From a bacterium (GTDB lineage Bacteria > UBA8248): a stretch of DNA of 64,000 bases. Shown in pieces: positions 1 through 64,000 of this stretch. Where the stretch lies: the NCBI GenBank assembly GCA_022828125.1, contig JAJEJD010000024.1:172763-236762 (forward strand). Direction: 5' to 3'. The notes under the pieces are model-generated. The model saw only the letters and a list, made by a program, of their open reading frames with translations, had not been told where the DNA came from and did no database searches. The translations under genes and the position numbers were made by a program. Position 1 is the stretch's first letter, and each line of letters opens with the position of its first letter.

Positions 1-1
1 T

Positions 2-1060
2 CCCAGCAAGGGAACGAACGCCGTCTCTTCCCATTTCGCTGAAAAATATCGCGCCATGGGAGCTGACGTAGAGATGATTCCCGGCACGCATGAAACGGGG
101 GATCATCTTCTGGCGACGCTTCAAGGCAAAAGAGAAATCGGCCCCCACATATTCCTGATCGGCCATTGCGACACCGTTTTTCCAGAAGGCACCGCAGCGC
201 AAAGACCGTTCACCATAAAAGACGGGATTGCCTGCGGCCCCGGGGTAGCCGACATGAAGGGGTGTCTGGTGGTTTGTCAATTCGCAATGGAGGCCTTGTT
301 CACTGAAGGATTCGAGGAATTCGGGAAAATCAGTATCTTATACGACACCGATGAAGAACGCGGGAATCCCTCTTCGAGGGAAGTGATAGAGCGAGTCGGA
401 AAAGACGCCGCCGCGGCATTGATCATCGAGTCCGGCCGCGCAAACGGCTCCATCGTATCTTCGAGAAAAGGAAGTTGCTACGGGAAATTGCTCGTCAGCG
501 GCGTCTCGGCACATGCAGGGGTAGAACCTCAAAAAGGCAGAAGCGCCGTGCACGAACTCGCACACCAAATGGTGGCCATCCACAACCTGGAACGAGAAGA
601 CGGGACCATCAACATCACCGGTCTTTCAGGCGGGCGCAGGCCGCACATCGTGGCGGACGAGGCCTCCTGCCACATTGAAGTGCGCGCAGACCGGCAAGCG
701 ACTCTCGATTCCATGACGAATGAACTGCATCGCCTTATTTCCGAATCGCACATCGACGGGACACGCTCGATATTCCAAAAAATCAGCGGAAGACCCGCCA
801 TGGAATTCAACCATGGGACGGAACAACTCTTGTCTATCGCGGCAGAAATCGCCCTGGATGCGGGCGTCGAATTCAAGCACGGCCCCACCGGTGGGGGTTC
901 CGACGGAAATTACCTCTCCCCGCTTGGGGTCGCCGTTCTCGATGGACTAGGACCCGTAGGTGGAAATTTGCACACGGACGAGGAATACCTGGAACTCGAT
1001 TCGATCGCCCCGAGAGGCGCGCTGCTTGGGGGGTTGATAGAAAGGCTGTCTGCAAAATGA
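2..1060 (+). CDS. M20 family metallopeptidase, carboxypeptidase G2-like (5' end cut by window edge)
   Basis: Zinc peptidase/deacylase of the glutamate carboxypeptidase (CPG2) branch, expected to cleave an amino acid or acyl group from an amide. The frame is open to the first base, and the residues before the first Met (SKGTNAVSSHF...) match the family N-terminus, so the gene starts upstream of the window. Metal and catalytic motifs are all present: GHCDTV (His, Asp), GVADMKG (bridging Asp), DTDEERG (catalytic Glu pair), IIESGR and the C-terminal NLHTDEE His. The dimerisation domain lies between (SRKGS...SAHAG). It converges on the CoA transferase gene with an 18-base gap. Substrate is not deducible. 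Two other M20 genes occur in the window. Confidence 0.85.
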   Translation, partial: PSKGTNAVSSHFAEKYRAMGADVEMIPGTHETGDHLLATLQGKREIGPHIFLIGHCDTVFPEGTAAQRPFTIKDGIACGPGVADMKGCLVVCQFAMEALFTEGFEEFGKISILYDTDEERGNPSSREVIERVGKDAAAALIIESGRANGSIVSSRKGSCYGKLLVSGVSAHAGVEPQKGRSAVHELAHQMVAIHNLEREDGTINITGLSGGRRPHIVADEASCHIEVRADRQATLDSMTNELHRLISESHIDGTRSIFQKISGRPAMEFNHGTEQLLSIAAEIALDAGVEFKHGPTGGGSDGNYLSPLGVAVLDGLGPVGGNLHTDEEYLELDSIAPRGALLGGLIERLSAK

Positions 1061-1078
1061 GGCGCTCATCGAGAGCCC

Positions 1079-2320
1079 TCAATCTTCCAGGGGAATTCCA
1101 ATCTCCGATCTGGGTTTCGGATCTGAGACCACGTTGCCTCGAACCAACGCTTCTATTCTTTCATCACTCCACTGAAGGACATCCGACAAAATCTCCCGGG
1201 TATGTTCTCCATGCAAGGGGGCCGGCCCTTGTACCTTCCCCGGCTGCTCAGAAAATTTTGGGGGAACACCGGTAGTCTTCACTTTACCCAGAAGCGAATG
1301 TTCCGTTTCCACCACCATCTCTCTGTGGTGAACCTGCTCATCCTCGAGCGCTTCGCCGACATCATAAACCGGGCCGCAGGGAATCCCTTTTTCCTCCAGT
1401 AATTTCAGCCATTCATTCCCGTTTCGTCTGCAGAGATACTGCTCCAATATGGGGATGAGCTGATCGCGATTTTTCGCGCGGTTGGGAATGTCGACGAACC
1501 TCGGATCATTCGTCAGTTCAGGAGCCTCGATGATGTCACAGAAATAACCCCAGAACCGATCGCTCGTCACACCGATGATAATTTCCTTATCCTTGGCCTT
1601 GAGCGCCTGATAGGGGACGATTTGAAAATGGGCCGAACCCCACCGCTCGCTCATGCTGCCATCCATGAAATAGCAGCCGCTCAGGTTGGTGAGCAGAGAC
1701 ACGCTGCTATCGAGTAGGGACAGATCGATGTATTGCCCCCTGCCCGTCTTCTCCCTGGCGAACAATGCGCTGCTCACGCTGTAAGCCGCCCACATGCCCG
1801 CCGTGAGGTCGCTGAGCGGAACCCCGGCTTTGCAAGGTCCGCCGTCCGGTTCGCCCGTTGCGCTCATGATGCCGCTCATCGCCTGGCCGACGATGTCAAA
1901 ACCCGAGCGTTCCCGATACGGGCCCGTCTGTCCGAAGCCGGAGACGGAAACGTATATCAGTCGAGGGTTCAAGGCGGACAGCGCCTCATACCCGACGCCC
2001 AGGCGCTCCACGACGCCGGGGCGAAAATTCTCGACAAACACGTCCACCTTTTTTGCAATGGCGCGAGCGACCTCGAGGCCTTCGCTTTTTTTGAGGTCGA
2101 CCACGATACTCTTCTTGCCGTGGTTCACACCCAAAAAATAGGCGCTTTCTCCGTTCTTGAACGGAGGGCCCCAGGTGCGGGTTTCATCGCCGTTTCCGGG
2201 AGATTCGAGCTTGATGATTTCCGCACCCAGATCGGAGAGCATCGTGGTGCAAAAAGGCCCGGCGAGAATTCGGGACAAGTCCAACACGCGAATTCCCTTC
2301 AATGGTCCCTGTGCGTTCAT
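1079..2320 (-). CDS. CaiB/BaiF family (class III) CoA transferase
   Basis: Transfers CoA between carboxylic acids, as in formyl-CoA:oxalate and carnitine CoA transferases. The N-terminus shows the family signature GIRVLDLSRILAGPFC, followed by LSDLGAEIIKLE and a GDETRTWGPPF segment. The nucleophilic Asp is in GQYIDLSLLDS. Length from the chosen start is 413 aa, normal for the family. The frame is open for about 83 more codons upstream, but that extension (to 2569) has no family similarity; ATG codons at 2329, 2323 and 2320 sit just before the conserved start and 2320 was chosen. The donor/acceptor acids are unknown; succinyl-CoA-dependent activation of a dicarboxylic or aromatic acid would fit the catabolic neighbourhood. 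Confidence 0.88.
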   Translation of the reverse strand: MNAQGPLKGIRVLDLSRILAGPFCTTMLSDLGAEIIKLESPGNGDETRTWGPPFKNGESAYFLGVNHGKKSIVVDLKKSEGLEVARAIAKKVDVFVENFRPGVVERLGVGYEALSALNPRLIYVSVSGFGQTGPYRERSGFDIVGQAMSGIMSATGEPDGGPCKAGVPLSDLTAGMWAAYSVSSALFAREKTGRGQYIDLSLLDSSVSLLTNLSGCYFMDGSMSERWGSAHFQIVPYQALKAKDKEIIIGVTSDRFWGYFCDIIEAPELTNDPRFVDIPNRAKNRDQLIPILEQYLCRRNGNEWLKLLEEKGIPCGPVYDVGEALEDEQVHHREMVVETEHSLLGKVKTTGVPPKFSEQPGKVQGPAPLHGEHTREILSDVLQWSDERIEALVRGNVVSDPKPRSEIGIPLED

Positions 2321-2584
2321 CATCCCCATCCTGAGTAAAAGCCAAGAAGATTTTTGCGAATGTATAGAATGTGCAAAGGCGCGGGGCTGTCTGTCAAGGA
2401 ATCTTGATAAAATTCTACGCGCGCTTCCCGGCATCGGGATAACAGCAAAAAACGTCTTTGCAGGTTCTCCCGGACATGGCCGACGCGTAGGGCAAACTTC
2501 CAGGCCCGGCTCTCGTGGAGGATCGGTTCTCATCATGGGAGCGCTTGGCTCATGCGGTGCGTCACCCATTCATGACGAAAAATT

Positions 2585-3613
2585 TCAGGCTGAAAAATGC
2601 TCCCAGGCGAGATTTTTCAGCGCGAAAATCCCGTCTGCGCGTTTGAGAGAAATCCCCTGTGAGGCCGGCAGGATTTCTCCGATGGGCGTAAGCGGTGCCC
2701 CTCTCGATTGTCGGACAACTTTCTGAAGCGCTCTTACGGATTCAGCGGGTGTCGTGACGAGAAGTTCGTAGTCCTCTCCACCGTGCAGCGCCCATTCGAG
2801 AGGCTTTTTCGCGGCGAGCGACGCGACTTCGGACAGCGTACCGGAGACGGGCAGTTCGGATTCCCAGAGGAGCACGCCTACTCCGCTCGCCTCACACAGG
2901 TGGCGGATATCTCCCGCCAGACCATCGCTGATGTCCATCATGGAGGTCGCCAACCCCGATTCCGCGATAACTACAGCCTCCGCAACTCGGGGCTGCGGTT
3001 CCAGCTGCGCGCGGGTGAGCGAGGCATACAAGTCTTCCCGGACTCGGACTTGAGATCCGGAAAATAAATGAAGTCCCGCTGCGGCATCTCCCAAATATCC
3101 CGTCACCAGAATCCGGTCCCCCGCGCGGGCGCCGCTTCGGCGAAGCACCTTCTCCTCCATCACCTCGCCGACGAGGAACACGTCGACGAACAAAGGACCA
3201 CTCGTCCGCGTGACGTTTCCACCAAGAACCAAAATGTCGTACTGCTCCGAGAGCGCGCGAACCCCGCCATACACGTCATCCAGAAACGAAACAGGCGTCT
3301 CTTCGGGTATACCCAGCGAGATGAGCGCAAAGCGCGGCCTGCCCCCCATGGCTGCCACATCACTCACATTCACCGCCAGCGACTTGTAACCCGCGGCGAA
3401 ACCGGAAACGTCCCCCACGGACGGGAAATGCACGCCGCTCACCTGCGCATCGCAAGTCACGACCCAGCATTTTCCATCCTCCGCCCTGATGACGGCCGCA
3501 TCGTCCCCGTTGCCAACGATGACGTCCGCGCTGTTCCCCACCGAGCCAAGTTTGTTTCTCAGGCGCTCTATCAGGGCGAATTCGCCGATCTCTCTCGCTG
3601 TTTCGCCGTTCAC
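2585..3613 (-). CDS. thiL: thiamine-monophosphate kinase ThiL
   Basis: Phosphorylates thiamine monophosphate to the active cofactor TPP, the last step of thiamine synthesis, in the cytoplasm. The protein has the AIRS-type ATP-binding fold: GNGDDAAVI near residue 35, a central GYLGDAAAGL and MMDISDGLAGD, and C-terminal GGEDYELL. Length 342 aa is normal. It begins with GTG inside the end of thiE (GTGA overlap, 4 bases), so the two are translationally coupled and probably one operon. No TPP riboswitch was seen upstream of thiE. Confidence 0.93.
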   Translation of the reverse strand: MNGETAREIGEFALIERLRNKLGSVGNSADVIVGNGDDAAVIRAEDGKCWVVTCDAQVSGVHFPSVGDVSGFAAGYKSLAVNVSDVAAMGGRPRFALISLGIPEETPVSFLDDVYGGVRALSEQYDILVLGGNVTRTSGPLFVDVFLVGEVMEEKVLRRSGARAGDRILVTGYLGDAAAGLHLFSGSQVRVREDLYASLTRAQLEPQPRVAEAVVIAESGLATSMMDISDGLAGDIRHLCEASGVGVLLWESELPVSGTLSEVASLAAKKPLEWALHGGEDYELLVTTPAESVRALQKVVRQSRGAPLTPIGEILPASQGISLKRADGIFALKNLAWEHFSA

Positions 3614-4254
3614 CCTCTCGCCCTCTCGATACGATTGCGCAACTCCCTGGCCGCTGCTCCCGGGTCGGACGCCCCCATCACCGCGCCGATAACGGCGACG
3701 CCAGAAGCGCCGGCTTCGATGACGGGCTCCACGTTCTCAATGCCGATTCCCCCGATGGCGACGGCGGGCAAGCCGGGGGCGTGTTCGATAATCCGCTGGA
3801 ATCCTTCCGGCCCGATCGGCGCCCTCGCATCGGCCTTGCTCCCCGTCGCATATACAGGGCCTACGCCGATATAATCCGCGGCTTCGGCAGCGGCCCGCGA
3901 TGCCCATTCGGGTTTTCCGGCTGTAACGCCATAAAACAACGTATCTCCCGCCATCTCCCTGGCCCTCGAAATCGGAAAATCCTCCTGTCCCAGATGCACC
4001 CCGTCCGCACCGCAGGCCATGGCGACGTCCACCCGATCGTTCACCGTAAAAGCGCAGCCGGTTCCCTCCAGAACCTCTCGCATTTCATCCGCCAGGCGAA
4101 TCATCTCCACGCCGCTCAAGTTTTTCTCTCGAAGCTGGATCATGCCGGCTCCGCTCGACGCAGCCGCGCGAACCGCGTCCCTCAATTTCCACCCGGAAGC
4201 CTGGGACAATATCTCCCGGTCGGTGATGACTGTCAGCGACAGGTCGAATTTCAT
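3610..4254 (-). CDS. thiE: thiamine-phosphate synthase ThiE
   Basis: Condenses HMP-PP with the thiazole phosphate to give thiamine monophosphate, the substrate of the downstream, overlapping thiL. TIM-barrel family motifs in order: IQLREKNLSG, FTVNDRVDVAMACGADGVHLGQ, GVTAGKPE, YIGVGPVYATGSK and the C-terminal AIGGIGIENV phosphate-binding loop. The 214 aa length is usual. It is first gene of a two-gene operon transcribed away from the AhpD selenoprotein gene; the 193-base divergent gap holds both promoters but no clear box was identified. Confidence 0.93.
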   Translation of the reverse strand: MKFDLSLTVITDREILSQASGWKLRDAVRAAASSGAGMIQLREKNLSGVEMIRLADEMREVLEGTGCAFTVNDRVDVAMACGADGVHLGQEDFPISRAREMAGDTLFYGVTAGKPEWASRAAAEAADYIGVGPVYATGSKADARAPIGPEGFQRIIEHAPGLPAVAIGGIGIENVEPVIEAGASGVAVIGAVMGASDPGAAARELRNRIERARG

Positions 4255-4447
4255 GGCGTCCCCCGATCAATCAAGAACGAAACTACGACATTGATAATGA
4301 AGCACGAGCATCATGATAGGCAACGGCAATCCATCTTTAGGAACCCTTTCATCTATATGAGGAAACATTCAAAGATTTTAAGCGCCTCTCTTGCGCAATT
4401 CTCCTGTGCTTGAGAACCTCTTCCCCCCATCTTCAGAGGAGGACGCC

Positions 4448-5047
4448 ATGAGTTGGATTCAACCCATTTCCCCGGATGCCGCGGAGGGAGCCACAAAAGA
4501 AATCATCGAAGGCCTGCGCAAGACGGGAAAACCCATTCCCAAGATGTTTCTGGAAATGGGCAGGAGGCCCGATATTCTGGCGGGGCGTGAAACGCTCCGC
4601 CGCGCCGTTCATGGCGGCTCGAGCCTCGGTACGAGGCGGGCGGAGTTGCTCGCTTTCTACGTGGCGGCTCACGGGGGGTGATACGGCTGAGCGATGAACC
4701 ACGGGCAGTTGTTCCGTGACGAATGCGATGACGCCTCTATCGCCGAAGTAGCCGAGGTGCTGGACGACCCGAAGCGAGCGGGAATCCTCGACCCAGCGGA
4801 CCGCGCCATGCTCACGTATGCGGAGAAGTTCACCCACACGCCTCACTCGATGGAAAAAACGGACATCGAAAGTCTGAGGGTCTCCGGCTTCAGCGAGGAG
4901 AACGTCGTGGACATCATCGCGGCCGTCGCCTACAGAAACTTCGCCAATTCGATCAACTACGCCTACGGGCACGTGGAGCAGAATCCCCAAGGACCCGAAG
5001 AGTTGCAGGCCGCCATCGAGAGGTTGAAAAAGAAGATCCGTGGCTGA
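4448..5047 (+). CDS. AhpD/carboxymuconolactone decarboxylase-like selenoprotein with UxxU motif (two in-frame TGA)
   Basis: Peroxidase-related AhpD-fold protein, 199 aa if both TGAs (4679-4681, 4688-4690) are read as selenocysteine. The first 77 codons and the part after the second TGA share one frame and together match one family member: the N-terminal helical segment ends RRAELLAFYVAAHGG, then U78-Y-G-U81-A-M-N-H85, which overlays the AhpD redox motif C-x2-C-x3-H. The C-terminal half (LDPADRAMLTYAEKF..., AVAYRNFANSINYA) is typical of alkylhydroperoxidase-related proteins. Start ATG follows AGAGGAGG. The stop overlaps the DUF1499 gene start by 8 bases. The alternative is a pseudogene with two nonsense mutations, but a second family member in this window also has TGA at a redox Cys. 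Confidence 0.68.
4700..4718 (+). promoter_or_regulatory. candidate bacterial SECIS hairpin of the UxxU AhpD gene
   Basis: A perfect 5-bp stem CACGG/CCGTG (4700-4704 with 4714-4718) closes a 9-base loop that starts with G and could be tightened by a G-U pair. The loop begins 23 bases after the first TGA and 14 after the second. Bacterial SECIS elements sit within the coding region about 16-37 bases after UGA with a G at the loop start, so it fits the first TGA well and the second marginally. Seen by eye; no folding was run. Confidence 0.5.
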
Positions 5048-5783
5048 CAAATCACGCGCCCTCTCATCCATCTCGTATCTGGGCCTGTTCATATCGGGCG
5101 TCTGCGCGCTGGCCGCCGTGGCGTCGGGGCTGGGCCATCGCTGGGGGCTATGGCATTTCAGCACGGGGTTCCAGATTTTCAAAGCGGCATCCGTCATCGC
5201 GCTGCTCTCCGTGGCCGTCTCCATGGCGGGAGGCTTGTTCGCTTTGCGTGACGCGTCAAGACGAAAAACCCTCTGCGCCGCGCTCGGCATCGCACTCGGC
5301 TTCATCGTTGCGGGCTTTCTCCACGCGCACATGCAGATCGCGAGACGGGTGCCCAAGATTCACGACATCACGACGGACACCCGAAACCCGCCCGCCTTTC
5401 AAGCCGTTCTCCCGCTCAGAAAAGGAGCGAAGAACCCGCCTACCTATGAGGGCATACGCATAGCCCGGCTCCAGAAAAAAGCGTATCCGGATATCAAACC
5501 ACTTACTTTCCAGACTTCAAAAGAAGAAGTTTTCAAGCGCGCTCTTGCCGCCGCACAGGCCATGGGCTGGCATGTGGTGTCGTCCAAGCCAACCGAAGGA
5601 CGCATCGAGGCCTACGACACGACTTTCTGGTACGGCTTCATCGACGATATCGTCATACGGATCACGTCGAGCAGCGGAACGACGCGCCTCGACATCCGAT
5701 CGAAATCCCGCGTCGGCGTCGGGGATATCGGCGAGAACGCCAGGCGGATACGCGGCTTTTTGGAAAAGCTGAAAGTAAGATAA
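5040..5783 (+). CDS. membrane protein with DUF1499 domain
   Basis: Uncharacterised inner-membrane protein of 247 aa. Three hydrophobic segments fill residues about 8-30, 43-70 and 78-97, followed by a soluble DUF1499 domain (about 130-247; MGWHVVSSKPTEGRIEAYDTT, DDIVIRITSSSGTTRLDIRSKSRVG). It starts with GTG overlapping the last 8 bases of the AhpD selenoprotein gene, so the two are probably cotranscribed. DUF1499 has no firm biochemical role. Confidence 0.8.
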   Translation: MADKSRALSSISYLGLFISGVCALAAVASGLGHRWGLWHFSTGFQIFKAASVIALLSVAVSMAGGLFALRDASRRKTLCAALGIALGFIVAGFLHAHMQIARRVPKIHDITTDTRNPPAFQAVLPLRKGAKNPPTYEGIRIARLQKKAYPDIKPLTFQTSKEEVFKRALAAAQAMGWHVVSSKPTEGRIEAYDTTFWYGFIDDIVIRITSSSGTTRLDIRSKSRVGVGDIGENARRIRGFLEKLKVR

Positions 5784-5859
5784 ACTCAAATATGCCAATT
5801 TCGTGATCGAGGACTCGTCAAGAAACGATAATGTCTTGAACATCATGATGAGGGCGCAA

Positions 5860-8187
5860 ATGTCTGAATATCAGGTTCTGGGCAAATCCATACCGAGACT
5901 CGACTCCGCAGAGAAGGTCTCCGGACTCGCCGATTTCGGCGATGACTTAAGGAGACACGGCTGCCTCACCGCGAAATTGCTCCTGAGCCCGCACCCCCAC
6001 GCCGAGATCAAGAAAATCGACACCACAGACGCCTTGGAGGTTCCCGGCGTACACGCCATCGTCACGGCGGATGATTTTTCCGGCATCCGCCACGGCAGGC
6101 TCGTGCGCGATGAACCGCTGCTCGCCATCGACAAGGTGCTTTACGTCGGCGAACGTGTGGCCGCCGTGGCCGCCGAAACCCCCGAAGCCGCGCAAGCCGC
6201 TCTTGAGAAAATTCATGTCGATTACAAGGTGCTCCCCGCCGTTTTCACGACGGCCGACGCCATGAAGGACGACGCGCCACTACTGCATGACACGCTGGAT
6301 GATTACGCATCATATCCGGGCATCGTGCGCTACGGGAACGTGGCCGCCGATATTCTCATTCGCTCGGGCGATCCCATAGAAGCCGCGCTCGCGCGCGCGG
6401 ATTTCGTATTCGAGGACGAGTACGAAACCCCCCGCGTTCACCAGAACTATCTCGAGCCCCGCGCCATGCTCGCAGAGCCCGGACCCGAGGACAGCACGAT
6501 AGTCTATTCGCCCACCCAGGGAGCTTTCGTGGTGCGCGCCATCGCCTCGGAAATTCTCGAACTCCCCATGAACAAACTGCGCGTCGTGAGCACCCACGTG
6601 GGAGGCGCGTTCGGCGGCAAATCCCAACATCTGATGGAAGCCCTGGCCGTTCTTTTGAGCAGAAAGTCGAACCGGCCCGTTCAACTGACGCTCAATCGCG
6701 AGGAGGAAACCATCACCGGAAACCCGAGGCACGCTTACCGTATGCGCTATCGCACAGGCGTAATGCGGGAAGGGAAAATCGTCGCGCGCCACGTGCAAAT
6801 CACTTCGAACAACGGCGCCTATTGTATGACGGGGCCGATGGTATTGGGCAAATCCTGCTACACCAGCGCGGGGCCATATAAGATTCCAAACGTCAGGGTG
6901 GATGGCTTGCTCGTGTATACGAATCTTCCGCCCAGCGGCTCCTACCGGGGATTGGGCGTGGCGCAGGTCGCTTTCGCCTGCGAGCGCCATACCGACCGCA
7001 TCGCCTCGGAACTGGAAATGGACCCGCTTGCCTTTCGAATCCTCAACGGGATGGATGAAAACGACGAGGACCCCGCAGGCACGATTCTGCAGAGCGTAAG
7101 CATCAAGGAAACGCTCGAGCGCGCGGGGAAGAAGGCGGGCTGGGGGAAGCAGAAAAAAGAAAACCAGAATAGCAGAATCAGGCGGGGGATGGGCATCGGC
7201 TGCGCTCGCTATCCCACGGGCGGGGGAGCGTCGGGCGCCGTGGTGAAGGTGAACGAGGACGGGGGCCTGGCCGTGCTGGCCGGATGCGCCGATCTCGGTA
7301 CGGGCGCGGCTACCGTGATGGCGCAGGTGGCGGCGGAGGTTCTTGGAGCCGAGGTCCAAAAGGTGAGCGTCCGCATCGCCGACACCGAAAACACGCCCTT
7401 CGACGCCATCTCTGCGGGCAGCCGGACCACGTTCAACATGGCGCACGCCGTGCGAATGGCGGCGGAAGACGCCTGCGAGCAAATGCTTCGCCAGGCGGCG
7501 CGCATGCTCGAATCCTCCCCGGAAGACTTGGAGATAGGCGAGGGAAACATATTCGTGCGCGCTGCGCCATCGCGCGCCATCGCGTTCACCGATGTAGCGC
7601 ATTCGGCCGTATGGAAAGGCGACGGCCCCGTGACGGGGCGCGGCGCCTACCGCGGGGAGAATCCCCCCCACCGCACGGACAACGTGCGCGGCCACCCCGA
7701 ACCCTCGAGGCCCGGGCCGGAATTCGCCACCCAGATCGCCGAAGTCGAAGTCGACACCGAGACGGGAGAAACCCGGGTGCTGAGAATCACCAGCGCGCAG
7801 GACGTGGGCTTCGCCATGAACCCCCTCACCCTGAACGGACAGATAGAGGGCGGCATCGCCCAGGGACTTGGCTGGGCGCTCGCCGAGCAGATCCACCACG
7901 AAGAGGGCTTCATCGCCCACGCGGATTTCGAGAGTCAGCTCAACCCCACGAGTCTGGACGTCTCGGAAATTGCAAGCGTGATCGTGGAATCGCCCGACGT
8001 GGAAGGCCCCTACGGGGCCAAGGGGGCGGGAGAGATGCCGCTCATTCCGGCGGCGCCTGCGATTGCGAACGCGATAGCGGATGCTATCGGGGACCCGGCA
8101 AACCCGAACCTCAACACGTTGCCGATTGCGCCGGAGGACGTCGTTCGCGCAGTTCGAGAAAAAAGCGCCGCCGGATCGATTTCCTAG
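5860..8187 (+). CDS. molybdenum hydroxylase large subunit (xanthine dehydrogenase / CO dehydrogenase CoxL family)
   Basis: Molybdopterin-binding catalytic subunit that hydroxylates N-heterocycles, aldehydes or related carbon centres. The alpha/beta hammerhead domain covers about residues 20-130 and the Mo-binding domain follows: GGAFGGK at 248, GSYRGLG at 360 and EGPYGAKGAGE with the probable catalytic Glu at 725. The GSYRGLG loop lacks the Cys found in aerobic CO dehydrogenase (CSFR), so CO is not the likely substrate. Length about 775 aa. ATG at 5860 was preferred to an in-frame GTG at 5803 because it directly precedes the conserved start (YQVLGKSIPRLD). No 2Fe-2S or FAD subunit lies beside it, unusual for this family. 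The stop overlaps the convergent cytochrome stop in a shared CTAG. Confidence 0.85.
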   Translation: MSEYQVLGKSIPRLDSAEKVSGLADFGDDLRRHGCLTAKLLLSPHPHAEIKKIDTTDALEVPGVHAIVTADDFSGIRHGRLVRDEPLLAIDKVLYVGERVAAVAAETPEAAQAALEKIHVDYKVLPAVFTTADAMKDDAPLLHDTLDDYASYPGIVRYGNVAADILIRSGDPIEAALARADFVFEDEYETPRVHQNYLEPRAMLAEPGPEDSTIVYSPTQGAFVVRAIASEILELPMNKLRVVSTHVGGAFGGKSQHLMEALAVLLSRKSNRPVQLTLNREEETITGNPRHAYRMRYRTGVMREGKIVARHVQITSNNGAYCMTGPMVLGKSCYTSAGPYKIPNVRVDGLLVYTNLPPSGSYRGLGVAQVAFACERHTDRIASELEMDPLAFRILNGMDENDEDPAGTILQSVSIKETLERAGKKAGWGKQKKENQNSRIRRGMGIGCARYPTGGGASGAVVKVNEDGGLAVLAGCADLGTGAATVMAQVAAEVLGAEVQKVSVRIADTENTPFDAISAGSRTTFNMAHAVRMAAEDACEQMLRQAARMLESSPEDLEIGEGNIFVRAAPSRAIAFTDVAHSAVWKGDGPVTGRGAYRGENPPHRTDNVRGHPEPSRPGPEFATQIAEVEVDTETGETRVLRITSAQDVGFAMNPLTLNGQIEGGIAQGLGWALAEQIHHEEGFIAHADFESQLNPTSLDVSEIASVIVESPDVEGPYGAKGAGEMPLIPAAPAIANAIADAIGDPANPNLNTLPIAPEDVVRAVREKSAAGSIS

Positions 8188-9464
8188 TTTTTCAATTCGA
8201 ATTTCTCATCATAGATATCAAAGCCCGATGACGCCGCGATGTCTCTCGCCTGCGTGATGAACTTACGCGCTAGGCTCGAGATGGCAGGATTTTTGAGAAA
8301 TTCGATGAAGAAATTGTGATAAAACGCATCGGGCCGCACGTGAACCCGCACCCTGAGCCTCGCGGCATCCTCTCTTCGTCCTCTCCTGTATCGAAACGTG
8401 ATGGATTTTTGGGGAGGAATGCGCGTGTCATGGATTTCACGGCTGAAATCGGACGAGAGTTTCCGCTCTATCACGTTGATTTGCCTTGAACCCGGTATTC
8501 TTCGCCCGTTCTTGTCTTCAAGTTCGGAGATGACGTCCACCGAGGGCGTAATGTAGGTGGGAAAATAATGGCCGGCGCCCGAGTTCGTGAGCTTGATTTC
8601 GGCCGTCACGATTTCCCCGCGCGCTTCCGCTCCCAGCGAAACGTCGATTTGCACGGCGCTCTGCGTCATATCCTTGTCATGTATGCCCCGCCACAGATGC
8701 GCCCGATCTGGCATGTGGCAACTCTGGCAGGCGACGCCCTCCTCCCCCCAAAGCGAGTTTTTCCATTCGTTGTAGGTATTCTGAATCGATTTCCCGTTCG
8801 GCCCGGGAAACGTGTGCTGGTGACAACTCATGCAAAATTCAGAGCGGCTGAAAAAAAGCGTACGCTCCACACCACCATGCGGGCCATTGCCTGTCGTATC
8901 GTCTACGCCTTCGGGGGTCTCTTTCTTCCGGGGCCCATGCACGCGCCAATCGCGCACATGGCATGAGGCGCAGGCCAGTCCACTCATCTCCAGCTCAGGG
9001 TCGTGGACCGGGTTTTTCCGCCAGTTCGCCGGAGGGCCCGCGCTCTGCTTCGCGCGCTTTTGCTGTTCCGCCAAGGGCGCGTGGCACTCGTTGCAGCTTT
9101 GCGCTCCCCCGGGATTCGTCTTCCACATGTCGACGAGCTGTCCGTATACGCCCGGACTCATCGCCCTGGCGTGAAGCGTGGTTCTCCACTGTTCGTACTG
9201 CTCGGGATGACAGCTACCGCAACGCTCCGGCGAAAGGGAGCGTTCAGCGCCTTTGTATGATTTCGGCGCCTCGCCCATGGGAGGCAAAGGGTAGCGGAAG
9301 TATTCGTTCACGAAATCCCGCCAATGCTTCCACTTTCCGGGAATCCCTTTTTTTTCCGAAGCTTGCACGGAGGGAAAGAAGAAGCTTTTTGATATCTTCC
9401 GGGAAAACGCCGGGAGAGTGAGAAAAACAATAGAAACGATACAGATCCCGAGTTTCAAGCGCAT
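8184..9464 (-). CDS. pentaheme c-type cytochrome, exported
   Basis: Periplasmic multiheme electron carrier related to cytochrome c-554-type proteins. Five CxxCH heme sites lie at residues 82-86, 124-128, 165-169, 211-215 and 246-250 counted from the ATG at 9464. A hydrophobic signal segment occupies about residues 4-20. The C-terminal third (about 270-426) carries no heme motif and looks like a beta-rich domain. The frame is open further upstream to 9536, but 9464 gives a proper signal peptide. Redox partner and electron acceptor are unknown. It shares its final bases with the convergent Mo hydroxylase gene. Confidence 0.82.
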   Translation of the reverse strand: MRLKLGICIVSIVFLTLPAFSRKISKSFFFPSVQASEKKGIPGKWKHWRDFVNEYFRYPLPPMGEAPKSYKGAERSLSPERCGSCHPEQYEQWRTTLHARAMSPGVYGQLVDMWKTNPGGAQSCNECHAPLAEQQKRAKQSAGPPANWRKNPVHDPELEMSGLACASCHVRDWRVHGPRKKETPEGVDDTTGNGPHGGVERTLFFSRSEFCMSCHQHTFPGPNGKSIQNTYNEWKNSLWGEEGVACQSCHMPDRAHLWRGIHDKDMTQSAVQIDVSLGAEARGEIVTAEIKLTNSGAGHYFPTYITPSVDVISELEDKNGRRIPGSRQINVIERKLSSDFSREIHDTRIPPQKSITFRYRRGRREDAARLRVRVHVRPDAFYHNFFIEFLKNPAISSLARKFITQARDIAASSGFDIYDEKFELKN

Positions 9465-9591
9465 CTCATGATTCCTGTTACGGCGGCCCGCCTGCTTGAC
9501 CGGTTTCATTTCACCTGACGACACTCGTGTGGGCAAGTTTCTGAAAAAACCCCGAGAAATTGCAGTGCTGCTCCACGCCCGAATCTATTGT

Positions 9592-9611
9592 GGGCTTAAA
9601 GCCCTTTTTTT
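9592..9611 (+). terminator. Rho-independent terminator, plus strand
   Basis: GGGCT-TAA-AGCCC hairpin followed directly by seven T. It is oriented for plus-strand transcripts, yet the nearest plus-strand gene upstream ends at 8187. It may stop read-through antisense to the cytochrome gene, or end a short leader transcript. The gap 9465-9751 shows nothing else. Confidence 0.6.
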
Positions 9612-9751
9612 CTCAACAGGCGCATTTCCACACAAAGTTCATGGCTGAAACCTCGGGAAATGATATCACCGGGTCCAGGTTTTACTTGCTTCATCGAATT
9701 GGATAGGGTCTGTCAGAACAATCGAACCAGACCCGACAATTCGGAGGCATG

Positions 9752-10261
9752 ATGAATTTCGAGATACGTCCGGCCACTATCGAGGACACGGAAACGATCG
9801 TCCGGTTCAACATCGAAATGGCCCTGGAGAGTGAAAACCTGCGCCTGGAGCCCGGGAAAGTCCGCCGGGGCGTGGAAAAATCCCTCGCCGATCCATCGGT
9901 GGGACAATACTACCTCGCGCACCGGGGCGATGAGATTCTGGGGCAAATCCGGGTCACGCTGGAGTGGAGCGACTGGAACAACGGCCAATACTGGTGGATT
10001 CAGAACGTGTATGTCGTTCCGTCCGAGAGAAACCAGGGCATTTACAGGGCCTTGCACAACTACGTCAAAAATCTCGCCGATCAAGCCGGCGCCTGCGGGC
10101 TCCAGCTATACGTGGACGCGCAAAACGCGGCGGCCCAGGCGGTTTACAGGAACCTGAACATGGAGCAAAGCCACTATCTGATTTACGAGCAACGGGAAGA
10201 CGAACCGGAAAAGCAGGAAAAACGCCTCACGGACAAACCCGGATGTCAGGAGCCCTCCTGA
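9752..10261 (+). CDS. GNAT family N-acetyltransferase
   Basis: Acetyl-CoA-dependent acyltransferase of the GCN5 fold, about 169 aa. The N-terminal strand/helix (FEIRPATIEDTETIVRFN) and the acetyl-CoA-binding region (IQNVYVVPSERNQGIYRAL) with the following QLYVDAQNAAAQAVYRNLNM helix are typical. A GGAGG box lies four bases before the second of two adjacent ATG codons (9749, 9752); either could start. The substrate cannot be predicted. The 3' end overlaps the convergent membrane-protein gene by 16 bases. Confidence 0.85.
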   Translation: MNFEIRPATIEDTETIVRFNIEMALESENLRLEPGKVRRGVEKSLADPSVGQYYLAHRGDEILGQIRVTLEWSDWNNGQYWWIQNVYVVPSERNQGIYRALHNYVKNLADQAGACGLQLYVDAQNAAAQAVYRNLNMEQSHYLIYEQREDEPEKQEKRLTDKPGCQEPS

Positions 10262-10782
10262 TTCCTCTTGAGGGGAATGACATCCGCAGGCTTTTGCGCG
10301 TCATCCCGGCGGCGTCCCCGCCAGGAGGAAGGCCATACATAGCGCACGCGCCACAGGGTTCGGGCCGCACCGCCCACCGCCCACGTGACGGCGCTTCCCG
10401 CCGTGCGCGTTTTGCTGCCTAGCGAGCGAAACGCTTTCTTGCCGCCTTCCTCGCCGATGGAGACGAGGCGCGAGGTCGCCTCTTTCGCCGCGCCGAGCGG
10501 CCGGAGGGCCTGCGCGATCGCCTGACGCAACACCCATTTCAGCATCAGGCAGAATACGACGGAGAGAGCGAAAAAGACGCCCAGCACCTTGAAGGCGCGG
10601 GCGGGCTCATCCACTATCATCACGCTCGTCTGCGCGATACCGTAGAACGCCAGGGCCACGATCCCCAGACAGACGGCCACGGCGCCTCCTGAGCGCACTA
10701 TCAACCGCATGATGCCGAACATGTTCGTCTCCGATCCCCTGTCGTTGCCGGAAAACGCATCCGATTCATCGAGAATACCCAT
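10246..10782 (-). CDS. hypothetical membrane protein
   Basis: Protein of about 178 aa without a recognised family. Two strongly hydrophobic stretches (about residues 28-53 and 64-85) look like transmembrane helices, followed by a basic cytoplasmic-type tail rich in Arg/Lys. ATG at 10782 is preferred to an in-frame TTG at 10794; neither has a strong ribosome binding site. Convergent with, and overlapping, the GNAT gene. Moderately sure it is coding, no function inferred. Confidence 0.55.
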   Translation of the reverse strand: MGILDESDAFSGNDRGSETNMFGIMRLIVRSGGAVAVCLGIVALAFYGIAQTSVMIVDEPARAFKVLGVFFALSVVFCLMLKWVLRQAIAQALRPLGAAKEATSRLVSIGEEGGKKAFRSLGSKTRTAGSAVTWAVGGAARTLWRVRYVWPSSWRGRRRDDAQKPADVIPLKRNQEGS

Positions 10783-10833
10783 TTGCGAAACCAAAATCCA
10801 GCGCGGTTATTTCATCTCCGGGAGATGTTTCCG

Positions 10834-10862
10834 TTGACGCGCACAACCTCCCGTTTTATGTT
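10834..10862 (+). promoter_or_regulatory. sigma70-type promoter for serS
   Basis: TTGACG (10834-10839) and TATGTT (10857-10862) are separated by 17 bases, close to the sigma70 consensus. The expected start of transcription is about 30 bases before the serS start codon. Confidence 0.65.
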
Positions 10863-10900
10863 CACTACCCCGTAAGGAAACATCATGGAGGAGCGGCAAA

Positions 10901-12184
10901 TTGTTCGACATTCGCCTCATCAGACAAGACCCCGAAGCGGTGGCGCGCGCCCTCGCGCGAAGGGGCGGCGGTTGGGACCTCTCGGGCTTGCTGGAGATCG
11001 ACGCCCGGAGGCGGGATTTGACCCACCAGGTCGAAAGCCGGGTGGCCGACGTGCGAAAACGCAGCAAGCAAATCGGCGAACTGAAAAGGAACAAGGCGTC
11101 CGAGGAGGAGGTCGAAACGTTTCTGGCCGAGAACCAGCGCCTGACGGCCGAGGCCAAGTCCATGGAGGGAGAACTCAAGGAACTCGAACAAAAACAAAAC
11201 GATATCCTCCTCGAACTGCCCAACGCGCCGCATGAGACCACCCCCGAAGGCAGGAGTGCTGAGGACAACGCCCTCGTGCGGGTCTGGGGCGAGAAACCCG
11301 CTTTCGACTTCGAACCCAGGGCGCATGACGAGCTGGGCGAGTCCCTGGGGATTCTCGACATGAAACGCGCCGCCAAGATAGCGGGCGCGCGGTTCGCGCT
11401 CTACCGGGGGGCGGGCGCGCGTTTGGAGCGCGCGCTCATCAACTTCATGCTCGACCTGCACACGAACGAGCACGGCTACACCGAGTGGCTCCCCCCCTTC
11501 ATGGTGAACCCCGAGGCCATGACGGGCACGGGCCAGCTGCCCAAGTTCGAGGAAGACCTCTTCCGCGTAAATGACGGAAAGTATTACCTTATCCCCACCG
11601 CCGAGGTGCCCGTCACGAACATCCACCGCGACGAAATCCTTAGCAACGAGGACCTCCCCCTCAAGTACACGGCCTATACGCCGTGTTTCAGGAGCGAGGC
11701 CGGCTCCTACGGCCAGGACACGCGCGGCCTCATCCGCCAGCACCAGTTCAACAAGGTGGAGCTCGTCAAGTTCAGCCGCCCCGAGACGAGCTACGAGGAG
11801 CTCGAGAGCTTGACCCAAGACGCCGAGAAAGTGTTGAAACTACTGGGGCTGCACTACCGCGTCGTCACGCTGTGCGCGGGAGACCTGGGCTTTTCCGCCG
11901 CCAAGACGTACGACATCGAGGTCTGGGTGCCCTCCCAGAACACCTACCGCGAGATATCCTCGTGCAGCAATTTCGAGGACTTCCAGGCCCGGCGCGCGGG
12001 CATCCGCTACCGGCCCGGGGCGGGCGCGAAACCCGAGTTCGTCCACACCCTGAACGGCTCGGGGCTGGCGGTGGGCCGCACGCTGGTGGCGATTCTGGAG
12101 AACTTCCAGCGCGCGGACGGCTCCGTGGCGATACCCGGGGCCTTGCGCCCCTACATGGGCGGAACCGCTTCTATATCTGTCTGA
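10901..12184 (+). CDS. serS: seryl-tRNA synthetase
   Basis: Charges tRNA-Ser with serine; in Sec-using bacteria it also serylates tRNA-Sec. Residues about 1-105 form the long helical arm (charged heptads, [21 protein letters not shown]). The class II core follows with [26 protein letters not shown], motif 2 [22 protein letters not shown] and motif 3 [17 protein letters not shown]. Length 427 aa is standard. The start is TTG, preceded by GGAGGA with good spacing; the family N-terminus FDIRLIR follows immediately. Two tRNA-Ser genes lie 1.0 and 4.5 kb downstream. Confidence 0.95.
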
Positions 12185-12573
12185 AATCGATATAACGCCA
12201 TAAAAATCAATCGTATACACTCTCAGTTTCATCCCGGCCGGGAAACCTTTGCAGAATCTTTACCCACCGCCGCCGCCTTCGCTGATACCATCCAAGCCGT
12301 TTGATCAGCCTCGACGGGTGTTTGGAGAGGCGACGGGCGAATCCGGCGGGGGACGCCGAACTGCTTCGCTCTCATGGACGAGGCGTCGGCGGGCCGGATA
12401 CGCCGCGCGGGGGTCAACGGCACCGCAAACGGGTCCACCCGCCCCGGAGACGGGAGCGCCATCCAGTCGCGCGGATGCGCACCCGGATTTCGGCCGGTCG
12501 TCCGCCTTTTTGGCTCGGGCGGCTTCGGTCGATTCCTCCGGAAGCGGAAAGCCCGAACGCGGGGTCTCCCCGC

Positions 12574-12662
12574 GCGGCCCATCGCACGCCCGAACGCGGC
12601 AATCGCTCACTCTTCAATCGCGATTGACCCCGACGCGGCCCATCGCACGCCCCGAACGCGGC
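12574..12662. repeat. short direct repeat in non-coding region
   Basis: A unit of about 28 bases (GCGGCCCATCGCACGCCC...) occurs twice, at 12574-12600 and 12635-12662, the second with one extra C. It lies in the 1-kb gap between serS and the tRNA-Ser gene (12185-13214). An arginine/proline-rich reading frame crosses the gap but runs through repeats and resembles no protein. I see no other gene there. Confidence 0.5.
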
Positions 12663-12689
12663 CCGTCGCGCCCTGAAAATCCGCAACGC

Positions 12690-12860
12690 ATTTCCCCGCA
12701 TTTGCCGTCATGGCGGGACCGGCCGATCGTGGCAGAATCCTCCTGCGCCGCGACCCGTCGGCGTCATTTCCCAAGAAATTTAATTTTCAGAAATTTACGG
12801 AAAAACCCCGTCAATTTATCGATATTTATCGAATTTTATGGAAATTCGATATTTTTGAAC
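12690..12860. repeat. dispersed repeat, copy A
   Basis: Runs from a CCGCATTTGCCG segment near 12694 to an AT-rich tract CGTCAATTTATCGATATTTATCGAATTTTAT near 12809-12839. The same order of blocks recurs at 62930-63100 with diverged sequence between them. The AT-rich end stands out against the GC-rich surroundings. No coding capacity; possibly a small non-autonomous element or a conserved structured RNA. Confidence 0.5.
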
Positions 12861-13035
12861 GAAGCGACCGGCTCCGCCATCATACCGGAATCCCCCGAAT
12901 CCGCGCGGACGGCAACTGCGGGCAAATGCGGGTCGATTTCGAACGGGATGCAGAGAATTTCGTCCCGATGCCGAAAGGGAGCGATGAGCGCCCAGCCGCA
13001 AATGCGGGGAAATGCGCCCCGCCGCGAACCCCTTA

Positions 13036-13112
13036 TCGGGGCTGTTGAAAAACCCCTCCTCGGGGGCATCGCTTTTACCCCCCTGACAAGGGGGGGTAAG
13101 GGGGGTTGCTTT
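13036..13112. repeat. dispersed C/G-tract repeat
   Basis: Contains GGCTGTTGAAAAACCCC, then CCCCCCTGACAAGGGGGG and a GTAAGGGGGGTTG tail. It is one of at least eight copies of this element in the gaps of the window. The complementary C and G runs can form a strong hairpin. A TGATTAAAAAACCCC motif follows at about 13151. Confidence 0.7.
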
Positions 13113-13214
13113 TCCAGTCGAGAGGGGCGCCGCCTCTCCCCGCTCGTGGCTGATTAAAAAACCCCTCCGGGCCGTGCTAGAATAATAGGAGAGTCTCGAC
13201 CGCTCACAGATCGC

Positions 13215-13300
13215 GGAGGGATGGCCGAGCGGCCGAAGGCGGTGGTCTTGAAAACCACTGAGCGAAAGCTCCGGGGGTTCGAATCCCTCTCCCTCCGCCA
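13215..13300 (+). tRNA. tRNA-Ser (anticodon TGA)
   Basis: Acceptor stem GGAGGGA pairs with TCCCTCC, followed by discriminator G and an encoded CCA. The anticodon loop CTTGAAA gives TGA. A long variable arm (GAGCGAAAGCTC) and a standard TTCGAATC T-loop mark it as serine. It is not tRNA-Sec, which would have anticodon TCA and an extended acceptor. Confidence 0.95.
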
Positions 13301-13522
13301 GCTTTCATACGGGCGGGCCTGGAGGAAACCCGGTTTCTCGCAGCCGTTCCATGCGGGCATCGCCGTTCAGCTATCGAAGTTCACCGACCCCTTTTCACCG
13401 TCAGCACCGCGCCCCCGACCCGCCGCTATACTTGCCCGGAACATTTCTGCAAAATGGGGCCATGGCATGCAGTCCACCGGGACGGCGACCGAAGCGAGCG
13501 GTCGAGGGGACCGGAAAGCGAC

Positions 13523-15904
13523 ATGGGGACTCCCAGGTCAGGCAAAGGTGGTGACAGGGCAGGCGCGAACGGCGCTTATTCGTACCGGGCCTCCGCCTGC
13601 GCCGTCCTCCTCTGCGCGATGCTCATTCTCACGAACTGCGGCGGGGGAGGCTCGGGAGGGCGCCCGCAGGCCGCGGTGACGCCCGAAACCCCGCAGCCCC
13701 AACCACCCCCGCCGGAGCCCGTACAACCGCCGCAGCCGCCGACGCAACCCCAGCAGCCGACGCAAGAGTGCGTTCCGCTCCACGACGGGACCTGCCCCTC
13801 GGTCAGCGACTTCGACAGCCGGGCGCGGCGGCTCGCCGGCACATACGCCGTACACCGGAATTTCAGGAACCAGCCGGGTCTCGCGGCGGTCGGCGCAGAC
13901 CGGGCCTACGCCCACGTCGAGCTGCTCAAGGGGGAAAACACCTCTCCGGGGTCAGGAGTGACCATCGGCTTCATGGACAGCGGCATCGACGCCTCGCACC
14001 GTATGTTCGCGGGGAAGGCGGTCACCGAGGTGTTCCTGGGAGGTACCCCGAACGAGACGGGCGCGACCTTCTCTCACGGCACGGCCGTCGCGAGCGTCGC
14101 CGCCGGAATCCGGGATCATTTCGTCCCCACCGGCCCGCAAGGCGTCGCCTGGGGCGCCGACATCGCCATGTTCGCAATTCCCACAGGAAGCCCGGTCGGC
14201 GACTACAAACCCATCTCTCTCGCGGACTCAGGCGACGCAGACACCTCGTGGGCGTCGTGGTTCAACCGGATACTGGCGTGGCGAAACGGCGGCAGGCGCG
14301 CCGACATCCTGAACCTGAGCATCGGCTACGAAGGCATCATCGACGACTACAGCGAAGCCGACCTCCGCGCCAACTTCGGGCGGACGATCGCCGCGATGGC
14401 GCAGGCGGGCGCCGTTGACAAGGCGGTTTTCGTCTGGGCGGCCGGCAACGCCCAGGGAAGGTCGTGCGCTTCGTCGGTGGCCCACTGCGAGAACGGGAAA
14501 ATCAACGCCGTTTCGCCCGATGTGCTGGCGGGCCTCGCCACGCGGGTCGAGGAGCTCCGGGGACACACGGTCGCCGTCGCGGCGCTGGGGCCGGGCGGAA
14601 CCATCGCGGACTTCTCCAACCGCTGCGGCATCGCGGCGGACTATTGCATCGCGGCGCCCGGAGAAGACGTCCGGGTCGCCTATTTCGGGCCCCATCCCGA
14701 CACGTCCGCGCCCATCCGGAGCATCTGGCGGAGCAGCGGAACGTCCGTCGCCGCGCCGATGGTGTCCGGCGGGCTCGCGATCATGAAGCAACTCTTCCGG
14801 GACCAACTATCGAACACCGAACTGGTAACGCGCCTCTTCGAGACCGCCGACAATTCGGGCGCCTACGCGAACAGAGCCGTCTACGGCCGGGGGAAACTCG
14901 ACTTGGCCGCCGCCACGCACCCCGTGGGCGTCCCGGCGGTTCCCGTCGCCGTGAACGCGAACGGAGGCGGGAGCAACCTGCGCGCCACGCGCCTGCGTCT
15001 CGGAGCGCCGTTCGGAAACGCCCTCGCGCGGTCGGTCGGGGACCACGAGATCATGGCGCTCGACGACCTGGGCGCGCCGTTCTGGTACCGGCTGGGCGAT
15101 TTCGTGACGACGGCGGAAGGTCAGGCGGTGGACGCGAGAGTCAGGCGTTTTCTGGCGGGCGGGGCGCGCGAGACTCCCGAATGGCGGGGGGTCAGCGCGC
15201 GGGAGACCCCGGCGGAAGCCGGCGGCGGCCACCTCTCGCTCGCCGAGGGGGGGATGACGGCGACGTTCACCGGCCGGGCGGGCCTTTCCGCCTCGGTGTT
15301 CGGGACGAACCAGGAGCGCGACGCGGCGGGCGGGACGCTGGGATGGCGGCCTGAAGGCGCGCCGCTCGGCCTGCGCCTCGGGTGGATCACCGAGGGCGGA
15401 ACCATCCTCGGCGGCGAGGGCCGGGGGGCCTTCGGCTCGCTGGCGGCGGATACCGCCTTCATCCGCTTGGAGGGAGACGTGAGGCTCGGCGCGTGGCGTC
15501 TCGGGGCGGACGCGGAATGGGGGAACGCGCGCGCCCGGGCCCGGGGCGGGCTCATCGAGGAGGTATCGCCCATCTCGACCAGCGCGTTCGCGCTGCACGC
15601 GCGCGCCGCCGTGACGGATACGGACACCGTGCGCTTCTCCCTGGCGCAACCCCTGCGCGTCGAGGACGGCCGGGCGTCGCTGACGCTCCCTGCTGCGCGG
15701 ACCAAACTGGGGCGGGTGCTGCGCACGACCCTCACCTCGCCGCTCGCGCCCGAGGCGCGCCAGATCGACCTGGCCGCCACCTGGGAGAGGCCGCTGGCGG
15801 CGGGGCGGCTGCGCCTCGGCGTCGTCTGGAGCCGGAACCCCGGCCACCGGGGGGACGCCGGATCGCAACTCACGTTCCTCGCCGGCTGGCGTCGGGCGTT
15901 CTGA
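13523..15904 (+). CDS. S8 family (subtilisin-like) serine protease, lipoprotein-type leader, C-terminal autotransporter-like barrel
   Basis: Exported protease of 793 aa. The leader ends in a lipobox-like LTNC (Cys39), followed by GGGG and a Pro/Gln-rich linker (about 50-80). The catalytic triad is in IGFMDSGID (Asp152), SHGTAV (His185) and GTSVAAP (Ser408), spaced as in subtilases. The last 270 or so residues alternate polar and hydrophobic positions and end in Phe, as in outer-membrane autotransporter barrels. ATG at 13523 gives the leader directly after its basic region; an upstream in-frame start at 13454 would add 23 odd residues. A lipobox together with an autotransporter barrel is unusual. 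Its strong GC bias suggests either codon optimisation or acquisition. Confidence 0.82.
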   Translation: MGTPRSGKGGDRAGANGAYSYRASACAVLLCAMLILTNCGGGGSGGRPQAAVTPETPQPQPPPPEPVQPPQPPTQPQQPTQECVPLHDGTCPSVSDFDSRARRLAGTYAVHRNFRNQPGLAAVGADRAYAHVELLKGENTSPGSGVTIGFMDSGIDASHRMFAGKAVTEVFLGGTPNETGATFSHGTAVASVAAGIRDHFVPTGPQGVAWGADIAMFAIPTGSPVGDYKPISLADSGDADTSWASWFNRILAWRNGGRRADILNLSIGYEGIIDDYSEADLRANFGRTIAAMAQAGAVDKAVFVWAAGNAQGRSCASSVAHCENGKINAVSPDVLAGLATRVEELRGHTVAVAALGPGGTIADFSNRCGIAADYCIAAPGEDVRVAYFGPHPDTSAPIRSIWRSSGTSVAAPMVSGGLAIMKQLFRDQLSNTELVTRLFETADNSGAYANRAVYGRGKLDLAAATHPVGVPAVPVAVNANGGGSNLRATRLRLGAPFGNALARSVGDHEIMALDDLGAPFWYRLGDFVTTAEGQAVDARVRRFLAGGARETPEWRGVSARETPAEAGGGHLSLAEGGMTATFTGRAGLSASVFGTNQERDAAGGTLGWRPEGAPLGLRLGWITEGGTILGGEGRGAFGSLAADTAFIRLEGDVRLGAWRLGADAEWGNARARARGGLIEEVSPISTSAFALHARAAVTDTDTVRFSLAQPLRVEDGRASLTLPAARTKLGRVLRTTLTSPLAPEARQIDLAATWERPLAAGRLRLGVVWSRNPGHRGDAGSQLTFLAGWRRAF

Positions 15905-15935
15905 GCACAAGGCGACGCTTCCCCGGTCGGTTCGA

Positions 15936-16260
15936 TTGCCCCCTCGCTTGTTGAAACCAACCCCCCCTACCCCCCCTTGTCAGGGGGGTATGAAAAAGCA
16001 AACCCCGCAAAAAAGGATCAACTCCCCCCTTGAGGGGGAGTCGAAGAGGCCGAGCCCATGGGCGAAGGCCGATTCGGTGGGGGGAGGTTTGCTTTGTGGC
16101 ATGTCCCCCCACCGGTTCGGTTTCGGGTAAAAACCCCCTCACCTCACCGACTCCCCCTCAAGGGGGGAGTGAATCCCTTCTCTACTCGGTTGGGTTTGAC
16201 CCACAAGGGGGGGTAGGGGGGGTTGCCTTTATCCCCTGACAAGTGGGGTTGTCGAAAAAA
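15936..16260. repeat. composite of dispersed repeats after the protease gene
   Basis: Three blocks: an inverted C-tract copy (CCCCCCTTGTCAGGGGGG, about 15960-15990), a CCCCCCTTGAGGGGGAGTCG element with CGATTCGGTGGGGGGA (about 16020-16180, flanked by both orientations), and a forward G-tract copy ending TTGCCTTTATCCCCTGACAAG (about 16200-16245). The second block recurs at 18600-18775. No gene is evident in 15905-16696. Confidence 0.7.
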
Positions 16261-16289
16261 CCTCTATCCGACCTTCGAGATTATTCGCC

Positions 16290-16345
16290 GTAGCAGGGAC
16301 AGGCCCCTGCGCCTGTCCGAGGCCACCGTGCCTGTCCGAGGTTTC
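16290..16345. repeat. GGGACAGGC-type dispersed repeat
   Basis: TAGGGACAGGCCCCTGCGCCTGTCC followed by a second GTGCCTGTCCGAGG. The inverted GGACAGGC/GCCTGTCC pairs form short hairpins. Related copies lie near 22262-22342, 26211-26230, 32998-33030 and 42710-42760. Confidence 0.55.
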
Positions 16346-16440
16346 TTACGGGCATGGACATTCCCGATACGGGCGGGCACAAAGGCCCGCCCCTACAAAA
16401 CCATCACGTCTGCGACCTCCGTAAACCGCCAACGCCTCTC

Positions 16441-16530
16441 TCCTCACCCTGAGTAGCCGCCGAAGGCGGCGTATCGAAGGGCGAGAGGGCATCCTTCGAT
16501 ACGCGGCTCCGCCGCTACTCAGGATGAGGC
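16441..16530. repeat. long palindromic repeat (CTGAGTAGC ... GCTACTCAG)
   Basis: Left arm CCTCACCCTGAGTAGCCGCC with CGTATCGAAGG, right arm CCTTCGATACGCGGC with CCGCTACTCAGGATGAGG: a palindrome of about 90 bases able to fold into one long hairpin. A second full copy is at 33112-33232 and an interrupted one at 18385-18450. Confidence 0.7.
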
Positions 16531-16696
16531 GGATAGGGGTTTTTCAATAACTCTCAAGGGGGAGTGTACCTTACTCTTTCATCGGACGAGTCAAATCCTC
16601 GTTAAACGGAGTTTTCCAACAACCCCATCAGGGGCCGGTTTCTCCCGCACAGGATAGCCGCCGCCCCGTCTTGTGATATAGAATGGCGGCCCTCGC

Positions 16697-16788
16697 GGAG
16701 AGATGGCCGAGTGGCTGAAGGCGCTCGCCTGCTAAGCGAGTAGGCTGGGAAACCGGCCTCGAGGGTTCGAATCCCTCTCTCTCCGCCA
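16697..16788 (+). tRNA. tRNA-Ser (anticodon GCT)
   Basis: Acceptor GGAGAGA pairs with TCTCTCC, discriminator G and encoded CCA. The anticodon loop reads CTGCTAA, giving GCT for AGC/AGU. A long class II variable arm (GTAGGCTGGGAAACCGGCCTC) and TTCGAATC T-loop are present. A TATAGAAT box about 20 bases upstream may be its -10. Confidence 0.95.
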
Positions 16789-16906
16789 CCACGCAAACCC
16801 GCCTTGTGTTACATTAACTCCCGGCACATCACCGGCGCCGCCTCGTTCCTCCCGGTGGTTCGGATGAAGACGGCCCTTGCCCGGAACCGGCAGGAGGGAG
16901 AACGCG

Positions 16907-17377
16907 ATGCGGCGCAACTTCTTTCGCCTGGACGCAACTCAGCGGCTTCCCATCGAACTCGACGCCGCCTGGGCGTTTTTCTCGAATCCCCAGAACCTCG
17001 CGGAGATCACGCCGCCCGAGCTTCACCTGGTCGTCGAGAACGAACTGCCTGAAAGGATGCACCCCGGCGTCCTCATCTGCTACCGGGTGAAGCCCTTTCT
17101 CGGGGTTCCGGTGCACTGGGTCACGGAGATAACGCACGTGGAGGAAGGCCGCCTCTTCGTGGACGAGCAGCGCTTCGGCCCCTATCGCTTCTGGCACCAC
17201 CAGCACCATTTTCTGCCGATCGAGGGAGGCGTGGAGATGCGCGACATCATCCACTACAAGCTGCCGCTGGGACCGCTCTCGTTCCTGGCCGACAGCTTCG
17301 TGGTGAGCCGCCAACTGCGACGCATCTTCTCCTACCGCGAAGAGGCGCTCACGCAGCGCTTCGGCCGGATGAACTGA
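16907..17377 (+). CDS. SRPBCC-fold ligand-binding protein
   Basis: Small (156 aa) START/Bet v 1-type helix-grip protein, as in conserved cell-division/lipid-binding relatives. The opening QRLPIELDAAWAFFSNPQNLAEITPPEL, the central WVTEITHVEEGRLFVDEQRFGPYRFWHHQHHF and the late VEMRDIIHYKLPLG are characteristic. ATG at 16907 follows GGAGGGAG with good spacing and is preferred to upstream in-frame starts. It lies directly after tRNA-Ser(GCT) and before the cyclophilin gene. No ligand can be assigned. Confidence 0.85.
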   Translation: MRRNFFRLDATQRLPIELDAAWAFFSNPQNLAEITPPELHLVVENELPERMHPGVLICYRVKPFLGVPVHWVTEITHVEEGRLFVDEQRFGPYRFWHHQHHFLPIEGGVEMRDIIHYKLPLGPLSFLADSFVVSRQLRRIFSYREEALTQRFGRMN

Positions 17378-17499
17378 ATTGCCCCCCTCTATGGACTTGG
17401 AGCGCGACACGCTATAGAACATGAGACACCCGGCGGGACTCACATCACCCGAGCCGCCCGGGAACCCGTTCTTCTTCATCCACCGTCTGGAGATATCCG

Positions 17500-18330
17500 A
17501 TGAAAATCATACTCGCAACCGCTCTCTCGCTCCTCGTGGCTTCGGCCTCTTTCGCGCAGGAGATCGCAAAGGAAAAACCCACCAACCCGGTTCTTCTGAT
17601 GAAGACGAATTTCGGCGACGTCTACATCGAGTTGTTCCCCGAGGAAGCGCCCAAGACGGTGGCGAACTTCATGGACCTCGCCACGGGGGAGCGCGTCTTC
17701 ACGGACCCCAAGACCAGCAAAAAGGTGAAGCGCCCCTTTTATGACGGACTCAAGTTTCACCGCGTCATCAAGGAGTTCATGATCCAGGGCGGCGACCCCC
17801 GGGGGAACGGAACCGGGGGGCCGGGCTACAATTTCGAGGACGAGATAAACGCCGACGCCCTGGGCCTGCACAAAATGAAGGCCGTGAAGGACGGCCGTCC
17901 CCACGCCTTCCTGCCCATCAGGAACCAGAGCGATTTCCAGCGCACTCTGGTGCAGCCCCTGTTCCGGAAAATGGGCATCCGCTCCCAGGCCGACCTCGAC
18001 AAGCGCATAGAAGAGGTAAAAAAGCGCCTCGCCGAACTCACGCTCAAAGACGCGTACGAGAACATGGGCTATCGCTTCAACGGGAAGCTCAAATCGCGTC
18101 CGCCCGTGAAGGGCGTGCTCGCGATGGCGAACTCCGGCCCCAACACGAACGGCTCGCAGTTTTTCATCAACCTGATCGACACCCCCTGGCTCACCGGCAA
18201 GCACACCGTTTTCGGCAAGGTGGCCAAGGGGATGGACGTGGTGGAGAAAATCGGCGTAACGCCCGTGGGCTCGGGGAGCATTCCCCAACAAGAGGTGAAG
18301 ATCATCTCGATCCGGCTTTATACGCCCTGA
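17500..18330 (+). CDS. cyclophilin-type peptidyl-prolyl cis-trans isomerase, exported
   Basis: Accelerates proline isomerisation during folding, here in the periplasm: residues 1-19 form a cleavable signal peptide (ending SASFAQ). Cyclophilin motifs FGDVYIELFPEEAPKTVANF, FYDGLKFHRVIKEFMIQGGD (active-site Arg) and MANSGPNTNGSQFFI are present. A charged insertion of about 80 residues, residues about 120-200, between EDEI and the MANSGPNTNGSQFF motif makes it 276 aa, much longer than a minimal 165-aa cyclophilin. ATG follows a GGAGATATCCG site. Stands alone; repeats follow it. Confidence 0.9.
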   Translation: MKIILATALSLLVASASFAQEIAKEKPTNPVLLMKTNFGDVYIELFPEEAPKTVANFMDLATGERVFTDPKTSKKVKRPFYDGLKFHRVIKEFMIQGGDPRGNGTGGPGYNFEDEINADALGLHKMKAVKDGRPHAFLPIRNQSDFQRTLVQPLFRKMGIRSQADLDKRIEEVKKRLAELTLKDAYENMGYRFNGKLKSRPPVKGVLAMANSGPNTNGSQFFINLIDTPWLTGKHTVFGKVAKGMDVVEKIGVTPVGSGSIPQQEVKIISIRLYTP

Positions 18331-18374
18331 ATCGGGGTTGTTGGGAAAGGCTGGTCTGCCCCTCCGCTAACCGC

Positions 18375-18990
18375 CAACGCCCTTTTCCTCACCCTGAGTA
18401 GCCGCCGAAGAGCCTGTCCTGAGTTTGTCGAAGGGCGGCGTATCGAAGGGCGCGGGGAGTCGAACGCCTCGCGACAACAAGGTCGTGGCCGCCCTGCCCG
18501 GTAAAAAGTCAAAATGGATTCCGGGCAACCCCTCCCTCTTCGGTCGGTATTGATTGCCGGAATGACGGCGGTGGACAATTCCGAGCGAGGAGAGAGTAAA
18601 TCAACTCCCCCCTTGAGGGGGAGTCGAAGAGCTAAGGGCGAAGCCCGAAAGCGATTCGGTGGGGGGACATGCCACGGATAGAAGCTCCCCCCACCGATTC
18701 AGCCTTCGCACAAACCGCTCGGCTTCATCGTCTGGCTTTCCCCTCGGGAAGCCAGACCCTCAAGGGGGGAGTGAATTCCTTCTCTGCTCGGTCGTCAAAC
18801 CCTTCCCTCCTCGCCCCGAAAACCAACCCCCTCTACCCCCCCTTGTCAGGGGGGTAAGAAGAAGCAAAACCCCGGCAAGTGGAGGGGTATAAAAAGAAAA
18901 AAGCTCCCCTGCAAGGGGAACAACAAAAAGACCCCCCTTGACAAGGGGGGGTAGGGGGGGTTGCCTTTATCCCCTGGTAAGGGGGGCTTT
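18375..18990. repeat. cluster of dispersed repeats between cyclophilin gene and recR
   Basis: In order: an interrupted copy of the CTGAGTAGC palindrome (18385-18450), the CCCCCCTTGAGGGGGAGTCG element in both orientations (18603-18775), an inverted C-tract copy (18825-18860) and a forward G-tract copy ending CTTTATCCCC (18930-18985). These fill the gap 18331-19013; no gene is visible. Confidence 0.7.
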
Positions 18991-19013
18991 CTCAACAACG
19001 CCCGCGCGCAAAA

Positions 19014-19622
19014 CTACATCTCGCGGCGCCCTTCCAGCGAGCGGGTGAGCGTCATCTCGTCCGCGTATTCGAGATGGCTGCCCATGGGAAGGCCGTGCGC
19101 CAGCTGGGTGACGCGCACGCCGAGCGGCTTGAGCATCTGGGCGAGATAAAGGGAAGTCCCCTCGCCCGCCATGTTGGGGTTCAGGGCCAGGATCACCTCT
19201 TTCACATCACCCGTCTTCACGCGCTCGATGAGCCCGGCGATGGTGAGGTCTTCCGGCTCCACGCCGTCCAAAGGGGAAATGACGCCCATCAGCACATGGT
19301 AGCGTCCCTTCACGCCTCCCGCGCGCTCGACGGCGAACACGTCGGCGGGTTCTTCCACCACGCAGATGACGCTCGCGTCACGCGCGCCGCACACCGCGCA
19401 GTCGGCGCCGCCCGCATCGCCTTCCACGAGCATCGAGCACGTGCCGCACAGGCCCACTTTTTCATGCAGCGCCTCGCACGAGGCGGCGATTTTCCCGGCG
19501 GCTTCGGGGTCCTTGCCCAGCAGATGAAAGACGATTCGCTGGGCGCTCTTCGGCCCCACCCCCGGAAGGCGGCGAAACGCCTCGATGCACTCTTCGATGG
19601 CGGGAAAGCGGCTCAACTGCAT
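19014..19622 (-). CDS. recR: recombination mediator RecR
   Basis: Works with RecF/RecO in loading RecA at gaps during recombinational repair. It shows the helix-hairpin-helix RRLPGVGPKSAQRIVFHLL, a four-cysteine zinc site (CGTC ... CAVC) near residues 57-78 and a Toprim domain (VICVVEEPADVFAVE, LALNPNMAGE). Length 202 aa is normal. It is third in the conserved order ffs, dnaX, ybaB, recR. Confidence 0.95.
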   Translation of the reverse strand: MQLSRFPAIEECIEAFRRLPGVGPKSAQRIVFHLLGKDPEAAGKIAASCEALHEKVGLCGTCSMLVEGDAGGADCAVCGARDASVICVVEEPADVFAVERAGGVKGRYHVLMGVISPLDGVEPEDLTIAGLIERVKTGDVKEVILALNPNMAGEGTSLYLAQMLKPLGVRVTQLAHGLPMGSHLEYADEMTLTRSLEGRREM

Positions 19623-19713
19623 GGCGTTTTCTCACTCGGGTTTCAGGCGGCGGCCCGGAAACGACGATGATGACGATATAAAACGACGCGCGGCGCAGAG
19701 GCCGCGCACCTGC

Positions 19714-20031
19714 TCAGAACATGCCGGGAATGGGCAGGCCGCCGGTGAGTTTCTTCATCTCCTCGGACATCATGTCCTTGCCTTTGCGGGACGCCTCGTT
19801 GCACGCGGCGCGCACCAGGTCCTCGAGCATTTCCACGTCGTCGGGGTCGACCACCTGCGGGTCTATCTTCACCGAGATCACCTCGCCCGCGCCGTTGGCG
19901 ATCACGTTCACCATCCCTCCGCCAGCGGAGGCCTCCACCGTCTTCGCCGCCATCTCCTCCTGAAGCTTGGCCATCTTGTCCTGGATCTGGCGCGCCTGTT
20001 TCATCAGATTGCCGATGCCGCCTTTTAACAT
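19714..20031 (-). CDS. ybaB: YbaB/EbfC family nucleoid-associated protein
   Basis: Small DNA-binding protein (105 aa) that coats the chromosome. The N-terminal amphipathic helix (MKQARQIQDKMAKLQEEM) and the VIANGAGEVISVKIDP strand pair are typical. ATG at 20031 has GGGGAG seven bases upstream, and gives the usual length; an in-frame start at 20061 would add ten residues. Sits between dnaX and recR, 30 bases after dnaX. Confidence 0.92.
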   Translation of the reverse strand: MLKGGIGNLMKQARQIQDKMAKLQEEMAAKTVEASAGGGMVNVIANGAGEVISVKIDPQVVDPDDVEMLEDLVRAACNEASRKGKDMMSEEMKKLTGGLPIPGMF

Positions 20032-20061
20032 GAGAATCTCCCCGAGGTAGTCCCTCACCAC

Positions 20062-21792
20062 TCAAGCGAATGTATTTCCACCCGATTTTCGCACCCGCCC
20101 CCGGCGAATGTCGACTATCTTTCCGTTGAACAAGTCCACGATTTCCTGGATCACGGCCTCTTCATTCTCATCGAGTTTCCGGCCATGCGCATTGCTCTTC
20201 TCCCCGGCCCCCTGTCCGGTTTGCGAACGCGCGCCGTTTTCCGCGCCCGCTATCTCGACCCTGGCGCTCCAGGGGGAATGCTCCCGGAAAAACTTCTCGA
20301 TTTCGGGCAGCACCTCCTGCGCCATGTGCAGGCCATGCGCGTTTCGATTCTCCCGGGCGAGCACCACGCGGACGGTCCCTTCCGTTTCGAGATCGAGTTC
20401 GACGCCGTGAAAGAGCGGGCGCCTCATCGGGCGCAAGGCCTCCACCGCCCCGGCCCACACGCGCCGCGCCTCGACGGAGTTCCACTCCTGCGCCTCGGCC
20501 CGGGCGACGGGAGAACCCCCCGAAGCAGGCTCACCCGCAGGCGGCGCAGGCTCGGGCGCCGTGGTTTCCCGGGCAGCCGGAGGCGGCGCGGCGGCGGGAG
20601 CCTCCCCACCCGGCGAGGGGGCGCGCGGGGGATTCGGCGTCGCTCCCCCGCTCATGGTTTCGAGCTTCTCCATCAACGCGCCCAAATCGGCTATCGGTTC
20701 AATCTGGCACATGCGCAGAATCGCGACCTCGAGCGTCATGCGGGGATGATCCGACGTCCTGAGTTCGAACTCGGCACCCTGCAGAATGGAATACGCCTGA
20801 TGCGCCTCGGCGAAACTCATCTTCGCGGCCACCTGCCTGCGCTCTTCGATCTCGGAAGCCGCCACGTCGAAGAGCGCCTCATCGTCGCCCGCCGACAGGA
20901 GCACCATGCAGTCGCGCAGATACTCGAGCAGGCTCGCGGAGAAGAGCTTGAGGTCGTGGCCCGCGTCGAAGAGGTTCTTGAGCTCGGTGAGGGCCTTGTT
21001 GCCGTCGCGCGCGACCACCGCCTCGACCAGGGCTTTATAGATGCTGCCCGACGGCACCCCGAGCACCTTCTCGACTTCTTCGCTCGATACCGGATCCTCG
21101 GCGGCGAAAGCCAGCACCTGGTCGAGCAGGGACTGCGCATCGCGGATGCTGCCCTCTCCCATCCGCGCCAGCAGCTTGACGGCCGCCTCGTCCATCTTCC
21201 TGTCCTGCGCCTCGACGATCTTCAAGAGATGCGCCGCGATGACCGAAGTCGTGATCCTCCGGAACTCGAACACCTGGCAGCGGCTCAAGATGGTGTCGGG
21301 GACGTTCTTGATCTCCGTGGTGGCCAGAATGAAGACAACGTGGGGCGGGGGTTCCTCGAGCGTCTTGAGCAGCGCGTTGAAGGAACTCTTGGAGAGCATG
21401 TGCACTTCATCGAAAATCACCGTCTTGTAGCGCCCGCGCGCGGGCTGGTAGCGCAGCCCCTCGCGCAGCTCGCGCACGTTGTCCACCCCGGTATAGGTGG
21501 CGGCGTCGATCTCCAGGATATCGGGATGGCTTCCCCGGGTGATCTCCTCGCACGACGAACACTCGTTGCACGGTTCGGGCAGCGGCCCGTCCCCCGATTC
21601 GCAGTTGAGCGCCTTGGCGAGGATGCGCGCGGTGGTCGTCTTGCCGACCCCGCGCGTCCCGCTGAACAGATAGGCGGACGCGACGCGCCCCGAGGCGAGC
21701 GCGTTCGAGAGCGTTCGCCGGATGTGCTCCTGGCCGATGAGTTCCTCGAAACGCTGCGGACGCCATTTCCTGGCGCTGCCGATGAAGGACAT
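20062..21792 (-). CDS. dnaX: DNA polymerase III subunits gamma/tau
   Basis: Clamp-loader ATPase of the replicative polymerase. N-terminal AAA+ domain: KWRPQRFEELIGQEHI, Walker A GTRGVGKTT, a zinc-binding cysteine cluster (CNECSSCEE), Walker B VIFDEVHML and the SRC sensor. Residues about 390-440 form a Pro/Ala-rich linker before a tau-like C-terminal part. ATG at 21792 gives the family start MSFIGSARKWRPQRF; further upstream the frame runs into the SRP RNA gene. No slippery heptamer for a short gamma form was identified. Length about 576 aa. Confidence 0.94.
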   Translation of the reverse strand: MSFIGSARKWRPQRFEELIGQEHIRRTLSNALASGRVASAYLFSGTRGVGKTTTARILAKALNCESGDGPLPEPCNECSSCEEITRGSHPDILEIDAATYTGVDNVRELREGLRYQPARGRYKTVIFDEVHMLSKSSFNALLKTLEEPPPHVVFILATTEIKNVPDTILSRCQVFEFRRITTSVIAAHLLKIVEAQDRKMDEAAVKLLARMGEGSIRDAQSLLDQVLAFAAEDPVSSEEVEKVLGVPSGSIYKALVEAVVARDGNKALTELKNLFDAGHDLKLFSASLLEYLRDCMVLLSAGDDEALFDVAASEIEERRQVAAKMSFAEAHQAYSILQGAEFELRTSDHPRMTLEVAILRMCQIEPIADLGALMEKLETMSGGATPNPPRAPSPGGEAPAAAPPPAARETTAPEPAPPAGEPASGGSPVARAEAQEWNSVEARRVWAGAVEALRPMRRPLFHGVELDLETEGTVRVVLARENRNAHGLHMAQEVLPEIEKFFREHSPWSARVEIAGAENGARSQTGQGAGEKSNAHGRKLDENEEAVIQEIVDLFNGKIVDIRRGRVRKSGGNTFA

Positions 21793-21855
21793 CAAGAATC
21801 CATCCCAAGGATTTCCGCCGTTGAAGGGCCCCATACCCCGTGAGCGGCGCGCAGA

Positions 21856-21990
<135 letters not shown>

Positions 21991-22127
21991 TCTTCCATAA
22001 ATCCTACCCCGTCCCCCGGCCTTTGGGAAGCGGAGGGGTCGGCATTTTGATCACAAGCGAACCACGCGGCGGATAACCATCCATATAACATGGCGTTAGG
22101 GGATTACGGGCGGATCGTGAACCGCCC

Positions 22128-22342
22128 CTGCGAGGTTGCTGAAAAAGCCCCCTTATCAGAGGGGCCGTCTTTTTTTACCCCCCTGTCAAGGGGGGGTAGG
22201 GGGGGTTGCCTTTATCCCCCGACAAGGGGATTGGGGGTTCGGCAGGGAGACGTGTTTTCCCGTAGGGACAGGCCTCCGTGCCTGTCCTGCGTCTCCGGGT
22301 CGTATACCAACAACGGACAGGCACGGAGGCCTGTCCCTACAA
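22128..22342. repeat. dispersed repeats: C/G-tract copy and GGGACAGGC copy
   Basis: 22128-22236 carries GTTGCTGAAAAAGCCCC, CCCCCCTGTCAAGGGGGG and the GTAGGGGGGGTTGCC tail with a TTTATCCCC end. 22262-22342 is an inverted pair: TAGGGACAGGCCTCCGTGCCTGTCC and GGACAGGCACGGAGGCCTGTCCCTA. Both lie in the 22000-22538 gap, which shows no gene. Confidence 0.7.
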
Positions 22343-22538
22343 ACCTTCTGCCGGCAGGATTCCCATACCGGGTTTTTTAACAGCCCTCTCGGTCAGAATC
22401 GATTCTAAAGAGAAACGCTGCGGGCATCGCCAATTCACGTGCGGTAGGGTTACAATGCCCTGTCCAGCTTCCGACCACGCGAAGCCCTCTCGGTGCGCGT
22501 ACTCGTTTCGCGCCGGATAAGGAAAGGCCGCCGAACGC

Positions 22539-23402
22539 ATGTCGTATTCCGGTATTGCCGAACTCGCGGAGGGAAAGGTTTACGCCCTCCACAACACGTT
22601 CCCGCTGGACGGGCGCATCAGCGCATACCCCATCAGCGCGCGCGGGCACAGCGTCTCGAACTGCTATCTCCTGAAAGAAGACGCGGGCGCCCTCCTGCTC
22701 GACACGGGCTACGCCGCCCACGAAGCCGAGATTCTGGCGCAGATGGAATCCCTCATCGCGCCGGATACGCCGCTGCACCTGCTCCCGCTGCGCATCAACG
22801 AATTCATGTCGGTGGGAAACGCCATGGCGATCGCCAGGCGCTTCAACGTGGTGGAGTGCCTTGCCCCCGTGCCGGAGATCAACGAGTGGCTCGAGTTCGA
22901 AGCGCTCGAGCCGGGCGGCGGGACGGGCGGCAACCCCGTCCTGCCCACCACGATACTGAAGCCGCTCCATCCCCTTGAAATCGGGGAGCGGTACATCGAG
23001 GTGATGAACGCGCCGATCCGCCTCATCAGCACCCGCTGGATTTACGATGCGGCCACGCGCATCCTGTTCACCTCGGACATGTTCAGCCACCTCTGGGCGG
23101 AGGGGGCGGAAGGCCCCTGGCTGCTGGACGAAGACGACGCCACGACGACCTCCTTCGTCCGCTCGTTCCTGCTGAACACGCGCTACTGGTGGCTCGAGGG
23201 CGCGAGCACGGACTCCATCCGAAAAGGCATCATGGAAGTCTTCGAGCGCTATGACATCGAGACCATCGCTCCGGGCTACGGCGCCATCCTGCGCGGGCGC
23301 TGTCTGGTCGAGCAACAATTCGCCGTGCTGGACGAGGTTCTGGCGGGTCTCGACAAAGGCGTCGTCAAACCGGGCTACGTCGCGCTGGGCCTGGAGAGAT
23401 AG
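22539..23402 (+). CDS. metallo-beta-lactamase fold protein with degenerate metal site
   Basis: MBL-fold protein of 287 aa, first of a two-gene unit. The fold is recognisable (SNCYLLKEDAGALLLDTGY, then LFTSDMFSHLW), but the usual HxHxDH or HxExDH stretch is replaced by RINEFMSVGN, and the late GH motif by GYGAIL. Only Asp/Glu positions remain, so a normal dinuclear zinc or iron site is unlikely. It could be a non-catalytic partner of the next gene, or bind something else. Start ATG at 22539; the next gene begins 8 bases after its stop. Confidence 0.75.
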   Translation: MSYSGIAELAEGKVYALHNTFPLDGRISAYPISARGHSVSNCYLLKEDAGALLLDTGYAAHEAEILAQMESLIAPDTPLHLLPLRINEFMSVGNAMAIARRFNVVECLAPVPEINEWLEFEALEPGGGTGGNPVLPTTILKPLHPLEIGERYIEVMNAPIRLISTRWIYDAATRILFTSDMFSHLWAEGAEGPWLLDEDDATTTSFVRSFLLNTRYWWLEGASTDSIRKGIMEVFERYDIETIAPGYGAILRGRCLVEQQFAVLDEVLAGLDKGVVKPGYVALGLER

Positions 23403-23410
23403 GAGCGCGC

Positions 23411-24172
23411 ATGAGCTATCCCCTGCCCCGAGAAATATCGCCCGGTGTCTTCTGGCTCGGCGACTGCCTGGTCCAGCACTCCCAGGGCAAGATATATCAC
23501 TCCTACAACGCGGCCTTCCTCGTCATCGGCTCAGAAGCCTCCATGCTCGTGGAGACGGGACACCCCAAGGATTTCCCCATCATCGAACGCCAGATGAGGG
23601 ACATCCTGGCTCGCGGCGGAGGCCCGCTCAAACACCTGTTCCTGACCCATCAGGAGACGCCACACTCGGGCGGTCTGGGCCGCGTGCTCGACCGCTACCC
23701 CGACCTCACCATCCACGGGGACATGTGCGACTACCACCTGGCGTTTCCCGAACACGAAGGCCGCTTCAAGGAGATGCGCGTGGGAGACGCCGTCGATCTG
23801 GGCGATACGAAGTTCATGGCCGTGGAGCCGGTGATCCGGGACTTGCGGAGTTCTCTCTGGGGGTTCGAGACCAAAGGGCGTGTGCTGTTTCCGGGAGACG
23901 GCTTCGCCTACAGCCACTACCACACGGACGGCCACTGCGGGATGTTCGCCGAAGAGGCCACATCCCTCGATCTGGTCGACGTGCTGGGCGTTTTCGCCGA
24001 GCGCGCCCTGTACTGGACCACCTTCACCGACATGAACGTCTACGCCGACAAGCTCGAAGAGTTGATGGACGGGTTGAACGTCGAAGTCGTCGCGCCGACG
24101 CACGGCCTCCCCATAAGGGACATCGCGCAAACGATGCCGAAAGTCCGGGAGGGCCTCATCCGGGGCGATTGA
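23411..24172 (+). CDS. metallo-beta-lactamase fold hydrolase
   Basis: MBL-fold protein of 253 aa, with the metal-site loop LTHQETPHSGGL (a variant of HxExDHxGG with Pro for Asp), FPGDGFAYSHYHTDG as Asp ligand region and PTHGLPI as last His. This resembles the diiron flavodiiron/ODP branch without its flavodoxin domain. A TAGGAG ribosome site precedes the ATG. Eight bases after the degenerate paralogue, so they are probably cotranscribed and may pair. Substrate unknown. Confidence 0.78.
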   Translation: MSYPLPREISPGVFWLGDCLVQHSQGKIYHSYNAAFLVIGSEASMLVETGHPKDFPIIERQMRDILARGGGPLKHLFLTHQETPHSGGLGRVLDRYPDLTIHGDMCDYHLAFPEHEGRFKEMRVGDAVDLGDTKFMAVEPVIRDLRSSLWGFETKGRVLFPGDGFAYSHYHTDGHCGMFAEEATSLDLVDVLGVFAERALYWTTFTDMNVYADKLEELMDGLNVEVVAPTHGLPIRDIAQTMPKVREGLIRGD

Positions 24173-24235
24173 GGCGCGAACCCCGCGGGGAAGAATTCCA
24201 ATCGGTGAATGAGGAATCGTAGGGACAGGCCCTCC

Positions 24236-24400
24236 TCGGGGGATAAAGGCAACCCCCCCTACCCCCCCTTGTCAGGGGGGCAAGAAAAAACAAACAAAAA
24301 CCCGTCTACCGGCGGCGGGCGTCGCCTTTACCCCTTTGTTGAGTTGGGGGGAGTCGCCTTTTTATACCCCCCTGACAAGGGGGGGTAGGGGGGGTTGGTT
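24236..24400. repeat. two opposed C/G-tract repeat copies
   Basis: An inverted copy (GGATAAAGGCAACCCCCC ... CCCTTGTCAGGGGGG, about 24238-24282) faces a forward copy (CCCCCCTGACAAGGGGGGGTAGGGGGG, about 24365-24397). They fill most of the gap between the MBL gene and the convergent VOC gene, where transcripts from both sides end. Confidence 0.7.
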
Positions 24401-24443
24401 CTCAAGGCGAGAGCCTGCGCCGCTGCCCGGTTTCGGGCTTGAC

Positions 24444-24842
24444 TTAAACGTCCTCCACCAGCTCCCACAGCGTTCCCATCGTGCTCTTGGGCTTGATGAA
24501 GGCGATGAGGTGCCCGCCGAAGCCGGGCCTCGATTTCTCGTCGATGAGCTCAAAGCCCTGCGCCTTCATGTCGGCCAGCACGCCGTCGATGTTCTTCACG
24601 TCGAACGCCACGTGGTGGAGGCCCTCGCCGCGCTCCTCGATGAACTTGGCGAGGGGCGAATCCTGCCGGATGGGCGAGATGGGCTCGATGAGGTCGCCGC
24701 CCAGGTCCAGCATGGCCAGATCGGTCGCGCCGTCGGCGGAGGTCTCCCGCGCGAGCAGCTTCGCGCCCATGCCCTCGTACAGGGCGATGGCGGCGTCCAT
24801 ATCCTTCACCGCGACGCCGATGTGATGAAATTTGTTGAACAT
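24444..24842 (-). CDS. VOC family protein, methylmalonyl-CoA epimerase-like
   Basis: Glyoxalase-fold protein of 132 aa. Metal ligand motifs are HHIGVAV near the N-terminus, GLHHVAFDV in the middle and WELVE at the end, and the RPGFGGHLIAFIKPKST stretch closely follows methylmalonyl-CoA epimerases, which convert the S to the R form for the mutase. No mutase gene is nearby, so the activity is inferred from the sequence alone. Divergent from the OsmC selenoprotein gene across a 196-base gap. Confidence 0.8.
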   Translation of the reverse strand: MFNKFHHIGVAVKDMDAAIALYEGMGAKLLARETSADGATDLAMLDLGGDLIEPISPIRQDSPLAKFIEERGEGLHHVAFDVKNIDGVLADMKAQGFELIDEKSRPGFGGHLIAFIKPKSTMGTLWELVEDV

Positions 24843-25038
24843 ATCCGTATTTCCTCCTTGTGAGGCGCGGCAAGAGGATTCATCCGCCTCGCCGCATCGA
24901 TGTTTCGAAGATGTTTAGCAGGCTCGGGGGGATTCCACAATCGAACCCGCCCGGGAAACTATACTTGGCGAAGCGTTTGCCGTATCCTGCGCGCATCAAC
25001 GAAATCATGCGAACCACACATTTATAAGGAGAAAATCC

Positions 25039-25602
25039 ATGCAAGAAGGTCCCGTCGACGGACACTCCACTTCCACCGTGCCGGGCGAGCGCGTCATCGA
25101 CAAGCCCGAACTCCCCAAAGGGGGGCTGTATACCGACAACACCGTCCACACCGAGATGCACGAGGGCTCCCTGCAGCTCAAACGCGGCACGGCGGGCAAG
25201 TTCGAGATTTTCTGCGACGAGGGCGCGAACATCGGCGGCACGGCGCAATACCCCACGCCGATGGCCTATCTCGCGATGGCGACGGGGTTCTGACTGCTCA
25301 CCCAGGTGTCGCGGTACGCGCACATGATGAAAATGGAGATCAAGGGGGCGAGCGTCTCGGTACGGTTCCGAAAGCTGCTGGGCGGCTCAGTGCTCAAGGG
25401 CACCGTGTTCAACAAGTGGGAGGCCGTGGACACGCATCTCAAAGTCGAATCGGACGAGCCCGCGGAGAAGCTCGCGCACCTCATCAAGAACGCCAAGAAC
25501 GGCTGTTTCGCCGAGGCCCTGATCACCGAGCCGGTGCCGCTCCACTCCACCGTGGAGGTGAACGGCGAACCCTTCGAGATAGAGGGCGTGACGGCGGATT
25601 AA
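25039..25602 (+). CDS. OsmC-like selenoprotein (in-frame TGA at the peroxidatic Cys)
   Basis: OsmC/Ohr-fold thiol peroxidase, 187 aa if TGA 25291-25293 is selenocysteine 85. The part before the TGA (KRGTAGKFEIFCDEGANIGGTAQYPTPMAYLAMATGF) and after it (LLTQVSRYAHMMKMEIKGASVSV) are in one frame and join as a normal OsmC protein, where the residue at this spot is the peroxidatic Cys. A second Cys (156, in KNGCFAEALI) matches the resolving Cys. ATG follows AAGGAG. A strong hairpin 12 bases after the TGA could be the SECIS. Only 22 bases separate it from the phosphatase selenoprotein gene. A nonsense mutation is the alternative, but its exact position argues against it. Confidence 0.83.
25306..25323 (+). 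promoter_or_regulatory. candidate bacterial SECIS hairpin of the OsmC-like gene
   Basis: GTG-T-CGCG closes on CGCG-CAC over a GTA loop: seven base pairs with a single bulged T, which is the looped-out U-type feature known in some bacterial SECIS. The loop starts 20 bases after the TGA with G, inside the expected 16-37 window. Confidence 0.6.
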
Positions 25603-25624
25603 CCCCCATACCTGGAGTTTTTAC

Positions 25625-26077
25625 ATGGAATACTTCCACGCATCAGAGGATATCGCCTTCGGCTCGCAGCCCGAGCCCGCGGACCTGGAATCCCTCGCCG
25701 CGAGAGGCGTCAAGACCATCATCAACACGCGCTTTCCCGAAGAAGACCAGGGCGAATTGCCGCCCGAGCGCGCAAAGGCGGAGGCCGAGGCGCTGGGGAT
25801 GCGCTACGTGAACGTCCCCGTCTCGCCCGTCGAGTTCAGCCCCGCCTCGCTGGCCGAGGTGAGCCATGCGCTTAATGAAGCCAAGGCCCACGGCCCGACC
25901 TTCGTCCACTGAAAGGCCACGGGGCGGGCCGGGATTTGCTCGCTGAACCATCTGGCGGATGAGAACGACTGGAGCGCGCGGGAGATGGAGGGAGCCGCCG
26001 ACGCCACCGGCTTCGACTGGCGCGAAGCGCCGTTAGCACCCAAGTACCGCGAGTTCTTCGCAAGGAGGCCCGGGTAG
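25625..26077 (+). CDS. DUF442/beta-lactamase-hydrolase-like phosphatase, candidate selenoprotein (TGA at the catalytic Cys)
   Basis: Cysteine-phosphatase-fold protein of 150 aa if TGA 25910-25912 is Sec96. Before the TGA: FGSQPEPADLESLAARGVKTIINTR and GMRYVNVPVSP, then GPTFVH. After it, in frame: KATGRAGICSLNHLADENDWSARE, to a TAG at 26075. The normal protein would read FVHC-x4-R (Arg101), the P-loop with the catalytic Cys. Cys105 lies nine residues on and could form a selenenylsulfide. It follows the OsmC-like gene by 22 bases with its own GGAG-type site and presumably shares its transcript. A redox rather than phosphatase role is possible. Truncation to 95 aa at the TGA would remove the whole active site. 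Confidence 0.75.
25924..25943 (+). promoter_or_regulatory. candidate bacterial SECIS hairpin of the phosphatase-like gene
   Basis: GCGGGC (25924-25929) pairs with GCTCGC (25938-25943), six pairs with one G-U, extendable by another G-U. The eight-base loop starts CG and lies 17 bases after the TGA, within the bacterial SECIS window. A shorter GGCC/GGCC pairing competes with it. Confidence 0.5.
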
Positions 26078-26204
26078 GCGCGAAGGGGGCGTCGATTGTG
26101 TATAGGGGACCCCGTCTGCGGCGCAAGATGACAAGGGCGGCCACGGTCGAACTTCCCTCTTCGGGAAATTCGACGCCCCTACGGAACCCCGCGTTCGAAA
26201 CGAG

Positions 26205-26420
26205 GCGTAGGGACAGGCCCTCGTGCCTGTCCTGCTACGGCCAATGTGGTTTTGGTTCGTCATTCCGGCGAATACCGGAATGACAGCCGGGTCGGGCGGA
26301 CACACAGGTCCGCCCCTACAACCCCATTTCGTTTTTGCGTCGGGGGGGACCTGTGGGTCCGCCCGATCTCGAGACGGTTTTTTTTCACCAGCCCTTGTCA
26401 GGGGGCAAGGGCCGCTTCAG
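26205..26420. repeat. mixed dispersed repeats
   Basis: TAGGGACAGGCCCTCGTGCCTGTCC (26208-26232), a CGTCATTCCGGCGAATACCGGAATGACAG dyad (26257-26286), GGACACACAGGTCCGCCCCTAC with GGACCTGTGGGTCCGCC (26298-26365), and a degenerate CCCTTGTCAGGGGGCAAGG. They fill the 26078-26431 gap; nothing coding is seen. Confidence 0.6.
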
Positions 26421-26431
26421 GAGGCGCTCGT

Positions 26432-27211
26432 CTAGCCTCCCCCGGAGCCGCGCTTGAGGACGCCGCCGGCGTCGAAGCCGCCGTCCACCGGCAGCGTCAC
26501 GCCGTTGATGTAGCCCGATTGCGGCAGCGCCAGATAGAGGGCCGCGGCCGCCACTTCCTCCGGCGCCCCGTAGCGGTTCATCGGTACGGTCTGGAGATAG
26601 GCCCGGCGGGTCTCCTCGTCGTGCATCTCCCTCACCAGCGGGGTTTCGACGGGCCCCGGCGCCAGGGTGTTGACCGTCACGCCGGACTCCGCCCACTCGA
26701 TCGCCAACACCCTCGTCAACGCCGCGACGCCGCCCTTGGACGCGCCGTAGGCCGCGCGCCCCGTCCCGCCCCGCAAGCCCGCGACCGAGGACATCGACAC
26801 GATACGGCCGTATCCCGCCTCGACCATCACGGCGCCTGCGGCCTGCATCATCAGGAAACTTCCCGTGAGGTTGACGGCGATGATGCGGTTCCAGTCCTCG
26901 AGCGCGGTTTCCAGGGCGAGTATCTCCCGGCCTATGCCAGCGAAGTGCATCAGGATTTCCAGCGAGCCGAACCGCTCCGTCACCGCCTCGACGAGCGCTT
27001 CGACGTCTCCTGCCTCGGCCACGTCGGTCCGGACGAACAGCGCCTCGGCGCCTTGCGCTTTCAACTCTTCCGCCGCCGCAGCACCCGCCTCCTCGTTCAG
27101 GTCGGCGATGACGACGGCGGCGCCCGCATCCGCCAGCGTCTGCGTCGTGGCGCGTCCGATGCCGCTTGCGCCGCCGGTGACGATAGCCGTCTGTCCTTCG
27201 AGTGTGAGCAT
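26432..27211 (-). CDS. short-chain dehydrogenase/reductase
   Basis: Classical SDR of 259 aa: NAD(P)-binding TGGASGIGRA near residue 12, acidic strand end IADLNEE suggesting NAD preference, MSSVAGLRG with the catalytic Ser region and YGASKGG (Tyr-x3-Lys). ATG at 27211 gives the family start (LTLEGQTAIVTGG); upstream codons overlap kbl. It follows kbl by 16 bases and is probably cotranscribed. In many genomes kbl is paired with threonine dehydrogenase, so oxidation of threonine or a similar beta-hydroxy compound is a guess from context; the true Tdh families look different. Confidence 0.85.
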   Translation of the reverse strand: MLTLEGQTAIVTGGASGIGRATTQTLADAGAAVVIADLNEEAGAAAAEELKAQGAEALFVRTDVAEAGDVEALVEAVTERFGSLEILMHFAGIGREILALETALEDWNRIIAVNLTGSFLMMQAAGAVMVEAGYGRIVSMSSVAGLRGGTGRAAYGASKGGVAALTRVLAIEWAESGVTVNTLAPGPVETPLVREMHDEETRRAYLQTVPMNRYGAPEEVAAAALYLALPQSGYINGVTLPVDGGFDAGGVLKRGSGGG

Positions 27212-27227
27212 GCCCGACTCCCGTGCG

Positions 27228-28418
27228 CTAGGTGATGACGCCGAGCCCCCGGCCCACCTCGGCGAATGCGCCGATGGCGCGGTCGAGGTCTCCCGCATCG
27301 TGGGCCGCCGACATCTGCGTGCGTATCCGGTCCCCCCCGCGCGGGACGACGGGGAACGAAAACGCGGTGACCAGCACGCCCTTCTCGCGGAGCCCGGCGG
27401 CGAAGTCCTGCGCGAGCTTCGGGTCGCGCAGCATCAGGGGGATGATGGGGTGCTCGCCCGGCAGCAGTTCGAACCCCAGGGCGGTCATTTCGGCCCGGAA
27501 ACGCTTCGTGTTGCGCCAGAGCCGCTCCCGCAGCTCCGCCGAACCGGCGAGAAGATCCAGCGCCGCCAGGCCGGTCTGGGCGATGACGGGGGCCGGCGTG
27601 TTGGAGAAGATATAGGGGCGCGCGCTCTGGCGCAGCCACTCCACGATGACGCGCCGGGCCGAGACGTAACCCCCCGCCGCGCCTCCCAGCGCCTTGCCGA
27701 GCGTCCCCGTCAGGATGTCGACCCGCCCTGCGACGCCGAAGCGCTCGGGCGTCCCCCGCCCGTTTTCGCCGACGAAGCCCACGGCATGGCTGTCGTCGAC
27801 CATCACGAGGGCGTCGTGTCTTTCCGCCAGGTCGCAGATGGCCGGCAAATCGGCCATGTAGCCGTCCATCGAAAAGACCCCGTCCGTGGCGATCAGGCGG
27901 TAGCGCGCGCCGGCCGCTTCTTTCAGTCTGGCCTCCAGGTCCTTCATGTCGTTGTTGGCGTAACGGAACCGCTTCGCGCGGCAAAGGCGCACGCCGTCGA
28001 TGATCGACGCGTGGTTCAGCGCGTCGGATATGATCGCGTCTTCCTCGCCCAGGAGGCTCTCGAACAGCCCGGCGTTGGCGTCGAAACAACTCGGGAAGAG
28101 GATCGTGTCCTCGGTTCCCAGGAACGCGCTAAGGCGCTCCTCCAACTGCTTGTGGGGAACCTGGGTGCCGCAGATGAACCGCACCGACGACATTCCGAAA
28201 CCATACCTTGACAGCGCGGCCCTGGCCGCCTCGACGAGGCGGGGGTGATTGGAGAGGCCCAGGTAGTTGTTGGCGCACAGGTTGATGCAGGCCGCGCCCG
28301 TCTCAAGGGTGACCTCGCCTTGTTGCGGCGAGGAGATGACCTGCTCCTGCTTGAACAGGCCGTCGGCCTTGAGCGTTTCGATCCGGCCGGCTAAATCGGC
28401 GAGGAATTCCCGGGTCAT
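27228..28418 (-). CDS. kbl: glycine C-acetyltransferase (2-amino-3-ketobutyrate CoA ligase)
   Basis: PLP enzyme that cleaves 2-amino-3-ketobutyrate with CoA to glycine and acetyl-CoA in threonine breakdown. The alpha-oxoamine synthase signatures are clear: [53 protein letters not shown] and the PLP-lysine [10 protein letters not shown]. The RFICGTQ segment is the Kbl rather than BioF version. Length 396 aa is standard. Glycine produced here could feed one-carbon metabolism together with the nearby fhs gene. Confidence 0.92.
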
Positions 28419-28594
28419 TGGTCGGCCCTCAAGACGCGAACCGTATCGGTTCGGCCCCCGGTTCGCGCGCGGCGGGTGCCATCAGCGGGGCTCAGGCTTA
28501 TCCTCGAACATGATGTCCCTATTATGCCGCATCACGGCGAAGCCCGCCAGATGCGGCGGCGCGGGGCGAGCGCTCGACCGTTGCGCGACTGCCT

Positions 28595-29488
28595 TTAATC
28601 TTCAAGATCACTTCCCCCCTCCCCGATCTTCCACACGCCCTTCTCCCGGAAAGCGGGGATGGTCTGGCGGCGGGCGGCGTTGGTCGTGGCGGGGGCGGAG
28701 AGGCCTCTCTTCCTGATGCAGTCGGAGAGCCGCACGACCGATTCTCCCCGCAGGTAGGTCACCCGCTTGTGGAGCGACTCCAGAAGCGCGAGCGAGAGGA
28801 TGCTCTCCATCGTCCGGGCCGTCCGGCGGTCTCTATAATCCGAAAACGCCTGGTAGTAGCGCTCCCTGTCCGAGTATCGGATGATGAGGCATGGCAGGCC
28901 GAGTCGCAGAAGCTGGAAGTTGATGATCACCCGACCGATGCGGCCGTTGCCGTCGCAAAACGGGTGAATCGTCTCGAAGTCCAGATGGAACCGGGCGATC
29001 TTGTCCAGGAAGTAGGATTCGAGATCGCTCGAATACTCGATGAGGATATTCTCCATCATGCGCTCCACGTGCTCGGGCGCCGGCGCAATATGCGTACCTA
29101 CGCGCACGTACTCTCCCTGTCCCCGAAACCGGCCCGCAATGGCATCGTCGATGCCGCCGATGAGCATCTGGTGCAAGAGCAATATCAACTCCTCATCCAG
29201 TTCGCTATCTTCCGCTCTGGTGCGCTTGTATTCGGTGACGCGGGCCAGATTCCTGGCTTCAAAAACCTCCCGCACCGACACCTCGCGCGCGAGGGATTGC
29301 TCCAGCAGGATTCTTTCGGTCTCATCGAGGGTGAGGGTGGAGTTTTCAATCGCGTTCGAGTTGTAGACGCTCTCGGGGATTTCGACCTCGTCGATCATCG
29401 CCAGCAGCGATTCCCTGCCCCGGCGCAAGGCGTCGTATTCCCGCTTGAGAGCCCCGATGCGATCTCTTGTCGGCCCCGGAGTAGTCAT
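28595..29488 (-). CDS. Fic family protein, self-inhibited (class II)
   Basis: Fic-domain enzyme that typically transfers AMP from ATP to a protein hydroxyl. The active loop HPFCDGNGRIGR is at residues 175-186, complete with the catalytic His. The N-terminal helix has SNAIEN (44-49), matching the (S/T)xxxE(G/N) inhibitory motif of class II Fic proteins. At 297 aa it lacks the well-formed C-terminal winged helix usual in Fic/DOC-type proteins of 360 aa or so; the tail after residue 250 looks degenerate. ATG at 29488 adjoins an unusually AT-rich region with two inverted repeats. Confidence 0.88.
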   Translation of the reverse strand: MTTPGPTRDRIGALKREYDALRRGRESLLAMIDEVEIPESVYNSNAIENSTLTLDETERILLEQSLAREVSVREVFEARNLARVTEYKRTRAEDSELDEELILLLHQMLIGGIDDAIAGRFRGQGEYVRVGTHIAPAPEHVERMMENILIEYSSDLESYFLDKIARFHLDFETIHPFCDGNGRIGRVIINFQLLRLGLPCLIIRYSDRERYYQAFSDYRDRRTARTMESILSLALLESLHKRVTYLRGESVVRLSDCIRKRGLSAPATTNAARRQTIPAFREKGVWKIGEGGSDLED

Positions 29489-29504
29489 GCCGTTACTATA
29501 ATAT

Positions 29505-29587
29505 ATTCACGATAAAACATCAATATCCTGTGAATGAACCCCATAAAATGCCCTTCATTCACGTTAAATAACTTAAATAGCGTGAAT
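29505..29587. promoter_or_regulatory. two operator-like dyads upstream of fic
   Basis: ATTCAC-N19-GTGAAT (29505-29535) and ATTCACG-N17-CGTGAAT (29557-29587), the same half-site used twice in an AT-rich island between the divergent fic and fhs genes. This layout suggests a dimeric repressor binding both sites, perhaps autoregulation of fic. Confidence 0.5.
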
Positions 29588-29634
29588 TATTCTTCAGGCT
29601 TTTTGCCCGCATCGGGCCGCCCGGATAGTTTTCC

Positions 29635-29663
29635 TTGACACTCATCCTGCCCCTCGCTAGGTT
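29635..29663 (+). promoter_or_regulatory. sigma70-type promoter for fhs
   Basis: Perfect -35 TTGACA (29635-29640), 17-base spacer, then TAGGTT (29658-29663) as a weak -10. It lies 55 bases before the fhs ATG, which follows GGAGAGGA. Confidence 0.6.
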
Positions 29664-29718
29664 GGTTGGGGACTCCAACACGTCCTGAATTGCACACCGC
29701 CGGCCCGGGAGAGGATTT

Positions 29719-31401
29719 ATGGCCATCGCATCGGATGTGGAAATCGCGCAAGCCGCGAAGCTCAAACCCATCACCGAAATCGCCGAAGACTTGGGCCTGG
29801 GGGCGGAGGAGATAGAACCCTACGGCGCGCACAAGGCCAAGGTGAGCCTCGATGCGCTCGAACGCCGCAAGGACGCGCCGGACGGAAAACTCATCCTCGT
29901 CACCGCCATGACGCCCACCCCGCTGGGCGAGGGCAAGACCCTCACCACGGTGGGCCTCGGCCAGGCGCTGGCGCGGCTCGGCAAAAAGAGCGTCATCTGC
30001 GTGCGCGAACCCTCACTCGGCCCCGTGTTCGGCATCAAGGGGGGTGCTGCGGGCGGCGGCATGTCCCAGGTGCTGCCGATGGAGGACATCAACCTCCACT
30101 TCACGGGCGACATCCACGCGGTCACCTCCGCCCACAACCTGCTCTCCGCCCTGATGGACGCGCACGTATTCCACGGAAACGAACTGGGGCTAGACGTGAA
30201 CCGCGTCACATGGAAGCGCGTGCTGGACATGAACGACCGCGCGCTGCGCCACGTGCTCGTGGGCCTCGGCGGCAGGACGCACGGCGTGCCCAGGGAAGAG
30301 GGCTTCATGATCACGGCGGCGTCCGAAATCATGGCCGTGCTGTGCCTTGCGAGCGACCCGGGGGACATGAAAGAGCGCATCGCGCGCATCGTCGTCGGCT
30401 ACACGCGGAAGGGCGCGCCCATCACCGCGGGCGATCTGAACGCTGCGGGCGCGATGGCCCTGCTCCTGAAAGACGCCATCAAGCCCAACCTGGTGCAGAC
30501 GCTGGAAGGCTCGCCCGCCTTCGTCCACGGGGGGCCTTTCGGCAACATCGCCCACGGGACGAACTCGCTCATCGCGGACAGGCTCGCGCTCAAGCTGGGC
30601 GACGTGATGGTCGTGGAAGCCGGCTTCGGCTCGGATTTGGGTGCGGAGAAATTCTTTAACATCACCGCGCGCACGGGGGGCCTGAGCGTGGACGCGGTGG
30701 TGCTCGTGGCCACCGTCCGCGCGCTCAAGCTCCACGGGGGCGTTCCCTTCGACAAGGACGCGCTGGCCGAGGAGAACGTGGACGCCCTCGCGGAAGGCTT
30801 CGCGAACCTCAAGGTCCACATCGAGAACATCCAGGGCTTCGGCGCGCCCGTGGTGGTAGCCGTGAACCGCTTCGCTTCGGATACGGACGCTGAAATCGCG
30901 CGCGTGAAGGAGCTTTGCGCCGAGGCGGGAGCACCCTGCCACGCGCACGAATTACACGCCAAAGGCGGCGAGGGAGGAGTCGAACTCGCCGAGACGGCTT
31001 TCAATCTCGCCGCCGCGAACGATGCGCCCTACACGCCGCTTTATTCGCTCGATATGCCGCTCAAGGAGAAGATAGAGGCCATCGCGACGCGCATCTACCG
31101 AGCGGGAGCGGTGCGCTTCGAGCCGACGGCGGCGCGCAGCCTGCGCTCCTTAACAAGGCTGGGCTACGGGGAGCTCCCGGTCTGCATCGCGAAGACGCAG
31201 GCCTCTTTGTCGGATGACCCCAAGAAGCCGGGCGCGCCCGAGGGCTTCATCCTGAACGTGCGCGAGGCCTACGTGTCCGCAGGGGCGGGGTTCGTCGTCG
31301 CCATCGCCGGGAACGTCATGCAGATGCCCGGCCTCGCCAAGACCCCCGCCTCGGCCGGGATGGACGTCACCGCCGAGGGGAAGATTACGGGGTTGTTTTA
31401 G
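29719..31401 (+). CDS. fhs: formate--tetrahydrofolate ligase
   Basis: ATP-dependent attachment of formate to tetrahydrofolate giving 10-formyl-THF, for one-carbon supply or formate disposal. P-loop TPLGEGKTLTTVGL, then GPVFGIKGGAAGGG, DIHAVTSAHNLL, ANLVQT-like KPNLVQTLEGSPAFVHGGPFGNIAHG, and VVVAVNRFASDTD. Length 560 aa is standard. Stands alone behind a strong promoter; a GGGAGT-GCG-ACTCCC hairpin without a T run follows the stop at 31401-31415. Confidence 0.95.
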   Translation: MAIASDVEIAQAAKLKPITEIAEDLGLGAEEIEPYGAHKAKVSLDALERRKDAPDGKLILVTAMTPTPLGEGKTLTTVGLGQALARLGKKSVICVREPSLGPVFGIKGGAAGGGMSQVLPMEDINLHFTGDIHAVTSAHNLLSALMDAHVFHGNELGLDVNRVTWKRVLDMNDRALRHVLVGLGGRTHGVPREEGFMITAASEIMAVLCLASDPGDMKERIARIVVGYTRKGAPITAGDLNAAGAMALLLKDAIKPNLVQTLEGSPAFVHGGPFGNIAHGTNSLIADRLALKLGDVMVVEAGFGSDLGAEKFFNITARTGGLSVDAVVLVATVRALKLHGGVPFDKDALAEENVDALAEGFANLKVHIENIQGFGAPVVVAVNRFASDTDAEIARVKELCAEAGAPCHAHELHAKGGEGGVELAETAFNLAAANDAPYTPLYSLDMPLKEKIEAIATRIYRAGAVRFEPTAARSLRSLTRLGYGELPVCIAKTQASLSDDPKKPGAPEGFILNVREAYVSAGAGFVVAIAGNVMQMPGLAKTPASAGMDVTAEGKITGLF

Positions 31402-31434
31402 GGAGTGCGACTCCCGGCATTGATTTCGTCCGGC

Positions 31435-31614
31435 CTAAGACCGGTTTTCACCCATGCGGTCCCACAGCTCATCAACTTGACCGGAAATTTCGTCAATTTT
31501 CTCTCTAAAGTTCCTAAGGTATACGAAACCCACAATCGTAATTAACCCGGACAACGCAGCGGCAACGACCGCCATGAGTATGGAAATAATCTGCAATTGA
31601 AGTTCGATATTCAT
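31435..31614 (-). CDS. small single-pass membrane protein
   Basis: 59 aa, starting at ATG 31614 within the last codon of the GIY-YIG-like gene (ATGA overlap). Residues about 7-30 (QIISILMAVVAAALSGLITIVGFVYL) form one transmembrane helix, followed by a charged helix FREKIDEISGQVDELWDRM with coiled-coil periodicity. The overlap implies cotranslation with the preceding gene. No family recognised. Confidence 0.6.
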   Translation of the reverse strand: MNIELQLQIISILMAVVAAALSGLITIVGFVYLRNFREKIDEISGQVDELWDRMGENRS

Positions 31615-31847
31615 TCGGCCACCCCCCTCACCAAGCCCCTTCTGGTGGGGTTGCCCCATCGCGCCTGTTCGCTCTCCCATACGAGGGCGGCGTCCATCGT
31701 GGTCGCGCTGCCCACCTGCTTGATGTAGCCGTCTTCCCCGAACTCGCGTTTCAGCTCGCGCTCTCGCTTTTCGAGATCTTTGGTGATCCCGGAATACAAA
31801 GTCTTCTTGCCCTTCTTGAAGTGGTACTTGTAGGTGTTTCTCGCCAT
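31611..31847 (-). CDS. small GIY-YIG-like protein
   Basis: 78 aa. The start NTYKYHFKKGKKTLYSGITKDLEKRERELKREFG resembles the GIY-YIG nuclease core (YKYHF...YSGITKDLEKRERE; the usual catalytic Arg is in the ...LEKRE... helix), but the GIY is Y-K-Y and the domain is minimal. Such mini-proteins are seen as stand-alone genes of unknown role. Overlaps the small membrane protein by 4 bases, forming a two-gene unit. Confidence 0.65.
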   Translation of the reverse strand: MARNTYKYHFKKGKKTLYSGITKDLEKRERELKREFGEDGYIKQVGSATTMDAALVWESEQARWGNPTRRGLVRGVAE

Positions 31848-31925
31848 TTTTCAGGCCTCCATGATTATCTCGTGGAGTAGCGCCTCATCGTATCGGTAAA
31901 CCACGGAGGCGGCAACGGCCTGGAA

Positions 31926-32339
31926 TTACCCCTCCCCGCTCAGTTCATCCAGCTTGCTCTCGAGCCGGTCGATGACCTCGGCGGCGTCGGACGCCGCGTT
32001 GTAGTCCTGCGCGAGGTCGCCGTCGCCGCAGGGGCTTTTCACGACGAAGAACACGGACTTCTCCCCGATGGTGCGCCCGCCGTGGCGCGTGTTCCGGGGG
32101 ATGTGGACGAGGTCGCCCGGCTCGACGACCCGCTCCTCATCGCCCACGATCACGAAGCGCTTGCCCTCCAAAACGAGATAGAACTGCTCCTCGTTGGGGT
32201 GGTAGTGCGGCGTCGCGCCCTCGCCCTTGAGATACGTGACGATACCCACCTTCATCAGTTCGCCGGGCACCGTCTTGGCGGTCGCGGGCGATATCGCGGC
32301 GCGGACCTCTTCCATCTCGGAAATCTTGTAGAACGGCAT
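31926..32339 (-). CDS. cupin domain protein (tandem copy 2)
   Basis: 137-aa single-cupin protein. Cupin motif 1 is PHYHPNEEQFYLVLEGKRFVIVGDEE and motif 2 GDLVHIPRNTRHGG, giving His, His, Glu and His metal ligands. ATG at 32339 has GAGGAG upstream; the frame is open further but the family start MPFYKISEM is here. It is a close paralogue of the gene 13 bases before it, sharing MPFY...EM, PHYHPNEEQF and VKSP/AKSPxGDG. Function unknown; sugar or small acid binding is common in the family. Confidence 0.85.
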   Translation of the reverse strand: MPFYKISEMEEVRAAISPATAKTVPGELMKVGIVTYLKGEGATPHYHPNEEQFYLVLEGKRFVIVGDEERVVEPGDLVHIPRNTRHGGRTIGEKSVFFVVKSPCGDGDLAQDYNAASDAAEVIDRLESKLDELSGEG

Positions 32340-32352
32340 GATTCTCTCCTCA

Positions 32353-32760
32353 TTATTCGGTGTATTCGCGCAGCTTCTCTTGCAAGCGTTGGGTGATGGC
32401 CTCCGCGTCTTCCGCGTCGTGGTGGTCCTGATCGAGCGTGCCGTCGCCCGAAGGGCTCTTGGCGGTGAACATGCGCACCTCGTCGATGATGACGCCGCCG
32501 TGCTTCGCCCCCCGCGGGATGTGGACGAGGTCGCCCGCGACGACAAGGCCCTCCTCATCGCCCACGATCATCCACTGCCTGCCTTCGAGGATATAGAGGA
32601 ACTGCTCCTCGTTCGGGTGGTAGTGGGGTCTCGACATCTTGCCCTCGGGATAGGTGACGAAGCCCACCTTCACCAACTCGCCCGCCAGACCCTTGAAGCG
32701 GCCCATGGGCTGGGCGGCAACGTGCGATTCGGCCATCTCGGATGCTCTGTAAAAAGGCAT
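32353..32760 (-). CDS. cupin domain protein (tandem copy 1)
   Basis: 135-aa cupin, paralogue of the next gene. Motif 1 PHYHPNEEQFLYILEGRQWMIVGDEE, motif 2 GDLVHIPRGAKHGG, and the shared tail pattern FTAKSPSGDGTLDQDHHDAEDAEAITQRL. A GGAGGAGACG site precedes the ATG at 32760. The pair is a recent tandem duplication that may form a heteromer. Confidence 0.85.
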   Translation of the reverse strand: MPFYRASEMAESHVAAQPMGRFKGLAGELVKVGFVTYPEGKMSRPHYHPNEEQFLYILEGRQWMIVGDEEGLVVAGDLVHIPRGAKHGGVIIDEVRMFTAKSPSGDGTLDQDHHDAEDAEAITQRLQEKLREYTE

Positions 32761-32939
32761 TTTAATACGTCTCCTCCTGTCTATTGCTCCCCAAATTTCG
32801 TAGAGGGTGCATACCGGAACCCTTGCGGTTGTAGCAATCGGGCGCTCGGGAACCCTTTTATCTGCAACACCGGATTCGCCCATTCTATAAAATCCGCCGG
32901 CTTTTCGCACGGGAAAGCCTGAGCGCTTCCGGGTTGTTA

Positions 32940-33235
32940 AAAAACCCCTCCCCGCTCGGAATTGACCGCCGTCGGAATGACGAATAAAACCACACCGTCC
33001 TGTAGGGACAAGGTTGCGACCCGTCCCTACAATCCCATCGCGTCGAACTTCCATATTTCAGGACTTTTTCAACAGCCCCGTCTGCGACCCCCGAAACCGC
33101 CAACGCCTCTTTCCTCACCCTGAGTAGCCGCCGAAGGCGGCGTATCGAAGGGCGAGGGGTGTCGAACGCCTCGCGCCGGGTGAGAGGACATCCTTCGATA
33201 CGCGGTTTCACCGCTACTCAGGATGAGGCGAAGAG
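32940..33235. repeat. dispersed repeats upstream of the lipoprotein gene
   Basis: GTTAAAAAACCCCTCC (32936-32951), TGTAGGGACAAGGTTGCGACCCGTCCCTAC (33001-33030) and a full copy of the CTGAGTAGC...GCTACTCAG palindrome (33112-33232). Together with unremarkable sequence they occupy the 32761-33345 gap. Confidence 0.65.
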
Positions 33236-33345
33236 GGCTCTTTCAACAACCCCGCTTGCGGGCGATTCGGGGAACGTAAGAATATGGTAATATCCCTGTC
33301 GAAGGCCGCCGTTTTACTCAAAAGTTCTCAAGGGAAATTTCCGCT

Positions 33346-33930
33346 ATGTCTCGCCGCATCATCCGCAGGCTCAGATGCCCCACCGCCATTGCATTCGCCC
33401 TCTTGCTCACGGGCTGCGCGGTGCAGACGTTCCCCACGATGGGAGTGCTGCGGGAGGGGCTGTCCTCCATGGTGGGCGCTCCCGTCGAGATCCTAGTCGA
33501 GCAGATAGGGTACCCGGACAGCGACGTCAGCGTCGGCGGCCGGAAAGTCTACACCTGGGATCACAGAAAGGCCTTCACCTACCTCGCGCCGGAGACCATC
33601 TGCCGCGATGAGATCGTGTTCCACCCCCGGGGCCGCCGCGAAGTGAGGAGAGTGTGCGAAACGCATCAGGTGGAGAAAACGGTGCTGCACCATTGCACGA
33701 TCAAGGTGGAAGCCGACGAGGCGGAGGAGATCATAGGGTTCAGCTTCGACGGGAACGCGGACGGTTGCGAGCGCTTCGCCGCGGCCTTCCGGAACCTCCC
33801 CTACGAGGCGTGCATCCAGAATCTCTCCGGTCTCAAGTTCGCGGTGAATATCGGGACGGAGCCGCAGGAGAAGCTGACCGCCGCCATCGCCCGGTGCGAG
33901 AGGCTGCACCGCCAAGCCCCGGATCGCTAG
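33346..33930 (+). CDS. predicted lipoprotein of unknown function
   Basis: 194 aa. The N-terminus is basic, then hydrophobic, ending in a lipobox LLTGC, so it should be lipid-anchored in an outer or inner membrane leaflet. The mature part has several Cys (ICRD, VCETH, HCTIK, DGCERF, YEACIQ, ARCERL) that may form disulfides. A YTWDHRKAF-type motif follows a Gly-containing turn, a pattern seen in small outer-membrane-associated lipoproteins. No family assigned. Confidence 0.7.
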   Translation: MSRRIIRRLRCPTAIAFALLLTGCAVQTFPTMGVLREGLSSMVGAPVEILVEQIGYPDSDVSVGGRKVYTWDHRKAFTYLAPETICRDEIVFHPRGRREVRRVCETHQVEKTVLHHCTIKVEADEAEEIIGFSFDGNADGCERFAAAFRNLPYEACIQNLSGLKFAVNIGTEPQEKLTAAIARCERLHRQAPDR

Positions 33931-33942
33931 GGAGAGGAGCTG

Positions 33943-33985
33943 TTGAAAAAGCCCCCCTGACAAGGGGGGTTGGGGGGTTCAACAA
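33943..33985. repeat. short C/G-tract repeat copy, possible terminator
   Basis: GCTGTTGAAAAAGCCCCCCTGACAAGGGGGGTTGGGGGG followed by TTCAACAACTC. GTTGAA/TTCAAC and CCCCCC/GGGGGG nest as one hairpin between the convergent lipoprotein and PrpD genes. Confidence 0.6.
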
Positions 33986-34005
33986 CTCCAGAGACTCCAG
34001 AATTC

Positions 34006-35400
34006 TCACGCCGTCTGTCCCGCCGTTTCCTCCCGCGCGCCCGCGCCGCCCAGAAACCGCATCAGGGAATCGAGCCCGGGCTCCGCTTCCAGGGACTCCA
34101 GGCGCGCGAGTACTTCCTCGTATTCTTCTTCGGCTAGAGCGGTTTTCGCGCAATCGCGGAACTTCGAGCGTATCTTCTCATCCTCCATCGGCCAGAGCGC
34201 GCAGCCTCGCGAGACGTCGGTTCTCTTTTTGAGGGTTCGCCCGTCGTTCAGGAAAACACGCACCTCGCTCGGGCGGCGCTCTCCGGGCCGCCAGCCCATG
34301 TCGTCGGCGGTGGCGTGGATTTTCTTCATCCAATCCTGAAGCAGGGGGTCTTGCACCGCTTCGTCCGTGAAGGTCTCGAGGCGCAAGTCCCTCTCCAGCA
34401 GCATGCGCGCGAGGCAATACTCGATGGAGAATTTCCCCTCCAGCCCCGTCCGGGGCGCGTGGTAGCGAAGCACCTGCATGGATATCTCGAGCAGGGAGAC
34501 CTCGATGCGCGCCACGTCCGCCGCCGTCACGCCCGCCTCCTCCACCAGGTCGTAGAGCGCGTCTACCGCCGGATGGGTCGAGAGGCAGCACGGATAGGGC
34601 TTCATGTTCATCCCTGGCTCCGCCAGCGCGAAGGGCCGCCCGAGGCTCTCGATGATCGCCTCACCATCCGGCGAGCCGCCGCCCGCGTATACGTCCAGAA
34701 AACCGCGCGGGGCCTCGAGGATCGTCGTGCTCGCCGTGAGGCCCGCCGCCGCCAGTTCCGCCGCGCGAAGGCCGGCCTCCGGCGCGAGGCCCGCGTGGAG
34801 CGGCTTCGTCATGGTGCCGAAGTTCGCGTGAACGCCGGAGGCATGAGAGGCCGCGATGCCGAGCGCGTGGCGCGTCGTCTCGACGTCGAACCCGCGCAGA
34901 TGGGCGGCGGCCGCCGCCGCGCCCATCGTGCCGAGCGTGCAGGTGGAGTGCCAGCCCGCGCCGTAGTGTTCGGGATTCAACCCCTGGCCCAGTTTGGTCG
35001 AAATCTCATAGCCGATGATGAAGGCTTCCAGAACCTCGCGGCCCGACGCTCCCTGCGCCTCCCCTTGCGCCAGGACGGCGGGCAGGACGACCACGCTCGG
35101 GTGGCCGCTCAGCAGATAGCTCGAATCGTCGAAATCGAGCGCGTGGCCTATCGCCCCGTTGACGAGAGCGGCCATCGGCGCCGCCGCGCGGGTGTCCATC
35201 CCGATGATGGTGGCTTCCGGCGCACCGCTCATTTTCCGCGCGAAATCGGCCACGATGCGCCCCACGGGCTCATCCACGCCCGCCAGCGTCACGCCCACGG
35301 TGTCGACCACCGCCTTTTTCGCGCGCTCGACCACCAGCGCCGGGAAATCCGACCACTTCGTTTCGACGATGAATTCCGCCATCCGTTCGGTAACGCTCAT
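34006..35400 (-). CDS. MmgE/PrpD family protein
   Basis: 464-aa member of the 2-methylcitrate dehydratase/cis-aconitate decarboxylase-like family. Signatures include a helical N-terminal part with VDTVGVTLAGVDEPVG, NGAIGHALDFDDS, GYEISTKLGQGLNPEHY, GWHSTCTLGTMGAAAAAAHL and KPYPCCLSTHPAVDALYDL. ATG at 35400 has AGGAGG six bases upstream. It follows the ABC transporter genes on the same strand (76-base gap) and may act on the imported compound. Many relatives lack methylcitrate activity, so the substrate is open. Confidence 0.87.
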   Translation of the reverse strand: MSVTERMAEFIVETKWSDFPALVVERAKKAVVDTVGVTLAGVDEPVGRIVADFARKMSGAPEATIIGMDTRAAAPMAALVNGAIGHALDFDDSSYLLSGHPSVVVLPAVLAQGEAQGASGREVLEAFIIGYEISTKLGQGLNPEHYGAGWHSTCTLGTMGAAAAAAHLRGFDVETTRHALGIAASHASGVHANFGTMTKPLHAGLAPEAGLRAAELAAAGLTASTTILEAPRGFLDVYAGGGSPDGEAIIESLGRPFALAEPGMNMKPYPCCLSTHPAVDALYDLVEEAGVTAADVARIEVSLLEISMQVLRYHAPRTGLEGKFSIEYCLARMLLERDLRLETFTDEAVQDPLLQDWMKKIHATADDMGWRPGERRPSEVRVFLNDGRTLKKRTDVSRGCALWPMEDEKIRSKFRDCAKTALAEEEYEEVLARLESLEAEPGLDSLMRFLGGAGAREETAGQTA

Positions 35401-35476
35401 GTACGCCTCCTGATCCAAAAGCCCGGTCCGGCTCGACTTTCGAGAATCTCTCCCACCTCGATGGTTTGTGCCCTCA

Positions 35477-36571
35477 TCACGAAGACCCGCCTTTGATCGC
35501 GTTGATCGAGGCGGGGTCGATGGAAACGTAAATCGTGGCCCCCGATTCGAGTATCGGCAGCCGGTGGCCGTGGACGCGGATTTTCTGGCCGGAGGCAGAC
35601 AGCCAGAGTTCCAGCACGCCGCCCATGTACACCGCCTTGTCGACGCTGCACTCGATGACGTTCGGGGTCCCCTCGGGAGGCGCCTCCGTGCTCGCGACGC
35701 AATCCTCGGGCCGGATGGAAAGCAACACTCTCGATCCTTCCGAAACGCCGGCGGTCCTGCACAGCAGCGTCACCTCGCCGACCTTCACCGCCGTCCGCGC
35801 GTCGCCCAACCCCGTGGCGACGACTTCGCCTTCCAGGAAGTTCGAGATGCCGACGAAACCGGCGACGAACTGATTGGCGGGGTTCTGGTAGACGTCGCTC
35901 GGCGAGCCCATCTGCTCGATGCGCCCCTCGTTCATCACCACGATGATGTCGCTCATCACCATGGCCTCGACCTGGTCGTGGGTAACGAATATGGTGGTGA
36001 TGCCGGCTTCGGTCTGGAGGTCCTTGAGTTCGAGACGCATCTCCTCGCGCAGCGCCGCATCGAGGTTCGAGAGGGGTTCGTCGAGGAGCAGTACGTCGGG
36101 TTCGTACACCAGAGCGCGGGCGAAGGCGACGCGCTGCTGCTGGCCGCCCGAGAGCTGCGAGGGGTAGCGCTCCCCCAGGCCTTCGAGCCGCACGAGTCCC
36201 AGGGCGCGCTCCACGGCGCCTGCGATTTCGCTTTTCGGCGTCTTGCGCATCTGGAGGCCGAAGGCGACGTTGTCGCGCACCCGCAAGTGGGGCCACAGCC
36301 CGTAGGACTGAAACACCATGCCGAGGTTCCGCTTGTGCGCCGGCACCAGCACGTTTTGCGTGGCGCTCGAGATGAGCCTCTCGCCGACGTGGACGTCGCC
36401 GTCATCAGGAGTCTCGAAACCGGCGATGATGTTGAGGGTGGTTGTCTTGCCGCAGCCGCTCGGTCCCAGCAGGGTCAGCAGTTTCCCCTTGGGTACCTCG
36501 AAGGAAATCCCGCCGACGGCGGTCACCTCGCCGAATCTCTTGACCAGTTTCTCGACCCGTACGTTTTGCAT
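35477..36571 (-). CDS. ABC transporter ATP-binding protein (Fe3+/polyamine/thiamine type, PotA/FbpC-like)
   Basis: ATPase of 364 aa. Walker A LGPSGCGKTTTLNII, Q-loop, signature LSGGQQQRVAFARAL, Walker B VLLLDEPLSNLDAAL and H-loop VTHDQVEAM. The C-terminal 120 residues form a TOBE-type regulatory domain (LSIRPEDCVAS). ATG at 36571 overlaps the permease stop by one base (TGATG). With the neighbouring fused permease and binding protein it forms one importer. Confidence 0.92.
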   Translation of the reverse strand: MQNVRVEKLVKRFGEVTAVGGISFEVPKGKLLTLLGPSGCGKTTTLNIIAGFETPDDGDVHVGERLISSATQNVLVPAHKRNLGMVFQSYGLWPHLRVRDNVAFGLQMRKTPKSEIAGAVERALGLVRLEGLGERYPSQLSGGQQQRVAFARALVYEPDVLLLDEPLSNLDAALREEMRLELKDLQTEAGITTIFVTHDQVEAMVMSDIIVVMNEGRIEQMGSPSDVYQNPANQFVAGFVGISNFLEGEVVATGLGDARTAVKVGEVTLLCRTAGVSEGSRVLLSIRPEDCVASTEAPPEGTPNVIECSVDKAVYMGGVLELWLSASGQKIRVHGHRLPILESGATIYVSIDPASINAIKGGSS

Positions 36572-38295
36572 CAGGTGAGGCCCTCCACGTCCGTTTGTTT
36601 CGTGAGCCAGCGAACCAGCGCCACCGAACCCAGCGAGAGGATAACGATGATGAGCGAGAGAATGCACACGTGCGAGAAGAGTCCTTCGTCGTAGAGCTGG
36701 ATCAGGATGGTGCTGATCACCTCCTTGTTCGAGCTGAACAGCATGATCGAGGCGGAGAGTTCGCGCATCATCGATACGAAAAGGATGATCCAGCCGGCGA
36801 CGATGCCCGGCATGGCCAGGGGCACGAGGATCTTCCAGAAGACGACGCCCCAGTTCGCGCCGCTCACGGCGGCGGCCCGCTCCAGCTCCTCATGGATTTG
36901 CGTGATGGAATTCGAAACCGATCGCACGCCGAAGGGCAGGAAGCGGGTGATATAGGCGATGAGGATGATCCACAGCGTGTGATACAGGTTGAACGGCTCG
37001 CGGATGTAGGCCCACAGCATGGCGATGGCGATGACCGCGCCGGGAATGGCCACCGGGATGAGCGCGAGAAAATCGAGCGTTCCCCGGCCCTTCCAGGTGC
37101 TGCGCACCACGAAGTAGGCGACCACGGCGGAGAGCGCGATGCCGATAGTAGCGCCCATGAAACTAAGAAGCAGACTGTTCTGGATGGACCGGAGGATGAC
37201 CGCGCCCCCGTCTCCGGTGATGATCTCCACCAGATGACCCAGCGTGAGATATTCAAAGGTCGGCGGGCGTCCGCGGTTGGAGATGAACGTGCCGTAGATG
37301 AGCGTCAGCACCGGCAGGATCGCCGACACCAGAAGGTAGAAGGCGGCGAAGCTCAGCGAGACGTATTTCCACGGGCCCAGCTCCACGAGCCTCGGCCGGA
37401 AGCTCTTGCCTGCGACCGTGGTGTATCTGGCGCTTCGCCCCAGCGCCTTGGTCTGTCCCCAGAGCGCCAGCCCGCAAATCAGCAGGATGGGGATGGACAG
37501 GGCGGCGGCGTGCGAGAAGTTCGGCGGGATGCCGATCATCATACGCCAGAGCTGGGTCGAGAACACGTATATGCCGCCCGAGACGCCGATGGTCGCCGGT
37601 ATGGCGAAAACCTCCAGTGACTGGATGAACGTGAGCAGCGCGCCGGAGAGTATGGCCGGCGCCGCCATGGGCAGCGTGATCCGGAGCGTCGTTTTCCACT
37701 GGTTCGCGCCGCTCACGTGAGCGGCGTACTCCAGCGTCGGGTCCATGTTCTTGAACGCCGTGACCGTGAAGATGAACACGTAGGGCGCAAGCGAGAGCGC
37801 CATCACGAAGATGAGCCCGCCCATGGTGAAGATGTCGAACAGCGGCTCTTTCGTGTTGACCAGCCACTTCCAGAACAGGTTCACGAAGCCGACGCGCGGC
37901 GTGCCGAGATACGCCCACGCCACCGCCACCACCACGGGCGGCATGATGAAGGGCAGGATCGCGATCATGTTGATGTAGTTTCTGAGCGGCGTGTCGGTGC
38001 GCCCGACGATCCAGGCGAGGGGAACGCCTATCAGGACGGAGAGGCTCGTGACCCCTGCCGACATGACGGCGGTGTTCCACAACACCTCGCCCATGTACTC
38101 TTCTTCGAAGATGGCGTAGTAGGCGTCGAGGGTGAAGTCCGTACTTATCGGGTCGGGTCTGAAGCTGCCCAGCACCAGCCAGAACAGCGGGTACAGCACA
38201 ACGAAGCCGATGACGAGAAGACATCCCCATTCGAGTACCCGTACGGTGCCTGGAAGCCTGAACATGGCAAACGAACGGGGACGCATCTCAGTCAT
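36571..38295 (-). CDS. ABC transporter permease, duplicated (FbpB type)
   Basis: 574 aa with two consecutive binding-protein-dependent permease domains and about 12 hydrophobic segments. Each half has the EAA loop: EYAAHVSGANQWKTTLRITLPMAAPAIL and ELERAAAVSGANWGVVFWKILVPLAMPGI. This fused layout is typical of ferric-iron and some phosphonate-type importers. Lies between its ATPase and its binding protein. Confidence 0.93.
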   Translation of the reverse strand: MTEMRPRSFAMFRLPGTVRVLEWGCLLVIGFVVLYPLFWLVLGSFRPDPISTDFTLDAYYAIFEEEYMGEVLWNTAVMSAGVTSLSVLIGVPLAWIVGRTDTPLRNYINMIAILPFIMPPVVVAVAWAYLGTPRVGFVNLFWKWLVNTKEPLFDIFTMGGLIFVMALSLAPYVFIFTVTAFKNMDPTLEYAAHVSGANQWKTTLRITLPMAAPAILSGALLTFIQSLEVFAIPATIGVSGGIYVFSTQLWRMMIGIPPNFSHAAALSIPILLICGLALWGQTKALGRSARYTTVAGKSFRPRLVELGPWKYVSLSFAAFYLLVSAILPVLTLIYGTFISNRGRPPTFEYLTLGHLVEIITGDGGAVILRSIQNSLLLSFMGATIGIALSAVVAYFVVRSTWKGRGTLDFLALIPVAIPGAVIAIAMLWAYIREPFNLYHTLWIILIAYITRFLPFGVRSVSNSITQIHEELERAAAVSGANWGVVFWKILVPLAMPGIVAGWIILFVSMMRELSASIMLFSSNKEVISTILIQLYDEGLFSHVCILSLIIVILSLGSVALVRWLTKQTDVEGLT

Positions 38296-38313
38296 CGACC
38301 GGTCGGAAGCCGG

Positions 38314-39324
38314 TTATTTCTTTCTCTTCGCTTCACGAATGTGCTTCGTCATGAAGGCGCGGTATTTCTTCTGATCCTTGAACACCTTCTCCCAGTTCGC
38401 ATACAGCGGCTTGAAGGGGTAAGGGATGCCCTTCACGTGCGGCACGTCCGAACGCGCGGAGTTGATCTTCACGTCCTGGGTGATGACCGTCTGGCCTTCC
38501 TTGGAGAGGATCCAGCGGTACACCCTTTCCGCGTTCTTGGGGTTCGGGCCGTCCTTGATCATCCCGAACGAAGCGGGGATGACCGGCGTGCCTTCGGCCA
38601 TCTTGGCGATCTTGATCTTCGCGCCCTTGTTGATGCGGCGGATGGCGATATATTCGAACACCATCGTCACGTCGCGCTCGCCCGTGGCGACGCGCTCGGT
38701 GGAGGCGCCCATGCGCGACTGCACCAGCGCGCCGTTATAGAGCAGGCCCTTGATGTATTCTTCGCCGAATCCTTCCGCGCCGTAGAAGAAATCCCACAGG
38801 CCAGCGGACTGGAACGGGTCGACGAGCACGAGACGGTTCTTCCACTTGGGCTTCGTCAGTTCCGCAAAGCTCTTCGGCGCCTCGCCGGGCTTCACGTTGT
38901 CGGTGTTGTAGATGACCTGCAGCGTCGGCGCGCGGAGGCCGACCCACTGGGCTTTTTCGTCCTTGCCCCATGCCGGGAATTTCTTGGCCTCGGGGAACTG
39001 CGTCACGTTCTTCACGTAGCCTCTCTTGGCGAGGTCGTACCAGCCCGGCGTGTAGCTGAAGTGCAGCAGATCGATCTTGCCCTTGCCCACGCTGCGCTCG
39101 GCCACGAAACGCTGATAGAGGCTCACGCCGCCCGCTGTGATGGACTGCACCTTGATGTCCGGGAATTTCTTTTCGATGCCCTTCACCAGAGTGGCCTGTG
39201 CGGCGGTGGTGAGCGAGGAGTAGAAGATGAGGTTTGCTTTTTGCGCCACGGCTGCGTGGGACGTGAGCGCCACGAACCCGGCAATCAGTAAAATCACGAG
39301 AATCGACTTGATGGAACGTTTCAT
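38314..39324 (-). CDS. ABC transporter substrate-binding protein (family 1, FbpA/AfuA-like)
   Basis: Periplasmic binding protein of 336 aa with a signal peptide (residues 1-27, ending SHAAVAQ). Mature start ANLIFYSSLTTAAQATLVKGIEKKFPDIKV and the hinge strands TLQVIYNTDNV and RLVLVDPFQSAG are typical. The clustered Tyr ligands of ferric-binding FbpA (Y-Y near residue 195) are not evident, so iron is not assured; an organic anion, for example linked to the PrpD and amidase genes, is equally possible. Confidence 0.88.
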   Translation of the reverse strand: MKRSIKSILVILLIAGFVALTSHAAVAQKANLIFYSSLTTAAQATLVKGIEKKFPDIKVQSITAGGVSLYQRFVAERSVGKGKIDLLHFSYTPGWYDLAKRGYVKNVTQFPEAKKFPAWGKDEKAQWVGLRAPTLQVIYNTDNVKPGEAPKSFAELTKPKWKNRLVLVDPFQSAGLWDFFYGAEGFGEEYIKGLLYNGALVQSRMGASTERVATGERDVTMVFEYIAIRRINKGAKIKIAKMAEGTPVIPASFGMIKDGPNPKNAERVYRWILSKEGQTVITQDVKINSARSDVPHVKGIPYPFKPLYANWEKVFKDQKKYRAFMTKHIREAKRKK

Positions 39325-39604
39325 ATTTGCTTCTCCTTTTACGGTGAAACGGATTTTCCAAGAACAAGTCTGACGAGAACTCGTTCGCTGCGAGTTTTTC
39401 CGACGCGGTTACGCTGCTCACAAATTTTACGATTGAATTCATTAGAGCAGGTTCGGGGGGTCGGGTCAAACCAGCTCCGGGGGAGATGAGCGATGCTGCA
39501 TCGGACAAAAGGTCCGTTGAATAGTCCAACGAAGGAGGGTTGCAAGTTTTGCAGGGACAGGTCGCGACATCATTCCCGGCCTCCCAAGGCCTTTTCACCA
39601 ACCC

Positions 39605-41023
39605 CTAAAGGTCGGGTTTCCTCCCCCGCCATTCCGGCGTCGCTTCCTCATAGGTATGGCCGACCCGGAACCCGCGCGCCTCATCGCCGGGGCGGGTCGT
39701 GACCTGCATCGCCATGGGGAGTCCTTGGGCCGAATCGAAGCCCGTGGGGACCATCAGGCCGGGGAAGCCGAGAAAATTCTGCACGCCCGTGAGGTTGCGC
39801 CCCAGGCCGATGAAATCCACTTCCTTTCCGTTCACGAGCGCGGTGGTCGTTTCGATGGGCGCTGCGAGACAGGGATAGCCGGGCGAGAGCATGGCGTCGT
39901 AAGGCTTCATGAGGTCGAGCATCATACGCTGCAGCGCCTTGCGGCGGTTGATTGCGTCGATATAGGTCGCCAGCGTGGTTTTCTCGGCATTCGCGATTCG
40001 CTCCTGCAATCTCAGGCCGTAGCCCTCAGGGTCGGCGTGGTAGCGCTCGCCGTGCACGCGGTAGAACTCCGCGTCCGCGATGGCCCGGCGGTGGGGGTTG
40101 ATCTCCCCCGCGAAGGGGCAGGGGACTTCCTCGATTTCGGCACCCAGGGCGCGCAGCACGTCGAGCGCCGCCTCGAAGGCTTCCAGTATCGGCGCATCGA
40201 CCTCCACGTCGATCAGATCAGACGAAACCATGAAGCACATGCCGCCGACGCCTTTTTCCAGATCGGCGGTGAAATCGGGCGTATCCATATCGGCGGAGAA
40301 GGGATCGTCTGCGTCGTAGCCCGCAAGCGCCTGAAGCAACAATGCGCAATCGCGCACCGTCCGCGTCAGGGGGCCTACGTGATCGAGGCTCGTCGCGTTG
40401 GGATACACGCCGCGCAGGCTGATGCGCCCATAGGTGGGCTTGAGTCCCACCACGCCGCATATCGCCGCGGGCCCCCGCACCGATCCCCCGGTGTCGGTTC
40501 CGAGCGCGCCGGGCGCCATTCTTGCCGCGACCGCCGCGCCCGAGCCGCCGCTCGAACCGGCGGGCACGCGGGTGAGGTCCCAGGGGTTGCGGCACGCCCC
40601 GTGGTGGGGGTTCTTGGTCGCCGATTCGGCGGCGAACTCCGCCGTGTTGCACTTGCCGATCATGACGGCGCCGGCCTCCCGCAGCCTGCGGACGCATTCG
40701 GCGTCTTCTTCCGGCACGTTGTCGCGGAAAAAGCTCGAACCCTGCGTGGTGCGAACGCCCGCCGTGTCGATGATGTCCTTGACGCCGATGGGAACGCCGT
40801 GCAGCGGCCCGCGAATCCTGCCTCCCGTAATTCCGGCTTCGGCCGCCTTCGCCTCGGCGCGGGCGCGCTCATGCGCCACGGTGGTGAAGGCGTTCACCCT
40901 CGGGTTCAGCGCGTCGATCCGCGCCAGATGCGCTTCTGTTACTTCCACGGGGGATAATTCCCGCCCGGCAATTTTTTTCGCGAGTTCATCAATCGTGAGA
41001 TCGCAGATTCCGGTTGCGGACAT
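39605..41023 (-). CDS. amidase signature family hydrolase
   Basis: 472-aa amidase of the GatA/AtzF-type fold. The Ser-cisSer-Lys triad is visible: Lys in GVPIGVKDIIDTAG, cis-Ser/Ser in PAGSSGGSGAAVAA and DTGGSVRGPAAICG. ATG at 41023 gives the usual start (MSATGICDLTIDELAKKI); 22 more in-frame codons precede it. Hydrolyses an amide to acid and ammonia; substrate unknown. It lies upstream of the ABC importer on the same strand, separated by a 280-base gap (39325-39604) with no identified feature, so it may be an independent unit. Confidence 0.92.
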   Translation of the reverse strand: MSATGICDLTIDELAKKIAGRELSPVEVTEAHLARIDALNPRVNAFTTVAHERARAEAKAAEAGITGGRIRGPLHGVPIGVKDIIDTAGVRTTQGSSFFRDNVPEEDAECVRRLREAGAVMIGKCNTAEFAAESATKNPHHGACRNPWDLTRVPAGSSGGSGAAVAARMAPGALGTDTGGSVRGPAAICGVVGLKPTYGRISLRGVYPNATSLDHVGPLTRTVRDCALLLQALAGYDADDPFSADMDTPDFTADLEKGVGGMCFMVSSDLIDVEVDAPILEAFEAALDVLRALGAEIEEVPCPFAGEINPHRRAIADAEFYRVHGERYHADPEGYGLRLQERIANAEKTTLATYIDAINRRKALQRMMLDLMKPYDAMLSPGYPCLAAPIETTTALVNGKEVDFIGLGRNLTGVQNFLGFPGLMVPTGFDSAQGLPMAMQVTTRPGDEARGFRVGHTYEEATPEWRGRKPDL

Positions 41024-41313
41024 TCCCTTATCCTCGATTGCGTATGGATGGCCTGATGAGATGGAAAACCGGGCTTTCGGCGAATCCATGCACTGTTACC
41101 CGGGCCAGGCATCTTAGCAGGTTTTGGGCGCGAGACTAAGGATCGTGGGAAGCTCGCCGCGTCCATTGTCGAACCCATCCCGAGCGCGAAAAGGCCTCCC
41201 GTGGTTCCGGCGCACTCATCGAAAGTGCTAGGATGATTTTTCGTTTCCATCAATTTTATAGAGAGCGTCCCGGCGAAAACCGGGCCGCCTCATTATCAGC
41301 AAAGGAGCGCGTC

Positions 41314-42489
41314 ATGCCGGAAGTACCCGCCAACACCCGATGGTTCACCTATTTCCCCGAGGATTACCGCTGGTCATCGGGCGTCGTGAACTGCCTCTCC
41401 GTGGCGCCTTGGGGCGGGGCCGATATCGGCGAGGTCGACCAGGTGGGCAGAAGACTCAGGAAAGACGTCGGCAACGACGCGCTGTGGTTCCGCGAGTGGG
41501 TCCGCATGGCGAACAAGGTGCGCAACTTGGGTCTTGAGGCGGAGGAGAAAAACCACCGCCTGAGCGCCGCCTACCACCACAAGCGCGCCGCGATGTACTT
41601 TCAAATTGGCGAGCGTTTCCGCACGCCCAAGGACAAAAGGGCGAAAGACGCCTACCGGCTCGCGCTCGACAGCTTCCTGCGCTTCACGAAGCTCACCGAC
41701 GCGCCCCGCATCGAGCGCGTGGAAGTGCCATATGAGAACGGTGTGAACCTGCCGGGGTATTTCGTCCACGCGCAGAACACGAAAAAGGCCAAACCGCCCG
41801 TCGTCGTCTACTTCGACGGGCTGGACATCACGAAGGAGATTCAATACTTAAGGGGCGTTGAGGAATTCGTGCGGCGCGGCATGAGCTGTCTCGTCATGGA
41901 CGGGCCGGGAACGGGTGAGGCCATCCGGTTCCGCGAACAATACCTGCGTCACGACTATGAAGTCGCAGGCTCCGTCGCGCTCGATTACCTCGAATCACGC
42001 GGGGACGTGAACGCCGGAAAAGCCGCCGTGATCGGCATCAGCCTGGGTGGTTACTACGCGCCGCGCATCGCGAGCATGGAGAGGCGCTACAAGGCTTGTG
42101 TCGCATGGGGGGCGTGCTGGGATTATCACGCGACGTGGAAAAAGCGCGTCGCCGCCTCGATGCAGACGGAACTTTCCGTGCCCGGCCACCACATCCTGTG
42201 GATCTTCAACACGACGAATTTCGAGGACACCTTCAAGAAGCTCGAGGGTTTCCGCCTCGACGGCGTGGTGCAGAAGATGCGGTGTCCCTTTCTGCTCACC
42301 CACGGGATCGACGACAAGCAGGTGCCCACGCGCGACGCACGCAAACTCTTCAACGCCGTGGGCTCCAAGGACAAGACGCTCAAGATATTCACCGTCAGGG
42401 AGGGCGGCTCCCAGCACTGCCAGCGCGACAACCTCTCGCTCGGCGTCACCTACATCGCGGATTGGCTTATGGAGAAGCTGCGGCCGTGA
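41314..42489 (+). CDS. alpha/beta hydrolase (FrsA/DUF1100-type esterase-like)
   Basis: 391-aa hydrolase. The nucleophile elbow is GISLGGYYAPR, a helical N-terminal cap precedes strand VVVYFDGLDITKE, and the acid/His are likely in LLTHGIDDKQVP and GGSQHCQRD. ATG at 41314 follows AAAGGAG; upstream in-frame codons start at 41233. Length and cap resemble FrsA/2,6-dihydroxypseudooxynicotine hydrolase-type C-C or ester hydrolases. Divergent from the amidase gene. Confidence 0.85.
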   Translation: MPEVPANTRWFTYFPEDYRWSSGVVNCLSVAPWGGADIGEVDQVGRRLRKDVGNDALWFREWVRMANKVRNLGLEAEEKNHRLSAAYHHKRAAMYFQIGERFRTPKDKRAKDAYRLALDSFLRFTKLTDAPRIERVEVPYENGVNLPGYFVHAQNTKKAKPPVVVYFDGLDITKEIQYLRGVEEFVRRGMSCLVMDGPGTGEAIRFREQYLRHDYEVAGSVALDYLESRGDVNAGKAAVIGISLGGYYAPRIASMERRYKACVAWGACWDYHATWKKRVAASMQTELSVPGHHILWIFNTTNFEDTFKKLEGFRLDGVVQKMRCPFLLTHGIDDKQVPTRDARKLFNAVGSKDKTLKIFTVREGGSQHCQRDNLSLGVTYIADWLMEKLRP

Positions 42490-42525
42490 GGTCAGACCCG
42501 ACCAAGGGGGAGGGTTCGATGGTTT

Positions 42526-42740
42526 TGCTCGTCATTCCGGCGCATGCCGGAATCCAGAGCCGATGAGGATGGAGATACAGGGCGTTTCATAGCCTCGTAT
42601 TGGAGCGAATCCGAAGAGCAAAAAGACAAAGGCCAAAACCCCTGGATTCCGGCCTGCGCCGGAATGACGGCGTTTCGGGTCAACCGAGTCGGTAGGTATC
42701 AAGTGGTAGGGACAGGTCGCGACCTGTGGGACGACCCCGA
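42526..42740. repeat. ATTCCGGC/GCCGGAAT dyads and GGGACAGG copy
   Basis: CGTCATTCCGGCGCATGCCGGAATCCAGA (42531-42559) and CCCTGGATTCCGGCCTGCGCCGGAATGACGGC (42640-42671) are opposed copies of one dyad. TAGGGACAGGTCGCGACCTGTGGG follows at 42708. They fill the 42490-42760 gap. Confidence 0.6.
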
Positions 42741-42760
42741 GGAGGGCCTATCCCTACAGG

Positions 42761-43384
42761 CTATTTCCCCTCAAGCCAACGCTCCGCCTCCTCTCGGACG
42801 GCCGCTTCTTCCGCGCTGTGCTGGAGCACGATGTCCCTGGCGGGCGGGTGGCCGATTTTCGCGTTCCGCCAGCAATGGTAGCGAATGGCCGCCGGGTAGC
42901 CTGCGAGGTCGATGGAAGCGTAGAACGAGGCGGGCGCCTCGTCGGGCTTATACGGGTCCATCCTGTCTTTTTCATAGATGTTGGTCCGCTTCCAGATGCG
43001 CCATGCGCCGTCGCGCTTTTCGAGCAGTGCGAGCACACGGCTCCAGGTGGTGAAATCGAGCTCCACGCCGTCGATGAGCCTTCTCTGGTAGAGGATCAGG
43101 TCGTGCTCCGCTACAGCGCGCGCGCCTGCCAGGCGCACCCAGGGGTTCGTTACGGTGTGCTTCTGGCTCTCGCCGGGGTGGCGGGCGATTTTCATCTTCT
43201 TCGCGGCTTCGACGAATTCATCCCGCGTTCCGCTGAACCACGAAGTCGTGAGCGTGGCGTCTGCGTGATAGCACGCACGCCAATCCTCCCAGAGGCCTGC
43301 GTCGCGCGCGTAGTTCACGACTGAGAGAACGTCCTTTATCTCGCTCCTGTCGGCGTTCTCCTGAATTCTCCCCTCCGCTTCCAT
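42761..43384 (-). CDS. NTF2-like/SnoaL-like protein, ring-hydroxylating dioxygenase beta-subunit type
   Basis: 207-aa alpha+beta barrel protein of the NTF2 fold. Conserved elements: IKDVLSVVNYARDAGLWEDWRACYHADATLTTSWFSG, HTVTNPWVRLAGARAVAEHDLILYQRR and WRIWKRTNIYEKDRMDP. ATG at 43384 has GGAGG nine bases upstream and only 8 bases separate it from the PPC gene, so the three genes 42761-44675 form one operon. It may act as a small-molecule isomerase or binding protein. Confidence 0.8.
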   Translation of the reverse strand: MEAEGRIQENADRSEIKDVLSVVNYARDAGLWEDWRACYHADATLTTSWFSGTRDEFVEAAKKMKIARHPGESQKHTVTNPWVRLAGARAVAEHDLILYQRRLIDGVELDFTTWSRVLALLEKRDGAWRIWKRTNIYEKDRMDPYKPDEAPASFYASIDLAGYPAAIRYHCWRNAKIGHPPARDIVLQHSAEEAAVREEAERWLEGK

Positions 43385-43392
43385 AGGCCTCC

Positions 43393-43809
43393 TCACACGA
43401 ACTCGTGCACTTCGGCGAACATGCCCTTCACGACGCCCCCGCTCAGGTGGCCGACAAGCACTTCCCCCGGCTGGTAGGGGCCGCCGCTCAGCGCCAGATG
43501 GAGGTGGATGTAGGGTTTGGGTTCCTCCCACGTCTCATCCCCGCGGACGGCGGGCGGCTGTTCGGGCCAGGAGATGTTCCCCACGGCGATAAGCTCGCGC
43601 CAGTCGTGGAAATAGCGGCGCGCCGACGGGCCGATGATGTCTCTAAAACCCGTGCGGATGTCCGATTCCTTGAGCGCGCCGAACACGATGAGCGAGGCGC
43701 TCCGTATGTTCTTCTCGATGACGAAACGCTCGAACTCCCCGAAAAAATCATCGTCCTCATCGAATTCCAGATGAAAGACGCGGCCCAGCTTCTTCTCTTC
43801 CGCTCGCAT
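43393..43809 (-). CDS. PPC domain (DUF296) protein
   Basis: 138-aa protein consisting of one plants-and-prokaryotes-conserved domain: GRVFHLEFDEDDDFFGEFERFVIEKNIRSASLIVFGALK and the metal-site-like PYIHLHLALSGG with VGHLSGGVVK. In bacteria the domain binds a metal or small ligand as a trimer; in plants it occurs in AT-hook DNA binders. ATG at 43809 comes two bases after the upstream gene's stop codon and is preceded by GGAGGG. Confidence 0.82.
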   Translation of the reverse strand: MRAEEKKLGRVFHLEFDEDDDFFGEFERFVIEKNIRSASLIVFGALKESDIRTGFRDIIGPSARRYFHDWRELIAVGNISWPEQPPAVRGDETWEEPKPYIHLHLALSGGPYQPGEVLVGHLSGGVVKGMFAEVHEFV

Positions 43810-43811
43810 CC

Positions 43812-44675
43812 CTATCCCTCCTTCACCTCCGCGTAGAGGTTCTCGAGCCCCCGCCGGAACGTCCGCCTCCTGTGCGCTATCCACGATTCGCCCCGCCCCG
43901 TATCGGACCAGAAGAATTTCTCGAACGAATCGTCGGTTGAGGCGTCCTCCTGCGTCATGCCCTTTTCCACCAACCCTTCCATGATCCCCCACATCTCCTC
44001 GAATTCGTTCCTGAAGCGCCGCACATCCTCGACGCCGCATATCTCCCCGTGGCCGGGGACGACGTGCGCGACGGGCAGGCGCTCCATCCAGGCGAGCGCC
44101 TCGATCCACTCCCGAAAGCGCGCCTCGCGCATGCCGGGACCCGGCTCGTTGATCATCACGTCGCCCGTGAAAATGACGCCTTCCTCGGGCACGTACACCG
44201 AACTGCATGCGGGCGTGTGGCCGCCCAGGCGGTAAATCTCGAACGTCAGGGGATGCAGGTGGAGCGTCATCCCCTCATCGAAACAAACCTGAGGCAGGGG
44301 GAGAACGGCCTCCGCGATCTCTTTCGCCTCGTCATGCGCGTCGACCTCGCTCAGTGTGTCGATGAAAGTCTCGCGACCGGCGAGAGAGCCTTCCTTCGCG
44401 GCGAGCGCATCGTATACGCGCTGCGGCGCGATGGAGATGACATCCGCATCCTCGATGAACGCGGCGCCGATGGTGTGATCGCCGTGATAATCCGTCGAAA
44501 TACGGTAGCGGATACCCTTGGGGCTAAGCGCCCTCAGTTTTTCCTGCCAACTCCTCGAATCAGAAGGCCGCACGGGGCAGTCGATGAGCACCACGCCAGT
44601 CTCGGTGACGGCAGCGCCCACGTTCGCCCACAGATATTCCGTCTCCGCCACGAGATGATCGCTCAGGCGCCGCAT
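43812..44675 (-). CDS. metallo-beta-lactamase fold hydrolase
   Basis: 287-aa MBL hydrolase, first gene of the operon with the PPC and NTF2-like genes. The metal loop reads TDYHGDHTIG, keeping the second His, Asp and His but with Asp in place of the first His. YRLGGHTPACSSVYVPEEGVIFTGDV and VVPGHGEICG supply the remaining ligands. Lactonase or thioesterase-type hydrolysis is typical; no substrate assigned. Confidence 0.85.
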   Translation of the reverse strand: MRRLSDHLVAETEYLWANVGAAVTETGVVLIDCPVRPSDSRSWQEKLRALSPKGIRYRISTDYHGDHTIGAAFIEDADVISIAPQRVYDALAAKEGSLAGRETFIDTLSEVDAHDEAKEIAEAVLPLPQVCFDEGMTLHLHPLTFEIYRLGGHTPACSSVYVPEEGVIFTGDVMINEPGPGMREARFREWIEALAWMERLPVAHVVPGHGEICGVEDVRRFRNEFEEMWGIMEGLVEKGMTQEDASTDDSFEKFFWSDTGRGESWIAHRRRTFRRGLENLYAEVKEG

Positions 44676-44705
44676 ATCCAGTTCCGTCCAATCGAGAAAA
44701 CGCAG

Positions 44706-44733
44706 AGGCGGGGGCGTGACTCCACCCCCGCCT
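44706..44733 (-). terminator. probable terminator after TTT system 1
   Basis: AGGCGGGGG/CCCCCGCCT, nine perfect pairs with a 10-base loop, 33 bases after the tctC-like stop in transcription direction. A GCGTTTTCTC tract follows on the minus strand. It also marks the leader of the MBL operon. Confidence 0.55.
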
Positions 44734-44765
44734 GATTCATCAACTTCCTGGTAACGCCTGTGTTC

Positions 44766-45755
44766 CTAGTTCCTGATCTTCACCCCTGCGTTCTTGTAGA
44801 TGTCCTTGTTGCTCTCGTATTCCGCTCTCACCTCTTTCAGGAGCTTCTCGCCGACGACAGGCTCAGCCTTGACGCCCATCTTCCTGAGCAGGCGCTTGAA
44901 GGTCTTGTCCTTCGCCACCTTGAGCAGGGCCTTCTCCAGGATGTCGATCCGGTCCTTGGGTGTTCCCGCGGGCGCCATGACGATGCGCTTCGAAGACAGC
45001 AGAAGGTCCACCCCCTGCTCCCTGAAGGTCGGCACGTCCGGGAAAAGCGGGAACCGCTTGGCGGCGGCGACGCCCAGAATGCGGATTTTGCCGGACTTGT
45101 AGTTCGAGAGAACGCCGCCCGTCGCCGGGTTGGCGCCCGCCGTTTGCACGTGTCCGCCCAGCATGGCCTTCATGGCCGGGCCGCCGCCGCGGAAGGGAAC
45201 GTGGGGCAACGGGGCCTTCGTGTCGTATGCGATCTTGAGCATCATGGTGTGGCTCAGGCCGTAGGTTCCCGTGGAGCCGTGCTTGATCTTGCCTTTACTC
45301 TTTTTCGCCGCGGCGATGTATTCCTTGAAGTTCTTCCACGGCTGGTTCCCCAGCGTGGCCAGCATGTAGGGCAGTTCGTTGATCTGGAACACGGGGATGA
45401 AATCCTTGAAGGGGTCGAAGCCCATGTCCTTCACGTGGGGCGACATGTAGAGATGGCTGTTCGCGCCCATCGCGAGGGTATAGCCGTCGGGCTTGGCGCG
45501 CTTGAGCGCTCCCATCCCGATCTTTCCGCCGCCGCCCGGCATGAGCTGCACGTAGGCGGGCTGACCGATGTACTGGTGAAGCACGCTCGCCACGGCGCGC
45601 GAGTGGAGGTCGTGCGATCCGCCGGCGCCCAGGGGCACGATGATCTTGATGGGTTTCGAGGGATACTTCTCCGCCGCGGCGGGGGGGGCGGTGAAAGTCA
45701 GGAGCCCGAGCGACAAGACTACCGCCAGGGCGATCTTCCAGGATTTGCGCATCAT
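44766..45755 (-). CDS. TTT transporter substrate-binding protein (TctC/Bug family), system 1
   Basis: Periplasmic solute receptor of about 329 aa for a tripartite tricarboxylate transporter. Signal peptide residues 1-28 (ends APPAAA), mature part YPSKPIKIIVPLGAGGSHDLHSRAVA, GGGGKIGMGALKRAKPDGYTL, GSTGTYGLSHTMMLKIAYDT, and PHVPFRGGGPAMKAMLGGHVQ. ATG at 45755 overlaps the TctA stop (ATGA) and has GGAGGA upstream. Such receptors bind carboxylates or their derivatives; the ligand here is not predictable. Confidence 0.93.
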   Translation of the reverse strand: MMRKSWKIALAVVLSLGLLTFTAPPAAAEKYPSKPIKIIVPLGAGGSHDLHSRAVASVLHQYIGQPAYVQLMPGGGGKIGMGALKRAKPDGYTLAMGANSHLYMSPHVKDMGFDPFKDFIPVFQINELPYMLATLGNQPWKNFKEYIAAAKKSKGKIKHGSTGTYGLSHTMMLKIAYDTKAPLPHVPFRGGGPAMKAMLGGHVQTAGANPATGGVLSNYKSGKIRILGVAAAKRFPLFPDVPTFREQGVDLLLSSKRIVMAPAGTPKDRIDILEKALLKVAKDKTFKRLLRKMGVKAEPVVGEKLLKEVRAEYESNKDIYKNAGVKIRN

Positions 45756-47290
45756 TTTGGTTCCTCCTTTGAATTGGATGAATCGGCTACCGTTTGCGGC
45801 CTCATGGTCTCGGCCCACGGTCGCTTCCAGATGCTCGTCACCAGCATGAGCACGGTCAAACCGATGAAACAAGCCGCGATGGGGCGGGTGATGAAAACAG
45901 AATAATCGCCGTCGGAGATGATAAGCGCCTGCTGAAGCGCTTCTTCCGCCCTGGGCGCCAGGATGAATGCGATGACGAGCGGGGCCATCGGAAACTTGAG
46001 TTTTCTGAACCCGTATCCGAACAGGCCCGCGACGAGCGCCAGCACGAGGTCTCCCAGGTTGCTGTGATAGACGTAGGCCCCCACCAGACAGGAGACGATG
46101 ATGCCCGGCACCAGTAACGACTGGCGGATGGTGACGATCTTGGCGAACATGCCCGTCAAGAGCCAGCCCTGAACCAGCATGATGGGGTTCCCTATCAGCA
46201 GCAGGGTGAAGATGGCGTACATGACGGGGGCGTGTTCCTGGAAAAGGCTCGGGCCGGGCCGCAGCCCCTGGGCGATGAACGCGCCCATGAGAATCGCCGC
46301 GCTCGGGTCCCCGGGTATTCCGAACGTGAGGGTGGGGATGAGGTCGGCGCCCGCCACCGCGCTGTTGGCGGCTTCAGAGGCCGCGACGCCCTCGTAGCTG
46401 CCGTGGCCGTACTCTTCGGGTTTCTTGGAAGCCCGTTTCGCCGCCGCGTAGCTCACGAAGGTGGCGATGGCCGCACCCGTGCCCGGAATCGCGCCGACGA
46501 AGGTGCCTATCATGGACGAGCGCACGATGGTGCGCGCCGAATGCCATACCTCGATGATCCTGAGTTTCCTGCCGCCTCGCAGATGCAGGGTATCGGGCGG
46601 GCTCGAGAGGACGGAAGCCTTTTTTTCCGCCTGTATGAACACCTCACTCACGGCGAAAAGCCCGATGAGCAGGGGAACCACCCCAATCCCTTCGGCCAGA
46701 CCGTGAAGACCGAACGTGAACCGCTCCCCGCCCGAGATGATGTCCGTGCCCACCATGCCGAGTTGGAGTCCGATGAGGGCCGACAGCACGCCCTTCACCA
46801 GAGAGGCTCCCGTCACGCTGGAGATGATGGCCAGCCCCATGAGCAGGAGTCCGAAAAACTCGGTCGGCCCGAACAGGAGCGCCACAGCGGCCAGCGGAAG
46901 CGCCGCGAGAATCAGTACGAGATCGCTGAAAGTATCGCCGATGGTCGAGGAGTAGAGCGCCATCTGGATCGCGCTCCTCGCCTCTCCTTTTTGCGCGAGT
47001 GGAAACCCGTCCATACACGTCGCCGCCGCAGGCGCGGTTCCCGGCGTGTTCACCAGAATGGCGGGGATGGAGCCTCCGAAAAGGGTTCCCTTGTGAATCC
47101 CCAGCAAGAAGGGGATGCCCAGCACGGGCGGCATGAAAAAGGAGAAGGGAACCAGAATCGCCGTCGCCATCACGCTCGTGAGCCCCGGAATGGCGCCCAC
47201 CGTGATGCCCACGAAGACGCCCAGCGCTATCATGGCGATACCCTGCCACGTGAGCGCCATCATGACTCCCTCGAGTATCTGTTCGAACAT
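45752..47290 (-). CDS. TTT transporter large membrane subunit (TctA), system 1
   Basis: 512-aa, about 12-helix carrier subunit, powered by ion gradients. Family motifs VGAIPGLTSVMATAILVPFSF, LFGGSIPAILVNTPGTAPAAATCMDGFPLAQKGEA, FVGAIPGTGAAIATFVSY and NSAVAGADLIPTLTFGIPGDPSAAILMGA are all there. Lies between TctB and TctC genes with tight spacing, forming a tctB-tctA-tctC operon. Confidence 0.95.
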   Translation of the reverse strand: MFEQILEGVMMALTWQGIAMIALGVFVGITVGAIPGLTSVMATAILVPFSFFMPPVLGIPFLLGIHKGTLFGGSIPAILVNTPGTAPAAATCMDGFPLAQKGEARSAIQMALYSSTIGDTFSDLVLILAALPLAAVALLFGPTEFFGLLLMGLAIISSVTGASLVKGVLSALIGLQLGMVGTDIISGGERFTFGLHGLAEGIGVVPLLIGLFAVSEVFIQAEKKASVLSSPPDTLHLRGGRKLRIIEVWHSARTIVRSSMIGTFVGAIPGTGAAIATFVSYAAAKRASKKPEEYGHGSYEGVAASEAANSAVAGADLIPTLTFGIPGDPSAAILMGAFIAQGLRPGPSLFQEHAPVMYAIFTLLLIGNPIMLVQGWLLTGMFAKIVTIRQSLLVPGIIVSCLVGAYVYHSNLGDLVLALVAGLFGYGFRKLKFPMAPLVIAFILAPRAEEALQQALIISDGDYSVFITRPIAACFIGLTVLMLVTSIWKRPWAETMRPQTVADSSNSKEEPK

Positions 47291-47297
47291 ACGCGCC

Positions 47298-47774
47298 CTA
47301 ACTGAAGAGGCTGCCCTCGGGCAACGCCAGCTTGAAGGCGAACCAGAAGAAATAGTTCACCACGATGGGAAACAGGAGCGACATCGCCGCGACGTAGCGC
47401 CAGTCGCGCGTGCCCATGGACGTAACGAGGATTGCGAGAAATACGGGCGTACTCACCAGAAAGCCGAAATACGCCAAAGACTCGACGTAGACGTAGCACA
47501 GAACGAAAACGGCGCCGACTTGCAAGAGCGCCCTTTTGCCCGAAATCACCTGCCCGCCCGCTTCACTCCGCCTGAGCGCCCCGAAGAGGAACATCGCGCT
47601 CACCAGCCCGAAAGTGACGACGGCGGAGGTGGGGAAGAAAGTGGGCAGAAAGACGGCGTTCGTTACTTCTTCGGGCGGAATGGCGTATTGAATCTGCGTG
47701 GGAATGATGTAGAAAAAGCCGATGACGCTATAGAGTATAAAAATGACGGCTGTGTAAATATCGGCTTTCCGCAC
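47298..47774 (-). CDS. TTT transporter small membrane subunit (TctB), system 1
   Basis: 158 aa with four hydrophobic segments and the poorly conserved TctB pattern (ADIYTAVIFILYSVIGFFYI at the start, FGFLVSTPVFLAILVTSMGTRDWRY near the end). Identified mainly from size, topology and its place directly before tctA. First gene of the operon, divergent from the CxxU AhpD gene across a 250-base gap. Confidence 0.87.
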   Translation of the reverse strand: MRKADIYTAVIFILYSVIGFFYIIPTQIQYAIPPEEVTNAVFLPTFFPTSAVVTFGLVSAMFLFGALRRSEAGGQVISGKRALLQVGAVFVLCYVYVESLAYFGFLVSTPVFLAILVTSMGTRDWRYVAAMSLLFPIVVNYFFWFAFKLALPEGSLFS

Positions 47775-48024
47775 GTCCGGCCCTCTTCACGGATATGGAA
47801 CCCACGCCCGCCTCATACATACCCCTGACGAGGACAAGCCCGGATTCCGGGACGCTGAAACCGCCTCACATCTTATCTGCGTATATAAAACACGCTAGCA
47901 GGAATCGCCGGGCGTGTCATCCCGGAACGACATCCGAAGACGGCGTGAAAGATGGCGCTCATTGTGGGAAGATGAATTATTCCTCAGCAAAAGACTCGGA
48001 GCACGCATTCGAGAAGGAGTGGCC

Positions 48025-48678
48025 ATGTCCAGAGTCCCGTTGCTCGGCAGAGAAGGTGCGGAGGGCGAGATCGCGCGCACCTTCGACATCCTGAACAACT
48101 TCCAAAGCAGGCAGGTCAACTCCACCCGGGCGACGGCGCACTCCCCTTTTCTCGCCCGCATCTTCTATCCCCTCGTCCAGACACTGATGCGCGAGGGGCT
48201 GGGCACCGTGCTTTCTTCCAAAATCAAAGAGATCGCCGTTATCAAGACCAGCCAGTTGAACGGGTGCGACTACTGACTCGCCCACAACACCGCTCTCGGC
48301 CGGGTGCTGGGAATCACCGATGAACACGTCGCCGCCATCGGATCGGACGAGTACATGGATTCGCCGCTGCTAACCCCACGGGAAAAAGCGACCGTCCTCT
48401 GGGCCGAACACGTCACGCGAAACACCGCCAAGTTCCGGGACGACATAGCCGGGGAGGTGCAAAAGCATTTCACGGACGCCGAGTTCGTGGAGCTCACCTT
48501 CGTCATCAGCTACTTCAACATGCGAAACCGCTATCACGACTCCCTCAAGCTGCCGAATGATGAGACGGAGATCGTCGAGGACGTGGGCCGCCTCCGGCCC
48601 GACCCGGCGAAACTCAAGGCTTATCTGCAGGAAGTTCTCGACAACTGGCCGGACTCATTTCCGGAACCAAACGAATAG
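48025..48678 (+). CDS. AhpD/carboxymuconolactone decarboxylase-like selenoprotein with CxxU motif (in-frame TGA)
   Basis: 217-aa alkylhydroperoxidase-fold protein if TGA 48274-48276 is Sec84. Upstream and downstream parts are in frame and form one family protein: SSKIKEIAVIKTSQLNGC81-D-Y-U84-LAHNTALGRVLG, then LLTPREKATVLWAEHVTRN and TFVISYFNMRNRYHDSL. The Sec replaces the second Cys of the C-x2-C redox pair, with the expected His three residues on. ATG 48025 follows AAGGAG. A hairpin 5-35 bases downstream could be the SECIS. The protein is different from the UxxU relative at 4.4 kb. Probably cotranscribed with the next gene (38-base gap). Its role is likely reduction of organic peroxides or related electrophiles. 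Confidence 0.82.
48281..48311 (+). promoter_or_regulatory. candidate bacterial SECIS hairpin of the CxxU AhpD gene
   Basis: CCCA-(CAA)-CACC pairs with GGTG-(C)-TGGG around an apical loop beginning G (48292), 15 bases after the TGA. Eight base pairs with one internal loop, near the lower edge of the usual bacterial SECIS distance. Found by eye. Confidence 0.5.
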
Positions 48679-48716
48679 GAACATCCACGAATCACGCCAA
48701 AGAGGAGAAGCGATAA

Positions 48717-49439
48717 ATGGACCGAGGAATCTGGGCGGTATGGTACGACCTTCCCGAAGAGGGAGCGGATGAATACGTCTCCTGGCTTCATGAGGTCCAC
48801 ATCCCCGAAGCGCTCGGACGTCCGGGCTACCTCTGGGCTGCGCACGTGAAGAACGTCGTCACGCCCGAGCGTGAGGAGCGGATCCGGGGCGTCGTCCACC
48901 ACACGGACGACGCGAGCGTTCCCACGGGGGTTCAGTACCTGATGCTCTACGGTGCGCTCTCGCCGAACGCTTTTCTGGACCCCAGTCCCGAGCAGATGGC
49001 GGAGAAGATGACGGCGGATGACCGGGAAATGCTCGGGCGGCGAATGAACGCGCGATCCTGCATCTTCATGGAGCACAACCGCATCGACGGCCCCGAGTTC
49101 AAGACCCGCGCGCCCGGCATCACACCCGGCCCCGGCATCCAGTTCGGGACCTTCAACATCAACGCCGTCGAGAACGAAGACGAACTCGGTTGCTGGTACT
49201 CCCAGGTGCGTATGCCGCGCCTGACGAGCATGGAGGGCTGCGTCGGCGCGCGGAACCTCGTATCGGTATCGGGCTGGGCGAAGCACGGGATTCTCTATGA
49301 GTGGGTATCCCTGGAATCGCTTCAGAAGAACTTCACGACGGAGAAGATACCCCGCTCGCGCCAGGCCGTGAACACCCTCGTCCACGCGCCCAGCTCGCCG
49401 AGTCTCGGCGAGCGCATCTGGCCGCCGGCGAGGGGATAG
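48717..49439 (+). CDS. uncharacterised protein, possibly dimeric alpha/beta-barrel type
   Basis: 240 aa, no signal peptide. Two segments of similar shape, RGIWAVWYDLPEEGADEYVSWLHEVHIPEAL and an internal FNINAVENEDELGCWYSQVRMPRLTSMEGCVGARNL, suggest two ferredoxin-like halves as in EthD/ABM-type monooxygenase or isomerase folds. GAGGAG precedes ATG at 48717. The 38-base gap links it to the CxxU AhpD selenoprotein gene, so it may work in the same detoxification or degradation step. Family not recognised. Confidence 0.65.
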   Translation: MDRGIWAVWYDLPEEGADEYVSWLHEVHIPEALGRPGYLWAAHVKNVVTPEREERIRGVVHHTDDASVPTGVQYLMLYGALSPNAFLDPSPEQMAEKMTADDREMLGRRMNARSCIFMEHNRIDGPEFKTRAPGITPGPGIQFGTFNINAVENEDELGCWYSQVRMPRLTSMEGCVGARNLVSVSGWAKHGILYEWVSLESLQKNFTTEKIPRSRQAVNTLVHAPSSPSLGERIWPPARG

Positions 49440-49484
49440 TTAATTTTCAGGCCTTCGTCGTGGTGGTGGATAAGCACCCCACAA

Positions 49485-50870
49485 TCAATACGTGAGTTTC
49501 GAGAATCCCTCGAAGAAGTGCGCGAGGAATTTTTCGGACTGTAGAACCCCCGAGACCTGCGCGTATTCGTTCGCCGCGTGTTTTCGCATGGCGTTGCACG
49601 GAAGCCCGCCGATCCAGGGCACGCCCAGCTCTTCGGTCCACAAGGCCACGGGCATCCCCGCCGGGTGCACGGGCCAGACTTCCGGGTCCGCGCCCATATC
49701 CGCATGGGCCTTCAGGAAACACTGGATGAGAGGATGCTCCAGCGGCGTTCCGCCGCCCGCGTAGTGGTTGTTCACGACGAACTCGACGTCGCCGTAGCCG
49801 CCCTCCGCCAGGATGTTGCGCACGTTCCCGATGCGCTCGTCGGGGTCTTCGCCCGGCTGGAAGCGCATGTTCACCACGGCCTGGGCTTCGGAGGGAATGC
49901 TGACCTTGACGGACTTGCCCTCCCCGACGAAGCCCGCGTGCAGGCCCGTAAGAGTGAATTCCGCCTTGAACAGGTGCGAGCGGACGGCGGCGTGGAAATC
50001 ATCCTGCCGGAAGCGCTCGACGCCCAGGCTCTGCTTCATCCTCTCGGGGTCCATCCGCTCGGCGAGTTTTCGGCACAATTCCTCTTCGGCCTCGCTCGGC
50101 GTCCAGCCCTCGCCGTTTTGGTAGATCTCTTCGAGCCTCGCCTGCAGGTAGGCGATCGCCTCCACGATGCGCTCCGCCGGATTGCCTATCCAGTTGCAGT
50201 TGAGCGCGTGAATCTCGTTGCCCACCGGCCCGCCCCACTCTCCGGGACGGCAGAAGAGCCTGCCCATCAGGTTGCCCTTGAGGCCGAGCGGGACGATGGG
50301 CGTCCCGTCGGTCTGCCCCATCGGGCAGAGCCAGTAGGCCGCGTTCGCCTTTTGCATCTTCTCCCTGTAGCGCGGGAAGAAATCCTTGATGCCGCCGCTG
50401 CCGAGTTCGGACGCCTCGTGGACGAACATGAGGTTGAGCGGGAGTTTTTCCCCTGCGGCGCGCGCCGCATAGACCGTGTTCATCACGCAGGCGATGCCGG
50501 TCTTCATGTCCTCCGCTCCCCGGCCCACGATGCAGGGTCCCAGGCCTTCGAGTTCCTGAATCCGGGGCTCGAAGGGAGGATTGATCCAGTTGGGTTCTTC
50601 CGCAGGCGTCACGTCGTAGAGGCCGTGGCAAAGGAGCGTGCGATCCGCGCCTTCGTCGATCAGGCCGTAGACGACGGGGAACTCCGCCGTCTCCACCACC
50701 TCCGCCTCGCCGCCGACCTCGATGATCTCATCGGCCAGCATCCGCGCCATCTCGTCGTTTCCGAGGTTGAGCGCGGAGACGCTCGGCTGTCGAATGTATT
50801 TCAGGAGACGCTCGATGTGGGCGGATTCGAAATCCGTCTCGATTTGCGCGATGACCTGTTCGACGTCCAT
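49485..50870 (-). CDS. M20 family dipeptidase/deacylase
   Basis: 461-aa zinc hydrolase of the carnosinase/CPG2-like M20 branch. LLCHGLYDVTP supplies the first His/Asp, GRGAEDMKTG the bridging Asp, HEASELGSGG the catalytic Glu region and NAMRKHAANEY the last His. An inserted dimerisation domain spans about residues 210-330. Last gene of the minus-strand catabolic cluster that starts at 57331. Together with the other M20 gene and RidA it suggests processing of peptides or N-acyl amino acids. Confidence 0.87.
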   Translation of the reverse strand: MDVEQVIAQIETDFESAHIERLLKYIRQPSVSALNLGNDEMARMLADEIIEVGGEAEVVETAEFPVVYGLIDEGADRTLLCHGLYDVTPAEEPNWINPPFEPRIQELEGLGPCIVGRGAEDMKTGIACVMNTVYAARAAGEKLPLNLMFVHEASELGSGGIKDFFPRYREKMQKANAAYWLCPMGQTDGTPIVPLGLKGNLMGRLFCRPGEWGGPVGNEIHALNCNWIGNPAERIVEAIAYLQARLEEIYQNGEGWTPSEAEEELCRKLAERMDPERMKQSLGVERFRQDDFHAAVRSHLFKAEFTLTGLHAGFVGEGKSVKVSIPSEAQAVVNMRFQPGEDPDERIGNVRNILAEGGYGDVEFVVNNHYAGGGTPLEHPLIQCFLKAHADMGADPEVWPVHPAGMPVALWTEELGVPWIGGLPCNAMRKHAANEYAQVSGVLQSEKFLAHFFEGFSKLTY

Positions 50871-50910
50871 CGGAAAACCTCCTCATCCCCTTCGGGGGAT
50901 ACGCAAGCTA

Positions 50911-51222
50911 TCAGGGAATCATGAGACCGAGCAGCGGGCCGTGCTGCTGCGCCCCGTACACGTCGCGGTCGCCCGGCGCGCCCGAGGTCGGCCCTTTCCT
51001 CGGTATGGTGATCTTGATCGCGTTGGCCGCGTCGAAATGGACGATCTTCACCTGCTCGGGAGCCATCTCGTAAAGTTCCGAAACCACGCCCGGCGTGAGC
51101 GCCTCGCTGTCAGCCACGCGCCGGTAGGTCGCCTCATCGGCGAACAACAGGTCCAGCGTGATGTGCAGAGGGCCTGCGTTCTTGCTTCTCAGCACCTCGG
51201 CGAGATCGTAGAGCCGCTCCAC
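50911..51222 (-). CDS. DUF4387 family protein
   Basis: 103 aa, a small protein regularly found next to AtuA-type genes. Pattern LYDLAEVLRSKNAGPLHITLDLLFADEATYRRV and VKIVHFDAANAIKITIPRKGPTSGAPGDRDVYGAQQHGPLL is characteristic. Two bases separate it from the AtuA-family stop, so they are cotranscribed and probably form a complex. Biochemical role unknown. Confidence 0.85.
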   Translation of the reverse strand: MERLYDLAEVLRSKNAGPLHITLDLLFADEATYRRVADSEALTPGVVSELYEMAPEQVKIVHFDAANAIKITIPRKGPTSGAPGDRDVYGAQQHGPLLGLMIP

Positions 51223-51224
51223 GT

Positions 51225-52589
51225 CTAACCTACCTGCGCGAATTCGACCTCGAAGGGCGCCGAGGCGTCTTCGAGCTCCACGAGGTGGTAGATGTGGAAC
51301 TCATACACCGGCCCGCCCTCGAAATCAGACGGTGAGAACGGGAAGGCGAGGTTCCCGGCGGTGGCTTTTCGGCCCTCGAAGCCCGCGTGCAGGAACGTGC
51401 TACGCGTGAGGGAGAGCACCGCGTTCGCCGTCGTCTGATCCTTGGCGATTGCCTCCATCACCACGCCGACCTCCCTTGGAGCGCTCGATTCATCCGCCGC
51501 CAGCCTGCCCATCACGCCGTCGCGCCCGTAGAAGATGAAGCGCAGCTCGTAGTCCTCGGGCGAGAGCGCCCCCCGAACCATGTCCGCCACGGTGTTCTTC
51601 ACGTTCGCCTCGACCTCGTCGAGACTCGCGATGAGACGCGGGTCCGTCATCCCGGCGACGGCGATGGTGCGGTATCCCCTCAAGCGCACCCCTTCGATCT
51701 TGATGGTCGGGGTCTGCGCTTGCACGAATCGGCTGCCGCTCACCCGCACGCGGCGCTCGCCGATTTGCTCGAACTCGGAGTCTTTGAGATCGATCACCCC
51801 CTCAGGTTCGTAGAACAGATAGGGGTCGGGCTGTTCGTACATCATGTGGGCCGCCACGGAACCCGGCGTCACGCGCATCCCCTCGTTCATCGGTTCTAAC
51901 TCGAAATGATCTTCTCGCAACGTGCCCAGAATGCAGTCGTTCGCCCCGATGGGGAGAGCGCACTGCGCGCCGCACTCGATGATTTTCGCCATGTGGAAGG
52001 CGAGGCCAAGGTCGAAGCCTTGCATCGCGGCGTAGGAAGTATAAATGGCCGTGTCGCAGGAGCGTCCGGCGAGGACGACGTCCGCACCGCCCTCCAGCGC
52101 CGTCATGAAAGGTTCCAGCCCCATCTGGCCCACGATGCGCACGCTCTCGTCCACCATCTCCTCGGTGAGTTCGGGGAGTTTGCCCAGGGTGCGCGTTTTC
52201 TTTTCCCGCACGGCGCGCTTGATGAACTCCTTGTCCATTTCGGAGCGGATCACGGCGAGCTTGAAGCGGTGCCCGTCGCGCTTCGCCAGTTCGCGCATCG
52301 TGTCGAGCACGCTGTCCACGTGGGGATTTCCGCCCGCCGTGCCCGCGGAGCCGATGATGTAGGGGATCTTCTTCTTTCTCGCGGCTGCCAGCGAAAAGCC
52401 CAGGTCTCTGCGAATCTGCTCGCGCTTGGTGAGCTGATCGCCGCTTCCGAGGTAGTAGGGCCCCGCGTCGGTGGAACCGTTGTCCGCCCCCATGATGTGC
52501 GGGTCGCGGGCGAGGCCGTTATCGAGTGAGGTTTTGGGGAATCCGTAGCCGAGATTTCCGCAAACGGACAATACCCTGAGTTCATCCAT
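51225..52589 (-). CDS. acyclic terpene utilisation AtuA family protein (DUF1446)
   Basis: 454 aa. Conserved AtuA features: LGYGFPKTSLDNGLARDPHIMGADNGSTDAGPYYLGSG at the N-terminus, IIGSAGTAGGNPH, ADVVLAGRSCDTAIYTSYAA and a C-terminal PFSPSDFEGG. In Pseudomonas atu and related systems it takes part in acyclic terpene or branched carboxylate breakdown; the exact reaction is not known. Pairs with the downstream DUF4387 gene as is typical. Confidence 0.88.
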   Translation of the reverse strand: MDELRVLSVCGNLGYGFPKTSLDNGLARDPHIMGADNGSTDAGPYYLGSGDQLTKREQIRRDLGFSLAAARKKKIPYIIGSAGTAGGNPHVDSVLDTMRELAKRDGHRFKLAVIRSEMDKEFIKRAVREKKTRTLGKLPELTEEMVDESVRIVGQMGLEPFMTALEGGADVVLAGRSCDTAIYTSYAAMQGFDLGLAFHMAKIIECGAQCALPIGANDCILGTLREDHFELEPMNEGMRVTPGSVAAHMMYEQPDPYLFYEPEGVIDLKDSEFEQIGERRVRVSGSRFVQAQTPTIKIEGVRLRGYRTIAVAGMTDPRLIASLDEVEANVKNTVADMVRGALSPEDYELRFIFYGRDGVMGRLAADESSAPREVGVVMEAIAKDQTTANAVLSLTRSTFLHAGFEGRKATAGNLAFPFSPSDFEGGPVYEFHIYHLVELEDASAPFEVEFAQVG

Positions 52590-52683
52590 GCGAGACTCCA
52601 GAGGCTTTTTGACTGGAAGATACTCGAAACCTACACGATCGCATCTGCCTGGTAAACGCCAAGGAATCCAGATTAACCCGCGC

Positions 52684-53121
52684 TTACGGCTGGACCCGCA
52701 GGCGCTCCGGCTCGATGATGGCCTCCGCCGTGATCTCGATCATCGCGTCGGGAGGACCGAGGCGGGAGATCTCGATCAGCGTGCTGGCCGGGCGAACGTT
52801 CTTGAAGTATTTGAAGCGCTCATCGGAATGCTTGTAGTACTCCATGATGTCGGTCACATACGTCGTGGAACTGACGATGTCGTCGAACGTAGCGCCCGCG
52901 TGGGCCAGCCCCTTGCCGATGTTCTCGCAAGTCACCCGAATCTGGGTGCGCATGTCGCCGACGCCTTCCACTTCGCCGCTCGGCTTGCGGGGCACCTGGC
53001 CGGAAAGATAGATATGGGCGTGGTCCGAACCATGAATCGTCACCACGGGCACGTAAAGAAGCTCGCCATTTTCCACGCGGGACCACATATCGTCGGGCTG
53101 CATGAACTGTCTCTGGATCAT
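52684..53121 (-). CDS. RidA/YjgF family protein
   Basis: 145-aa RidA-type protein; canonical members hydrolyse reactive enamine/imine intermediates of amino acid metabolism to ketoacids. Motifs IYLSGQVPRKPSGEVEGVGDMRTQIRVTCENIGKGLAHAGATFDDIVSSTTYVTD and RPASTLIEISRLGPPDAMIEITAEAI. The active-site Arg of strict RidA proteins is within the RPAST stretch. ATG at 53121 has GGAAGG upstream. Between the AtuA gene and the ABC ATPase on the same strand. Confidence 0.9.
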   Translation of the reverse strand: MIQRQFMQPDDMWSRVENGELLYVPVVTIHGSDHAHIYLSGQVPRKPSGEVEGVGDMRTQIRVTCENIGKGLAHAGATFDDIVSSTTYVTDIMEYYKHSDERFKYFKNVRPASTLIEISRLGPPDAMIEITAEAIIEPERLRVQP

Positions 53122-53153
53122 CTCGTCTCTTCCTTCCTCTGATAGATGTTCGC

Positions 53154-53969
53154 TTAATCCGTCACCCATGCGGGCTGACCGTCGGACTGCCCCATGAGGC
53201 CCGCCAGCGTCTCGGCCACTTTTCTTTCGCATTCGAGAAATTCCACCGAGAGAACGTCGCGCGGACGGGGCAGGTCGATCTTGATCTCCTCGGCGATTCG
53301 CCCCGGACGAGGCGACATCAGGAGCACACGGTCTGAGAGATAGGCCGCCTCGCGGACGCTGTGCGTCACGAAGAGCACCGTCTTGTGGGTTTCCATCCAC
53401 ACCTGCACGAGGAGCTGCTGGAGGCTCGAGCGCGTCTGGGCGTCGAGGGCGCCGAAAGGCTCGTCCATGAGCATCACCTCGGGATCGAAGGCCAGTGCGC
53501 GCGCGATGCCCACCCGCTGCTTCATCCCGCCCGAGAGACGGTATGGATAGACATCCTTGAAGCCCTCGAGTTCCACCAGCCGCAGGAGGCGGTCGACCAC
53601 GGGATCGCGCTCGGCCTTGGGGATTCCCTTCATTCGCATGCCGAAGCGGACGTTTCCCGCCACCGTCAGCCAGGGGAATACGGCGAACTCCTGGAACACG
53701 ACGCCGCGGTCGAAACCCGTGTCGTTGATGTGATGGCCGTCGAGGACGACGTCGCCCGATGTTTTTTCATACAGGCCCGCCACGATCATCAACAGCGTGC
53801 TCTTGCCGCACCCGCTCGGGCCGATGAGGGAGATGAACTCGCCGCTTCTGACTTCAAAGTTCACCGATTCGAGGGCGGTGATGTCCGTCGTCCGCCCCCA
53901 TCCCTCGTCGATGGTGAAGACCTTGTCCAGGCCCGTGACCTGGAGTTTTACAGGACCCTGAATCGCCAA
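53154..53969 (-). CDS. ABC transporter ATP-binding protein (SsuB/TauB type)
   Basis: 271-aa ATPase. Walker A GPSGCGKSTLLMIVAGL, signature LSGGMKQRVGIARAL, Walker B VMLMDEPFGALDAQTRSSLQQL and H-loop VTHSVREA mark the nitrate/sulfonate/bicarbonate subfamily. Partner of the permease 20 bases upstream and the binding protein beyond the M20 gene. Ligand unknown. Confidence 0.93.
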   Translation of the reverse strand: MAIQGPVKLQVTGLDKVFTIDEGWGRTTDITALESVNFEVRSGEFISLIGPSGCGKSTLLMIVAGLYEKTSGDVVLDGHHINDTGFDRGVVFQEFAVFPWLTVAGNVRFGMRMKGIPKAERDPVVDRLLRLVELEGFKDVYPYRLSGGMKQRVGIARALAFDPEVMLMDEPFGALDAQTRSSLQQLLVQVWMETHKTVLFVTHSVREAAYLSDRVLLMSPRPGRIAEEIKIDLPRPRDVLSVEFLECERKVAETLAGLMGQSDGQPAWVTD

Positions 53970-53989
53970 GATATGCTCCTATCGACGCG

Positions 53990-54853
53990 TTATTCGCGCA
54001 GTGTTCCCCAGCGCTGGACCGTGGCCAGTTCGATGCTCCGCAGGCAGACACGCTCCACGATCACGCCCAGAATGCCAACGACCACCACCCCGCCGTACAT
54101 CATGTCCGCCGCGAGGAAATCGCGGGCCGCGAAAATCCGGAAGCCCAGGCCGGCCTCGAGCGCGACTATCATCTCCCCGGTCACGACGATGCGCCACGCG
54201 CGGCTGAACGCGATTCGGTAGCCCGCGATGAGATTCGGCAGCGCGCCCGGCACCATCACCTGGAAGAAAAGCGTCATGCCCTTGGCGCCCATGGCGCGGC
54301 CCGCGCGGATGAGAGAGGCGTCCACGGTCTTCACGCCCGTCCACGCGTTCACCATGACGGTGATCATGCCCTCGAACCAGAGCACGGAGATCAGGGTGAA
54401 ATCGCTCAGCCCGAACCAGAGAATGACGATGGGAAACAATGCGAGGCCCGGCACGGCCAGGAAAAAATACATCGGCGGCGCGAGAATCCGCTCCACCGTC
54501 TGATTCATCCCCATTATCAGGCCGACCACGGTTCCCGAAACGAGGGCGAGGAACGCCCCGACCAGAAGGCGATACAGCGAAACGTAGATGTCCAGCCAGA
54601 GGATGCCGGACTTCGCCTGGTCGACCATCGTCACCCAGATTTTTTCGAGCGGTGGAAAGAGGACGGGATGAAGCGTGCCCGAGTGCGCGAGCAACTCCCA
54701 GAAGATGAGCAGTCCGACGAGAGGCGCCGCCATGAGAAAAAAGGCCTTGCCCGAGTTTCGGAAAACCACGCCCCAGTTGGGAGGCCCTAGTACTCTCTCC
54801 TCTGTCCCCGGTGTCTTTCCGGTTTGAGTTCGCGCTTTATCGGCCGACGCCAC
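53990..54853 (-). CDS. ABC transporter permease (SsuC/TauC type)
   Basis: 287-aa, about six-helix permease: a long first helix after a charged N-terminus, and the EAA loop DASLIRAGRAMGAKGMTLFFQVMVPGALPNLIAGYRIAFSRAWRIVVTGE, the subfamily hallmark. Lies between the M20 gene (14 bases) and the ATPase gene. Confidence 0.92.
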   Translation of the reverse strand: MASADKARTQTGKTPGTEERVLGPPNWGVVFRNSGKAFFLMAAPLVGLLIFWELLAHSGTLHPVLFPPLEKIWVTMVDQAKSGILWLDIYVSLYRLLVGAFLALVSGTVVGLIMGMNQTVERILAPPMYFFLAVPGLALFPIVILWFGLSDFTLISVLWFEGMITVMVNAWTGVKTVDASLIRAGRAMGAKGMTLFFQVMVPGALPNLIAGYRIAFSRAWRIVVTGEMIVALEAGLGFRIFAARDFLAADMMYGGVVVVGILGVIVERVCLRSIELATVQRWGTLRE

Positions 54854-54867
54854 GTAAGGTTCCTTTC

Positions 54868-56217
54868 TCAGCTTCCGAGAGCCGTTATTCGTCCGCTTCC
54901 GAGAGCTTCAATTTGTCCGGGCTCGGGCAGGTTCGCGTAGGGGTCCGGCGCGATGGCGGAGGCGTCACGCTCCCGCATGCACAGATCCAGCGCTGCGAGG
55001 GCGAATATCTTCGTCGTGTCCACCAGCGCGTCGACGTGGATGTGTTCGCCGATATCGGCGTTCCAGCCGTAATCCGCATCAAACGTCCGGCCCGCCAACC
55101 CGTACGTGATGGTCTGGACCCCGTAGCGGTTCATGTGGGCGGCGTCCAGATAGGAAGTCTTTACGATGATGTTGGGCTTTTCACCCACAATCTGCTCATG
55201 CGCCTGAATCATCGCTTTGGAAGGCAGCGAATCGACGGGAATGCCCGAGGGCGGATGCGAGGAAAACACCTCGACTTTGGCGCCGACGTCGGGATGCTCT
55301 TCGTTCACCTGCTCGATGACGCCCTTGAACTCCGCCTGCACGTCCTGAATCGTCTGACCCGGCACCAGGCGGACGTCCACGTAAAGACGGCACTCGATGG
55401 GCGAGCGCGCGCAGCGGTAGGGCCACCCGCCCTCGATGGCGGCCACGTTCACGTGGGGGCGTTCGCCCAGGAATTCATTGCGTCCCCGGTACTCGGGAAT
55501 CCACTTGCGAACCGCAGCCTGCACCCGCTCCATGCGCTCGATGGCGCTGGCCGTGTAGTGGCCGTAGCACGTATGGCCCATCGAACCCCGCGTGATGACC
55601 TTGAACCAGATCGTGCCCCCGTGCCAGGGCGCTACCTGCATGCCGGTTGGCTCCCCGAGAATACAGAAATCCGTCAGATAACCGTGCGATAGAAGATGCC
55701 GGGTGCCGACGCCGTAGCCGTCGTAGAGCACGTCCTGGTACTGGTCGATACGGTTTTTCTCGATCTCTCCCACGACGGAGGCGAGGACGATGTCGCCCCT
55801 GAGCTTCACGCCCGCGTCCTGGAGAGCCTTCGCCGCGCCGAGGTAGGAGACGTCGGCGCTTTTCATGTTGGCCGCGCCGTTTCCGATGATCCAGTCCCCA
55901 TCTCGAATCGCCTTGTTCTTGTAGCCCGGCTGGGTGAGTTCGGGCTCCTCGCCGGAATAGGAGGTGTCCAGGTGGCCGTTGAACATCACGGAATAGCCGC
56001 CGCCCGTGCCCGGCGAGATGCCGACCGCGTTGTAGCGGCCCTCGGCCACTTTTTGCAGATGCGATTCGAAACCGGCCTCTTCATACTTCGCGTGCATGTA
56101 GCGGGCCGCCTCCTCCTCGTAGCCGGTGGGGCTCGGTATGTCCACGAGTTCCATGGTGGTTTTTACGAGGAAATCCTCGTCCACCGCGTCGACGACTTTC
56201 TTTTGAAGCTCATCCAT
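54868..56217 (-). CDS. M20 family peptidase/deacetylase (ArgE/DapE-like) with altered metal site
   Basis: 449 aa. The first metal motif FNGHLDTSYSG gives His82/Asp84 and GEPTG a Glu, and the last His is in EHIHVDALVDTT. The bridging Asp of the usual ADMK motif is Asn117 (AANMKSAD), and the Glu-Glu pair is GEIEKN, so hydrolytic activity may be reduced or changed. Located inside the ABC importer operon, between binding protein and permease, so it presumably acts on the imported compound, for example an N-acylated amino acid. Confidence 0.85.
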   Translation of the reverse strand: MDELQKKVVDAVDEDFLVKTTMELVDIPSPTGYEEEAARYMHAKYEEAGFESHLQKVAEGRYNAVGISPGTGGGYSVMFNGHLDTSYSGEEPELTQPGYKNKAIRDGDWIIGNGAANMKSADVSYLGAAKALQDAGVKLRGDIVLASVVGEIEKNRIDQYQDVLYDGYGVGTRHLLSHGYLTDFCILGEPTGMQVAPWHGGTIWFKVITRGSMGHTCYGHYTASAIERMERVQAAVRKWIPEYRGRNEFLGERPHVNVAAIEGGWPYRCARSPIECRLYVDVRLVPGQTIQDVQAEFKGVIEQVNEEHPDVGAKVEVFSSHPPSGIPVDSLPSKAMIQAHEQIVGEKPNIIVKTSYLDAAHMNRYGVQTITYGLAGRTFDADYGWNADIGEHIHVDALVDTTKIFALAALDLCMRERDASAIAPDPYANLPEPGQIEALGSGRITALGS

Positions 56218-56267
56218 AGTTCGCGATTCTCCTCAAACGCGCTTCATACGCATACGGATACAATCTC

Positions 56268-56305
56268 ACCCCTCCGGAGGGCCGGATTCGCCCGCCCGGA
56301 GGGGT
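56268..56305 (-). terminator. strong hairpin between binding-protein and M20 genes
   Basis: ACCCCTCCGG (56268-56277) pairs with CCGGAGGGGT (56296-56305), ten perfect pairs with an 18-base loop. It follows the binding-protein stop by 30 bases on the minus strand, with no T run. More likely an RNA stabiliser or attenuator that raises binding protein over the downstream permease genes than a full terminator. Confidence 0.5.
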
Positions 56306-56335
56306 AAAATACGGTTCGGAATTATATCTGCCGTC

Positions 56336-57331
56336 TTACTTCATCAAATTGAAGTAGGCGTTTTCCACCAACGTGATGTCGATGTGCGCGGTAACGTCGA
56401 TGCGCTTGGGCAGCTTGCCCTTCTTGACGCTCACGTCCACGCCGTCCTGCACTTCCTTGATGTCCCTGTGCGTGATCATCGCGCGATCCCAGCGCATGAA
56501 CTTGTACAGGTCGGTCTTCACCTTCGCCACGTCGAACTTGAAGCCCTGGCTCTTCCAGAACTCGTGCATCAGCTTCGCGGACTCGTCCCGGTTGCGGTTC
56601 AGGAAGCGCATCGCGCGAACGTGCGCGTTGATGAAGCGCTGCGCGCCGTCGGGGTTTTTCTTCTTGATGTAGGACCACGAAGTCGTCAGGAACACCGGGG
56701 AGGTGTAGCCGAGCAGATCGTCATAGTCCTTCGGCCCCATGACCATACGGCCCAGGCCCTTGCCGACGATGATCGAGCCCCACGGCTCCCAGGTCAGACC
56801 CGCATCCAGAGCGCCGCGCTCGAAGGCGGCCGGGAGCGAACCCGTCTTGGTGTTGCGGATCTTGAAGTCCTTGTCCGACATGCCGATGCGCGAGAGATAC
56901 GTCATCCAGGTGGCCCAGGTGCCGGTGCCCATCTGCGCGCCCACGGTCTTGCCCTTCAGGTCTTTCACCGACTTGGTGGTCTTGTCCTTCATGGGCACGA
57001 GAACCATGTTCTGGTTCCCGTAGCGGTTGAGCGCGATGCCCACCACGTCTAGGCCGCGCGCCGCGATCTGGCCCACGCGGGAGCCGCGCGTGCTGATGAT
57101 GTCGGCGGTGCCGCCGATGAGCGCGTCGATCAGCGCGCGGGGGCTCGTGACCCGGCGCTGCACTTCCACGCCCTCGGCTTTGTAGAAGCCTTTCTTTTCA
57201 GCGATGTAGGGGATGGCGGCGTGCGAGGTGTTGTCGTGGATCAATTTGACGACGCCTTTCGCGGCCAGCGCGTTCGAGGTCATTCCCAGGACAGCGATTG
57301 TTGCGATCAAAGCCAGGCCGAACCTTTTCAT
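56336..57331 (-). CDS. ABC transporter substrate-binding protein (SsuA/NMT1 family)
   Basis: 331-aa periplasmic receptor with signal peptide 1-23 (SNALAAKG). Features: KKGFYKAEGVEVQRRVTSPRALIDALIGGTADIISTRGSRVGQIAARGLDVVGIALNRYGNQNMV and LKGKTVGAQMGTGTWATWMTYLSRIGM, typical of the nitrate/sulfonate/taurine/pyrimidine-precursor group. First gene of the importer operon. Ligand undefined. Confidence 0.92.
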   Translation of the reverse strand: MKRFGLALIATIAVLGMTSNALAAKGVVKLIHDNTSHAAIPYIAEKKGFYKAEGVEVQRRVTSPRALIDALIGGTADIISTRGSRVGQIAARGLDVVGIALNRYGNQNMVLVPMKDKTTKSVKDLKGKTVGAQMGTGTWATWMTYLSRIGMSDKDFKIRNTKTGSLPAAFERGALDAGLTWEPWGSIIVGKGLGRMVMGPKDYDDLLGYTSPVFLTTSWSYIKKKNPDGAQRFINAHVRAMRFLNRNRDESAKLMHEFWKSQGFKFDVAKVKTDLYKFMRWDRAMITHRDIKEVQDGVDVSVKKGKLPKRIDVTAHIDITLVENAYFNLMK

Positions 57332-57425
57332 CTTATTCTCCTCCTAGATTGAGAACCCACTACTGCTACGTCAACCAGAGATGGAACCAAAGACAAAACG
57401 ACCAAAACCAGCGAAGAGCGTCTTG

Positions 57426-57788
57426 TTATTCTCTCGCCGGGTGAAATATGGCCAGCAGCTTTACGTCCTTTTCGCCTCCCGTCATGCTCCGGTGCATCGT
57501 CTTGCGGGGCAGGAAAATGCAGTCGCCGCCCCGGAACTCGATGCTCCGATCTTCCAACTCGTATCGCCCTTCGCCCTCGATGATGTAGATGAGTTCGTCC
57601 TCTTCGTGGTCGTGCCACTCGTGCGTCTCGCCGGGGCGGAAAACCGTCAGCCAGGCATCGACGTTCCAGCCGTGCTCCTCCTGCGAAGTCATCCGCCAGG
57701 CTTGCGCACCGCCGTCCAGCACCTTGTGCTTCTGGTTTTCGGGCCTGATCAGACAGGCTTCGCGGTCGCTCAAATCCCGTCTCTCCAA
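57426..57788 (-). CDS. cupin domain protein
   Basis: 120-aa single cupin. Motif 1 HEWHDHEEDELIYIIEGEGRYELED and motif 2 GDCIFLPRKTMHRSM provide His-His-Glu-His metal ligands. Distinct from the tandem cupins at 32 kb. A 94-base gap separates it from the importer operon on the same strand, so coexpression is possible. Reaction unknown. Confidence 0.85.
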   Translation of the reverse strand: MERRDLSDREACLIRPENQKHKVLDGGAQAWRMTSQEEHGWNVDAWLTVFRPGETHEWHDHEEDELIYIIEGEGRYELEDRSIEFRGGDCIFLPRKTMHRSMTGGEKDVKLLAIFHPARE

Positions 57789-57937
57789 ACACTTGCCCTG
57801 CGCGCGAGATGAAATCAGCGTGTATGAAATTTGTATGATATTCGACGATGCTATGCGCTTATTCCGCTAATGTCAATCGTGTGAGGGGCGGGCCTGGTGA
57901 AAAAACCGACCCTGGTTGCGAGCGTGTTTGAAGCGAC

Positions 57938-58078
57938 CACCGCCGTCATTCCGGCGTATGCCGGAATCCAGAATCGATCAGAATGACATTGCGCCGGCTT
58001 TTCATCTCCCCGGTATCGGCGGGAAGCAATCAGAAAACAAAAGCAAAAAATGGATTCCGGCTTTCGCCGGAATGACGG
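57938..58078. repeat. ATTCCGGC/GCCGGAAT dyads, opposed pair
   Basis: CCGTCATTCCGGCGTATGCCGGAATCCAGAATC (57947-57979) and ATGGATTCCGGCTTTCGCCGGAATGACGG (58048-58077) face each other about 70 bases apart. The same dyad occurs at 26.3 and 42.5-42.7 kb. The rest of 57789-58145 shows nothing. Confidence 0.65.
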
Positions 58079-58145
58079 TGAAAACTCTCGATCGGGAGAC
58101 GGTTTCAACATCCCCGCATACGCAGGTGTGTTAAGGGTCACTACC

Positions 58146-59627
58146 TCACGTCTTCTTCGCGCGGCCTCTGCGGAAGATGCCGTCGTAGAAGGTGAACACC
58201 GAGACGATCATCAGGATCGTTCCGACGGGGCTTGTAAGGAAATACCACAGCGGCTTGTTCTCGAAGGTGATGAGCGCGCGGCGCAGGTTCTCATCGGCCA
58301 GCGACCCCAGGATGACGGCCAGAACCATGGGCGCCAGCGGGAGGCCGAGGCACCTGAGCGCGTAGCCGACGAAGCCTGCGGCCAGCATGACGTAGACGTC
58401 GAACATGCTCAGGCGCACCGCGTACGCCCCCAGGATGCAGATGGGGATGATGATGGGCATCAGCAGGGTGCGCGGCAGGCTGTAGAGCTTGACGGCGGGC
58501 TTCACCAGCAGCAGGCCGAACACGTACATCAGGAAGTTCGCCACGATGAGCGCGCCGTAGATGAAGTAGACGAGGCCCGGGTTTTCCACGTCGATGGTGG
58601 GCCCCATCACCACGTGCTTGAGTTCCAGGGCCGCCATGAAGGCGGCGGCGGGCGGGCTGCCCGGGATTCCCAGCGTGAGCGTGGGGAGGATGGTTCCGCC
58701 GATACACGCGTTGTTCGCCACCTCGCCGCACACGATGCCCTCGTAGCTCCCCTTGCCGAATTTCTCGCGCTCCTCGGGCTTGGCGCGGCGCTTCCCCACG
58801 TCGTAGGCGACGAAGGCGGCGATGTTCCCGCCCGCGCCGGGGATGGCGCCTATCACCGTGCCGATGATGCCGGAGCGCACCGAGGCGCGCGCGTAGCGCC
58901 ACAACATGCTGAAGGGGGGCACCACCCGGTCCACTTTTTCGGGGATCACGGGCGGCTCTTTCTGGGGCAGCACCCAGAGCACCTCGGTCAGGCCGAAGAA
59001 GCCGATGATCACGGGGATGTAGCTGATGCCGTCTTCTAGGAGAAAACTCCCGAAGGTGAAGCGTGGAACGCCGTAGATGTTGTCGAGGCCGACGAAAGCG
59101 ATGAGCAGCCCCAGCCAGCCGGATATCCAGCCCTTGATGGGCGCCTCGCCCGAAGTGAGCGTGCCGCAGATGGCGATCCCCCAAAGCGCCAGGAGAAACA
59201 TCTCCCAGGAGCGGAACTGCAGGGCGATGAGCAGGATGAGGGGTATGAACGCCACCAGGATCAGGATGCCCACCCAGTTTCCGAGAAAAGACGCCACCAG
59301 CGCAGTGCCGAGCGCCTGTCCTCCCTCTCCTCTCTGGGCGAGCTGGTAGCCCTCGATCATGGTGGGAACGGCGGCGGGCGTGCCGGGGATGTTGATGAGC
59401 ACCGCGGTAATCGAACCGCCGAACACGCTCGCCGTATAGACGCCCAGCAAGAACATGATGGCCACGTCCTGGCTCATCTGGGTGGAGAGTCCGATGAGCA
59501 GCACCATGGACATGGTCGTCGAGATGCCCGGCATCGAGCCCCACAGGAGTCCCAGGATGGTGCCCAGTATGCAGACGAACACCAAGTACGGGTTCATGGC
59601 GTGGATGAGTTGTTCCAGGAAAAACAC
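58146..59627 (-). CDS. TTT transporter large membrane subunit (TctA), system 2
   Basis: 493-aa multi-helix carrier. Motifs GSMPGISTTMSMVLLIGLS, VFGGSITAVLINIPGTPAAVPTMIEGYQLAQRGEG, VIGAIPGAGGNIAAFVAYDVGKR and NNACIGGTILPTLTLGIPGSPPAAAFMAAL. Only distantly like the system-1 TctA. Third gene of a tctC-tctB-tctA operon, the reverse internal order of system 1. Confidence 0.95.
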   Translation of the reverse strand: MFFLEQLIHAMNPYLVFVCILGTILGLLWGSMPGISTTMSMVLLIGLSTQMSQDVAIMFLLGVYTASVFGGSITAVLINIPGTPAAVPTMIEGYQLAQRGEGGQALGTALVASFLGNWVGILILVAFIPLILLIALQFRSWEMFLLALWGIAICGTLTSGEAPIKGWISGWLGLLIAFVGLDNIYGVPRFTFGSFLLEDGISYIPVIIGFFGLTEVLWVLPQKEPPVIPEKVDRVVPPFSMLWRYARASVRSGIIGTVIGAIPGAGGNIAAFVAYDVGKRRAKPEEREKFGKGSYEGIVCGEVANNACIGGTILPTLTLGIPGSPPAAAFMAALELKHVVMGPTIDVENPGLVYFIYGALIVANFLMYVFGLLLVKPAVKLYSLPRTLLMPIIIPICILGAYAVRLSMFDVYVMLAAGFVGYALRCLGLPLAPMVLAVILGSLADENLRRALITFENKPLWYFLTSPVGTILMIVSVFTFYDGIFRRGRAKKT

Positions 59628-59630
59628 GGT

Positions 59631-60260
59631 CTACCCCGAACCCGGCAGCGGAATGCGGAAGCCGTAGCGAAACGCGGCGGCCAGAACGAGCGTTGAAATC
59701 GCGGAGACGACGAGGCACTGCAGAAACGACTTCGGCCAGAAGATGCGCAGGGCGATGGCCAGCATGGGTATGGTGACGGCCTCGAAGCTGCTGAAGCCGA
59801 GCCGGAAGCCTCCTATCACCAGCGGAACCGTAATGATGAAGGTCACCCAGTCGAGGAGCACTATATATACAACCACCAGGCCCATCAGGATGAGCGCCCA
59901 CTGGTTCTCGTAGTCGGCGAAATATCTGCCCAGCAATTCAGCGGGCGAGAGGTTCAGTTCCGAACCGCCGCCTCGCTTGAGCGCGCCCGCTCCCAGCCCG
60001 ATGGCCATGGCCAACAGGCTCAGGCCCGTGAGAATGGGCATGAAGCCCGGCGCGGTGAAGATGTTCTTCTCGGGATTGGGCATGAGCAGCCCGAGAATGA
60101 CGGCGAGGATAGCGACGACGCCCACGACGCTCGCCGCCGCGAGATCCCTGCCCGGCGTGGCCGCGTCCCCCCCCTCCTCGGAAAGCAGATTCGAGGCGGC
60201 GTCTTCGGGTTCATCCGCGGGCGGATGCGCCTTGCGGTCATCGTCGTTCGAGGAAACCAT
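59631..60260 (-). CDS. TTT transporter small membrane subunit (TctB), system 2
   Basis: 209 aa, with an acidic N-terminal extension of about 45 residues rich in Asp/Glu, then four hydrophobic helices (AASVVGVVAILAVILGLLMP, ILTGLSLLAMAIGLGAGAL, WALILMGLVVVYIVLLDWVTFIITVPLVIGGF, LQCLVVSAISTLVLAAAF). The 3-base gap to tctA and the topology support the call. Confidence 0.87.
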   Translation of the reverse strand: MVSSNDDDRKAHPPADEPEDAASNLLSEEGGDAATPGRDLAAASVVGVVAILAVILGLLMPNPEKNIFTAPGFMPILTGLSLLAMAIGLGAGALKRGGGSELNLSPAELLGRYFADYENQWALILMGLVVVYIVLLDWVTFIITVPLVIGGFRLGFSSFEAVTIPMLAIALRIFWPKSFLQCLVVSAISTLVLAAAFRYGFRIPLPGSG

Positions 60261-60370
60261 GCAACTCTCTCGGCATAGAACAAAATCAATGAATACGGCC
60301 TCCCCGAGCGAGCCGCCTCATCTCGAAGGCGGCCCGCGCGGGGCAGGCATTGCGCGATGAGCCGTCTGGC

Positions 60371-61516
60371 TCAAATGCGAGGTTTGTAGCCCTTCGGCGG
60401 CCACCAGGCATCGAAATCCTTCGGTTCGGGAAGCCCGAGTTCCTTGGGTCCGCGCACCTTTTTGCCGATGTGCTTCTGCAGCTTGAGCAGGGTCGCAGCG
60501 CTCAGGCACTCGAGCTGCGCGGCCCGGCGATCGGCCGCTTCTCCCGTGCGGACGTCGATCTGGAAGTACTTGCGCGTCGCGATCTTCCCGAAGGCATCGG
60601 ACTTCGCGGCCGCGACCCATACCGGCTTGATCTTGTTGAGCACGTCGACGGGCGTCTCCCGCCTCAGGGCGATGCTGTACATCCCGCCCATCGGCAACAG
60701 GGCCTTGAGCGCCGGTATGAAGTTGGCGATGGTGTAAGCCTTCCCGTAGTTGGAAATGTCCAGATCCTTCGGCCCCGTGTGCATGAGGTTTCTCAGCTTG
60801 CCGGCGCGCAGGAACTCGACGTGCTCGTGCACGCCGCCGCCTGCGATGTCCACCTCGCCCTGCAGGCCCGCGACGGTGGCGGGTTTTCCGCCCTTGTAGG
60901 GCACGAAGCGCAATTCGATGCCCGCTGCGTCCGCGACGGTGGCGCCCACCTCGTGCCAGATGCTGCCCACGCCCGAAGTCGAGATGGTGAGCTTGCCGGA
61001 TTTCTTCTTGGCCGCGGCGACCACGTCGTTGAAGGTCTTGAAAGGCGAGTCGGGCCGCACCGACCAGCTCGCGAGCGAAGCCGCCGCCGCGAAGTGCTGC
61101 CAGTCCACCCACGCCGCCGAATCCGTGTATCCCATCGGCCGGACGAACTTGTTGTAGTTTCCGGCGCCCAGCCAGGTGTAGCCGTCCGCCGCCTTGTTGA
61201 GCACGTAGCGGGTGGCCACGCCTCCCACGGAGCCGGGACGGTTGATGACGTTGACGGGCCAGCCGGTCGTGCGGGCCATCTCGCCGCACAGGGTGCGGAT
61301 GACGGTGTCCGTGCCGCCGCCCGCGGCGTACATCACCACCCCCGTGATGGGGCGGGCGGGCCATTTCGCGGCGTCCGCCTTTCTGGTCGTGAGCACCATC
61401 GGCGCCGCGGCCGCGACGCCGGCGACCCCGAGGGTCTGGATGAAGCTCCTGCGCGTGAGACCGGGTGATTCGGGAATGATGATTTCGGGATGCTCATGAA
61501 GCTCTTTGTTCGACAT
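60371..61516 (-). CDS. TTT transporter substrate-binding protein (TctC/Bug family) with Tat signal, system 2
   Basis: 381 aa. Exported by the Tat pathway: twin-Arg motif TRRSFIQTLGVAG near residue 20, followed by a hydrophobic run to DAAKWPARPI. TctC features YAAGGGTDTVIRTLCGEMAR, VINRPGSVGG and STSGVGSIWHEVGATVADAAGIELRFVPYKGGKPATVAGLQGEVDIAGGGVHEH. A Tat signal is rarer than Sec for this family and may mean the protein folds in the cytoplasm. ATG 61516 has GGAGGAGAG upstream. Confidence 0.92.
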   Translation of the reverse strand: MSNKELHEHPEIIIPESPGLTRRSFIQTLGVAGVAAAAPMVLTTRKADAAKWPARPITGVVMYAAGGGTDTVIRTLCGEMARTTGWPVNVINRPGSVGGVATRYVLNKAADGYTWLGAGNYNKFVRPMGYTDSAAWVDWQHFAAAASLASWSVRPDSPFKTFNDVVAAAKKKSGKLTISTSGVGSIWHEVGATVADAAGIELRFVPYKGGKPATVAGLQGEVDIAGGGVHEHVEFLRAGKLRNLMHTGPKDLDISNYGKAYTIANFIPALKALLPMGGMYSIALRRETPVDVLNKIKPVWVAAAKSDAFGKIATRKYFQIDVRTGEAADRRAAQLECLSAATLLKLQKHIGKKVRGPKELGLPEPKDFDAWWPPKGYKPRI

Positions 61517-61858
61517 GATGCTCTCCTCCGGTTGAGATGAAACGGCCACTCGGTATCAAACGATGGCCGACTACGGCCCTTCTGGCGCAGAACCGACCCA
61601 GAATCTTCCAGCATTTTTTCATTTTTCGACTGACGGCAATCCTAGCACGAAAAACGGCCGACGCAAAATTTCAGTTTTCGAGACCTGCCCGGAGGCCCGT
61701 CGCGCGCGGCGGTTTCGTATAGAATCACGCTCGGGGTGCAGGACGAATCCATTCACCCGGCAGGCGTTCTCTCGACACCCAACCGCAGCCCGGCTGTGAT
61801 AATATGGTTTCAGGGCGAAAACAGATGAATCCCACTTCAGCAGAAGGAAACGCGAGAT

Positions 61859-62887
61859 ATGAAGCTAGGCGTATTGACGGGGGGCGGAGACTGCCCCGGT
61901 CTTAACGCCGTCATCCGCGCGGTGACGGCATCGAATTTCCATCGCGGGAGCCATACGCTGGGCATCCGCCGGGGCTGGCGCGGCCTGGTGGACGGCGATT
62001 TCGTGGAAATTACGGGCCCGATGATCTCCGGCATCCTCGACAAGGGCGGAACCATTCTGGGCTCATCGAGGACGAACCCCACAAAAGACCCCGCCGTGCT
62101 TGAGAAACTCAAGGAGAACTGGCGCGCCTCGCGCATCGACGGCCTCATCGCGATCGGGGGGGACGACACGCTGAGCGTCGCCGCCTACCTGAGCAAGGAG
62201 GGCATGAACGTCATCAGCGTGCCCAAGACTATCGACAACGACATCGGCCTCACGGACTACTCCTTCGGCTTCCACACCGCCGTCGGCGTCATCACCGACG
62301 CCATCGACCGCCTGCGCACCACGGCGGAGGCGCACGACCGCGTCATCATCCTGGAAGTCATGGGACGCCACTCGGGCTGGCTCGCCACCTACGCGGGCAT
62401 CGCCGGCGGGGCCGACCTCATCCTCGTGCCCGAGCGGCCCTTCAATATCGAAGAGGTCGTCGAGGTGCTCAAGGCGCGTTTCGCGCGCGGGCGCAACTTC
62501 GCCAACGTGGTCGTGGCCGAGGGCGCGAAGCCCAAGGGCATCGAGGACTACATCACCCGCAGCCAGGCGGTGGACGAGTTCGGGCACGTGCAGCTCGGCG
62601 GCGTCGGGGAATACCTCGCCAAGGAGATCGGCGACCGGATGAACGTGGATACGCGCGCCGTCATCCTGGGGCACATCCAGCGCGGCGGCTCCCCTGTGCC
62701 CTACGATCGCGTGCTGGCGACGCGCCTGGGCGTGCGGGCGAGCGAACTCGCGCACGAGGGAACCTGGGGCGTGATGGCCGCGCTGCAGGGGCGCGACATC
62801 AACCCGGTTCCATTGGAGGACGTGCTCGGCAAGGTGAACACCCTGCGGGAGGATTTCTTCGATTCCGCGGAGCTGTTCTTCGGATAA
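61859..62887 (+). CDS. 6-phosphofructokinase family, pyrophosphate-type signature
   Basis: 342 aa, phosphorylating fructose-6-phosphate in glycolysis. Family motifs GVLTGGGDCPGLNAVIRAV, KTIDNDIGLTDYSFGFHTAV, MGRHSGWLATYAGIAGGAD and LGHIQRGGSPVPYDR. The phosphate-donor site is the pyrophosphate kind: Asp103 in GGDDTL and Lys123 in PKTIDND replace the two Gly of ATP-dependent enzymes (numbering one below E. coli PfkA). A PPi-dependent, reversible enzyme is therefore expected. A GTGATAATATGG box about 60 bases upstream may be its promoter. Confidence 0.92.
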   Translation: MKLGVLTGGGDCPGLNAVIRAVTASNFHRGSHTLGIRRGWRGLVDGDFVEITGPMISGILDKGGTILGSSRTNPTKDPAVLEKLKENWRASRIDGLIAIGGDDTLSVAAYLSKEGMNVISVPKTIDNDIGLTDYSFGFHTAVGVITDAIDRLRTTAEAHDRVIILEVMGRHSGWLATYAGIAGGADLILVPERPFNIEEVVEVLKARFARGRNFANVVVAEGAKPKGIEDYITRSQAVDEFGHVQLGGVGEYLAKEIGDRMNVDTRAVILGHIQRGGSPVPYDRVLATRLGVRASELAHEGTWGVMAALQGRDINPVPLEDVLGKVNTLREDFFDSAELFFG

Positions 62888-62929
62888 CCATCCTAAGTGT
62901 TCCCCGTGGAACAACCCGCGCATCTGCCC

Positions 62930-63100
62930 GCAACTCCCCGCATTTGCCGCCGCGGCTTTCGCTCCTGAACCCGTATACTCGGCAAAGTACCGAACGCGGG
63001 AGGAAGTGCGCCCGCGCAGGGGGCATTTTCGGGGAAAACAATTTATCGAAAACCCCCGTCAATTTATCGGTATTTATCCAATTTTATCGAATTTTAGAGA
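62930..63100. repeat. dispersed repeat, copy B
   Basis: CCCGCATTTGCCGCCGC (62937), a GC-rich middle and the AT-rich end CGTCAATTTATCGGTATTTATCCAATTTTATCGAATTTTA (63058-63096) repeat the layout of the copy at 12690-12860. The conserved AT-rich end with a diverged middle is more like a mobile or RNA-coding unit than a gene. 62888-63300 has no coding sequence. Confidence 0.5.
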
Positions 63101-63299
63101 CATCAAGCAATGTCCAACGGTCGAATAATTCTCATAATCAGCTGAAATCATTCGGGATAGACAGTTTTTCCAGTCCCCTCCAGAATCTCTCTTGCACAAC
63201 ATGTAATCAAGCCGAAAGCGGACTCGTTACAACTCGCGCGCATTACGGCGGGCGAGCGTCCGTGAAATCCCTGTAATCGTTCGGTCGTAGGGTGATAAC

Positions 63300-64000
63300 C
63301 TAGTCGATGCGGGAGACAATTGTAGGGTTTGCGCGGTGTAGCCGGCTTGACCTGGTGTTTTCCTGTTCCTCATCACCCCACCAGCGAACGGTTATTGCGC
63401 CAGGCTAAGCCCTGGAGAGGAGGATGCCATGACCTGAAACCTCTTATAGCGACCCGGCGGGTTCGACCCCCGCCCGGCAAAGGCGAAGCCAGCCAGCCGG
63501 AAGCGAGTCTTGCATGGCGTGCGGCAACGCGCGTCGTGAAGCGTAGACAGCAGGTGACGAAGCGGCGGGGTAAGCCTCGAAATCGTCAATCGATGACGCC
63601 TTCATTGTTAAACGTGTGGGGGCAGCACCGGAAGCGCCGCTATCGGCGAGGCGCAACGGGTCGTCCGGGGTCGTGGACCGGCGCAAAGTCACGGGATGGG
63701 TCGCCAGGGAACCTGGGAGATCCTGCTCCTGCCCGTGGGCAAGGACGCTGGAAAGGGGATGCCAGCATGAAAATCCAGACCCCGGCCCGTCGCCGGGCCT
63801 GTACGGTGGCGGGAGCGCTATATGGCGGACACGAACCCGACAGGCGCCCGCGGAGCCGACTGGCGAAAACAATAAGCCGAAGGACATGCAAGGGCAGGAA
63901 GTCGTAGCGCCCTGATAGTACCGCTGAAGGCGGGGAACCGTGGCCATCGGGACCCGCTGGAGGGAAGCGGGGCGTCATCTGTACAGAGCCACTGATGGGA
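63300..64000 (+). mobile_element. group II intron, 5' part (cut by window edge)
   Basis: From about 63300 the sequence shows structured non-coding features typical of bacterial group II introns upstream of the reverse transcriptase gene: repeated GAAGCG/GACGAAGCGG-type stems, GCGCCAGGCTAAGCCCTGGAG, CCCTGATAGTACCGCTGAAGGCGGGGAACCGTGG, and a GAGCCACTGATGGG ending where the intron protein gene usually starts. The exact 5' splice site was not resolved and domain V and the protein lie beyond the window. Short reading frames in it are not genes. Confidence 0.55.

What the first reader, a model, noticed from the sequence alone, without database searches (positions are those of the whole stretch)
25625..26077. 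Possible previously undescribed selenoprotein family: DUF442/BLH-like phosphatase with Sec as the P-loop nucleophile
TGA at 25910 lies right after FVH and before KATGR, where cysteine phosphatases of this fold carry the catalytic Cys. The frame then continues for 54 residues of clearly family-like sequence to a TAG. I know of no well-described Sec-containing DUF442 phosphatase. Pairing with the OsmC selenoprotein 22 bases upstream suggests a shared redox role, for example a Sec-based reductase or sulfide/persulfide-handling step, since DUF442 domains are often linked to sulfur metabolism.
Basis: partly seen in the sequence, partly recalled or inferred. Interest (0 to 1): 0.95.

Follow-up and report, generated by a model that had tools for sequence, protein, structure and literature searches.

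The report
Selenocysteine enzyme on phosphatase fold
A gene from an uncultured bacterium carries an in-frame UGA exactly where related enzymes have their catalytic cysteine, as do the 21 other close copies found in its phylum, so it is predicted to encode a new selenium-containing enzyme family, likely one that handles reactive sulfur rather than phosphate.

The parts
25625..26077 (+). Sec-DUF442 gene (150 aa with predicted Sec96), PF04273 domain
25910..25912 (+). in-frame TGA, predicted Sec codon 96, aligned with catalytic Cys of relatives
25923..25944 (+). predicted bacterial SECIS hairpin: 7-bp stem (25923-25929 with 25938-25944), 8-nt loop CGGGATTT
25937..25939 (+). TGC codon of Cys105, invariant in the 22 Sec forms and in Cys form P0033; candidate resolving cysteine
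25039..25602 (+). upstream OsmC-like selenoprotein gene, in-frame TGA at 25291-25293; matches NF041052 OsmC_like_Se above cut-off

Best explanation
Window 25625-26077 is a DUF442/BLH-family gene whose codon 96, at the column of the family's catalytic cysteine, is an in-frame TGA that is predicted to be read as selenocysteine by the genome's own selA/selB/selC/selD system, so that it would make a Sec-containing DUF442 enzyme that likely moves or reduces sulfane sulfur rather than removing phosphate. Shown by sequence: the conserved TGA, the Sec/Cys column, the hairpin with nearly frozen synonymous sites, the presence of the Sec machinery genes. Predicted: the PTP/DUF442 fold with residue 96 at the strand-to-helix turn. 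Inferred: SelB recognises the hairpin; Sec96, with Arg101 closing a 6-residue CX4R loop, attacks the outer sulfur of a persulfide or thiosulfate-like donor to give a selenium-sulfur adduct; Cys105, four residues past Arg101 in the helix, may then resolve it as a selenenylsulfide and release sulfide, with thiols or thioredoxin restoring the selenol.
Against: No experiment shows Sec insertion or any activity. Hairpin energy is ordinary for such GC-rich codons (p 0.08-0.69, z -0.26); there are no two-sided compensatory changes and the column-shuffle control carries no signal; Rfam has no match there. Cys105 invariance may partly reflect the hairpin, since its TGC codon lies in it. Only one full-length close Cys relative was found (2 member sequences, contig 1,013 bases). 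Four genomes that hold the gene (G004, G013, G014, G015) have no selB match over the cut-off, G014 a partial one at a contig end. The usual neighbours (SirB1-like, ilvD) do not point to sulfur. dN/dS past the TGA is low in genus g1 but 0.60 and 1.00 in the few pairs of g3 and g6. The distance from residue 96 to Cys105 was not measured.
Confidence: 0.7

Rival explanations
1. The gene is a Sec-containing protein phosphatase: Sec96 replaces the Cys nucleophile of a PTP/DSP P-loop and forms a phospho-seleno intermediate.
Against: Loop is CX4R, not CX5R; Ala instead of Ser/Thr after the Arg in 22 of 22; no invariant Asp between residues 60 and 95 that could be the general acid (the need for these is recalled knowledge). 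DUF442 domains assayed in two papers are sulfurtransferases.
Confidence: 0.1
2. The Sec enzyme is a thiol peroxidase or general selenenylsulfide oxidoreductase (Sec96-Cys105 pair), acting with the Sec-OsmC protein in genus g1.
For: Both Sec genes are adjacent in 5 of 5 group-a copies; Cys105 accompanies Sec; many selenoproteins are homologous to thiol oxidoreductases (PMC13188914, section 7 parts 1 and 2 read).
Against: 17 of 22 copies have no OsmC within the flanks searched, 5 kb upstream for most, 484 bases for G008; the PTP/DUF442 fold is not a known peroxidase fold (recalled); Cys105 geometry not measured.
Confidence: 0.17
3. The TGA is a true stop: a 95-aa protein, or a decayed gene, with the downstream frame a relic.
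For: Public protein sets hold 95-aa products.
Against: 22 of 22 copies keep the same TGA and the open downstream frame with W132 and the RAG..CS motif invariant; selection past the TGA is like that before it in genus g1 (median dN/dS 0.177 against 0.186; 0.158 against 0.131); truncation would remove the catalytic residue and a core helix.
Confidence: 0.03

Closest known systems
DUF442 sulfurtransferase domains of Blh (X. fastidiosa) and of C. pinatubonensis SQR
   Same: PF04273-type domain and catalytic Cys column; 6-residue CX4R loop with closing Arg, as CRTGTR in the SQR domain
   Different: Cys instead of predicted Sec; fused to ETHE1 or SQR; the window protein scores below the TIGR01244 and Blh cut-offs
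NMA1982 (2f46) and Shewanella DUF442 protein (3gxg)
   Different: 18-21% identity, Cys forms, no proven activity seen here
Rhodanese-like selenoproteins (forms 1-5 of PMC13188914 Table 1)
   Same: Sec in a sulfurtransferase-type active site
   Different: PF00581-type families; the window protein matched no PF00581; motifs listed as UxxS, UxxG, CxU, UxxxxU
OsmC-like selenoprotein (NF041052)
   Same: the upstream gene matches it above cut-off
   Different: different Pfam family (PF02566) and Sec motif; adjacent in 5 of 22 loci only

Membership tests
bacterial selenoprotein | in-frame TGA aligned with Cys in homologues | tested here: met
   22 of 22 at codon 96; Cys in P0033 and in 85 of 85 proteins of the P0098 search
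bacterial selenoprotein | selA, selB, selC, selD in the genome | tested here: met
   own genome; in the relatives only selB was sought, over cut-off in 14 of 18
bacterial selenoprotein | SECIS hairpin just 3' of the TGA | tested here: met
   7-bp stem, paired in 22 of 22, nearly frozen synonymous sites; energy itself unremarkable, no compensatory pairs, bSECISearch not available
bacterial selenoprotein | Sec actually inserted | not testable with these tools
   needs 75Se labelling or mass spectrometry
PF04273 (BLH_phosphatase, DUF442) | score above gathering cut-off | tested here: met
   47.6 bits against 26.1
PF04273 (BLH_phosphatase, DUF442) | DUF442 fold | tested here: met
TIGR01244 / Blh (NF040641) | score above curated cut-off | tested here: not met
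   48.2 against 85.85 and 53.9 against 625 bits
classical PTP/DSP phosphatase | CX5R loop followed by Ser/Thr (recalled) | tested here: not met
   CX4R then Ala in 22 of 22
DUF442 sulfurtransferase by function | 6-residue loop closed by Arg | tested here: met
   U-x-x-x-x-R101 in 22 of 22; compared with CRTGTR
DUF442 sulfurtransferase by function | thiosulfate or GSSH sulfur transfer | not testable with these tools
   needs enzyme assay
rhodanese PF00581 | Pfam match | tested here: not met
   no PF00581 at E up to 1

The most novel reading that the evidence does not exclude
A first selenoprotein family on the protein-tyrosine-phosphatase fold, in which Sec and an added Cys (U-x4-R-A-G-x-C) turn a DUF442 sulfurtransferase into a selenenylsulfide-resolving persulfide reductase, kept through most of one candidate phylum and paired with a Sec-OsmC protein in one genus.
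Probability: 0.35. Interest if true: 0.85.

Novelty: new variant of a known kind. Interest (0 to 1): 0.72.

Why it matters
It would add a fold family to the list of places where nature uses selenocysteine. The gene is truncated at 95 aa in public protein sets, which would explain why it has gone unseen. A matched set of Sec and Cys forms on a CX4R loop makes it testable why sulfur-handling enzymes recruit selenium.

Tried and rejected
Chance stop, pseudogene or sequencing error: rejected by 22 of 22 conservation. TGA reassigned genome-wide: rejected, three of the 22 genes end in TGA. OsmC as general partner: rejected, 5 of 22. Hairpin shown by energy or covariation: it was not. Rfam: one sub-threshold RNaseP hit elsewhere, nothing at the hairpin; this does not exclude a SECIS, since no general bacterial SECIS model was seen to respond. 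Sec and Cys rows as separate clades: neither shown nor rejected (p-AU 0.294). Coordinates of the model were not available to me, so the distance from residue 96 to Cys105 is unmeasured. Literature searches for the family: (selenoprotein with DUF442, 0 papers; TIGR01244, 2 papers; listings and abstract starts only), and word searches in PMC13188914, whose Table 1 I read in parts 1 and 2 of section 7 (part 3 not read). PMC2398784, PMC12013277, PMC9312934, PMC5823870, PMC8533005, PMC10839748, PMC11382960: passages only. Rows dropped before counts: 20 distant proteins of 112 (one search lists them; 19 show an HC motif, P0109 none by my pattern) and, for the CX4R count, P0196 and P0197, which have CX5R.

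Full report
Observation. The frame 25625-26077 reads 150 residues with one TGA at codon 96, after FVH and before KATGRAG. Residues 7-102 match PF04273 (BLH_phosphatase, DUF442) at 47.6 bits against a cut-off of 26.1. The upstream gene 25039-25602 has its own in-frame TGA and matches NF041052, OsmC-related (seleno)protein, at 168 bits against 95.

Conservation. A read-through search of 61 genomes gave 24 matches in 18 genomes: 22 with exactly one internal stop, a TGA, in 16 genomes, and 2 weak matches without stops (G007, G042). Reading the 22 genes out, the TGA is codon 96 in every one, and three of the genes terminate with TGA. A search of the 18 genomes held for the phylum repeats this: 16 hold the TGA form, G009 has no match, and G007 only a weak one without a stop whose printed DNA I read as HCQSANRTG. 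A scan of the genome-contig collection with one narrow peptide pattern gave 17 loci, titled Nitrospinota bacterium, Nitrospinae bacterium, Candidatus Tectomicrobia bacterium or simply bacterium; each has one stop in the match. One of them is isolate UBA8248, so the phylum is likely GTDB's UBA8248, called Candidatus Ibidiota in one review (passage read, PMC11382960). In the protein database, of 92 family proteins (112 found, 20 distant ones left out) 82 stop at exactly 95 aa, and 87 of 91 end in [FY][VI]H; two are named sulfur transferase of a Nitrospinae bacterium.

Sec/Cys pair. The full-length relative P0033 (53% identity) has HCKAIGRAGVCS where the window has HUKATGRAGICS. A search with the more distant Cys form P0098 found 85 proteins: all 85 have Cys in the column, 83 have a CX4R loop, 81 of these C-xxx-GRAG, and 2 have CX5R. 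Cys105 is present in 22 of 22 Sec forms and P0033, but the matching residue in those 83 is M (58), L (23), I (1) or P (1). Because its TGC codon sits in the hairpin, part of that invariance may be an RNA constraint; P0033, which should need no hairpin, keeps the Cys.

Hairpin. Downstream of the TGA, a GGGCGRGCCGGG-TTTGCTCGCT-like stretch is shared by distant copies. Among the 193 of 231 sequence pairs under 70% protein identity, synonymous identity in the best 8-codon window (codons 99-106) is 0.892, the highest of 125 windows, median 0.458. The 7-bp stem (25923-25929 with 25938-25944) holds in 22 of 22; 19 distinct rows show variation only at two pairs, G-U to A-U. Sliding the partner by 1-3 columns drops pairing from 100% to 32-56%, a control that favours a structure taken from these sequences. 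Against this, energies do not beat synonymous recoding, there is no double-sided covariation and the shuffle control is uninformative, and Rfam has nothing there. Minimum-energy folds of three OsmC selenoprotein genes of the same genome also show a hairpin about 16-34 bases from the start of their TGA (two further rows discarded as misread).

Sec machinery. tRNA-Sec (75.9 bits, cut-off 47), selA (575.9, cut-off 267.9), selB (384.5, cut-off 242.25) and selD (334.9, cut-off 125, itself with one TGA) are in the genome. selB is over its cut-off in 14 of 18 genomes of the family; the four below it (G004, G013, G014, G015; 67-91% complete) all hold the Sec-DUF442 gene, which incomplete assembly may explain.

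Selection past the TGA. Within genus g1 the median dN/dS before (codons 2-95) and after (codons 109-147) the TGA is 0.186 and 0.177 (group a, 10 pairs) and 0.131 and 0.158 (group b, 21 pairs); in g3 (3 pairs) 0.16 and 0.597, in g6 (3 pairs, 2 usable after the TGA) 0.341 and 1.004. Over all usable pairs, many saturated, medians are 0.27 (160 of 231) and 0.385 (143 of 231), with 16 of 143 at 1 or more.

Neighbourhood. Five group-a copies, all in genus g1, follow an OsmC selenoprotein gene; in each the tblastn hit ends 25 bases before the start, stop codon included, as in the window. Sixteen of 22 copies have a SirB1-like Transglut_core2 gene upstream (directly so in 15, further off in G013b) and ilvD downstream on either strand; hpnE is near 14 and a Sir2 gene near 12. 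The names were checked on the G000 copies. G013a has neither arrangement. The window copy's nearest relatives outside its genus, G017 and G012, sit in the SirB1-ilvD place, so the OsmC pairing is likely a later arrangement.

Mechanism. DUF442 domains tested elsewhere move sulfane sulfur: Blh's domain transfers sulfur from thiosulfate to cyanide and GSH (PMC5823870, passages), and CpSQR's loop CRTGTR needs its last Arg (PMC8533005, passages). The window loop U-K-A-T-G-R has the same length and closing Arg, and Ala follows it in 22 of 22. I therefore infer sulfur chemistry with Sec96 as nucleophile and Cys105 as possible resolver (about 0.5 for function, about 0.95 for Sec coding).

Novelty. The 2026 inventory (PMC13188914) covers 119 families/subfamilies; Table 1 was read, and the words PF04273, TIGR01244, phosphatase and tyrosine do not occur in its text. 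Full-text searches found no selenoprotein paper with DUF442, and the listings showed none on this family by title and abstract start. Subscription papers and preprints are not covered.

Noticed in passing
L029 5001-5444 (G000:C23:266734-267177, minus strand): A second Sec-DUF442 copy in the same genome (45% identical), between a SirB1-like gene and ilvD.
   Followed up: yes
L049, L051 (G000:C15:647686-648114; G000:C5:49666-50067): Two further OsmC-Se genes over the NF041052 cut-off, each with one in-frame TGA; the C5 one lies just upstream of a SelD-like gene (L090, 91 bits, below the selD cut-off).
   Followed up: partly
L083 (G007:C43:4969-5202): In a genome that lacks the Sec form, a Cys CX4R cousin (HCQSANRTG) lies next to a reading frame that looks like a YeeE/YedE transporter (recognised by eye).
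   Followed up: no
window 22539-24172: Two adjacent genes upstream on the + strand that look metallo-beta-lactamase-like by eye; the second weakly resembles flavorubredoxin.
   Followed up: no
L089 (G000:C30:4116-5078): selD of this genome carries one in-frame TGA, so it is likely a Sec-containing SelD.
   Followed up: no
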